Origin: Acidobacteriota bacterium
GTDB taxonomy: Bacteria > Acidobacteriota > Terriglobia > Acidiferrales > UBA7541
NCBI GenBank assembly: GCA_003224145.1
Contig: QHYN01000043.1
Span: 1-33,526, forward strand
Direction of reading: 5' to 3'
Length of the DNA: 33,526 nucleotides
Shown here: piece by piece, positions 1 through 33,526 of the stretch
How the letters are laid out: each line of letters opens with the position of its first letter
How positions within the stretch are numbered: position 1 is the first letter of the stretch
Program-made: the position numbers and the translations under genes
The notes under the pieces: model-generated
Database searches by the model: none
What the model saw: only the letters and a program-made list of their open reading frames with translations
Told to the model about the DNA's origin: nothing

Positions 1-2
1 AC

Positions 3-146
3 TTCCCCCGAGGCACCGACCTGTCCGGCTATACGCAAGCGGATCTGGACAAAGTGGCGCTACGGTTAAATCAGCGTCCAAGAAAAACTCTAGGATTTCA
101 AACTCCTGCGAGTAGACTTCAAGAAAGTGTTGCGTCGACCGTCTGA
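3..146 (+). CDS. IS30-family transposase, C-terminal end (cut by window edge)
   Basis: The frame opens at the left edge and stops with TGA at 144-146, giving 47 residues. It carries the characteristic end of IS30-family DDE transposases: an FPRGTDLS segment, then [19 protein letters not shown], ending ESVASTV. In this family the stretch follows the catalytic Glu, and the RPRKTLG motif is a recognisable signature. The transposase would cut and rejoin the element's inverted repeats. The catalytic domain and left end lie outside the window. In IS30 elements the right inverted repeat usually overlaps or follows the stop codon, so the element probably ends near 150-175; without the left end I cannot fix the boundary or a target duplication. 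Identification is from recalled family sequence, not a search. Confidence 0.85.
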
Positions 147-470
147 GCCGGCAGCGTTTATCGGGAGTTGGCCTGACTTTGAACACCCGACCTCTGGTTC
201 CGGAGACCATTTCCAGCAGAAAAGCTAACTTGTTGAACGGAAGGCAGAAAGCCCTGCAACCCTCTCAGGTTCAACCAGTTCAGTAGTTGTGGCAAGTTGA
301 TTTGAGATGTGGCGAGATGCACCAAGATGTATGAGAGGTCCCCACAGTTGAGGATTCTCAATCTTCTCTCTCGCGTGCTCACCGACCACACTGACGCATG
401 GCCACCTGTGCCGAAAAGCGTCTGCAGGGTTTTGAAATAGACTAGCGGCTATCCTAGGAAGTGGAACTGG
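147..470. other. Intergenic stretch, no supported gene
   Basis: About 320 bases between the transposase tail and the rhodanese gene. The first few dozen bases probably hold the right terminal repeat of the IS30 element. One 77-codon minus-strand frame exists but has no ribosome binding site, no domain resemblance and no coding look. I see no RNA gene or clear hairpin. Confidence 0.5.
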
Positions 471-571
471 TTATTTCTTGGCTAAGTTTTCATAGCGATC
501 TTCTGGAGCACTCTCTCTAGTTGCCGGAAGACCACGGAGCGACCAACCCGGAAAAGTCACTCGCCCCATCT
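471..571 (-). pseudogene. Out-of-frame C-terminal tail of the rhodanese gene
   Basis: In the frame next to the rhodanese, starting about where that frame dies, the strand encodes MGRVTFPGWS, then LRGLPATRES and a final EDRYENLAKK before TAA at 471-473. The pattern GGFGGExDxxGxVxxPGWxxxGLP is what I expect at the end of this small-rhodanese family, so these residues belong to the same gene. A single lost base (or two gained bases) near 565-575 would join the frames to about 145 residues. It may be a true mutation or a sequencing indel. Confidence 0.7.
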
Positions 572-907
572 CACATCCGTTTCGCCCCCGAATCCGCCGC
601 GCATATCCAGCACATGGGGGAACCCGGCCACTAGCAGAAGCTCCCCCGCTTTGATGGAGCGGCCTCCTTTCTGACAGCCGGTAATACATTTCAAGTCTTT
701 GCCAAAACTGGCCTCCACGATCTCCACAAATCGGGGATTCAGTTGCATGCGTCCAGACGCGTCGGGCTCCACCACGGGAACATTCTTGGCTCCCGGTACG
801 TGCCCTGCCTCAAACTCCGGCACGGTTCGCACGTCCAGATAGATGTAGTCTTGGTTCGAATCCAGAAGCTCCTTGGCTTGCTCTGGTGTAATCCGTTTGA
901 CTCCCAT
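557..907 (-). CDS. Rhodanese-like sulfurtransferase, single domain (C-terminus frameshifted)
   Basis: Cytoplasmic single-domain rhodanese, which moves sulfane sulfur through a persulfide on an active-site cysteine. Visible features are LDVRTVPEFEAGHVPGA (residues 24-40), the usual CH2A/CH2B region, and an active-site loop CQKGGRS with Cys78; Cys74 lies just upstream. This loop resembles the GCQSGKRS-type loops of plant and bacterial small rhodaneses. The reading frame stops early after GGFGGETD, but the next frame on the same strand continues with a typical family ending (see 471-571), so the annotated 116-residue product is probably truncated by a one-base frameshift. The ATG follows a G-rich possible Shine-Dalgarno sequence and lies 14 bases after the stop of the Rieske gene, so the two are probably co-transcribed. 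The natural substrate is unknown. Confidence 0.85.
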   Translation of the reverse strand: MGVKRITPEQAKELLDSNQDYIYLDVRTVPEFEAGHVPGAKNVPVVEPDASGRMQLNPRFVEIVEASFGKDLKCITGCQKGGRSIKAGELLLVAGFPHVLDMRGGFGGETDVRWGE

Positions 908-921
908 GATCGGCCCCCATG

Positions 922-1236
922 CTATTCGATCTCGACTTCGACATCGGCTCCCGTGACCCGAACGGGAAAGCTCTTCACTCCCCGTGGTGCCGGTGGGGTT
1001 AGAACCGAACCCGTCTTCACATTGAAGCGGGAACCGTGCCAGGGACAGATAACCTCTTCGCCTGCCAGCATGCCTTCAGCCAACGGTCCACCCCGATGCG
1101 GACATGTATTCTCGATCGCGTAATAGGTGCCACCCAGATTGAAAATGGCTATGCTTTGCCCCCCAGCCTCCGCGAGCTTTCCTGCCTCTATGTCCTCAAA
1201 CTCTGCCTTGGTTCCGACTTTTACAAACTTACCCAT
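922..1236 (-). CDS. Rieske [2Fe-2S] ferredoxin
   Basis: Small soluble Rieske-type ferredoxin of 104 residues, an electron carrier of the dioxygenase-ferredoxin/NirD kind. The two cluster-binding boxes are clear: CPHRGG (Cys45, His47) and CPWHG (Cys64, His67), spaced as in that family. The fold runs KVGTKAEFEDI, SIAIFNLGGTYYAIEN, box 1, EVICPWHGSRFNVKTG, then a GVKSFPV ending strand. I chose the ATG at 1234-1236 because GGGAG lies just upstream and the family normally begins about there; an in-frame start 14 codons further up lacks this support. It is first in a two-gene operon with the rhodanese, 14 bases apart. No oxygenase or reductase partner is in the window, so its electron partner is unknown. 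Confidence 0.93.
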   Translation of the reverse strand: MGKFVKVGTKAEFEDIEAGKLAEAGGQSIAIFNLGGTYYAIENTCPHRGGPLAEGMLAGEEVICPWHGSRFNVKTGSVLTPPAPRGVKSFPVRVTGADVEVEIE

Positions 1237-2071
1237 GATGGATCTCCCTTCTGATCGGATTCTATCAGGCAAGACCAAATCATTCCTCTGCTCGCTATTC
1301 GCCAGTCGTAATCTTATCGCCGACCTGGGTTGCCGGTGGCTTTCAGCCTAGGAGATATATGCAGTCAGTGGTCTTGGTGGGCCGCAAACAAGAGCTTTCG
1401 GCGCAATTCCCAAGGTTCGAATTTGAGGCTCTTGAACCCAGGCCATGACTGGGTCTAAACTTTGCCCTAGTCTCGGGGTGAGGACGGCACAGGTTTTCAC
1501 CGTTTCCACTGTCGTGGGTTCGGCCGAAGGCGAACGGTGGCAGGCCGGGCCACGTTTCTCACCCCCTCGCAACCTTTCTCCCATTTGATTTCGGAAATCG
1601 CGCGAAACCCCAAGTCGTGTCGAAAAGAAATCATTTCTGCACATCCGCTGCGCCAGATACGTCCCTAGTTCCTTCGGAAGCCTCCGTTTGGCATTGCCCG
1701 AACTGCGGTACACCACGATGATCGTGCTCGAAAGATTCACTGCTGCGGAACTAAACTCTGACTGTACTGGAAGACCCGAGCGCGTCGGCTGTCTTGCCAG
1801 GAACTGGACTCGCCTTGGCCGCTTTCCTAGTCCTCGGATAACGGCGACATCCGGCCCCGGGATGCTTCGTTTGCCCGGGGAATTCCTGCAAGCACAGATA
1901 GAAAGCTAATTTCCGCCGGGAGATCGACCGCTGGTTTTGGAGATTGTCGTACACTGAAGCGCATAAGTGTGCCATCATGGATGTGCCGCGTTTGTTGCTC
2001 TTTCGAAACCTCTCGATCTATTTAAGAGGTTCACACTTGCGACTGTTTCCCTTTCGGAATGGTGGGTCTTT
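1237..2071. other. Long intergenic stretch without a supported gene
   Basis: About 830 bases separating the Rieske operon from the sigma-factor locus. Several open frames of 70-130 codons occur on both strands; the longest is 1348-1740 on minus. They overlap each other, lack ribosome binding sites and have arbitrary, Arg/Pro/Ser-rich composition. The promoter of the Rieske operon should lie just upstream of 1236 and that of the sigma-factor locus before 2072, but I could not pick convincing -35/-10 pairs. It may hold a decayed gene or an RNA I cannot recognise. Confidence 0.4.
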
Positions 2072-2401
2072 GTGAGTGATGCGGTTGTCCTACAGTACGT
2101 TGGGTTTCAAACCAAAGGAGCGATCCGCGAATACACCTTCACCCTTCGCGGAACCGGCGGCGCATCCTCTGAATATTTTGTGACCATTGCGAACGACGCT
2201 TTCGTGGCGCATCGCGTGCGCTATCAGGATGCTCCGGACATCTGCTTCCTCCGGCTTCACCGGGAATTCGCCACCCAGACCGACCATCCTCCCTCCACTC
2301 GCTTCTCTGTCACGGACGCAGAGCTGGCCGATTACCAGGATGCCCACGCCCCGAAACCCAAGCCCAGCACCTATACCCACAGGGAGGACAAAGAGTCTTG
2401 A
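2072..2401 (+). CDS. Conserved hypothetical protein upstream of the sigma factor
   Basis: About 109 residues from the proposed GTG at 2072; the frame is open further upstream (to an ATG at 1967) but that part lacks protein character. The core reads YVGFQTKGAIREYTFTLRG, then EYFVTIANDAFVAHRVRYQD and APDICFLRLHREFA, ending in a Lys/Pro-rich tail. It resembles a short hypothetical family, repeated in Acidobacteria as I recall it, with a REYTF...RYQDAPDIC pattern; no function is known to me. There is no signal peptide or membrane segment, and it looks like a small cytoplasmic alpha/beta protein. It ends 42 bases before the TTG start of the sigma factor, so co-transcription is likely. Start choice is uncertain. 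Confidence 0.65.
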   Translation: MSDAVVLQYVGFQTKGAIREYTFTLRGTGGASSEYFVTIANDAFVAHRVRYQDAPDICFLRLHREFATQTDHPPSTRFSVTDAELADYQDAHAPKPKPSTYTHREDKES

Positions 2402-2443
2402 GGTCGCCCGCGGCATCTCATTCCTGCAAGCTTAGGAGAACTC

Positions 2444-4156
2444 TTGGCGCGACCCGTTGAAGACGAGTTTGGCCACGTTCAGCAGCTCATCCTGATAGCT
2501 AAGGAGCGCGGCTACCTGCTCTACGATGAGATTAACGACAGTCTGCCCGCAGATGTGCATTCATCGCAGGAAATTGACGATCTCCTGTGCACCTTAGAGC
2601 GCCAGGGTATTGAGATCTACGAGGACCTTGCCACCGCAAACGCAACGCGTGCCGCTGCAATCGCCACGGAGGGTCCCGAAGCCGACCCGAAAGAGGAACT
2701 CGCCGCCGAAGCTGGCCTTGACCTCAGCTTCGGTGTGGACCCCAAATCCCAGGATCCGGTCCGCATCTACCTCCGCGAGATGGGCTCAGTGCCGCTGCTC
2801 ACCCGCGAAGGCGAGGTAGTCATCGCCAAGCGCATCGAGCGCGGGCAGCTCGTGGTCATGAAGGCCATCACGCGCTCACCCATCGTCATTAAGGAAATCA
2901 TCGCCGTGGGCGAAGACTTGCGCAAAGGTGTACGCTCCATCAAGGAAATTGTTCAGTTCGATGATGAAGAGCTCACCGAAGAAAAAATCGCCAACAAGAC
3001 CAAGCAGACGCTTCGGCAAATTGAGAAAATCGCTGAGCTCTACAAGACCGCGCTGAAGCGAGCGGAAAAACTGGCCAAGACCCCAAAATCCAAAAGGGAG
3101 TCCTATCTTCGAGTCAAATGGGCCGCTGCCCGGACCCGCATCCAAATTTCTCTGGCGATACGCGACATCTCTTTCCATTGGCTGGAGAAAAAACGCCTGA
3201 TCGACAAAATGCGTTCGGCTGTCGAGCGCCTGCACGCCATCGAGCGTGAAGCACGCCGCCTCGAGCGCCGCGTGGACGCCGCCCTGGGCGATGTCGCCGC
3301 CGAAGCTCGCAAAGAGCTGCGCGCGCGCCGCGCCGAGCTGAAAGAGATCGAACAATCGAGCGAAGTTGGACTGACCAGCCTCAAACGCACCCTCACGCTC
3401 ATCCAGCGGGGTGAGGCGCAGGCGCAGCAGGCAAAAAAAGAACTGACCGAAGCCAACCTTCGCCTGGTCGTCTCCATCGCCAAGAAATACACCCATCATG
3501 GCCTGCAGTTTCTCGACTTGATCCAGGAAGGCAATCTCGGGCTCATGAAAGGCGCCGACAAGTTCGACTGGCGCCGCGGCTACAAGTTCTCCACCTACGC
3601 CACCTGGTGGATTCGCCAGGCCATCACACGCGCCATCGCCGACCAGGCGCGCACCATCCGTGTTCCCGTTCACATGATCGAGGTCATCAACAAGCTCGCT
3701 AGGTGCGTCCGCCGACTCGTGCAGGAACTTGGCCGCGAGCCCACTTCGGAAGAGCTGGCCCAGCGGATGGACATGAGCGTCGAAAAAGTGTGCAAGGCTC
3801 GCAAGATCGCGCAGACGCCTATTTCTTTCGAGACCCCTATCGGCGAAGAGGAAGACGCTCACCTGGGCGATTTCATCGAAGACAAGGCCGTGGTCTCGCC
3901 ATCGGATGCTGCCATCGGCCTCAGCCTGAAGAAGACGATGGCCTCCATGCTGAAGAAGCTCAATGCCCGCGAAGAACGCATCATCCGCATGCGTTTTGGG
4001 TTTGAGGACGGCAATACGCGCACCCTCGAAGAAGTCGGCCAGGTGTTCGCCGTCACGCGTGAGCGCATTCGCCAGATTGAGGCCAAGGCGCTGCGCAAAC
4101 TGCGCCACCCATCGCGCTCCAGCCACGTCCGCACGTTTCTCGAAGGTTTTTTGTGA
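2444..4156 (+). CDS. rpoD: RNA polymerase sigma factor, RpoD (sigma-70 group 1/2)
   Basis: A 570-residue primary-type sigma factor directing RNA polymerase to promoters. In order: a region 1.1-like N-terminus (about 1-75, with YLLYDEIND and SSQEIDDLL); region 1.2 ([21 protein letters not shown], about 102-130); a long charged non-conserved region (135-325); region 2 from about 333 ([20 protein letters not shown]) including the -10 reading segment [16 protein letters not shown] near 382; region 3 ([21 protein letters not shown]); and region 4.2 helix-turn-helix from about 527 ([20 protein letters not shown]). The start is TTG at 2444 with an AGGAG box five bases upstream. The end ([12 protein letters not shown]) differs from the usual SRKLRAFLE, and residues after PVHM differ slightly from typical housekeeping RpoD. 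It could be a second, paralogous rpoD; the rest of the genome would tell. Confidence 0.95.
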
Positions 4157-4274
4157 TGCATTTTCCTCTATCCAGATTCTGCCCACATCAATTTCAACTC
4201 CGCATTTTGGAAGATCTAAAATGAAGAATCAGATCGCGAGACAGGCGGCGCTCGCGGTTTTGCTTTTGTGGAAA

Positions 4275-4380
4275 ATGCCCAGTGACGACGCGGCAGCGAA
4301 GGCCATTGCCGGTCTCGACGGAAAAGAATTAGGCGGCGCGCAACCTCAAGGTCAACGAAGCGAGGCCCAAGGGCGAGCAA
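4275..4380 (+). pseudogene. Remnant of an RRM-type RNA-binding protein
   Basis: The plus strand encodes MPSDDAAAKAIAGLDGKELG from 4275, and after a shift of frame near 4331-4340 RNLKVNEARPKGEQ. Put together this is the end of the RRM (RNP) domain of the small glycine-rich RNA-binding proteins found in cyanobacteria and many soil bacteria, where FVEM...A..AI..LNG..L.GR.L.VNEARP is the standard ending. The first half of the domain, with RNP1, is missing: upstream sequence instead reads MKNQIARQAALAVLLLW, which is unrelated. So the copy is 5'-truncated and frameshifted. It sits between the sigma-factor stop and the end of the convergent radical SAM gene. Confidence 0.65.
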
Positions 4381-4389
4381 GCGATGGCT

Positions 4390-5943
4390 TCAGTGCGTCT
4401 GCTCTGTGACTGGCTCGGTCGCGACAGACGGCACAGCGGCGTCCAGCCCTGCTCCGAACCCTTGCCTTATCAGTTTGAGAATTGTGCGCCGATTTTCGAG
4501 AATCGTTTTTACCCATGCAAAGCGCCCCATTTGCGGAAAATAAATTCCCCGGAAACAGAGGCGCGCGATAAGGAGGTTGATGCGATAACCCAGCGGCTTG
4601 TGATTGAGCGAATCCACTGCCTTTTCGATTGCCTCCGGACTGTAAGAGTTAGCCCACCCAATTCGCACCTCGTTATGAGCTTCGTCGATGCTCATCTTCA
4701 ACGGCGTATGTGCCATAGCAAAGGGTATGAACTCTTGCCAGTGCTTCGGACGCGTGAGCCGCCCAGCGGCTTCCAGCCTTTTGTAGAGCGGCGTCGCAGG
4801 CAGCGGCGTCAGCAAGCCAAAGATTGGCAGCCCCGCAGGCCAGCTGCGAATTTCCTTCAAAGTTCGCTCCGCCACGCCGGGCGCGTCATTGTCCATGCCG
4901 AAAATAAAGGACGTGATTGCATAAACGTTGCGCTGGGCGAGCCGCTTGAGCACGACGGAGTACTCAGCTGGCTTGTTAAAGCCTTTTTTTACGGCGGCAA
5001 GGTTGGTCGGATCAATGGATTCCATTCCGATGAAGATCCATTTGCCTCCCGCGGCTGCAATCAGATCGACGAGCTCCTCATCGCGCAGCAGATTGGCGCT
5101 GATCTGCGCGACCCAATGCACTTGCGCGTTAGCAGCGATGATGTCTCGCAGCAATGATTTTGTGCGCTTTACGTTGATGGCAAAATTGTCGTCGATGAAA
5201 AATACGGCAATCTGGCCGCCCTCCTCCCGCGCGCGCGATTTCAGTAGCAATAGTTCGTTCACCACGCTTTGATTCGTGCGAAAGCGGATGGAGTCGCCAA
5301 AAAATCCCGTCACCGTACAAAACTCGCATCCGTAAGGACAACCACGCCCGGACTCCACCGGAATAATCCGAAACGTTCCCCAACCAGCGCCCACGCGCTT
5401 CAGCAGCGGATGCAATATGCCCGGGAGCAAATTGAATTGGTCCAGCTTGATTTTGTCCCAGGTAATCTCCGGATAAGGCTGCAGGGATGGTTTGCGCTCT
5501 TGGCCAAAGTCGTCCACTGGCGCGTAGACATCCTTGAGCCTGCCGCGCGCGGCATCTTCCACGATTCTGGGCCATGTCTCATCGGCTTCGCCAAGAGCAA
5601 CCGCGTCGGCATGGCGCGGGCCGCCGTCTCGCCCGAGTGCTTCTTCGGCCATTTCGGTAACATGAGGGCCGCCCATGACGACCTTTACTCCCGCGGCGCG
5701 CACCGCGTCTGCCATGCGGTAAGCCTTGGCGATCATCCTAGTCATTGCACCGATGCCGACGAGCCCGATGTTTTGTTCACGCACGTAGCGCGCGATACCT
5801 TCTTCATCCATGGGCTGCGCGTTGCCGTCAATCAGCACCACTTCGTGGCCAGGCGGAGTTAGTGCTTGCAGCAGAAACATCCAAAGATGCGGCATGAAGT
5901 TGCGGGTCACCCCGTTGTCTGGATTGTAGAGCAAGATTTTCAT
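4390..5943 (-). CDS. Cobalamin-binding radical SAM protein
   Basis: 517 residues. The N-terminal part (about 1-140) has the layout of a B12-binding domain (KILLYNPDNG, HEVVLIDGN, GLVGIGAMTRM, VKVVMGGPHVT). The radical SAM part begins near 195 with ESGRGCPYGCEFC, the CxxxCxxC iron-sulfur motif (Cys202, 206, 209), followed by FRTNQSVVNEL, FFIDDNFAIN and FIGMESIDP. This architecture is shared by class B radical SAM methylases (for example hopanoid methylase HpnP) and BchE-like cyclases. It probably methylates or rearranges an unactivated carbon, but the substrate cannot be read from sequence and no pathway genes are adjacent. I prefer the ATG at 5941-5943 preceded by AAAGGA; a TTG directly before it is also in frame. 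The gene stands alone and converges on the RRM remnant. Confidence 0.9.
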   Translation of the reverse strand: MKILLYNPDNGVTRNFMPHLWMFLLQALTPPGHEVVLIDGNAQPMDEEGIARYVREQNIGLVGIGAMTRMIAKAYRMADAVRAAGVKVVMGGPHVTEMAEEALGRDGGPRHADAVALGEADETWPRIVEDAARGRLKDVYAPVDDFGQERKPSLQPYPEITWDKIKLDQFNLLPGILHPLLKRVGAGWGTFRIIPVESGRGCPYGCEFCTVTGFFGDSIRFRTNQSVVNELLLLKSRAREEGGQIAVFFIDDNFAINVKRTKSLLRDIIAANAQVHWVAQISANLLRDEELVDLIAAAGGKWIFIGMESIDPTNLAAVKKGFNKPAEYSVVLKRLAQRNVYAITSFIFGMDNDAPGVAERTLKEIRSWPAGLPIFGLLTPLPATPLYKRLEAAGRLTRPKHWQEFIPFAMAHTPLKMSIDEAHNEVRIGWANSYSPEAIEKAVDSLNHKPLGYRINLLIARLCFRGIYFPQMGRFAWVKTILENRRTILKLIRQGFGAGLDAAVPSVATEPVTEQTH

Positions 5944-6453
5944 CAAATCCTTTGCAGGTGCAATTTCCGACCGAATTGAACTTGCGATCCCACAGGGCCT
6001 ATCCGTGCGAGCACGGTAGCTTTGGAGAATTGTGCGATTACTTGACTCGACGGACCGGTTCGCAGCGCGCAGGGGCAGATAAAGACTGGTTCGCGCTGTG
6101 GGCAGCTTAACATTCGCGACTTAATTATATGCCCGGTTCGGGGCAACAGAAAAGTCAAGTTCTTGTCGGTATGCACTTTGCCACCGCTGAGGCGCAAAGG
6201 CTCCATCAGCACATCCTCCGGATGCTTTGCGGTCTTATTTTTCCTGGAGCATACCTAACACAACGAGCCTGGGCCGATGCAGCCTTTCGTAGCCATTGGC
6301 GTTTGCCAACCGATTGTGGGCGGGCGGCCCTGGCCTAGACACCGGATAAAGTCAATTACCATTCCGCCGAACCCGCATCCACTCTTCACGAGCTTCTTGT
6401 AGCTTGAGGGCCAAAGAAATGACCGCGTTGAGAAAACGTGTCAGGATAGTGCA
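5944..6453. other. Intergenic stretch, no supported gene
   Basis: About 510 bases between the radical SAM gene start and the small plus-strand hypothetical gene. It should contain promoters for both. Short frames are present on both strands, but none has both a plausible ribosome binding site and protein-like composition. I saw no tRNA, strong hairpin or repeat. Confidence 0.4.
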
Positions 6454-6762
6454 ATGAAACACCCAAAACAACACAAGCGCGCTCCGCAGACCCATCCATC
6501 TGCGTTGGCAGTACCTTCGTATCATCGCATTCTGGTTAAGCATGGCCTGATTGAAAAGACTCTGTCCATCCCCGATGCGTATGAAGTGTTTTTGAAAGTG
6601 GGCGCTGACCCAGAAGTACAGAAACTACGTCGCAAGGTAGTACGCGGCAACCAAATGAAACACGTTCCCGCTTTGTATTTGGCCACAGCGATGGCTCTGC
6701 AAGGGATGACCAAACAGGAGCTTGAAGCTCTGAAATTGCGGATTGAAGAGAAGCGAGTATGA
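6454..6762 (+). CDS. Small hypothetical protein
   Basis: 102 residues, basic, with no signal peptide or membrane segment. The N-terminus is His/Pro/Lys-rich (MKHPKQHKRAPQTHPSALAV); the rest looks helical (TLSIPDAYEVFLKVGADPEV, ALYLATAMALQGMTKQELEALKLRIEEK). I do not recognise a family. The ATG is preceded by AGGA at a suitable distance. It stands alone, converging on the XRE regulator. The helical, charged C-terminus could suit a small DNA-binding or antitoxin-like protein, but there is no toxin-like neighbour and I do not claim that role. Confidence 0.55.
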   Translation: MKHPKQHKRAPQTHPSALAVPSYHRILVKHGLIEKTLSIPDAYEVFLKVGADPEVQKLRRKVVRGNQMKHVPALYLATAMALQGMTKQELEALKLRIEEKRV

Positions 6763-6984
6763 GCGCCCCAAGACAAGCTGAAGCGTTGAAAAATCGGTGG
6801 TGCGATTACCCAGCCTTTGATGTTGCCGGGAGGATTGACTGAGAACCCTGAGCGCCATGCTGGGTTCCGATGCATAGAAATCGCAGCTTGCTTGGAATTG
6901 CAACCGGCATCACCGAGCACGATACGCGCTCGGAGCCGTTGAAATCTGCCGGCGAGGATTATTTAGGCATCGTTAACGCCCATT

Positions 6985-7866
6985 TCAGCCCGAATTCTGC
7001 ATCGACGATCGATTTTCCGCACGAAAATGGAGCGGGTCCCTGAGGCTTTGCAATTCCCGGTAATAATAAAGTGAAGTAGGGCGTTTTCCGTTGAACCTCA
7101 GCTTCTTTAGAAACTCTATTTCTTCCGTGGTGGCCGTTCCGCTGAGGGAACTATCATTAAGGAATTCTTTGAACCCCGGCTCTACCTCTGGTTGGGCAGG
7201 TCCCGTTTCAACAAACTCAAATCTCCTAGGATCCCCCGAGGCTATTCTCCGATTTAACACAATTTCCATACCAAAGGTCGTTAGATCGACGTCCCAGGAC
7301 TCAATCAGTGGATCCAGGAAGGAAACACAGTTTTCAGGCGACAAGCTGAAGATATCCGTGTCCAGGAACTCAAGGAGGGTAACCCGCATTTGTTCATAGC
7401 TTCTGGCGGCGAGTCGAGCCACCAAGTGGAGCCAGTTTTCACTGTTCAATTCTTCTTTGGCGACCTTCTTGATCACGTCCAAAAGCTTTTGTGTCACGAG
7501 GCGTTCGAGTTCGCCGAAGGGCTGTTTCTCGAAAATCGCACGTACCTGTATTGCTTTGTCGGGTACGCACTTCCGGACAATCAATTCTCGAATTTCTCCA
7601 AACATGGGCTCGGGCGGGCCCACCAAGTCTCTCTTCAATTCTTCCCTGCGCTGAAGCCCGGCCAGCTGCGAAAGTCTATCGCTCGGAAACTTCAAAAACT
7701 TCGCCATTTTCTCATAGATATCTGTTCGCTCAGGCGCCGGGGGCAATTTCTTGCGAGTCAACAGTTGGGAAATATAGGACTCCGTAACTTCGGCGGCAGT
7801 GGCTAGACCTTTCTGCTCAAGCCCCAATTCTTCCAGTCGCCGTTTAATCACCAGGCAAACGTCCAC
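6985..7866 (-). CDS. XRE-family transcriptional regulator with long C-terminal domain
   Basis: 293 residues. Residues about 4-65 form a helix-turn-helix of the XRE/Cro type (IKRRLEELGLEQKGLATAAE, ESYISQLLTRKKLPP). The rest is a helical domain of unknown function (LVTQKLLDVIKKVAKEELNS, LVARLAARSYEQMRVTLLEF) that may sense a ligand or mediate multimerisation. Start is GTG at 7864-7866 with GGAGGAG four bases upstream, which decides the start. The gene is divergent from the ABM monooxygenase gene, and its own promoter shares a palindrome with the promoter of that gene, so autoregulation and control of the neighbour are likely (inference). The signal is unknown. Confidence 0.85.
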   Translation of the reverse strand: MDVCLVIKRRLEELGLEQKGLATAAEVTESYISQLLTRKKLPPAPERTDIYEKMAKFLKFPSDRLSQLAGLQRREELKRDLVGPPEPMFGEIRELIVRKCVPDKAIQVRAIFEKQPFGELERLVTQKLLDVIKKVAKEELNSENWLHLVARLAARSYEQMRVTLLEFLDTDIFSLSPENCVSFLDPLIESWDVDLTTFGMEIVLNRRIASGDPRRFEFVETGPAQPEVEPGFKEFLNDSSLSGTATTEEIEFLKKLRFNGKRPTSLYYYRELQSLRDPLHFRAENRSSMQNSG

Positions 7867-7910
7867 AGTGCTCCTCCACCTGACTTAACTCTACAACTTA
7901 ACTACTAAAA

Positions 7911-7939
7911 ATAATCTCAGATTCTACTTGACACGTCAA
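7911..7939 (-). promoter_or_regulatory. Promoter of the XRE regulator gene
   Basis: Read on the minus strand: TTGACG (complement of 7934-7939), a 17-base spacer, then GATTAT (complement of 7911-7916). This is a good sigma-70 -35 box with a moderate -10 box, about 45 bases before the GTG start. The -35 box lies inside the palindrome 7926-7941. Confidence 0.65.
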
Positions 7940-7941
7940 GT
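7926..7941. promoter_or_regulatory. Palindromic operator candidate shared by divergent promoters
   Basis: ACTTGACACGTCAAGT: two perfect 7-base arms around a 2-base centre. Each arm contains the -35 hexamer of one of two divergent promoters. A second perfect 10-base palindrome, GTTAATTAAC, follows at 7940-7949. Related half sites (ACTTAAC) occur at 7883-7889 and 7896-7902 in the XRE leader. The adjacent XRE regulator is the obvious candidate binder; this is inference. Confidence 0.6.
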
Positions 7942-7956
7942 TAATTAACCTAATAT
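7928..7956 (+). promoter_or_regulatory. Promoter of the ABM-type monooxygenase gene
   Basis: TTGACA (7928-7933, perfect consensus), a 17-base spacer, and TAATAT (7951-7956). Transcription should start near 7963, leaving a leader of about 85 bases before the ATG at 8048. The -35 box overlaps, in opposite orientation, that of the XRE gene. Confidence 0.7.
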
Positions 7957-8047
7957 GGTTAAACGGACTGAGGGAGTCTTCAGAATGACTGAACCAATAG
8001 TGGTTACCTGAATCGCCCCTTTGGCATCGAGAACCAAGGAGAGTGTC

Positions 8048-8368
8048 ATGTTTACACGCAGAGTTTCCATGCATCTGAAGCCCAATAGCGTTGCGGAATT
8101 CACCCAGAGGATCGAAAAGGACATTCTTCCCCTTCTTCGAAAACAGAAGGGGTTCCAGGATGAAATCACCTTCGTTGCCCCACGGGGAACAGAAGCGTTC
8201 GGAATCAGCTTCTGGGACACACCAGAGAACGCGGAAGCTTACAACCGCGAGACCTATACAGAAGTAACGAAGATCCTGGCGAGAGTGGTTGAGGGAACTC
8301 CACAGGTTGAAACCTATGAGGTTGCCAACTCGACCTTCCACAAGATCGCCGTCGCCGTAGCAGCCTAG
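8048..8368 (+). CDS. ABM-domain (antibiotic biosynthesis monooxygenase-like) protein
   Basis: 106 residues, a small ferredoxin-fold dimeric protein of the ABM superfamily. Visible pattern: MFTRRVSMHLKPNSVAEFTQ, then a helix ending ILPLLRKQKGFQDEITFV and GISFWDTPENAEAYNRETY, typical of the Dabb/ABM fold in which the WD..ENA..Y stretch packs the last helix. Members include heme-degrading and quinol monooxygenases, but many have no known reaction. The ATG at 8048 has AAGGAGAG upstream; a longer in-frame extension to 8021 is outside the fold. It is driven by the strong divergent promoter shared with the XRE regulator and is followed by a hairpin at 8393. Confidence 0.8.
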   Translation: MFTRRVSMHLKPNSVAEFTQRIEKDILPLLRKQKGFQDEITFVAPRGTEAFGISFWDTPENAEAYNRETYTEVTKILARVVEGTPQVETYEVANSTFHKIAVAVAA

Positions 8369-8392
8369 AACAGGCAAGTCTTTTCGTTCGCA

Positions 8393-8414
8393 GGGGGCGG
8401 CCAAGTCCGCCCCC
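8393..8414 (+). terminator. Strong GC hairpin after the ABM gene
   Basis: GGGGGCGG, six-base loop CCAAGT, CCGCCCCC: a perfect 8-bp stem 24 bases past the stop codon. There is no T-run after it, so it may act as a transcript-end stabiliser, a weak terminator, or one of the dispersed palindromes also seen at 28873 and 29548. Confidence 0.5.
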
Positions 8415-8433
8415 GCCCTACCGCGGCGAAGAG

Positions 8434-8548
8434 GGAACTCGAAGAAGAAACGAGGTTGCCAATGGTCAGGAAAATCATCCAGTGGGTCCCCATTGACGGA
8501 ACTCGATGGAGAAACGAGTTTGTTAATGGTCACGAAAATCAGGGAGTG
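8434..8548. repeat. Two-copy tandem repeat with 64-base period
   Basis: A block of about 51 bases starting GGAACTCGA at 8434 recurs from 8498 with the same spacing throughout (landmarks GGAACTC 8434/8498, AAAATCA 8471/8535, AGTG 8481/8545). Some substitutions separate the copies. It lies between the ABM hairpin and the exported hypothetical gene. Function unknown; a duplicated leader or binding region is possible. Confidence 0.6.
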
Positions 8549-8739
8549 AGTGGCCATTCCAACGAAAAACGACATGAGGAAGGCGGCTTGAAGGACGATC
8601 AGTTACAAAGATTGAGTCCAACGGAAATATCTAACCGCCGGCGCCAGGTGCTGCCGCCGAACTGCGCCGGGGAGAAGTGATTACACTGATTAAAGTGGAA
8701 GCGATTTTGAATCTTTGAGGTTTCGTGGGAGAAGTTCTA

Positions 8740-9414
8740 ATGAGAATGATGCGCTGTGTGGGCATTTCCCTCGTTATGATCCTGCTTTCAGCTCCTTTAA
8801 TTCGGGGGCAGGATCTTTCCAAGTATCGGGGCTTTTCGCTCGGAATGAGTTTGCCCGAACTATCAATTCAGGTTGACCTAAGACCGCTCCAGACAAAGCT
8901 GATCCAAAAGCACCCAGCGGTAATTCAAGAGTTGACGTGTTGGCCGGGCGGCTCTTCTGACTATTCGCTCCAAGCAGACTCGGTTTGGCAGATTTTCTTC
9001 AGCTTCTACAATGGCGAGCTCTTCAGGATTTTGGTGACTTATGATCAGGACGCAATACATGGGCTAACTGCCGAGGACATGGTACAAGCCATCTCGACAA
9101 AGTACGGAACTCCAACGAGGCCTGCTGGCGAGATCAGCTTCCCAACGAACGAACTGTATAGGATGACAGAAAAGGTCATCGCCCGCTGGGAAGATTCGCA
9201 GTACTCGATAAACCTTGTCCGTTCTAGATTTCTGAACTCTTTTGCGCTTGTCATGTTTTCGAAACGGCTGGATGGAGAAGCCGAGGCTGCGATTGCCAAA
9301 TCTTCGAAGCTGGAGGGGCAAGAGGACCCGCAGAAAGAAATCAGCCGCCAGAAAAAAGAGACAGACAAGCTGGAAGTGGCGCGACAGAAGAACAGAAAGA
9401 CTTTTCGCCCGTAA
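8740..9414 (+). CDS. Exported hypothetical protein
   Basis: 224 residues from the ATG at 8740, which has GGGAGAA upstream (an in-frame GTG at 8725 is less likely). The start is a typical Sec signal peptide: MRMMRCVGISLVMILLSAPL followed by IRGQ, probable cleavage after the RGQ region. The mature part resembles small periplasmic proteins of unknown role (YRGFSLGMSLPEL, VWQIFFSFYNGELFRILVTY, MVQAISTKYGTP, KVIARWEDSQYSINLVRS) and ends in a highly charged helix (KEISRQKKETDKLEVARQKN), possibly coiled coil. The pattern GMSLxEL...Y..GxLxRIxVxYD...ALxxKYG suggests a protein tracking a substrate or surface structure, but no function is known to me. Confidence 0.7.
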   Translation: MRMMRCVGISLVMILLSAPLIRGQDLSKYRGFSLGMSLPELSIQVDLRPLQTKLIQKHPAVIQELTCWPGGSSDYSLQADSVWQIFFSFYNGELFRILVTYDQDAIHGLTAEDMVQAISTKYGTPTRPAGEISFPTNELYRMTEKVIARWEDSQYSINLVRSRFLNSFALVMFSKRLDGEAEAAIAKSSKLEGQEDPQKEISRQKKETDKLEVARQKNRKTFRP

Positions 9415-9476
9415 TGTTCGTTTAGGGTAACAACGAGCTTGCTGTCGGAATCTTCACAATGGATTAAACGGAGTGG

Positions 9477-9686
9477 GTGTCCATTACGGCGTTGCTCATG
9501 GTGGTGTCATGGCGCCGCTTCACAAGTTACCAAATACCGCTGGACTTTATGGTTTGTGCGGGCTCCGTCTTGGGGGTCCTGGCTTTATTCTTCATCGAAC
9601 ACAAAATAGAGACTCGCTATGCCGTCAATAACAGATTCAACCCCGCGAGTCGAGTCACTGTAAAGGTGCGAGCGTGGCGGTCCTGA
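9477..9686 (+). CDS. Possible small membrane protein
   Basis: 69 residues from a GTG start with GGAG close upstream. It contains two possible hydrophobic segments (SITALLMVV and FMVCAGSVLGVLALFFIEHK) followed by a basic tail. No family recognised. It overlaps the upstream extension of the next frame but not its likely start at 9716. Support is limited to hydrophobic pattern and a ribosome binding site, so it may be a chance frame. Confidence 0.3.
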   Translation: MSITALLMVVSWRRFTSYQIPLDFMVCAGSVLGVLALFFIEHKIETRYAVNNRFNPASRVTVKVRAWRS

Positions 9687-9715
9687 GCTTTGCTGTAAAC
9701 GCAAGCGAGACGCTA

Positions 9716-9949
9716 ATGCCAGACACAATCAAGCCGGGCACCATCCTGATCAAGGATGGCACACTCTTGCCGGAGACCGTACGATTCGAAAGTGAGCCCT
9801 GTGTGCCGGGCTGGCGATTAGTCAAGGATCTCGATGGGTGCGGATTGGATCGAAAAATCCGAGAAGTGGGATGGACCTTCTTCTGCCTGGCTGGTCAGCT
9901 CGGAGCGACGGTCTTTGGTATTGCTCTAGTTGCTTCCGTAACACATTGA
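9716..9949 (+). CDS. Conserved hypothetical protein, probably C-terminally truncated
   Basis: 77 residues from the ATG at 9716: MPDTIKPGTILIKDGTLLPE, a Cys/Pro segment, WRLVKDLDGCGLDRKIREVG, then WTFFCLAGQLGATVFG and a short unrelated end. From memory this matches the N-terminal part of a hypothetical family of roughly 140-200 residues common in Acidobacteria, with a LDGxGLDRKIxxAGWTFFYxAGExxATVFG core. Here the protein stops a few residues after ATVFG, immediately before the broken tRNA-Asn at 9964, so the remainder was probably lost when the neighbouring attachment region was rearranged. Function unknown. Confidence 0.5.
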   Translation: MPDTIKPGTILIKDGTLLPETVRFESEPCVPGWRLVKDLDGCGLDRKIREVGWTFFCLAGQLGATVFGIALVASVTH

Positions 9950-9963
9950 TAGAAAAGAGGATT

Positions 9964-10018
9964 TGGCTCCCCGGGTAGGATTCGAACCTACAGCCTCTCG
10001 GTTAACAGCCGAATGCTC
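9964..10018 (-). pseudogene. 3' fragment of tRNA-Asn (GTT)
   Basis: On the minus strand the anticodon arm (TTCGG-CTGTTAA-CCGAG, anticodon GTT), variable loop, T-arm (GTAGG-TTCGAAT-CCTAC), 3' acceptor strand CCGGGGA, discriminator G and an encoded CCA are all intact. Upstream of the D-stem GAGC the sequence departs: the D-loop and 5' acceptor strand expected (TCCCCGG) are replaced by unrelated bases, the region is about six bases too short, and the acceptor cannot pair properly. So it is a 3' half-tRNA, the usual trace of an element that integrated at a tRNA 3' end, not a working tRNA. Confidence 0.7.
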
Positions 10019-10078
10019 ACTCGGGTCGAGGGAGCCGACGATCATGTGGTTTATCGATGGATTTCGTTGGGAGCTTGG

Positions 10079-10257
10079 CGCCCCTCTAGCGCCCACTCAG
10101 TACTTCGTAGCCCGAAAACAAAAGACGTTCTGGCCGAGCCGATAAGGCTCGAATCCGCCAGCTATATGGAAACAAAGGAGTTTTGCGGTGCAACCCGGCC
10201 TTCTAATGTGTTGAAAGGAAAGGGAGGGAATTCTTAGTGCCCCCTAATTGCCCCCAA
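10079..10257. repeat. Attachment-site-like composite repeat, copy A
   Basis: Order: two 10-11 base units (CGCCCCTCTAG, CGCCCACTCA) at 10079-10099; a degenerate tRNA-Ala-like core at 10136-10153 (GAGCCGAT, then changes, then TCGAA); a conserved 99-base block 10149-10247; and two further units TGCCCCCTAA and TTGCCCCCAA at 10238-10257. The block matches copy B (15740-15838) with six mismatches counted by eye and constant offset. Tandem decamers on both sides of a tRNA-derived core resemble integrase arm sites around a crossover core, so this may be an old element-element junction. Confidence 0.6.
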
Positions 10258-10472
10258 GAAATCCGCGGTGGATCTGGGACAAAGTTTCTTTTTAGAAAGA
10301 ACGTTTCCTCCAACATGTCGGTCAAGAGTTTCTCGAACTTTGCCTGATCAGGATGGCCACCGTATCGCAGTCAATTCAGAAGCCCAGGAGAACAAAGCTC
10401 GATGATAGTTTACGAGTACGCGACCATCCGCCCGTTAGCCGATAGGCAGATCACGGCGACCAGCGCAGCGAG

Positions 10473-12884
10473 CTAATGGGATTTCTCCTTCGCCGCTCGA
10501 CCGTTACCCATTTTTTCGAACGTGAGATTTAAGATCGGATAGTGCCGCCAATCCTTGTAATCGAAATGCCACCACTCGAATTCGTAGACATCGAAGTCCT
10601 CGGCTTCCATCGCGTGGCGCAACAGATCACGGTGCCAACGTTGAAGGGAGGTACCGCCGGCGTAGAAAGGATACGAGCGCTCCGACATTTCGTCGTAGAC
10701 GCCGGTCATTTCGATGGGAGCGGCTGTCTTTAGATCGTAGAGGGTGAGATCGACAGCGCAACCTCGATTGTGCCGTGAGCCATCTGCCGGATTAGCGACG
10801 AAGATGCGCTTGTCCTCGGGGGTGGCATCCCAAAAGATTTTGGTGACGTACCAGGGACGGTAAGAATCGTGGATGAGCAGGCCATAGCCAAGCGGATTCA
10901 GCTTGCGGCTTGCTCGAAGCAGAGCTTCGGCTGCGGGGCGCTGCATGTAGGCTTTCGCCTGGGAGTAGACAGGTTCACCGAGAAAATTGCTTTTGGTAGC
11001 GTAGCGAATATCGAAATGAATCGTGGGATCGAGCGTAGAAAGGTCGACCAAGTCAGGCTTGAGAAACTCGCCCGATTCATGAGGAGGCTGGGCGGCAAGA
11101 GCCTGCCGAGTCAATATGCTGAGAGGCTGCTGGGGACTAACGTGAAAGATGCCGCCTTGGATCGGGCCGAGGGGAAGGCGTTCGAAAATGACGCCGCTGA
11201 CTTTAACCTGAGTGGCCTGGCCGGAGGCGTCGCGTGTGAAGACGGCTTGCTCTCCGTCGTACAGGCCGGAGTGGGGGAAGTCGAAGACGTCGGAAGTAAC
11301 CTCGGCAAGCGGAGCGAAGTCGAACCACTCGATCAGCGCGGAGAGCTTGCCGTTTTCCTCAAAAATATACAACTTGTCGTAGTCCCATCCAAATTCGCCG
11401 ATGAGTCCCTTCCACTGAGAAGGGATGGGCGGGGGCTGGTCCAGGGAAACGCGTTCGAGGAGATGGTCGCGGACGCGAATGCCGTTGGCGACAGGGGTGA
11501 CCTGTAAGCCGTAGCCCAAGCGGCCGTCTTCGATGAGGGAATCTCCGGATTGGCGGAGCCGTACCTGCACGCCGCCCACGAGCCGGCGAAGATACAACTC
11601 GCCATTTGTGGCAATGAGATTCACGGCGGAGTCGCCTGTCCCATATCGCCCTTCCAGCTGGCGAACGCGCCCTAAGGGAATTGCGGATGTTTGGGGAATT
11701 CCCGGTAGGGCCCGGCCCTCCTTCGCGGCGAGCATGAGGCGAAGAGCCATTTCAGCGACGTGGCTGGTCACGGCGTTGGAGCTATCCATCGTCGTCACTG
11801 CGACCACACCGAGTTTGTCATCAGGGAGGGCCGCGGCTTGGGTGGCGAATCCATAGATGGCGCCGCCGTGCTCGACAACGCGATGGCCGTCGAGCTGAGA
11901 AACGTAGAAACCGATGCCGAAGCCCGACTTCTCGCCCGGCTTGGTGAATTGCGGGATCCACATCTTTTCGAGAGTCGCCGCCTGCAGAACGCGACCGTTC
12001 GGACCCTGGCCCTGGTTGAAAAGGACGCTCAGGAAGCGGCCAAGATCAAGGACGGTGGAATACATGCATCCGGCCGGGGCCATTCCGAGTTCAAACTTGG
12101 GCGCCTGGAACTGAAGCCCGTCGTACGACCACATGTAGGCTTTCGCCAGACGGGCAATCAGCTGCGGTTCGGGCTGGAACGCGCTGTTGCGAAGCCCCAT
12201 GGGCTCAAGGACGGCATGCCGCAGATAGCCTGCGAAAGGCTGACCGCTGTGCTTTTCAAGAACATATCCGACGGTGGCAACTCCGGCGTTGGAATATTTG
12301 GTGTGAGATTCGGGCGGATAGACGAGCGTGGTGTCGTTCAGGCTGTGAACCATTGCCGATAGCGAAAGTTCCGAAGGGTCGAAATAATTCCCAACCGGAG
12401 GCTCCCGGAGCAGACCAGCGCGATGCGACATTAGCTGGCGGAGTGTAATTTCCTTGTGAAACGGATTGTGAGGCTGAAAATCGGGCAAATACTTCTGGAT
12501 AGGAGCGTCCAAGTCGAGTTCACCTCGCTCAACAAGCTGCATGACGCCGATGTCCGTGAAGAGCTTGGAAACCGAACCGATGCGGTAGACGGTTTCGGGG
12601 CTGGCGGGAATTTTTTTGTCCGGGTCGGCATAGCCGAACCCTTGCGCCCAAATAACCTGCTGATCATCGACCAGGGCGATCGAAAATGCGGGAAGCTTCT
12701 TGTCCTCCATTTCATGCTGAACGAATTTCGATAAGGCCTCAGCAACAGGAGCGTAGTTTCGGGACGGGCCAACGGTTTGTGGGAATGCAGGAGTGGCGCG
12801 GCCGGAAGGAATCCAGTGGAAACCGAATGCGGCAGCGGCCGCCAACAGCAGCACAGTGGTGATTCGAGCTAGTCTTCGTGCCAT
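10473..12884 (-). CDS. Serine hydrolase (beta-lactamase family) fused to VanX-type D-Ala-D-Ala dipeptidase
   Basis: 803 residues, exported. A signal segment is visible near the start (MARRLARITTVLLLAAAAAF). Numbering below counts from an upstream in-frame TTG five codons earlier. Domain 1 (about 50-390) is a class C beta-lactamase/DD-peptidase fold: SVSK nucleophile motif 109-112, YSN 202-204, HGG 344-346 in place of KTG. A linker beta domain follows (about 405-600). Domain 2 (615-800) is a peptidase M15D/VanX-like zinc dipeptidase: SRHNRGCAVD (His710, Asp717) and EFEWWHFDY (Glu775 base, His778). The pairing suggests periplasmic processing of peptidoglycan peptides or D-Ala-D-Ala, by inference. 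ATG at 12882-12884 has AAGGGG upstream and is preferred. No vanHA or vanRS genes are nearby, so a vancomycin-resistance role is not supported. Confidence 0.9.
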   Translation of the reverse strand: MARRLARITTVLLLAAAAAFGFHWIPSGRATPAFPQTVGPSRNYAPVAEALSKFVQHEMEDKKLPAFSIALVDDQQVIWAQGFGYADPDKKIPASPETVYRIGSVSKLFTDIGVMQLVERGELDLDAPIQKYLPDFQPHNPFHKEITLRQLMSHRAGLLREPPVGNYFDPSELSLSAMVHSLNDTTLVYPPESHTKYSNAGVATVGYVLEKHSGQPFAGYLRHAVLEPMGLRNSAFQPEPQLIARLAKAYMWSYDGLQFQAPKFELGMAPAGCMYSTVLDLGRFLSVLFNQGQGPNGRVLQAATLEKMWIPQFTKPGEKSGFGIGFYVSQLDGHRVVEHGGAIYGFATQAAALPDDKLGVVAVTTMDSSNAVTSHVAEMALRLMLAAKEGRALPGIPQTSAIPLGRVRQLEGRYGTGDSAVNLIATNGELYLRRLVGGVQVRLRQSGDSLIEDGRLGYGLQVTPVANGIRVRDHLLERVSLDQPPPIPSQWKGLIGEFGWDYDKLYIFEENGKLSALIEWFDFAPLAEVTSDVFDFPHSGLYDGEQAVFTRDASGQATQVKVSGVIFERLPLGPIQGGIFHVSPQQPLSILTRQALAAQPPHESGEFLKPDLVDLSTLDPTIHFDIRYATKSNFLGEPVYSQAKAYMQRPAAEALLRASRKLNPLGYGLLIHDSYRPWYVTKIFWDATPEDKRIFVANPADGSRHNRGCAVDLTLYDLKTAAPIEMTGVYDEMSERSYPFYAGGTSLQRWHRDLLRHAMEAEDFDVYEFEWWHFDYKDWRHYPILNLTFEKMGNGRAAKEKSH

Positions 12885-12919
12885 CTCAACCCCTTCCAAA
12901 AGAAGTCACGTCGCTGTGG

Positions 12920-13551
12920 CTACTTTCTCGTCGCAGTAAAGACTCCGTTGGGTTGATGGAAAACGGCCTCCGTGACTTTGCCAGTGTCATCTTTCTTGAA
13001 TTCCACACTGAAGCCTGCCATTCCCTTGACGTCAAACGCGAGGCCGCGGGTAGGCACGAGTTCGTACTGTGGCTGCCCCGGAACCGTTAACCGCAAGGAA
13101 TCACCAGCGAGCGCAACCGTGACGGTCATTCCATTCAGGACGCATTCGCCGGTAAGAGTGCGAAGTATGTCCAAGGAGACTTTTTCGGCGGCCCGGGTGA
13201 AAAGGATGTCATCTGGTAATCCCGGTTCAAGAGCGACTGAGATGCTGTGGATATCGCCCCGCTTGTTCATGTGGAACTGAAAGAGTTCGCCAGCCGCGGG
13301 AGTGTCGGAGTCTTCCGGAATCTGGAAAACATCGTAATGGTAGTAGGAGAGCGCGTAAGGCCCAGTTTGTTGATGGCCAATTCGAGGGCATCGCCCTCCT
13401 GTTGAACCTTAATAAGGCCGTATCCAGGATTCTCGTAATCTCCGGCGTAATCTTTCAAATCGTGAGAAGGATGCGTTCCGCGCTCGGCCGCACCGGTTCT
13501 TGCTTGTGGGGCGAACGAGACAGCGGCCGGTTGCGAAAGAAAGCCCACAAA
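12920..13551 (-). pseudogene. Broken relative of a serine-hydrolase C-terminal (DUF3471-like) domain
   Basis: Two frames on the minus strand together give one domain. The first reads ERGTHPSHDLKDYAGDYENP, GYGLIKV, ALELAINKLG and then loses sense near 13356; the next frame continues PYALSYYHYDVFQIPEDSD, ELFQFHMNKRGDIHSISVAL, EPGLPDDILF and ends HQPNGVFTATRK. The pattern L.DYAG.Y..PGYG...W/YHYDVF...F....G.I.S.S..LEP is the domain that follows many beta-lactamase-family serine hydrolases. A one-base loss explains the break. No catalytic domain is present upstream, where an RsbW gene follows. A hydrophobic stretch (LFVGFLSQPAAVSFA) before the domain could be a signal peptide, but lacks a clear start. 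Confidence 0.65.
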
Positions 13552-13573
13552 CAGCGCAGTCCAGCAGCCCGCT

Positions 13574-14107
13574 CTAGTGCGAAGTTGATCCGCGTTTGCG
13601 CATGTGAATCTCTCTGCCGCCATCCTCGAAATGCGTTTCGTCCATGAGCATGTTGATGAGAAAGATTCCTCTTCCGTGGTCGGAGGCAATATGCTCGCCA
13701 ATGAGCGGGCTCGCCACCTTGGCTGGATCGAAGCCTTCTCCTTCGTCCTTGATGGCGATCAGAATTCCTTTCGTGGAGTCACAGCCAAAGCACACGCGAA
13801 CTTTTTTGCTCGTATCGCTGTGATTCCCGTGGACAACTGCGTTGGCAAGAGCTTCGCGGAGCGCGGTTTGCACCGCGAATCCGTGTTCGCGGGGGCAACA
13901 ATTCGTTGTAAGCAGCCGCATAAGCTCTTCCATGACAGGATTGATAGCCTCGATCTTGCTCTCGACGAGGACGTCTACTCCCATCGTTAAGGTCGCGGGA
14001 TCAAATCCGCAAACTGGCCGTTGGGAGGTGTCCCGGGTGAAGTGGGGCGCCGTCGTGTATTCGGCAACCCCATCGGATTTCGTGAGCTTGAATGTCTGCG
14101 CCGGCAT
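13574..14107 (-). CDS. RsbW-like anti-sigma factor / serine kinase (HATPase_c)
   Basis: 177 residues, cytoplasmic. The GHKL ATPase boxes are clear: N box EALANAVVHGNHSD (Glu85, Asn89, His93), G1 box DEGEGFDP (121-128), G2 box DHGRGIFLI (143-151). This is the anti-sigma regulatory factor/partner-switch kinase type, which binds a sigma factor or phosphorylates an antagonist protein. About 40 N-terminal residues precede the domain. ATG with AGGAG upstream; 13 bases after the DoxX stop, so the two form an operon. It is divergent from an ECF sigma factor, though RsbW kinases usually control SigB-type factors, so a direct link is only a guess. No RsbV-like antagonist is visible here. Confidence 0.9.
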   Translation of the reverse strand: MPAQTFKLTKSDGVAEYTTAPHFTRDTSQRPVCGFDPATLTMGVDVLVESKIEAINPVMEELMRLLTTNCCPREHGFAVQTALREALANAVVHGNHSDTSKKVRVCFGCDSTKGILIAIKDEGEGFDPAKVASPLIGEHIASDHGRGIFLINMLMDETHFEDGGREIHMRKRGSTSH

Positions 14108-14120
14108 AGGAAGTCTCCTC

Positions 14121-14549
14121 TCAGGTGGCGCTTGCCCGCACCAGTCCTTGCTTATAAGCTGGAGAATTGGCGGTCGTCGCTTGCCTCACCTCAGTAAGCC
14201 GAGCCAGGGTGAATGCCGCCAAAGCCAGGAGAATGTCGCGAACCGCGACGTCGAAGAAAGCGCCCATGGTGACCAGGTTTAGAGCAATGCCAACCAGCCA
14301 CATGGCCGCCACATACGCGCCTAGCCTCGTCCACCGGGTGAGAATGGCAAGCCCCACGATCATTTCGACAACGCCTATCGCGTGCAAGAATGTTCCTGGG
14401 TCCACCGGGATCAGGCGCAGCGCCAGAGGATTCAGGTACAACTTCCAGTTGGTGAGAAGGTTGAAGAATTTATCGAGACCGGCGAGAAAAGGTGCAACCC
14501 CCAAGCCAATTCTCAGGGCCCACCAGCTCGAATTCAGTCTTTGATCCAT
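14121..14549 (-). CDS. DoxX-family integral membrane protein
   Basis: 142 residues with about four transmembrane helices (WWALRIGLGVAPFLAGLDKF, FLHAIGVVEMIVGLAILT, AYVAAMWLVGIALNLVTMG, VRDILLALAAFTLARLTEV). The RxGLGxxFxxxGxxKF start and the VVExxxGLxLL second helix are DoxX/DoxD-like features. Members are inner-membrane proteins linked to thiosulfate or quinone redox balance and oxidative stress; the specific role here is unknown. AGGAG lies nine bases before the ATG. First gene of an operon with the RsbW-like gene, divergent from the ECF sigma factor. Confidence 0.85.
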   Translation of the reverse strand: MDQRLNSSWWALRIGLGVAPFLAGLDKFFNLLTNWKLYLNPLALRLIPVDPGTFLHAIGVVEMIVGLAILTRWTRLGAYVAAMWLVGIALNLVTMGAFFDVAVRDILLALAAFTLARLTEVRQATTANSPAYKQGLVRASAT

Positions 14550-14596
14550 GATTTACTTCTCCTTTCACTGGCATAGAGTTTCAGGTAGCGTGTCCG

Positions 14597-14630
14597 GTTA
14601 CAGTCGGCCCGGTGTAATATTTGCTGTAAC
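14597..14630. promoter_or_regulatory. Inverted repeat between DoxX and ECF sigma genes
   Basis: GTTACAG (14597-14603) and its complement CTGTAAC (14624-14630), separated by 20 bases, in the 139-base divergent intergenic region. It may be an operator for either transcript, or part of an ECF-type promoter (a GTAAC -35-like box is present). Evidence is the symmetry and position only. Confidence 0.35.
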
Positions 14631-14688
14631 GCATTGCCCACCTCACGACTCTATGGTTTAGAAAGGGTCTAGGAAGCAAGGTGAATGC

Positions 14689-15399
14689 ATGGTTGATCAA
14701 GTCTTGACACTGCAGGCGGCTGTAGTGCTTTCAGATGAGCAAGTCATCGAGCGCGTTCTCGCAGGAGAGACAGCGCTGTATGAAGTTGTGATGCGACGCT
14801 ACAATACGCGACTCTATCGCGTGGCGCGCGCGATCCTGAAGAACGACGCTGAAGCTGAGGATGTGATGCAAGACGCCTATGTCCGCGCCTTTCAGCATCT
14901 CGATCAATTCGCGGGGCGCGCAAAGTTTTCGACTTGGCTGACCCGCATTGCAGTGCATGAGGCCCTGGCTCGCGTGCACAAGGCAAAGCGGATTGAGGAG
15001 TGGGATGATATGGACGAGACCAAACAAAACAGGATCGGAGCGGCTCAAGTAAGATCGAACCCGGAATCCGAGGCCGCCTCAAGCGAGCTGAGTCGGCTCC
15101 TGGAACAGGCCATCGGGAACCTGCCTGAGAACTATCGAGCGGTCGTGATGATGCGGGATGTGGAAGAGATGAGCACAACGGAAACTGCCGAGTGTCTTTC
15201 CATTACAGAAGACAACGTCAAAATTCGACTTCACCGAGCTCATGGACTGCTCCGAAAGCAGCTCTACTCGAAGGCGAAAATCTCAACAACCGGGGCTTTT
15301 CCGTTTCATGCTGCCCGGTGTGATCGTGTTGTGTCCGCGGTCTTCGCCGTATTGGCCGCTCTGCAGGCGTCGCACGCTAGTAGCGGCCGGTGTCAATAA
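14689..15399 (+). CDS. ECF RNA polymerase sigma factor (RpoE-like)
   Basis: 236 residues. Region 2 is clear (ALYEVVMRRYNTRLYRVARA, NDAEAEDVMQDAYVRAFQHL, FAGRAKFSTWLTRIAVHEAL), followed by a linker and region 4 (LEQAIGNLPENYRAVVMMRD, EMSTTETAECLSITEDNVKI, RLHRAHGLLRKQL). It directs transcription of a small stress or envelope regulon, normally held by an anti-sigma factor. No zinc-finger anti-sigma gene follows, which is unusual for this type. The last 40 residues (FHAARCDRVVSAVFAVL) are a short extension with a Cys, also seen in related soil-bacterial ECF factors as I recall. ATG preceded by AAGG. It is divergent from the DoxX-RsbW operon. Confidence 0.9.
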   Translation: MVDQVLTLQAAVVLSDEQVIERVLAGETALYEVVMRRYNTRLYRVARAILKNDAEAEDVMQDAYVRAFQHLDQFAGRAKFSTWLTRIAVHEALARVHKAKRIEEWDDMDETKQNRIGAAQVRSNPESEAASSELSRLLEQAIGNLPENYRAVVMMRDVEEMSTTETAECLSITEDNVKIRLHRAHGLLRKQLYSKAKISTTGAFPFHAARCDRVVSAVFAVLAALQASHASSGRCQ

Positions 15400-15528
15400 G
15401 ACATATCAACAGCGATTTGGCTCCGGGCCAATCGAGCGCCTATGAACATGTTCTGTCCGCCTTCTCGAGTCCGCCTCAGATAAGACACCAAGAATTGTAA
15501 GACATAGAAAATAAAGATGTTACAAGCA

Positions 15529-15595
15529 TGGCGCAGAGGGGAGGACTCGAACCTCCGGTAGAGGGTTTTAGCCCGTACAACGGGTTAGCAACCAC
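15529..15595 (-). pseudogene. 3' fragment of tRNA-Ser (GCT)
   Basis: Minus strand: anticodon loop TTGCTAA (anticodon GCT), CCCGTTGTACGGG leading into the long serine variable arm (GGGCTAAAACCC), T-arm GGAGGTTCGAGTCCTCC, acceptor 3' strand CCTCTGC, discriminator G and an encoded CCA at 15529-15531. Upstream of the anticodon loop the 5' half does not pair: the anticodon 5' stem is degenerate and the 5' acceptor expected (GCAGAGG) is absent. This is a 3' half-tRNA ending near the anticodon loop, a favoured crossover point for tRNA-targeting integrases. It is not a functional tRNA. Confidence 0.65.
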
Positions 15596-15666
15596 CGTCT
15601 CGGTGTTCGGCCCACGCACGGCAAGACAGGAGTAGGAGGATGTGCGAGGTTGTATAAGATTCTTAT

Positions 15667-15848
15667 TGCCCCTTAGCGCCCACTGAAAACTTCGTCATCT
15701 GTAAGGAAAGAAAGGACATGCTAGAAGAGCCGATGGGATTCGAATCCGCCAGCTGTATGGAAACAAAGGAGTTTTGCGGTGCGACCTGGCCTTCTAAAGT
15801 GTTGAAAGGAATGAGAGGGAATTCTTAGTGCCCCCTAAATGCCTCTCA
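15667..15848. repeat. Attachment-site-like composite repeat, copy B
   Basis: Same plan as copy A at 10079: TGCCCCTTAG and CGCCCACTGA at 15667-15686; an 18-base core 15727-15744 (GAGCCGATGGGATTCGAA) identical to the 3' end of the tRNA-Ala gene at 18632-18649; a 99-base block shared with copy A; and TGCCCCCTAA, ATGCCTCTCA at 15829-15848. The shared block holds a short frame (METKEFCGAT...GNS, stop TAG) conserved in both copies. With decamers on both sides of the core it looks like a junction between tandem integrated elements. Confidence 0.65.
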
Positions 15849-16066
15849 GAATTTCTTCATCTCTCCACCTACTCATGCTAACGGGAGCATAGAGTCCCAT
15901 GGCTCTCATTGCAAGAGGTCGACTTTCCACCTTCAGTGCGATTGGCTGCACGGTGCCAAGCTAAACTGTGCGCCTTTCTGGGCGACGCTAACTGTTTGGG
16001 TACCTTCCCCCTTACCGATGGTACGTCCCCGCTAACGTCGCGGAAGCATCAGGAGTAAGAAGGAAT

Positions 16067-16102
16067 GAGCGGAGCGCCGCATTGTTAAGTGGCGCTCCGC
16101 TC
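16067..16102 (-). terminator. Hairpin after the Ig-repeat gene
   Basis: GAGCGGAGCGCC at 16067-16078 and its perfect complement GGCGCTCCGCTC at 16091-16102, 12-base loop. It lies 25 bases past the stop of the minus-strand Ig-repeat gene and is well placed as its terminator, although no T-run follows. The bases 15849-16066 before it hold no feature I recognise. Confidence 0.55.
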
Positions 16103-16127
16103 GCCGGATTGAGTCCGCAGTCGCCTA

Positions 16128-17429
16128 CTACTTCAGCCCGAACTGGAAACCAATCATCGTTCCATCGTTCAGTGTAATCGCGTAAACGTAGGTCTTATTC
16201 GTTGACAGGCCTTTCGTTGCTATATTGAAGATCCACTGCTGATTTGTTGGATCCCACCGAAATGCCGTATCGGGCGTCATGGAGTCTACGTTGTCTTCAA
16301 CGGTTTGAGTGACGGTTCCGCTGATAATCTGGGTCAGGAAGAAATTCTGAACCACGCCGGGCGTCCCGACTGAATTCCCCAGGAAATCACAAACGCGGAA
16401 CATTGCTGGCACAGGCCGTCCTAGCTTGAAGACGCTCGTGCCGTCGGAGTTGATTGGTTGGAGAATCTGATGACCCGCATTCCCGTCGCAGGTCGTGCCC
16501 GCGGGTTCGTATTGCACGCGTTGGATGAGGGTTGCGGATGTGCTTCCGCTAAAGTTGCTGTCGCCACTGTATGCCGCGGTGATGGAATGCGCGTTTACGA
16601 CAAGCGAAGACGTCGTGAACGTGGCCGATCCCGCTGCACTGAGGGCTACAGTTCCCAGCACCGTCGAGCCATCCTGGAAGGCCACACTGCCGGTGGGCGA
16701 TCCGGAGCCCGGAGAAACGACGGAAACATGCGCAGTGAATGTGACAGGTTGATTCAGAATCGACGCGTTGACGGAAGAATTGACGGTTGTCGTCGTCGAA
16801 GCTCGGTTCACGGTCTGAGTGAAACCGCCGCCCCCGCCGCCCGCGCTGCTGCTGGAGCCGAAGTTGCTGTCCCCGCTGTACTGTCCGGCAATCGAATGCG
16901 AGCCTGGCGAGAGTGAAGGAACTGTCAGCATCGCCTGACCGCTACCATTCAGGCCAGCCGTCCCCAGCGTTGTGGCTCCGTCTGTGAAGGTAACCGACCC
17001 TGTCGGTGTGCCGCCGCCGGGCGGAAGCGGGCTTACGGTGGCGGTGAAAGTGACGGACTGGCCGGTCACGGCCGGATTAGGCGAAGAGGAAATAGCTGTA
17101 GAGGTCGGCGCTTGATTCACCACCTGTGTCAGCACGGGTGATGCGCTTCCACTGAAGTTGCTGTCGCCGCTGTATGCCGCGGTGATCGAGTGCGAGCGAA
17201 CAGGGAGCGATGATGTGGTGAGATTGGCTTGGCCTCCTGACAATGCGACATTGCCGAGCGTAGTCGCCCCGTCATTGAAAGTCACATTCCCCGTCGGCGT
17301 GCTGGAGCCGGATGAAGGACTCACACTAACCATGAATGTGACGGACTGCCCGGAGACGGAAGGGTTAGAGGATGAAGTCAAGCTGACAGAACTGGCCTGC
17401 GATGGTGAGCCGTTAGCAATACTCAGCAC
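16128..17429 (-). CDS. Ig-like (Big_3_5) repeat protein with PxKF-type C-terminus, N-terminally truncated
   Basis: 433 residues remaining. Three repeats of about 100 residues run roughly 14-105, 108-213 and 214-310, each with the pattern NPxxxGQxVTFxxxVxP, PTGxVxFxDGxTxLG, HSITAxYSGDSNFxGS and an Asn-X-Ala linker; one carries a Gly-rich insert. These are bacterial Ig-like domains of surface or secreted proteins. The last part (VFKLGRPVPAMFRVCDFLGN, then FRWDPTNQQWIFNIATKGLS and YAITLNDGTMIGFQFGLK) fits a PxKF-type domain. No signal peptide precedes the first repeat: homology stops near 17400, where the divergent recombinase remnant begins, so the N-terminus was lost at that junction. Probably not expressed as a proper secreted protein now. 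Confidence 0.85.
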   Translation of the reverse strand: MLSIANGSPSQASSVSLTSSSNPSVSGQSVTFMVSVSPSSGSSTPTGNVTFNDGATTLGNVALSGGQANLTTSSLPVRSHSITAAYSGDSNFSGSASPVLTQVVNQAPTSTAISSSPNPAVTGQSVTFTATVSPLPPGGGTPTGSVTFTDGATTLGTAGLNGSGQAMLTVPSLSPGSHSIAGQYSGDSNFGSSSSAGGGGGGFTQTVNRASTTTTVNSSVNASILNQPVTFTAHVSVVSPGSGSPTGSVAFQDGSTVLGTVALSAAGSATFTTSSLVVNAHSITAAYSGDSNFSGSTSATLIQRVQYEPAGTTCDGNAGHQILQPINSDGTSVFKLGRPVPAMFRVCDFLGNSVGTPGVVQNFFLTQIISGTVTQTVEDNVDSMTPDTAFRWDPTNQQWIFNIATKGLSTNKTYVYAITLNDGTMIGFQFGLK

Positions 17430-18570
17430 AACTCGAAATACGTATCAACACGGTTGGATTGAAACGCGACCGTCGAAGAAGCAAGGACTCGTATTTGTCT
17501 ACCGCTGGCGGGAGCGAAAACCCGACGGCGGCCATGCAAAGCGATCAGAAGTAATTGGTTCCGTCTCAATGCTCAAAACCGAAGCCAATGCATGGAGGGT
17601 CATCGAGCATCGCAAGCTTGATGTGAACGCCGACCGATTTCAAGGACACACGGTGACGATCGGAATGCTCGTGAACCGGTACCTCGAAACAGAGCTCGCC
17701 GAGGTGCGGCACTCGACCGCCAATGCGTACAAGTCATACCTCAACAGCCAGATCAAACCGCGGTGGGGCAATTATCCGATCTCCAGGGTAAAGCCCTTTG
17801 CGGTAGAGCAGTGGTTGAAAGGGCTTGACCTGGCTCCGAGAACCAGAGGGCATCTCCACAATCTCATGCGAGTGCTCCTGAACTGCGCGATGCGTTGGGA
17901 ACTTACCGAGATCGGCTAGAATCCCATGAAGCTCGTGCGAGTCCGAGGCATAAGCAAACGGCAGCGTGAGCCGATGGTTCTTAGCGTTGCACAATTCCAT
18001 CTCTTACTTGAAGAGCTCGATGAGCCCTTCCGCACGATGGTTATCCTCGATCTCGCCACGGGGCTCCGCTGCAGCGAGCTCTTCGCCTTCAAGTGGTGTG
18101 ACGTGCTCTGGGATGACCTTACGCTCCTCGTGCGGAGAGGTATCGTCACCGGAGTAGTAAGCGATGTTAAAACCAAATACTCCAATGCAGGCATCCCGCT
18201 TGATCCTGCACTGGCCGAGGTGCTGTTGCGTTGGCAACGCACGACGCTCTTCAAAAATCCCGAGGACTGCGTGTTTGCCAGCCCGTTTGTGGCAGGCAAG
18301 ACACCCTGGTACCCCTGGGGAGTAGAACGCCGTCATATCATCCCCGCAGGCATTCGTTGCGGCATTGGGCGTATCGGCTGGCACACGTTTCGGCACACTT
18401 TCAGAACCCTGCTCGATGAGACAGGAGCTCCGATGAAAGTGCAGCAGGAACTCATGCGCCACGCGGACATCCGTACCACGATGAACGTCTACGGTAAGGC
18501 CATGGACGAAAGCAAGCGCGAGGCGCACCGGAAAGTTGTGAGCCTCGTATTGCCTTCGAAGGTGGCTTAA
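17425..18570 (+). pseudogene. Tyrosine recombinase/integrase with in-frame TAG and missing start
   Basis: One reading frame gives an integrase of about 380 residues, interrupted by TAG at 17917-17919. Part 1 (from about 17434, RNTYQHGWIETRPSKKQGL) has the N-terminal arm-binding and SAM-like core-binding domains (YLETELAEVRHSTANAYKSY, LHNLMRVLLNCAMRWEL). Part 2 (17926-18570) is the catalytic domain: Arg48 in ATGLRCSEL, Lys near VKTK, HTFRH (His153, Arg156), His179 in RHADIRTT, and nucleophile Tyr189 in MNVYG. A CAG-to-TAG change would explain the stop. No start codon precedes part 1 before homology to the Ig gene takes over. The gene ends one base before decamer repeats and the tRNA-Ala attachment core. 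Inactive unless suppressed or mis-sequenced. Confidence 0.85.
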
Positions 18571-18702
<132 letters not shown>

Positions 18703-18852
18703 ACCGAAGAACGTTTTTAAGTCTAGCATAGGCCGCTTCGGAGAGTCCCGTAGGGTTTAACACTTGTCAGCCTAAGATGGGGCAGCCCGGCCCGATCGCG
18801 TGAGGACATTCCCAAGACGATCTGCTAATTTCCTGAGACGTATCCATTTAAG

Positions 18853-19225
18853 ATGGGGAAGGGAATTGTCCTCGTGCTCTCTCCGCGCATCCTCGTCAAA
18901 CGCACTCTCATGATCACGGTGGCCGCTCTCGCTTTGACCTACTGCGTTGACTATCTCTGGTTTCGCATTACGAATGATCCATCCTAGACCCGCTGATCCC
19001 CTGGAATCCCTGAAGGCCGTGCGCCTTCTGGCCATCCCCGAAAAGGGCGGGAAGACCAGCTACGAAATCGATCAGCAAAACCCCGAGCAAACCATCACCT
19101 GTGCGCGCTCCTTGTTTCCACAGGCGGGTTATTCCCCTTGCTGGTACGTCAAGCCAAGAATCAACCAGCCCATCCCGATGACCATTATTCGAGTTTCGAT
19201 TGACCGTCTAGAAGGAATAGACTAA
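18853..19225 (+). pseudogene. Small membrane-anchored hypothetical protein, frameshifted
   Basis: Frame 1 from 18853 (or a GTG at 18874) gives a basic start and one hydrophobic helix (LMITVAALALTYCVDYLWFR, then ITNDPS) and stops at 18985-18990. The next frame continues RPADPLESLKAVRLLAIPEK, TSYEIDQQNPEQTITCARSL, FPQAGYSPCWYVKPRINQPI and ends at TAA 19223-19225. The join ITNDPS-RPADPLES is smooth if one base in 18980-18992 is extra. The combined protein of about 120 residues resembles a hypothetical Acidobacteria family (one N-terminal helix, SLFP..G..PCWYV motif) of unknown role. Either a recent pseudogene or an indel error. Confidence 0.6.
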
Positions 19226-19311
19226 ACCAACCTCCCATCCCAAATTGCGCGGGGGGAGCATCGCTGAGTCCTTCCGCTCATCGCCTTGGCGAGCCGCAGC
19301 GCAAGCTTGGA

Positions 19312-20247
19312 TTACTTCGCGGCGGGCTGCTTGGGAGGGATTTCCGCGTAACCGGGCGCCACCTGCTTGAGATTGGTGTCCACCGCTGCGGTCACATCAC
19401 CGATGGCCCAGCGGATACCTCCGCCAAGCAAATTCAGGAAAAACTCATTCTTCCAATTCTCCGGCCGGTCCCCCATGGCCATATAGAAGACCCGGCCTCT
19501 TCCATGCATCCGCGCCCATGTAACAGGGTAAGGCGCGCGCTGGTAGCACTCCCCCTTCATGCCCTGCGTGTCGAGTGTCAGAATCACGTGGAGGTCGGGC
19601 TGGAAATCCTTCAACGAATACCACTCTTCGTTGAACTTGACCGGTGAGCTCACACCTTCCAGCCCGGGAAATTTTGGATCGTTCACAATCACGTTCGCGT
19701 CCTGCAAACGCGGCTCGCTCCCATGCACGATGAACTCGCCCCCCACCATCTTCAAGTAGGGATCTTGTTTGTCGCCATGTGCGATGTAACGGTTCGAGCG
19801 GTCCGGCGGGTCCGGCAACGGGTGAAACGTGTCGCCTGCTGCGTGCACGCCCACAAATCCCATTCCGTTGTGTATCGCGTCCAGAAGCTTCTGCTTTCCA
19901 TCCGCAGACATGGGTGGCTTTCCATCCGTTCCCAATGTGGTCAGATCTCCGGTTGTAAAAAATACCACGGCAGCGTAGGCGTGAAATTTATCGCCATCGA
20001 AGATCCGCCCGTCCTTGGATGCGCCCACTTGAAATCCATCCTTACCGCCCAGAGCCGTCACTGTATCGTCGACGATGCTGGGTTTTCCGTTGACCCGCTT
20101 GACCACGTCATGCTCAAACCCCGAAGATTTCGTGAACACCAGGACGGATTTTTCCTTTGCCCCAAGCAGGCGGCTGGAAAACGCCAATCCCGCTCCTGTC
20201 AGAGCCGCGGTCCCAAGAAACTCTCTGCGTCCGGTGATGGTGTTCAT
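19312..20247 (-). CDS. ThuA-like domain protein with Tat signal
   Basis: 311 residues from the ATG at 20245-20247, which has AGGAG upstream. The N-terminus is a twin-arginine signal: TGRREFLGTAALTGAGLAFS. The mature part is a ThuA-like (class I glutamine-amidotransferase-like) fold: VLVFTKSSGFEHD, AAVVFFTTGDLTTLG, NGMGFVGVHAAGDTFHPLPD, HGRGRVFYMAMGD and ENWKNEFFLNLLGGGIRWAI. ThuA proteins are tied to trehalose and other sugar utilisation, but their reaction is not well settled. It starts ten bases after the stop of the gluconate-dehydrogenase subunit 3-like gene and so forms an operon with it, opposite a GMC oxidoreductase. The set suggests periplasmic oxidation or modification of a sugar. 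Confidence 0.88.
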   Translation of the reverse strand: MNTITGRREFLGTAALTGAGLAFSSRLLGAKEKSVLVFTKSSGFEHDVVKRVNGKPSIVDDTVTALGGKDGFQVGASKDGRIFDGDKFHAYAAVVFFTTGDLTTLGTDGKPPMSADGKQKLLDAIHNGMGFVGVHAAGDTFHPLPDPPDRSNRYIAHGDKQDPYLKMVGGEFIVHGSEPRLQDANVIVNDPKFPGLEGVSSPVKFNEEWYSLKDFQPDLHVILTLDTQGMKGECYQRAPYPVTWARMHGRGRVFYMAMGDRPENWKNEFFLNLLGGGIRWAIGDVTAAVDTNLKQVAPGYAEIPPKQPAAK

Positions 20248-20257
20248 GAATCTCCTC

Positions 20258-20920
20258 TCAACGATGCTGGTTCGGATGCTCGCAGCCCGGAAAGGTCTCG
20301 AAGACATAGTCTCCTGTCCAGCCCAGCTCCCGCATGCCGGCTTCCGAGGAGTAATACGCTCCGCTGACCCAGCCCTTCAAATTCTCGAAGTGCTCCTGAA
20401 GAGCGAATTGCTTCCCTGCCGTGCGTGAGTCCGAAGAATTCGAATTCACGGGTCTTGCGGAAGCGTCAGTCAGGAGCAAGTTTTTCTGGTTGTCGTCGAG
20501 GGAAGGGAAGTTCTTCCCGAAGCGTCTCTGAGCCTCCGCGCTGAGCGCCGTCAGAGATACCACGAATCTGTTTTGGTTCTCGGAATTGTCCACGCTGAGC
20601 AGCAGGTCGATGAATCGGTTCACTTGGGCCTTCGTCGAGCCGGGCACGATACTTTCCGCCAACGCGATCAAGCTCTCATCCTGTTCCGCGTTGAGGAAAA
20701 CGGGTTTCCAATCCGCAGCTCCCAGGTTCTCCGCTTCCTCAAGAACCGCATCATTTCTCAATAATTTACGAATCGGATGCGAAGTCCCTACCAGTGGCCA
20801 CGCCCCCGCAGCACTCATGCCCGCAAGCAGCCGCTGCACCATCTCCCGACGCGTTAGCTGCCCGCCCGAAGTGGTTCCGTCATGCAGGACTCGCAACGGG
20901 TTGCCTTTGCTCATTGCCAT
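20258..20920 (-). CDS. Gluconate 2-dehydrogenase subunit 3-like protein
   Basis: 220 residues. N-terminus has a twin-arginine motif, LTRREMVQRLLAGMSAAGAW, as in exported small subunits of membrane-bound sugar dehydrogenases. The body has the subunit 3 pattern: FLNAEQDESLIALAESIVPG, KAQVNRFIDLLL, RRFGKNFPSLDDNQKNLLLT, and the C-terminal GWVSGAYYSSEAGMRELGWT preceding YVFETFPGC. In the family this subunit chaperones or exports the FAD-containing GMC subunit through Tat. The GMC gene lies divergently 140 bases away, and its own sequence lacks a signal peptide, which agrees with hitch-hiker export. No cytochrome subunit is adjacent, although a cytochrome c gene lies at 29629. Confidence 0.88.
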   Translation of the reverse strand: MAMSKGNPLRVLHDGTTSGGQLTRREMVQRLLAGMSAAGAWPLVGTSHPIRKLLRNDAVLEEAENLGAADWKPVFLNAEQDESLIALAESIVPGSTKAQVNRFIDLLLSVDNSENQNRFVVSLTALSAEAQRRFGKNFPSLDDNQKNLLLTDASARPVNSNSSDSRTAGKQFALQEHFENLKGWVSGAYYSSEAGMRELGWTGDYVFETFPGCEHPNQHR

Positions 20921-21009
20921 TTTTCAGGAAGTGCAATTCGCGCGCCGATGGTATCACTCGCCTCCAACCGCTCACAAGCACCTCTAAAGGGTCGTTCAAT
21001 TCTGCTAAA

Positions 21010-21038
21010 TTGACCTCCACCGGCACGCTTGTTAGCAT
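21010..21038 (+). promoter_or_regulatory. Promoter of the GMC oxidoreductase gene
   Basis: TTGACC (21010-21015), a 17-base spacer and TAGCAT (21033-21038). Transcription would begin near 21045, just before the ATG at 21059. This rules against an in-frame TTG at 21029 as the start. Confidence 0.5.
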
Positions 21039-21058
21039 GCCGCTTTCGCCGAGACCGT

Positions 21059-22750
21059 ATGCCCGACAAGCCCCATCATTCCTACGACGTGATCGTCGTA
21101 GGTTCCGGCGCTTCCGGCGGCTGGGCCTGCAAACGCCTCGCCGAAGCGGGGCTGAAAGTTGCACTCCTCGAAGCCGGCCGCTCCCAGTCCGACGAGAATT
21201 TTACCGAGCACAAGCCCGCGTTCGAACTCAAGTACCGCAACATGGCTCCGGAAATCGTCCGCAAGACTCGCCCCATCCAGTCCAAGTTCGACGTCTGCAA
21301 CGAATACACCCTTGACTGGTTCGTCAACGATCTCGAGGAGCCCTACACCACGCCCAAGGAAAAGCCTTTCGATTGGATGGGCCGCCTGCGCATTACCGGT
21401 GGCCGCACCAATGTCTGGGGCCGCGTCAGCCTGCGCTTCAGCGACTGGGACTTTAAAGCTGCTTCGCTCGACGGCTACGGCGAAAACTGGCCGCTCGGTT
21501 ACAAGGACATTGAGCCCTACTACGATCTCGTCGAAAAATACGTCGGCATCACCGGCAGCGTGGAAGGGCTCGAACATCTTCCCGACGGCCAGTTCCAGCC
21601 GCCGGTTCCCCTGACTTGCCAGGAGACTCTCTTCCGCGATCGCGTCAAAGAAAAACTTGGCCGCACCGTCATGCCCACGCGCAGCGCGAATCTCACCAAG
21701 CCCCTCAACGGCCGTGGCCCTTGCCATTTCTGCGGCCCCTGCGAACGCGGCTGCATGACCCACTCGTACTTCAATTCCGCTTTCACCACTGTCGCTGACG
21801 CTGTTGCCTCCGGCAACTGCACTCTCATTTCCAATGCCATGGTCTACAAAGTTCTCATGGGCCAAGACCACAATCACGCACGGGGCGTCCTCTATATCGA
21901 TCGCAACACTCGCCAGCCTCACGAAATCTATTCCCGCGTGGTCATCCTCTGTGCGCAGGCTCAGGAATCTGTCCGCATTCTCCTTAATTCCGCTACGCCT
22001 CAATATGCGGACGGCCTCGCGAATTCCAGCGGAGTCCTCGGCCATTACCTCACCGCGCATGTGCGCAGCGGCGGCGGCAGCGGCGAGTTTCCCTCCTTCG
22101 GCGCGAAGCCTTCTCCGGAAGGTGGCGGTCCGCACAAACCTCTGGGCATCTACATCGCGCGCTTTCGCAATTTACCCAACGCACCGCCCTACAAGAAATT
22201 TCTGCGTGGCTTTGGCTACGAGGGTGAATCCTCCACGGAATTCAATTGGGACGCGCCGGGCTTCGGTGCGGCGTACAAGAAAGCCCTTCTAGAGCCGCGC
22301 ACGCGCATCGAAATCACCGGTTTCGGCGAATTGCTGCCCCGCTGGGACAATTTCGTTGAACTCGACCCTGCCGTGAAAGACGTCTACGGAATTCCCGCCC
22401 TAAAAATCCACATGTCCGATGGCGAAAACGAGCGCGCCATGATCCAGGACATGGGAAACTCCGCTGGCGAAATGCTTGAAGCCGCTGGCGCAAAGAACAT
22501 TCGCACGTACGCGCATCCTTCCGCTCCGCGCTGGGCCCTCCATGAAGCCGGCATCGCCCGCATGGGTTCCGACCCGAAAAAGTCCGTTCTCAATCAGTTC
22601 CAGCAGACCTACGACATCAAGAATCTTTTCGTCATGGACGCTTCGGGCTTCCCCTCGAATCCCTGCCAGAATCCCACGCTCACCATCATGGCCCTGTGCG
22701 TCCGCTCCTGCGATTACCTCATGTCGGAGCTCAAGCGCAACGCCTTCTGA
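21059..22750 (+). CDS. GMC-family FAD-dependent oxidoreductase (sugar dehydrogenase large subunit type)
   Basis: 563 residues. The FAD-binding dinucleotide motif is VIVVGSGASGGWACKRLAEA (about 12-31) followed by KVALLEAGR. GRTNVWGRVSLRFSDWDF is the GMC signature segment. A Cys-rich segment CHFCGPCERGCMTHSYF (mid protein) resembles that of bacterial gluconate and fructose dehydrogenase large subunits. The C-terminal domain ends with HEAGIARMGSDP, then NLFVMDASGFPSNPCQNPTL, carrying the catalytic His and Asn of the family. It oxidises an alcohol group of a sugar or polyol and passes electrons to a cytochrome. Exact substrate unknown. It has its own promoter, divergent from the subunit 3 and ThuA genes; the pair probably forms the complex in the periplasm. 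No strong ribosome site is seen. Confidence 0.93.
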   Translation: MPDKPHHSYDVIVVGSGASGGWACKRLAEAGLKVALLEAGRSQSDENFTEHKPAFELKYRNMAPEIVRKTRPIQSKFDVCNEYTLDWFVNDLEEPYTTPKEKPFDWMGRLRITGGRTNVWGRVSLRFSDWDFKAASLDGYGENWPLGYKDIEPYYDLVEKYVGITGSVEGLEHLPDGQFQPPVPLTCQETLFRDRVKEKLGRTVMPTRSANLTKPLNGRGPCHFCGPCERGCMTHSYFNSAFTTVADAVASGNCTLISNAMVYKVLMGQDHNHARGVLYIDRNTRQPHEIYSRVVILCAQAQESVRILLNSATPQYADGLANSSGVLGHYLTAHVRSGGGSGEFPSFGAKPSPEGGGPHKPLGIYIARFRNLPNAPPYKKFLRGFGYEGESSTEFNWDAPGFGAAYKKALLEPRTRIEITGFGELLPRWDNFVELDPAVKDVYGIPALKIHMSDGENERAMIQDMGNSAGEMLEAAGAKNIRTYAHPSAPRWALHEAGIARMGSDPKKSVLNQFQQTYDIKNLFVMDASGFPSNPCQNPTLTIMALCVRSCDYLMSELKRNAF

Positions 22751-22914
22751 AGTCGCGCAATTCGCGGAGCGCCTCCAGGTGGCGCAGGTCCCCCCGCGAA
22801 ACCTTGCTCAGAGTGGATTCGACACAGTTCTGAAGTTTTTAGCGTTCTTGTTTCTGAAGTGAATGCCAAGCGGCCGAGGAACCCAAGCCGCAGTTGCGCG
22901 CCGCCGTCTGCGAA

Positions 22915-23253
22915 CTAACCCTTCTGCTTCTGAACTTCCTTCTCTGCTTCGTCCATCCAGCGTTCCAGCACAACCTGGGAATCCTTGTCGATCTCTAGGA
23001 AACCCACGCCCGCGCCCATGTTCATTTGCGAATAGACGACCTTTGATTTGGCCTGGAAAAAGTCCTCGCCCGCCAATATCTTTACCAGCACCAGAGTGCC
23101 CTTGGGGAAGGGATTCATCATGTCCAGATAGCACCCGTTGGCGCTGAGCTCGCTGACGCGCGAGGCGATGCGCACGTCTGCTTTCTCCTCGATCAGCTCC
23201 GCGCTGGCAATGAACGGATATCTCGGACTGCGTCGTCTCTCTTTGTACTCCAC
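22915..23253 (-). CDS. PilZ-domain protein (c-di-GMP binding)
   Basis: 112 residues, single domain, cytoplasmic. It has the PilZ motifs: an Arg-rich start ERRRSPRYPF (residues 5-14, the RxxxR element) and SELSANGCYLD (34-44, a variant of the D/NxSxxG element with Glu in first position), followed by strands VLVKILAGEDFFQAKSKVVY and GAGVGFLEID. Such proteins bind cyclic di-GMP and alter motility, exopolysaccharide or secretion targets. Start is GTG at 23251-23253 with GGAGG six bases upstream. It is divergent from the methyltransferase gene. The target is unknown. Confidence 0.9.
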   Translation of the reverse strand: MEYKERRRSPRYPFIASAELIEEKADVRIASRVSELSANGCYLDMMNPFPKGTLVLVKILAGEDFFQAKSKVVYSQMNMGAGVGFLEIDKDSQVVLERWMDEAEKEVQKQKG

Positions 23254-23483
23254 GTTTGCCTCCGGCTGGCAGACCTTATCACAAGACTACGATGATTTCC
23301 CCTAAGTCTCCGAAACTCTACCAATCCAGCGTTCACCAATCGGCAACAGCGGACGCTACCAAGGTATTTGCCTGCAAACCCACGGCTCTCCACGCTCACC
23401 CGACGATCATCGTTAATGCTATTCCGTACAAGGATACAATTCGAATAGCCTTCCCGAAGCGGCTCGAGATAAGATTTTCGCAG

Positions 23484-24143
23484 ATGAAAGACCGAAGAAG
23501 AGCGCGCGAGCTGGCCGCGGAATTCATTCAAAAGGGCGACCCCACCGGCTGGTTCGAAGCTCTCTATCGCGAAGCAGAGGAAGGGAAGAGCACTGTCCCC
23601 TGGGTGGACTATCACCCCACTCCTCCTCTCGTCGGTTTCTGGATATTGCACCCGCAAGAGACTACCGGAAAGTCAGCATTGGTCGTCGGTAGCGGCTTCG
23701 GAGATGACGCGGAGCAACTCGCTGCCTGGGGTTTTCGGGTCACCGCTTTCGACATTTCGGAAACCGCCATTCGTGCCTCCCGAAAACGATTCCCGCATTC
23801 CACCGTCGAATATCACGCTGCCAATCTGCTTGCTCCTCCTCCCCATTGGCGAGGGCAGTTCGATTTCGTTTTTGAAGCCAATACGCTTCAGGTCCTGCCC
23901 GCCTCCCTACGCCAGCCGGCCACCAAAAATATCGCCTCATTTCTCCCCCCTGGCGGCCTTTTGCTTGTCGTTGCTCGCGGCCGCGAACCTTCCGATCCCG
24001 AAGGCCAGATGCCCTGGCCTCTCACCCGATCCGAGATTTCCGCCTTTGCTGTCCACGGTCTCGAAGAGCTCTTGTTCGATATTATTCCCGATCTTGACGA
24101 ACCTGGTGTTCGCCGTTTCCGCGCCCTCTTCCGTCTTCCCTAG
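23484..24143 (+). CDS. SAM-dependent methyltransferase (TPMT-like)
   Basis: 219 residues from the ATG at 23484; the frame is open to 23256 but upstream residues look non-coding. The fold is class I methyltransferase: motif I ALVVGSGFGDDAEQLAAWGF, then VTAFDISETAIRASRKRFPH, the acidic motif FDFVFEANTLQVLPASLR (equivalent of motif IV) and FLPPGGLLLVVARG. The N-terminal YHPTPPLV preceding the Rossmann core recalls thiopurine S-methyltransferase-type enzymes, where the Trp/Pro segment caps the substrate site. It methylates a small thiol, halide or other small molecule; the substrate is not deducible. The ribosome site is weak. It is convergent with the alpha/beta hydrolase (stop to stop 9 bases). 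Confidence 0.85.
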   Translation: MKDRRRARELAAEFIQKGDPTGWFEALYREAEEGKSTVPWVDYHPTPPLVGFWILHPQETTGKSALVVGSGFGDDAEQLAAWGFRVTAFDISETAIRASRKRFPHSTVEYHAANLLAPPPHWRGQFDFVFEANTLQVLPASLRQPATKNIASFLPPGGLLLVVARGREPSDPEGQMPWPLTRSEISAFAVHGLEELLFDIIPDLDEPGVRRFRALFRLP

Positions 24144-24152
24144 CGCCGTTCT

Positions 24153-25031
24153 TTAATGCCCAGCTCCTCCGCCCAGAAACGCCGTCACCGCCGCCAGGAA
24201 CTCCGCCGTCTTCTCAACTGCCGGGACGTGTCCGCACTTGTCGAAGCTCACCAGCTTCGCTCCTGTGATTCCCGCGGCATAGCGCTCACCCGACGATATG
24301 GGCAGCAACTTGTCCTGCTTGCCCCACACGACCAGCGTCGGCACCTTGACATTCGCGAGCCGCCCATCCAGCCTCTCCGCGCCGAGCCCAGGATTGCTTA
24401 AGATGCTCCGCACGGTATAGCCGTCTTTCGCCGCGAGCTTGTCAGTGAAAATCTTTCGCAGTACATCTTCACTCAGCCAGCTCGTATCGTAATACACGGC
24501 TTCCAGCACCGCGCGCATCCCTGCCAGCGAGCTCGGATTCAGATCCGGGATCGGCTTGTCCTGCTTCAGTCCCGCGGCGTCCACCAGCACCAGTTTTTCC
24601 ACCGGAATCAAATGCTCGCCGCTGGAAATCTCGGCCGCATACAGCCCCGCGATCCACCCGCCCAGCGACTCGCCCACTAGGCTCGCTTTCTCCACTTTCA
24701 TTTGTCGCAAAAACTCATTCAGAAAATCCACATAAGTCTGGATGCTGTAATCAATCAGCGGCTTGTCGGACCGCCCGAAGCCGATCTGGTCCGGGACCAA
24801 CACCCGATATGTCTGCGCAAGGGTTTCTGTAACCGCCCGCCAGTCCTCCTTGGGCTCCCCCAGTCCGTGCAACAGCACCACAACCGGCCCCGAGCCGACG
24901 TCCCAATACTGAATCGACTGCCCGAACACGGTGATCGTTTTGTCCGTCGGTTGCCCTTGCGCTTGGCTGCACACCGGGACCACCAAGATCGCCAGCAGAA
25001 GAGCAAACCCGTACTTTAGCTCTTTCCGCAT
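24153..25031 (-). CDS. Secreted alpha/beta hydrolase
   Basis: 292 residues with a Sec signal peptide (MRKELKYGFALLLAILVVPV, CSQAQG). Alpha/beta hydrolase fold: oxyanion motif LLHGLGEP (His55-Gly56), nucleophile elbow VGESLGGW (Ser122), acid WGKQDKLLP (Asp239), and CGHVPAVE (His267). A cap segment lies between about 150 and 215. These resemble MhpC/epoxide-hydrolase-type lipases and esterases; the natural substrate is unknown. ATG at 25029-25031 has GGAGG four bases upstream. The Cys in the signal region (PVCSQAQ) could be a lipobox, but its -3 to -1 residues are not ideal, so lipoprotein status is open. Divergent from the TlpA gene. Confidence 0.9.
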   Translation of the reverse strand: MRKELKYGFALLLAILVVPVCSQAQGQPTDKTITVFGQSIQYWDVGSGPVVVLLHGLGEPKEDWRAVTETLAQTYRVLVPDQIGFGRSDKPLIDYSIQTYVDFLNEFLRQMKVEKASLVGESLGGWIAGLYAAEISSGEHLIPVEKLVLVDAAGLKQDKPIPDLNPSSLAGMRAVLEAVYYDTSWLSEDVLRKIFTDKLAAKDGYTVRSILSNPGLGAERLDGRLANVKVPTLVVWGKQDKLLPISSGERYAAGITGAKLVSFDKCGHVPAVEKTAEFLAAVTAFLGGGAGH

Positions 25032-25203
25032 ATTCCCTCCGGTCACTTCCGGGCCCTCTTTAACACACCCGCCGCGTGATTACTACTTTCGCCGCTCCGC
25101 ACTTCATCAGTTCCTCGTCTCTTGACAATCACTTCCTCCTGGCTTCTGCTTTCTAACCTCCAATCGCTAACCTCCACCTTCGGTTTTATGCTACATTTCT
25201 CCC

Positions 25204-25728
25204 ATGCGAGCGCGAACCTTCCTCCTGCGAGGCGCACTCTCTGGCGCCCTTTTCCTCGCCACTCTCGGCCTTGTCGCCGGCTCCAAAGACAAAGAACCTG
25301 CCCCCCGCTTCAATGCCACCACCACCTCTGGTGAAAAATTCACCAACGATTCCATCAAAGGCAAAGTCGTTCTCCTCGAGTTTTGGACCACTTGGTGCGG
25401 TTTCTGCGCCGATGAAGCTGCCTTCGTGGACAAGATCGGCCGCGAGCTCTCCCCCAAAGGCCTCGTCCTTCTCGCCATCGATGTCGGCGAATCCAAGAAA
25501 ACCGTCAAGAAATATCTCGACCAGCATCCCCGCGACTGCAAAATTGTCCTCATGGAAAACACCAATCTCGCCGCCATGTATCAAGCCACCGTTTATCCCA
25601 TCTACGTGGTCATCGATCGCGATGGCTACATCGTCGGCACCCAACGCGGCGCCGGTGGCGAAGAAGCCCTCCGCAGGCTCATCGCCCGCGCGGGCCTCGA
25701 ATCCGAAGACGATTCCGATTCTGAGTAA
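25204..25728 (+). CDS. TlpA/ResA-like thioredoxin-fold protein, exported
   Basis: 174 residues, exported (RGALSGALFLATLGLVAG hydrophobic segment). Thioredoxin-like domain from about 32: PAPRFNATTTSGEKFT, VVLLEFWTTWCGFCADEAAF with redox pair Cys65 and Cys68, LVLLAIDVGESKKTVKKYLD, and a cis-proline loop ATVYPIYVVIDRDGYIVG. This is the TlpA/ResA/DsbE class, which reduces or isomerises periplasmic disulfides, often for cytochrome c maturation. A cytochrome c is encoded about 4 kb away, which fits but proves nothing. A Ser/Asp/Glu tail follows. No clear Shine-Dalgarno sequence precedes the ATG. Confidence 0.9.
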   Translation: MRARTFLLRGALSGALFLATLGLVAGSKDKEPAPRFNATTTSGEKFTNDSIKGKVVLLEFWTTWCGFCADEAAFVDKIGRELSPKGLVLLAIDVGESKKTVKKYLDQHPRDCKIVLMENTNLAAMYQATVYPIYVVIDRDGYIVGTQRGAGGEEALRRLIARAGLESEDDSDSE

Positions 25729-25845
25729 CATCGGCCAACGCTTCCACTCCAGGCTGTTTCCAACTTGCTATACCGCGCCCGGCGATTGACGGGAGACCTG
25801 CGTCCGCCTAAGATTCCGCACAATACTTGCGCATGGAGGTGCTTT

Positions 25846-26673
25846 ATGACCCTGAAAGGGAAATATGCCTTGGTGACGGGTGGCTCGCGGGGCATTGGCC
25901 GCGGGATTGTCCTCAAGCTCGCGCAGAGCGGAGCGAAGGTTGCCGTCCACTACTATCAGAAAGAGGATCAGGCCAAAGCCACGCTCGAAAAATTACGGGC
26001 AGCCGGGACGGACGGGTTTCTCGTGCAAGCAGACGTTTGCAAGCCCGAAGAAATCCGCCGCATGTTCGCGCATGTAAAATCGGAGTTCGGCGCACTGGAC
26101 ATTTTCGTTAACAATGCGCGCCCGGAGGTTCCTACCTTTTACGATGGACCCATGACCATCTCGCTGGACATGTTCGATTTCGCCATGGATTCGCAAGCCA
26201 AGGCATTTCTGGTTGCCGTGCGCGAAGCTCTTCCAATGATGCGCGATGGCGGCCGTATCATCGCCATGACCTATGCACCCGGCGGGCGCTTCGGCAGTTG
26301 GCAGCCCTGGGTGGCCATGGGCGCCGCAAAGGCTGCGCTGGAAGTTTTATGCCGCTATTTCGCCGTGGCGCTAGCTCCGCGGCAAATCACCGTCAACGCC
26401 GTCAGTCCAGGCTGGACTGACGACAGCGTCTTCAATACTCTGCCCCAAGCGGCGCAGAGCATGATTCGCAACTGGCATGAGGCAGGGTGGACTCCCATGC
26501 GCAGGCTTGGTACCCCCGCCGATCTTGGAAATGCCGTGGCGCTTCTTTGTTCATCGGAGGCGAACTGGATTACCGGTCAAATCCTGGACGTGGATGGCGG
26601 CGCAGCGCTGATGGATGCGCACCTCCCGCTGGAAATCCAGCAAATACCCCCAAAGCAAGGGCAGGCGGCCTAG
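25846..26673 (+). CDS. SDR-family oxidoreductase, FabL/enoyl-reductase-like, catalytic Tyr absent
   Basis: 275 residues. Rossmann start KYALVTGGSRGIGRGIVLKL (TGxxxGxG at 11-18), VNNAR at 88-92 in place of NNAG, Lys162 in MGAAKAALEVLCRYFAVALA, then ITVNAVSPGWTDD and GQILDVDGGAAL. The part after Lys162 and the final segment resemble FabL-type enoyl-ACP reductases. The catalytic Tyr is missing in both conventions: Met158 stands where SDR has Tyr (YxxxK) and Trp155 where FabI/FabL have Tyr (Yx6K). It may be inactive, bind NAD(P)H as a sensor, or use other residues. ATG at 25846 has GGAGG six bases upstream. Its stop overlaps that of the convergent XRE gene in CTAG. Confidence 0.9.
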   Translation: MTLKGKYALVTGGSRGIGRGIVLKLAQSGAKVAVHYYQKEDQAKATLEKLRAAGTDGFLVQADVCKPEEIRRMFAHVKSEFGALDIFVNNARPEVPTFYDGPMTISLDMFDFAMDSQAKAFLVAVREALPMMRDGGRIIAMTYAPGGRFGSWQPWVAMGAAKAALEVLCRYFAVALAPRQITVNAVSPGWTDDSVFNTLPQAAQSMIRNWHEAGWTPMRRLGTPADLGNAVALLCSSEANWITGQILDVDGGAALMDAHLPLEIQQIPPKQGQAA

Positions 26674-27083
26674 CCTGGCTCGCGCGCCGGCTCAGCGCGG
26701 CGCTTTTCGGCTGATCGGGAGCGCGAAGCCATCCGTTCCGTCAGGGAAAGCAATATCTTTCGTTCCCTGTCATTCATCTTCGCCAGAGATTGCCGGAGTT
26801 CGAAGAGTGCTTGCGATTCGCGTTCAGAATCTCCCCACAACTCTTGCTCATTCTCCCGGGAAAGTTTCAGCGGCTGGGGAGGTCCTTCGCCCTCATAGAG
26901 AAGCACATAAAGAGGCATCCCTAAGGCGCGCGCCCACTTCTCCAGTGTTTCGACCCCCGGAACCGTGTGGCCGTTCTCCACGCGCGACAAGTAGGGCTGC
27001 ACCAGTCCGGTCGCGTCTGAAATCGCGACTTGACTCAGGCCTTTTGCTTCGCGGATTTCTCGGAGCCTTTGGCCAATGAGCAT
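26670..27083 (-). CDS. XRE-family transcriptional regulator
   Basis: 137 residues. Residues 5-62 are a Cro/C1-type helix-turn-helix: LREIREAKGLSQVAISDATG, LVQPYLSRVENGHTVPGVET, LEKWARALGMPL. The rest is charged and mostly helical (ERESQALFELRQSLAKMNDR, ERKILLSLTERMASRS) with an Arg/Ala-rich tail. Target unknown. It has a promoter candidate 12 bases upstream (27095-27123), so the transcript has a very short leader with only AGG as ribosome site. The stop overlaps that of the SDR gene by four bases (shared CTAG), making the two transcripts convergent and interfering. Confidence 0.88.
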   Translation of the reverse strand: MLIGQRLREIREAKGLSQVAISDATGLVQPYLSRVENGHTVPGVETLEKWARALGMPLYVLLYEGEGPPQPLKLSRENEQELWGDSERESQALFELRQSLAKMNDRERKILLSLTERMASRSRSAEKRRAEPAREPG

Positions 27084-27094
27084 AAGAAGCGCCT

Positions 27095-27123
27095 ACAATA
27101 AGCGTATAGGAGTAGTAAATCAA
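27095..27123 (-). promoter_or_regulatory. Promoter candidate for the XRE gene
   Basis: Minus strand: TTGATT (complement of 27118-27123), a 17-base spacer, TATTGT (complement of 27095-27100). Four of six matches in each box. It lies immediately before the ATG at 27083. Confidence 0.4.
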
Positions 27124-27260
27124 GACCCTTGGCCCGCCGCAAATATGCGAACCAAATCGGTGCGCCACCTCTCCGGTTTTGCGGAGCTCGTGATGCACAG
27201 GGCCCTTGCAGGGGCCTTTGACTTCGATGCTTGGATATAGAATCCTTTGGGAGGAATCTA

Positions 27261-27825
27261 ATGCACCGCTCCTTCATTTTGATCCCAGGTTTTCTGCTAA
27301 TCTCTACCATCGCTCTGGGCTTCAATCAGCCCACTGACGTTGCCCTGGATCGCAAGGGCAACATCTACGTCGCGGATGGCTACGGCAACTCTCGCGTTCT
27401 GAAGTTCGACAAATATGGTAATCCTCTGATGGGCTGGGGAATGAAGGGCACTGGTCCCGGACAATTTGATTTGCCTCACACTATTGTGATCGACGGCGAT
27501 ATGGTCTATGTCGGTGACCGCGAGAACGCCCGCATTCAGATTTTCGATACCAGTGGGCGGTACTTGCGCGAATGGCGCCTCGGGCATCCCTTTGGCCTGG
27601 TCATCACGCTGGATCACTCAATCTATATGGCCGACGCGATCGCCGGCTGCATTCTGAAAATCGATCACGATGGCAAGGTCGTCGGCGTATTTCGCGGGCC
27701 AGAACCGGACTGGGGACCGCATTTCGATCCCCACCAAATCGCCGTCGACAAAGACGGCTCCATCTTCTCGGCCGAGGTCCTTGGCTCGCGCCCAGAAATT
27801 CCTTTTTCGTTTTCCTCGCGAGTAG
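27261..27825 (+). CDS. NHL-repeat exported protein (frameshifted near the end)
   Basis: ATG at 27261 with GAGGAA upstream. A signal-like start (MHRSFILIPGFLLISTIALG) precedes NHL repeats: FNQPTDVALDRKGNIYVADG, NSRVLKFDKYGN, GQFDLPHTIVIDGDMVYVGD, ENARIQIFDTSGRYLREW, and DPHQIAVDKDGSIFSAEV. This is a short secreted beta-propeller half, related to peptidyl-alpha-hydroxyglycine-lyase-like NHL proteins; it probably binds a partner or surface ligand. The open frame continues to 27908 in unrelated sequence and overlaps the next gene, but after AEVLG another frame reads ARAQKFLFRFPRE with TAG at 27823-27825, which fits the family ending (xWRxQKF). A frameshift near 27784-27790 (two lost bases or one gained) is therefore likely, giving about 188 residues. 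Confidence 0.8.
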
Positions 27826-27860
27826 TTCTTCAAGGTCGAGCCCTGTGCTGGTCCTCGAGG

Positions 27861-28673
27861 TTACGACCATGCTGCCGCTTTTCGAGTCGCCCACTCCATT
27901 CGAGGTAATGAAATCGTTAGCCCATGAGCCCTGTCGTCCTCTATTTTTAGACCCACTCTTGGCTGGATTTCGAAATCCAAATGGAACTCGCCGAACTCAT
28001 TGGTTGTTGCATGCGCCATTGGGCCTTTCTGGCTATGTAACGCCACGCCAGTGTTCTCAAATCTACGACTTGGCTTGGCCACATCCAGAATCTGCCCCTC
28101 GAGCGTTATGCGATGGGAGCCTTCTTCGGGCCTAATCCAAAGATCCACGGTGAGGCTCCCGCATGCATAGAGCACCCGTCGGCCTCGAGCCTCCGATGCT
28201 CGCAGCCCGGCGGGGAGTGGGTCGCGGAAGCTGTCAAAGATGAGTCGCACCACATCTGCGGCGTATCGAAACGCCCCGGAATATAACAGTGGCTCCAGGC
28301 TGCGCCAGAGTTGTTGCACCAGGAGCCTCCGCTCCACGTGCGGGAGTGAATACTGCTCGATCAAATGCCTAATCTCGGGGCTACCGCCTTCCTCGGTGAT
28401 AACTAGGACGCGTTCCACCAGATTCGGATGATTTTCGTCGATCCCCGAAATGATCTCCGTCGCGGGTGACTCTGAGGATTGCGTGTCAAGTACAATGGCA
28501 ACGAAATCTTTTTGCTCAATCGCCGCCAGCGCCTGTTGGCTGCTCGCGGCCGTCGTGCACTCACAGCCCTTGCTTCCCAGCAAAATACGAATGTCGTCCC
28601 GGGTCAGTGGCTCCTTCCCGACGATCAATACTCTCAATACGCTCTTTTGCTCTGGACCCGCACCCATGGGCAT
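27861..28673 (-). CDS. Degenerate receiver-domain protein with C-terminal beta domain
   Basis: 270 residues. Residues 12-125 have the layout of a response-regulator receiver domain: LRVLIVGKEPLTRDDIRILL, VAIVLDTQSSESPA with a plausible phospho-Asp63, RVLVITEEGG with Thr93. The acidic pair after strand 1 is replaced by GKE and the conserved Lys of the last strand is absent, so phosphorylation is doubtful. Residues about 165-265 form a beta-rich domain (LYACGSLTVDLWIRPEEG, HRITLEGQILDVA, GVALHSQKGPMAHATTNEFG, EFHLDFE) similar to carboxypeptidase-regulatory-like domains found beside ECF sigma genes in Acidobacteria. The protein probably acts as a signalling adaptor. Start ATG 28671-28673, with a second ATG at 28665-28667; neither has a clear ribosome site. 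Confidence 0.75.
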   Translation of the reverse strand: MPMGAGPEQKSVLRVLIVGKEPLTRDDIRILLGSKGCECTTAASSQQALAAIEQKDFVAIVLDTQSSESPATEIISGIDENHPNLVERVLVITEEGGSPEIRHLIEQYSLPHVERRLLVQQLWRSLEPLLYSGAFRYAADVVRLIFDSFRDPLPAGLRASEARGRRVLYACGSLTVDLWIRPEEGSHRITLEGQILDVAKPSRRFENTGVALHSQKGPMAHATTNEFGEFHLDFEIQPRVGLKIEDDRAHGLTISLPRMEWATRKAAAWS

Positions 28674-28872
28674 GAATCGCTTAAAGAGCCATGGCCTTTA
28701 CCCTCAGCAGCGCCTGCCCGGCCCGAACTCCTCTAGCTCTCCTGCATTCTAGCTATGGGCCTCTTGGGTCTTTGACTCAATCAGGTAAAGTACGTAAATC
28801 AAAGGGAGCAATAAACCCGGGCATCCGTTCTCCTCGTGTACGTGCTACCCGCCGTCCCTGTCTCTTTTGTAG

Positions 28873-28891
28873 CGGTGAGCTTACCTCACCG
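28873..28891. repeat. Short intergenic palindrome (hairpin)
   Basis: CGGTGAG-CTTAC-CTCACCG preceded by TTTTGTAG. The same TTTGTAG-plus-palindrome layout occurs at 29541-29569, and a related hairpin at 8393. They look like members of a dispersed intergenic hairpin family, possibly REP-like. Confidence 0.5.
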
Positions 28892-28944
28892 TCCTCCTTC
28901 CTCCTTGCAACAGCCGGCCTTGCCCGGCCCCCCGCGCGAACGGG

Positions 28945-29391
28945 CTACAGTGACCTGGAAAGCGATCGATCGATGGAAAAGGCCCCGGAGCCCCGGATCA
29001 TGATGGCCAGGGCGATAGCGATGGCCAATACGTGATATTCGAAGCCCTCGCCTCCCTGGGTGCCGGACCAGTTGGCGAAGAAGCCGAAATGACGATGGAC
29101 GAGAGCGATGGCAACGGCCATGTTACAGGCGATGCCGAAGGCGGCGACGCGCCCGAGGAACCCGATAATCAAGCCGATGCTCCCAAGAAATTCGGCAGCA
29201 ATGGCGAGAACTGCAAACGGCCAGGGGATGTGCATCTGCTGGGTGAAGAACCCCAGCGTGCCGTGCAGGCCGTAGCCGCCAAACCAGCCGAGCGCCTTCT
29301 GCGCGCCGTGAGCGAAAAACACCGCGCCAAGGGCCAGGCGAAGAATGGTCACGACGAAATTGTCGGTGGTGTTCGTGAGCTTATCAAACAT
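28945..29391 (-). CDS. DoxX-family integral membrane protein
   Basis: 148 residues with four hydrophobic helices (FVVTILRLALGAVFFAHGAQ, WPFAVLAIAAEFLGSIGLII, RVAAFGIACNMAVAIALVHR, FEYHVLAIAIALAIMIRG). The DoxX signature LRLxLGxxFxxHGxQKxxGxF at the N-terminus and the AEFxGxxGLxxG helix are present. Inner-membrane protein, second DoxX member in the window after 14121 but clearly of a different, more canonical subtype. GGAGG lies upstream of the ATG. Precise function unknown; the family is linked to quinone-dependent thiol/sulfur oxidation and stress resistance. It is downstream of the cytochrome c gene on the same strand, 237 bases apart, with a palindrome between. Confidence 0.9.
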   Translation of the reverse strand: MFDKLTNTTDNFVVTILRLALGAVFFAHGAQKALGWFGGYGLHGTLGFFTQQMHIPWPFAVLAIAAEFLGSIGLIIGFLGRVAAFGIACNMAVAIALVHRHFGFFANWSGTQGGEGFEYHVLAIAIALAIMIRGSGAFSIDRSLSRSL

Positions 29392-29547
29392 GAGCGTGTC
29401 CTCCTCTTCGTTATGGAATGATGGCTGGATGGGCCCTACGGATTATTGCCGAATGCCGGTCGGCCAGAGTGAATCTGAGATTTCCCCCTGCTGGCCGAAG
29501 ATAACGGGAGAATACCACCTTCTAAAGCTCGTCCCGTGCTATTTGTA

Positions 29548-29569
29548 GGGGCGCAGCATGCTGCGCCCC
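29548..29569. repeat. Perfect 22-base intergenic palindrome
   Basis: GGGGCGCAGCA and its exact complement TGCTGCGCCCC without a loop, preceded by TTTGTAG. It lies between the cytochrome c stop and the DoxX gene. It could end the cytochrome transcript as a hairpin, or be a member of a dispersed TTTGTAG-palindrome family (compare 28873). Confidence 0.6.
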
Positions 29570-29628
29570 GGCTTGGCAACCCGGCCACGTTTTGACGGTG
29601 CCCAGCACGTAAGTACCGGCTACTTCAA

Positions 29629-30168
29629 TTATGGTCCTTTTTTGTGCCATTCGGCCGCAACGGCCGGGGGAAGGGAATCGAGGCGCGTGAGGAACGTCAC
29701 CGCCGTCCAGATTTTCTCATCCGAAATGTCCTTCCCGGATGCGTCTTTGCCGAATTCCCCGTCCCACTTGAACATCCCCGAGTACCGCACCCCGCCTTTG
29801 ATGATCCAGAACAGTTGATAGTCCGGCTTGCGCGGAGGATGGAGCGCAAACACCGTAGGACTGGGATAGAGAAAGTTTTCGCTCTCGCGCTTTTCGCCGT
29901 TGTTTGGATCGCCATGGCAGCCCGCGCAATCGCCCTTGAACAATTTCACTCCCGCCATCAAGTTTTCTTCCGTGGGCGCAATCGGATTCGCAAGATGCGG
30001 TGCGCGCCGGGCTGCCGCCCGATCGAGCGCCAGATGAGCGAAAGCCTGTTCCAGCGCCGTAGGCGTGGCGTTCGCGTTGGTCGGCAGCCATCCCAGCCAC
30101 GCCGCCGCAAATGCCCCTGCCGGAAGCGTTACAATCCCCACCACGAATCCCAGGAGAAATTTACGCAT
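29629..30168 (-). CDS. Exported c-type cytochrome
   Basis: 179 residues. N-terminal signal or membrane anchor (FLLGFVVGIVTLPAGAFAAA). One heme site, CAGCH (Cys81, Cys84, His85), in GVKLFKGDCAGCHGDPNN. Met132 in RYSGMFKWDG is the probable second axial ligand, as in class I monoheme cytochromes. A Trp/Phe segment IWTAVTFLTRLDSLPPAV closes the domain. It carries electrons in the periplasm, perhaps for the GMC dehydrogenase set, although they are 7 kb apart. ATG has GGGAGG just upstream. A stem-loop lies in the long upstream region. Confidence 0.92.
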   Translation of the reverse strand: MRKFLLGFVVGIVTLPAGAFAAAWLGWLPTNANATPTALEQAFAHLALDRAAARRAPHLANPIAPTEENLMAGVKLFKGDCAGCHGDPNNGEKRESENFLYPSPTVFALHPPRKPDYQLFWIIKGGVRYSGMFKWDGEFGKDASGKDISDEKIWTAVTFLTRLDSLPPAVAAEWHKKGP

Positions 30169-30509
30169 AAGCCCTCCCGCGTCCTCGGATAGTTAGGAAG
30201 AATTCTTGTCCCGACGAACGAATGACAATTGCAAATCCGGCTGAACTCGTTTAGAAGCTGTGTCCCCAACACAGGCTTCCACTTTTCCAGGCAACCAGGC
30301 GGCAGTCCTTCTGCCCGCTTCGACTCCCATGGGTAAAAAACGTTAGCGCGGCTACCCCGCCTTCGGTTTTTGGGGGCGCGCCGCCCCTGTCTCTCCCGGC
30401 TGGCCTTTCCTCTTGACTCGTGCCATGCACAACTCGTAGGCTCCCTACTACGGTTCCTTCGGCCCCTTTCGAGTCACGACATTCTAGCGATTACTCGCGG
30501 AGGATTCCG
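30169..30509. other. Intergenic stretch with hairpins
   Basis: About 340 bases between the divergent cytochrome c and small membrane protein genes. It holds a stem-loop at 30254-30279 (GAAGC.TGTGT pairing with ACACAGGCTTC, one bulge) and a GC-rich inverted stretch near 30374-30390 (GGGGGCGCGCCGCCCC). Promoters of both genes should be here but I could not assign convincing boxes. No gene seen. Confidence 0.45.
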
Positions 30510-30932
30510 ATGGGGAAAATCAACTTAGCACGCGTATTTCTCGGTGGCTTGCTCGCTGGCCTCATCATAAATATCTTCGAATACGTCTTAAACGGCGTTG
30601 TGTTTGCCTCCCAATGGGACGCGTACATGAAAGCCCTCGGCCGTCAAATGCGTCCTAACGCCATTCCCTTCTTCATCATTTCTGCCTTCGTGGCGGGTAT
30701 TGGCGTGGTTTGGCTGTACGCCGTAGCGCGGCCTCGCCTTGGAGCGGGGCCCAAGACAGCCGCCCTCACCGGGGCTGCCTACTGGTTCTTCGCGTACGCC
30801 ATTCCAGACGCCAATAGCATCGCCGCCAACGTGGTCCCGGGGCGCGTCACACTCACTATCAGTCTCATTCTGCTGGTCGCTGTGATCATCGCCTCCGTTT
30901 GCGGCGCATGGCTCTACAAAGAGCAGACCTAA
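30510..30932 (+). CDS. Small integral membrane protein, unknown function
   Basis: 140 residues, four hydrophobic segments (VFLGGLLAGLIINIFEYVLN, IPFFIISAFVAGIGVVWLYA, TAALTGAAYWFFAYAIPDA, LTISLILLVAVIIASVCGAW) separated by short loops, ending LYKEQT. Inner-membrane location is likely. It resembles small Acidobacteria hypothetical membrane proteins with a GLIxNxxExxLNG motif; no function known. ATG at 30510 is preceded by GGAGGA. In-frame codons upstream to 30420 are non-coding in look. Confidence 0.8.
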   Translation: MGKINLARVFLGGLLAGLIINIFEYVLNGVVFASQWDAYMKALGRQMRPNAIPFFIISAFVAGIGVVWLYAVARPRLGAGPKTAALTGAAYWFFAYAIPDANSIAANVVPGRVTLTISLILLVAVIIASVCGAWLYKEQT

Positions 30933-31006
30933 TCCCTGATTCCCAACTTCGCCAAATCCGCTAGCGACATGCCGGTGCTACGAAGAGCCAGGAGGGCGGC
31001 TTCCCC

Positions 31007-31588
31007 TCAGTGCGGGCGCGTGGTCAGGCCGGCTTGTTTCCAGAGCTTCTCCCATTGCCAGATGCCGTACATGGCTTTGTGGGCGCGGTAGCCGAGTTGG
31101 TGGGCCAGCATCAAAATCTGTCCGCGATGATGCGCCTCGTGCGCGAACATGTAAGCGAACATGGTCCCTCCGGCGGGCCACGTTGGCGCCCAACCGTCGC
31201 GGGAGAACGTTGCAACGCGACGATTCGGAGCCGCCGAGAGCGCATCCGACAACATGCGCAGGCACTGCGCCGCGCTTCTCCGGTGCGCGGCGGCAGCCTG
31301 CTTCATGCTGCAGCGGTGGGGATCGAGTGGCGCCGGACGCTTCAGATGTGGCGCGGAACGCCTCAGCCACTTAAGACGGCAGTTGTGCAGATGGGCGAAG
31401 ATGGCCGCGATCGTCCGGCCACTGCCTTTTTGACCCGGCGGCTGGGCGCGCCACGCCCGAGGGTCGAGATGGGAGAGAATAAGCTGGTTCATGGCGTCGT
31501 TGCTCGCGTAGGTTTCGAGCAGGGTGTCGCGAATCTCGGCCAGCGAAGCGTAGGATTCGAATGTCACCGCGTGGGATTGCCGTGCCAT
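31007..31588 (-). CDS. DinB-family protein
   Basis: 193 residues from the MARQSH start (an ATG five codons upstream is also in frame). DinB/YfiT-like four-helix bundle, a putative metal-dependent enzyme family. Helices read EIRDTLLETYASNDAMNQLI, GRTIAAIFAHLHNCRLKWLR with a His pair, and FAHEAHHRGQILMLAHQLGY, where HEAHHRGQ supplies the second half of the usual three-His metal site. In the family these enzymes act on thiols (mycothiol- and bacillithiol-dependent transferases) or are of unknown role. No partner gene is nearby. Its ribosome site is weak. Confidence 0.88.
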   Translation of the reverse strand: MARQSHAVTFESYASLAEIRDTLLETYASNDAMNQLILSHLDPRAWRAQPPGQKGSGRTIAAIFAHLHNCRLKWLRRSAPHLKRPAPLDPHRCSMKQAAAAHRRSAAQCLRMLSDALSAAPNRRVATFSRDGWAPTWPAGGTMFAYMFAHEAHHRGQILMLAHQLGYRAHKAMYGIWQWEKLWKQAGLTTRPH

Positions 31589-31866
31589 GGAAGCTCTGCG
31601 CATTGACCGGGATTTCCGATTTGGACTCCTAGCTCGCGCATCCTAATGCTCCTTCGACCGTCGAGGCAATCAATTTGTGACTCGAGCAGTCCCCATCGAG
31701 ACAGCTGAGAAAAGGCAGAGATTAGTGGTTAGTTTCCGGAGGGGATACAGGCGGGAGGGCGAGCTCGGTTCCTTTCCTCCGAGCCCTGGTCGTTGAACAG
31801 CAACCAAGTCTACTCGGTCAAAGGAGCCGACGCCGTCATCTAATCAGCCACCGTTGGGAGTGCGGG

Positions 31867-33525
31867 CTAGTAGATGGCAATGCTCCCGTCGAGCAGATGC
31901 CCGCTGTTGTTGTAACCGTCGCTAAGGGTGATGCTGAACATCCCCGGCGCCACCAGGGAGCTATCCACAGCAACGATCGTGAACCCTACCGACACGCCGT
32001 TATCGGTTCCCAATCCGGTAAGGGTGACACTGTGCGTAACCTCGTCAAAAGTCGCCGAAGTGAACTGCGTGGCCTGGAAGCTGCCCCCTGAACCGGGGTC
32101 GCTGAAGGCCGCGCTGTTCGACTGCGGGTTGGAATCGTCGTAATTAAAGGCGAAATTGGCACTGCCGCCGCGCTTGCCGGGTTCGTCGCCCTTTCCGCCT
32201 GCTTGGTGAGTGGTGCCCGCACATTTCCCCTTGGTGGAGATGCCCGAGGTTGCCGTCTTTTGCCGCGTGAAGTACGAGACAGACGTACCCGCATGGTTAT
32301 CGGCATAAGCAATGTTAACCAAATGGTTCGTCGGGTCAATCGCGATCTGGAAAAAGTCGGCAAGGCTGCGGTCGGAGCTGCCAAGGAGGCCACCGGTCGA
32401 GATCTGCCCCCTGTGGTTCACGTGGTCAGTAGCCTGGCTTAGGGTGAAAACCGGCGTGATCGCATGGCCGTTGACGGTCTCCGCAACGAAGACGTTCCAG
32501 TTTGTGGTCAATGGGACCTTGTTCGAGTTGCCGGCCTGGTCGGCACCATACCACGCGATGGCCACGTGACCGTTGGCATCGGCCGCTACCCAGGGGAACA
32601 CGTTCGACTTTCCGGCTTGGGGCGTGTTCTGAGTTACCTTGACGGCCGGAGACCAGCGCGTCCCGTGAGTGGGGGAGAACGAGTAATAGATGTTGGCGTT
32701 ATCCGACCAGGTGGCGTACAGGAAGCCGAACTTGTCTACCGCGAGCGCGGGAAACAGATTGCCGAGGCCGGCGCCGGAGGGACACGTCGAACCCGCCCCG
32801 CAGCTGAAGATCTTGGTGTCAGTGAACGATAGTGTAGGACTCGTGAGACTCACGTTCGAGGCCACGCCCACGTAGGCAGCATTAAAAAAGCTGCTGCTGT
32901 TCTGCGCGTTGTCCACCGGGTTGTCGGGGCCCACAAAGATCTGGTACAGGTTGCCGTGGCTCGCGCAGCTACTGCGGTCCACCTTGATCTGGCCTGCGAT
33001 ATTGCCGGTAGGAGGACCGACGCTCGGCTCGGTTGCGGCGTCAATCGCGGTCCCCAGGGCATCCGTATAGGTGAAGCCTCCATTGTTCGAGCGTTGCACA
33101 AAGATTTGCGAAGTTGTTCCAAAATCGTGGTACTCCATGTAGACGTGATTCGGATCGTCCAGGGCGTCTAACCACATGCGATCGTCGAAGGGAACGCCCG
33201 CCGTGGCTGGGTTCGGAGTGCTGAACGTATCCGCACGGTTGGTGGAATGGCTGCCTGTAACTTGTGCTGCGGTCAGGCTGACCACGGCCAGATTTGGAAT
33301 GTTGGCGTTCATTGGGTCCGGACCGTTCACGGCGACGTCTCCATCGCCTCCTCCCGGCGCCAACCCACTCGTAGTGCAGAAAGTGGTTACGAAGATGCCG
33401 CAATCAGGCTGACCTTCGTACTTGAACGGCAGGCTTCCGTCAGTGTTCGGCCCGCCGTCTGCAGCTTGATTCCAGCGCCATAGGTCAAGGCCCCCGGGGA
33501 CTCCGCGGATGGACTCGACGTAGAT
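31867..33525 (-). CDS. Secreted sialidase-like beta-propeller protein (runs off the right edge)
   Basis: The frame is open to the end of the window, so at least 552 residues are coded and the N-terminus is outside. It carries BNR/sialidase-type propeller repeats: RMWLDALDDPNHVYMEYHDF, QIFVQRSNNGGFTYTDALG, FPALAVDKFGFLYATWSDNA, NIYYSFSPTHGTRWSPAVKV, FPWVAADANGHVAIAWYGAD, FFQIAIDPTNHLVNIAYADN. The Asp-box-like S.NGG..(Y/W) and S.THG..W elements are loose. After a linker rich in Gly/Lys, the C-terminal about 100 residues (FAFNYDDSN..., TSATFDEVTHSVTLTGLGTD, MFSITLSDGYNNSGHLLDGS) form a beta-sandwich seen behind secreted repeat proteins. No catalytic residues were identified. Secretion is inferred from composition. 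Confidence 0.8.
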   Translation of the reverse strand: MYVESIRGVPGGLDLWRWNQAADGGPNTDGSLPFKYEGQPDCGIFVTTFCTTSGLAPGGGDGDVAVNGPDPMNANIPNLAVVSLTAAQVTGSHSTNRADTFSTPNPATAGVPFDDRMWLDALDDPNHVYMEYHDFGTTSQIFVQRSNNGGFTYTDALGTAIDAATEPSVGPPTGNIAGQIKVDRSSCASHGNLYQIFVGPDNPVDNAQNSSSFFNAAYVGVASNVSLTSPTLSFTDTKIFSCGAGSTCPSGAGLGNLFPALAVDKFGFLYATWSDNANIYYSFSPTHGTRWSPAVKVTQNTPQAGKSNVFPWVAADANGHVAIAWYGADQAGNSNKVPLTTNWNVFVAETVNGHAITPVFTLSQATDHVNHRGQISTGGLLGSSDRSLADFFQIAIDPTNHLVNIAYADNHAGTSVSYFTRQKTATSGISTKGKCAGTTHQAGGKGDEPGKRGGSANFAFNYDDSNPQSNSAAFSDPGSGGSFQATQFTSATFDEVTHSVTLTGLGTDNGVSVGFTIVAVDSSLVAPGMFSITLSDGYNNSGHLLDGSIAIY

Positions 33526-33526
33526 T

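Follow-up and report, generated by a model that had tools for sequence, protein, structure and literature searches.

The window, as we call the whole stretch of 33,526 nucleotides that was analysed, contains two divergent genes separated by an intergenic gap of 181 bp. The minus-strand gene (positions 6985-7866) starts with GTG and encodes an XRE-family regulator of 293 amino acids, with a lambda-repressor-type helix-turn-helix (HTH) at the N terminus and a C-terminal domain without a named family. The plus-strand gene (8048-8368) encodes a small protein of 106 amino acids, its ATG at 8048 standing behind AAGGAG. 'ABM-like' is only a label for this product, which scores 14.0 bits against the Pfam ABM family (PF03992; cut-off 23.1 bits) with an E-value of 0.057. 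The arrangement agrees with the preliminary description, which had placed a divergent XRE gene next to a pair of promoters and had proposed a switch for the regulator and the ABM protein. The gap holds two back-to-back promoters and three candidate operator boxes, referred to as O_L, O_R, and O_D.

Several further features surround the gene pair. An exported-looking protein without a Pfam family is encoded downstream of the ABM gene (8725-9414, plus strand), and its look-alikes are direct divergent partners of the XRE gene at three other loci (L022, L031, and L068), with no ABM gene between. Behind the ABM gene (8430-8560) are two imperfect copies of the stretch GAACTCGA.GAAGAAACGAG...AATGGTCA..AAAATCA; similar DNA seems to adjoin such modules in other genomes (L006, L205, and L211), and no further copy was found elsewhere in the genome of the window. 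A 102-residue protein of no known family is encoded at 6454-6762 (plus strand). Its one close paralogue in the genome (G000:C155:17066-17371, L241), 96% identical, lies about 0.8 kb from an unlinked box-bearing hsp20 promoter, and a segment may have been copied between these two regulon loci.

The regulator scores below the curated cut-offs of both Pfam families that it resembles, HTH_31 (21.7 against 27) and HTH_3 (20.1 against 23). An AlphaFold model built with 78 homologues (pLDDT 81.8, pTM 0.64), which replaced a poor earlier model from 17 sequences (pLDDT 58), contains the N-terminal five-helix HTH that defines XRE (lambda-repressor-like HTH) regulators. Its residues 1-90 match P22 c2, 434 Cro, SinR, and HigA with Z-scores of 8-11, and a search of the PDB with the whole model gave clear matches for the HTH part only. 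Five residues of the presumed recognition helix (T28, S30, Y31, S33, and Q34) do not vary among the 78 sequences, an invariance that would fit one conserved operator and is not proof of binding. Of 95 genomes in the order, 32 encode relatives of the protein (E up to 1e-3), and several relatives in the same genome are common; in contigs of named genomes, a relative was encoded in 302 of 315 candidate stretches, and 80 were kept. The record titles of these relatives, all of them metagenome-assembled genomes (MAGs) whose bins may be mis-assigned, name several Acidobacteria subdivisions, Gamma- and Betaproteobacteria, Gemmatimonadetes, Rokubacteria, Nitrospirae, Krumholzibacteriia, and Methylomirabilota. 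No description of this regulator or of its boxes was found in a literature search whose reach ended before most subscription journals.

For the comparison of promoters, upstream regions were collected from 137 places, 100 of which were unique over the first 110 nt. Anchoring succeeded for 92; the other eight (L025, L026, L038, L050, L088, L102, L123, and L132) did not reach the required score of 22 of 41 and were left out. Exclusion of 10 more regions that were at least 85% alike gave 82 representatives. The best background scores of loci without an XRE gene are 18-25, so a few rows scoring 22-25 may be mis-anchored.

Direct reading and a consensus scan agree with the preliminary description that TTGACA-17-TAATAT lies on the plus strand and TTGACG-17-GATTAT on the minus strand, the former scoring 10 and the latter 9 of 12 matches. 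The plus promoter, on the ABM side, consists of the -35 box TTGACA (7928-7933) and, after a spacer of 17, the -10 box TAATAT (7951-7956). The -35 box has at least five of six matches in 77 of the 82 representatives; the counts for the plus promoter are partly circular, as are those for the palindrome described below, O_R, and one TG base, since the anchor consensus spans -9 to +34. The minus promoter, on the XRE side, has its -35 box TTGACG at 7934-7939 (at least four of six matches in 59/82, at least five in 34/82) and, with the same spacer of 17, the -10 hexamer GATTAT at 7916-7911. TGA directly precedes this hexamer and makes it an extended -10 (TGA-GATTAT, 7911-7919), an element absent from the preliminary description; TG is found in 52 of the 82 regions and the combination of A2 and T6 in 62. 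Like O_L and O_D, the minus -10 lies outside the anchor consensus.

In the 82 related upstream regions, both -10 boxes follow the sigma-70 conservation pattern: on the plus strand the information content is 1.53 bits at A2 and 1.45 bits at T6, on the minus strand 1.07 and 1.00 bits, respectively, and positions 3 to 5 reach only 0.06 to 0.47 bits. When the roughly 320 possible minus-strand placements were ranked with position weights of E. coli promoters, the aligned minus promoter came first in 42 of the 82 regions and among the top three in 59. Simulation produced a pair of equal quality, with its -35 boxes within 12 bp of each other, once among 200 first-order Markov windows and once among 20,000 sequences of intergenic composition. 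The divergent promoter pair is not a product of chance. The comparison supports two real divergent promoters, one serving the XRE gene and the other the ABM gene, with predicted starts at about 7904 (minus) and 7963 (plus), some 59 bp apart.

Three candidate boxes accompany the promoters. O_L (TTAAC-N8-TTAA, 7885-7901) lies to their left and reads TTAAC-N9-TTAA in most homologues; O_R (TTAACC-N6-GGTTAA, 7945-7962) lies across the plus -10; and O_D (TGAAC-N8-GTTAC, 7990-8007) lies in the transcribed leader. To the left of the minus -10, TTHAC-N9-TTAA was found in 49 of the 82 regions, with the N8 variant in 12 more, and the same N9 pattern lies across the plus -10 in 49/82; at both places, other spacings and shuffles gave 0 to 2 matches, with no more than 1 for the shuffles and for the other spacings at O_R. 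The leader copy, AAC-N8-GTTA, is present in 41/82 (other spacings, at most 4). By the strict N9 pattern, O_L and O_R are found together in 32/82 only. The further palindrome pointed out in the preliminary description, GTTAATTAAC (GTNAATTNAC, 7940-7949), is present, as are two TTAAC half sites nearby (7885-7889 and 7898-7902). O_R shares its left half with the right half of this palindrome, which occurs in 48 of the 82 regions. The XRE proteins of two more diverged loci (L025 and L026), 59-63% identical, have the same recognition helix and different boxes.

The positions of O_L and O_D are bimodal among homologues, with modes about 10 bp, or approximately one helical turn, apart. Counted from TTGACA, the start of O_L falls between -47 and -42 or between -55 and -53, with a single case at -69 and none from -52 to -48. 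For O_D, 25 starts lie at 62-64 and 22 at 72-74, and the interval separating the two groups is empty. On a tree of the XRE proteins (75 rows, several forks weakly supported), these positions require at least 7 changes for O_L and 2 for O_D. Such one-turn steps suggest proteins bound on one face of the DNA. Two hsp20 promoters (L203 and L207) depart from a strict rule: their O_L starts at -36, a shift of about 8 bp towards the promoter that falls short of a full turn.

The long pattern CTTGACANNNMAAGTNAATTMAC, tried as a probe for a wider regulon in the genome of the window, returned only the two XRE loci. The O_R pattern added an hsp20 promoter; its three places in the genome are the two XRE/ABM loci and this unlinked hsp20 promoter, which lacks the palindrome. 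By itself, the O_R pattern shows no enrichment in this genome (forward and reverse matches of 3 each, against 4 and 2 for the control), and the leader motif AGGTTATCTGAA is not specific there (9 matches against 11). A box-like match at 6107-6124, with one mismatch, has no obvious promoter beside it.

We describe the distribution of sites by the combined pattern TTGACA-N11-TTMACY-N6-RGTTAA, which joins the plus -35 to O_R, with up to one mismatch, in 89 genomes of the family. This pattern gave 54 sites, one of which (G082) looks like chance, in 23 genomes; the reversed-pattern control gave none. Sites are present in 23 of the 30 genomes with an XRE gene and in 0 of the 59 without one (p = 1.7e-15), and sites unlinked to an XRE gene in 9/30 and 0/59, respectively (p = 2.3e-5); these counts and all Fisher tests ignore sequence relatedness. 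The 13 sites not beside an XRE gene precede six Hsp20 genes, five ABM genes (one a fragment), and one GroEL gene, with one more at a contig end. Pfam assignments were checked for Hsp20 at L203 and GroEL at L220, and the other Hsp20 labels rest on evident likeness to these.

The genes beside the XRE copies are mostly ABM-like. Because the partner was taken as the longest open reading frame, and some of these are not real genes, only Pfam-checked partners are named: Hsp20, GroES (followed by a GroEL-like frame), an RRM protein, IF-1, and pirin. A transglycosylase-associated protein, below its Pfam cut-off, is a further partner. This mixture, together with the unlinked Hsp20 and GroEL targets, points to stress control.

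Another general factor, such as an activator or a nucleoid protein, might bind boxes that merely co-occur with the XRE gene, given that the case for XRE binding is indirect and the boxes are imperfect and AT-rich. We consider this unlikely in view of the genome counts above (23/30 against 0/59), of the XRE genes adjoining most sites, and of the ABM loci in genomes without an XRE gene, none of which (0/9) has boxes or the palindrome. Among ABM loci that lie away from the XRE gene in XRE-bearing genomes, 12 of 14 have no O box by the pattern. In this grouping of loci, L184 was counted as XRE-adjacent from contig-end sequence, where tblastn gave no match. At a third ABM copy in the genome of the window (L201, G000:C124:813-1127), the Shine-Dalgarno end and remnants of the leader survive, the boxes and the palindrome are both missing, and an apparent cyclic-nucleotide-binding-type gene stands alongside.

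Comparison of linked and unlinked sites separates the promoter elements from the boxes. The search for the unlinked sites demanded both the plus -35 and O_R, and the 38 linked regions compared with them were selected by the same pattern. O_L is kept at 12 of the 13 unlinked sites and at 31 of the 38 linked ones, and O_D is likewise present at 12/13 unlinked targets. The complete minus promoter (-35, A2/T6, and TG) is found at 28/38 linked sites and at only 1/13 unlinked ones (p = 4e-5); taken singly, the minus -35 (at least four of six matches) remains at 6/13 and the -10 hallmark at 5/13. This decay of the minus promoter with retention of the boxes assigns the minus elements to the XRE gene and ties the boxes to the plus promoter under control. 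It also bears on the reading of the minus promoter as a chance by-product, with XRE transcribed from elsewhere and the conservation of that side due to operator DNA only. The modest number of regions in which the minus -35 reaches five matches speaks for such a reading, which is nonetheless highly improbable: the A2/T6 and TG hallmarks are conserved, the aligned placement is the best one in about half of the regions, and the full set is lost where no divergent XRE gene uses it. A box-bearing ABM promoter at one locus (L175, G093:C234) is divergent to a gene of the sigma-70 family (Pfam regions 2, 3, and 4) instead of XRE, and keeps the minus -10 hallmark and four of six positions of the minus -35.

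The same material allows an evaluation of the palindrome between the promoters, ACTTGAC-AC-GTCAAGT (7926-7941), which comprises the two -35 boxes and two flanking bases on each side. According to the preliminary description, the two -35 hexamers lie on opposite strands within one palindrome, where a single symmetric protein would control both promoters. The hexamers do lie on opposite strands inside an inverted repeat, but they abut without overlapping (7928-7933 and 7934-7939), and the repeat, with 7-bp arms around a 2-bp centre (7+2+7), is not a perfect palindrome. The 16-mer is unique in the 4.79-Mb genome; TTGACNNGTCAA alone, with up to one mismatch, is not rare (0.83 expected per window).

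An XRE dimer on this repeat as the single operator for both promoters would account for the perfect 7-bp arms in the window and for the good conservation of the right arm (columns 7-13, 0.8-1.6 bits), and the -35 core TTGAC/GTCAA also matches the box half site TTNAC/GTNAA. Yet conservation of the palindrome, which had been set as a check, is poor: the exact arms CTTGAC..GTCAAG are found in 26 of the 82 regions, against 77 for the plus -35. The arms do not covary either, as complementary mirror pairs are about as frequent as expected from the make-up of the columns; C9 of the right arm is replaced by A in 28/82, while its mirror G2 in the left arm remains G. At the unlinked targets, GTCAAG is present at 4/13 (24/38 at linked sites, p = 0.057), and the right arm is gone from the genome's own hsp20 target promoter; what these targets keep instead is the outer TTAAC box (12/13). 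The palindrome as sole operator was rejected on these grounds, and we regard the single-operator model as quite unlikely. On the best reading, the palindrome is a by-product of two inverted -35 boxes, and the operators are better identified, with partial support from the comparison, as three candidate TTAAC-N8-GTTAA boxes. Control of both promoters by the XRE protein is still very probable; only the route through the palindrome alone is abandoned. A stretch of the plus spacer, GTMAAGTNAA (anchor +7 to +16, window 7935-7944), is conserved beyond the needs of promoter and boxes, and it is missing at two hsp20 targets.

An RNA element in the leader initially appeared likely because CCUUGG faces the Shine-Dalgarno sequence (CCAAGGAG) in close homologues and the leader is strongly conserved over 61 sequences. 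The leader would then be a cis-acting RNA, a riboswitch or thermometer, that masks the Shine-Dalgarno sequence, with the leader box as a stem. This is very unlikely, and the candidate was rejected for want of a conserved covarying structure: RNAalifold gives 0 pairs in the 61 leaders, no relevant Rfam match was obtained, and the leader of the window folds no better than its shuffles (z 0.70). Moreover, AAC-N8-GTT would offer a stem of just three conserved pairs, O_R contains it at identical spacing although O_R is for the most part untranscribed, and the 10-bp jumps fit DNA, not RNA.

The proposed system resembles the lambda-, 434-, and P22-type and other autoregulated XRE repressors in its divergent promoters, its several inverted-repeat operators, one of them over a -10 box, and its HTH fold of the 434 Cro, P22 c2, HigA, and SinR type. 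It differs from them in that the boxes are 45-71 bp apart with one-turn steps, the protein has 293 amino acids with a C-terminal part of no named family, and chaperone genes are targeted in trans. Control of hsp20- and groEL-type genes, as it would operate here, is also known from HrcA/CIRCE, HspR/HAIR, and ClgR. The protein described here is neither HrcA nor HspR. ClgR, also of the XRE type, was among the structure matches (PDB 3f51) and has only the HTH fold in common with it. The HspR operator HAIR has the form CTTGAGT-N7-ACTCAAG, and the HrcA operator CIRCE the form TTAGCACTC-N9-GAGTGCTAA. Neither consensus fits: the palindrome arms of the window read CTTGAC-N2-GTCAAG, which the hsp20 targets L203 and L207 lack, and the boxes are TTAAC-N8-GTTAA without longer arms.

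We consider it probable that the regulator is an autoregulated XRE-family repressor of a small chaperone/ABM regulon, acting through the three phased boxes, with binding and the direction of control as inferences. The parts of this reading that the comparison supports are both promoters, the three boxes, their phasing, the unlinked sites, and the link to XRE at the genome level. Inferred are the XRE protein as the binder, as well as repression, cooperativity, mutual exclusion, and a relieving signal. In the proposed mechanism, two sigma-70-type promoters whose -35 boxes abut would transcribe divergently, the minus promoter into the XRE gene and the plus promoter into the ABM-like gene. An XRE dimer with an HTH of the 434/P22-repressor type would bind the TTAAC-N8-GTTAA boxes, and its presence on O_R, across the plus -10, would block RNA polymerase; occlusion is suggested as the mode of repression by the combination of a near-consensus -35 with O_R over the -10 box. 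Feedback on XRE could come from O_L, which covers roughly +3 to +20 of the predicted minus transcript, and O_D in the plus leader may add cooperativity. As O_L and O_D lie near whole turns from O_R, dimers on the same face could touch, by cooperative binding or in a small loop. The outcome would be a repressed partner gene and a regulator that limits its own synthesis, both relieved by a signal, and the same module would control in trans the unlinked hsp20, groEL, and further ABM genes as a small stress regulon.

The abutting -35 boxes would also admit only one polymerase at a time and so make the two promoters mutually exclusive. The passages by Warman et al. that describe bidirectional promoters refer to a shared -10 and divergent starts 7-25 bp apart on opposite strands (PMC12825309, PMC10268837), and to competition between polymerases at promoters with a common -10 (PMC12825309). 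The present pair is similar to the promoters of those passages in the symmetry of its elements and in that two polymerases would be unable to bind at once (PMC12825309, PMC10268837). In contrast to them, its -10 boxes are separate, its -35 boxes abut, and its predicted starts are about 59 bp apart, which places it outside the definition given there.

More broadly, and more tentatively, it is quite possible that an undescribed regulator family, present in MAGs assigned to Acidobacteriota, Gemmatimonadetes, Rokubacteria, Nitrospirae, Proteobacteria, and others, controls chaperones (Hsp20 and GroES/GroEL) and the ABM-like protein by a portable cassette of three helically phased boxes, which would have spread onto new targets with or without the regulator gene; where the cassette carries the regulator gene, the back-to-back -35 pair would make the two directions exclusive. 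If this is true, many uncultured soil bacteria would have their chaperone genes governed by an unnamed regulator family whose operator is predicted to the base, so that membership of the regulon could be read from the sequence. The one-turn steps of O_L and O_D among homologues would amount to a natural spacing experiment on cooperative repressor binding, and the contrast between linked and unlinked sites would show a divergent promoter being kept or lost according to whether a gene uses it.
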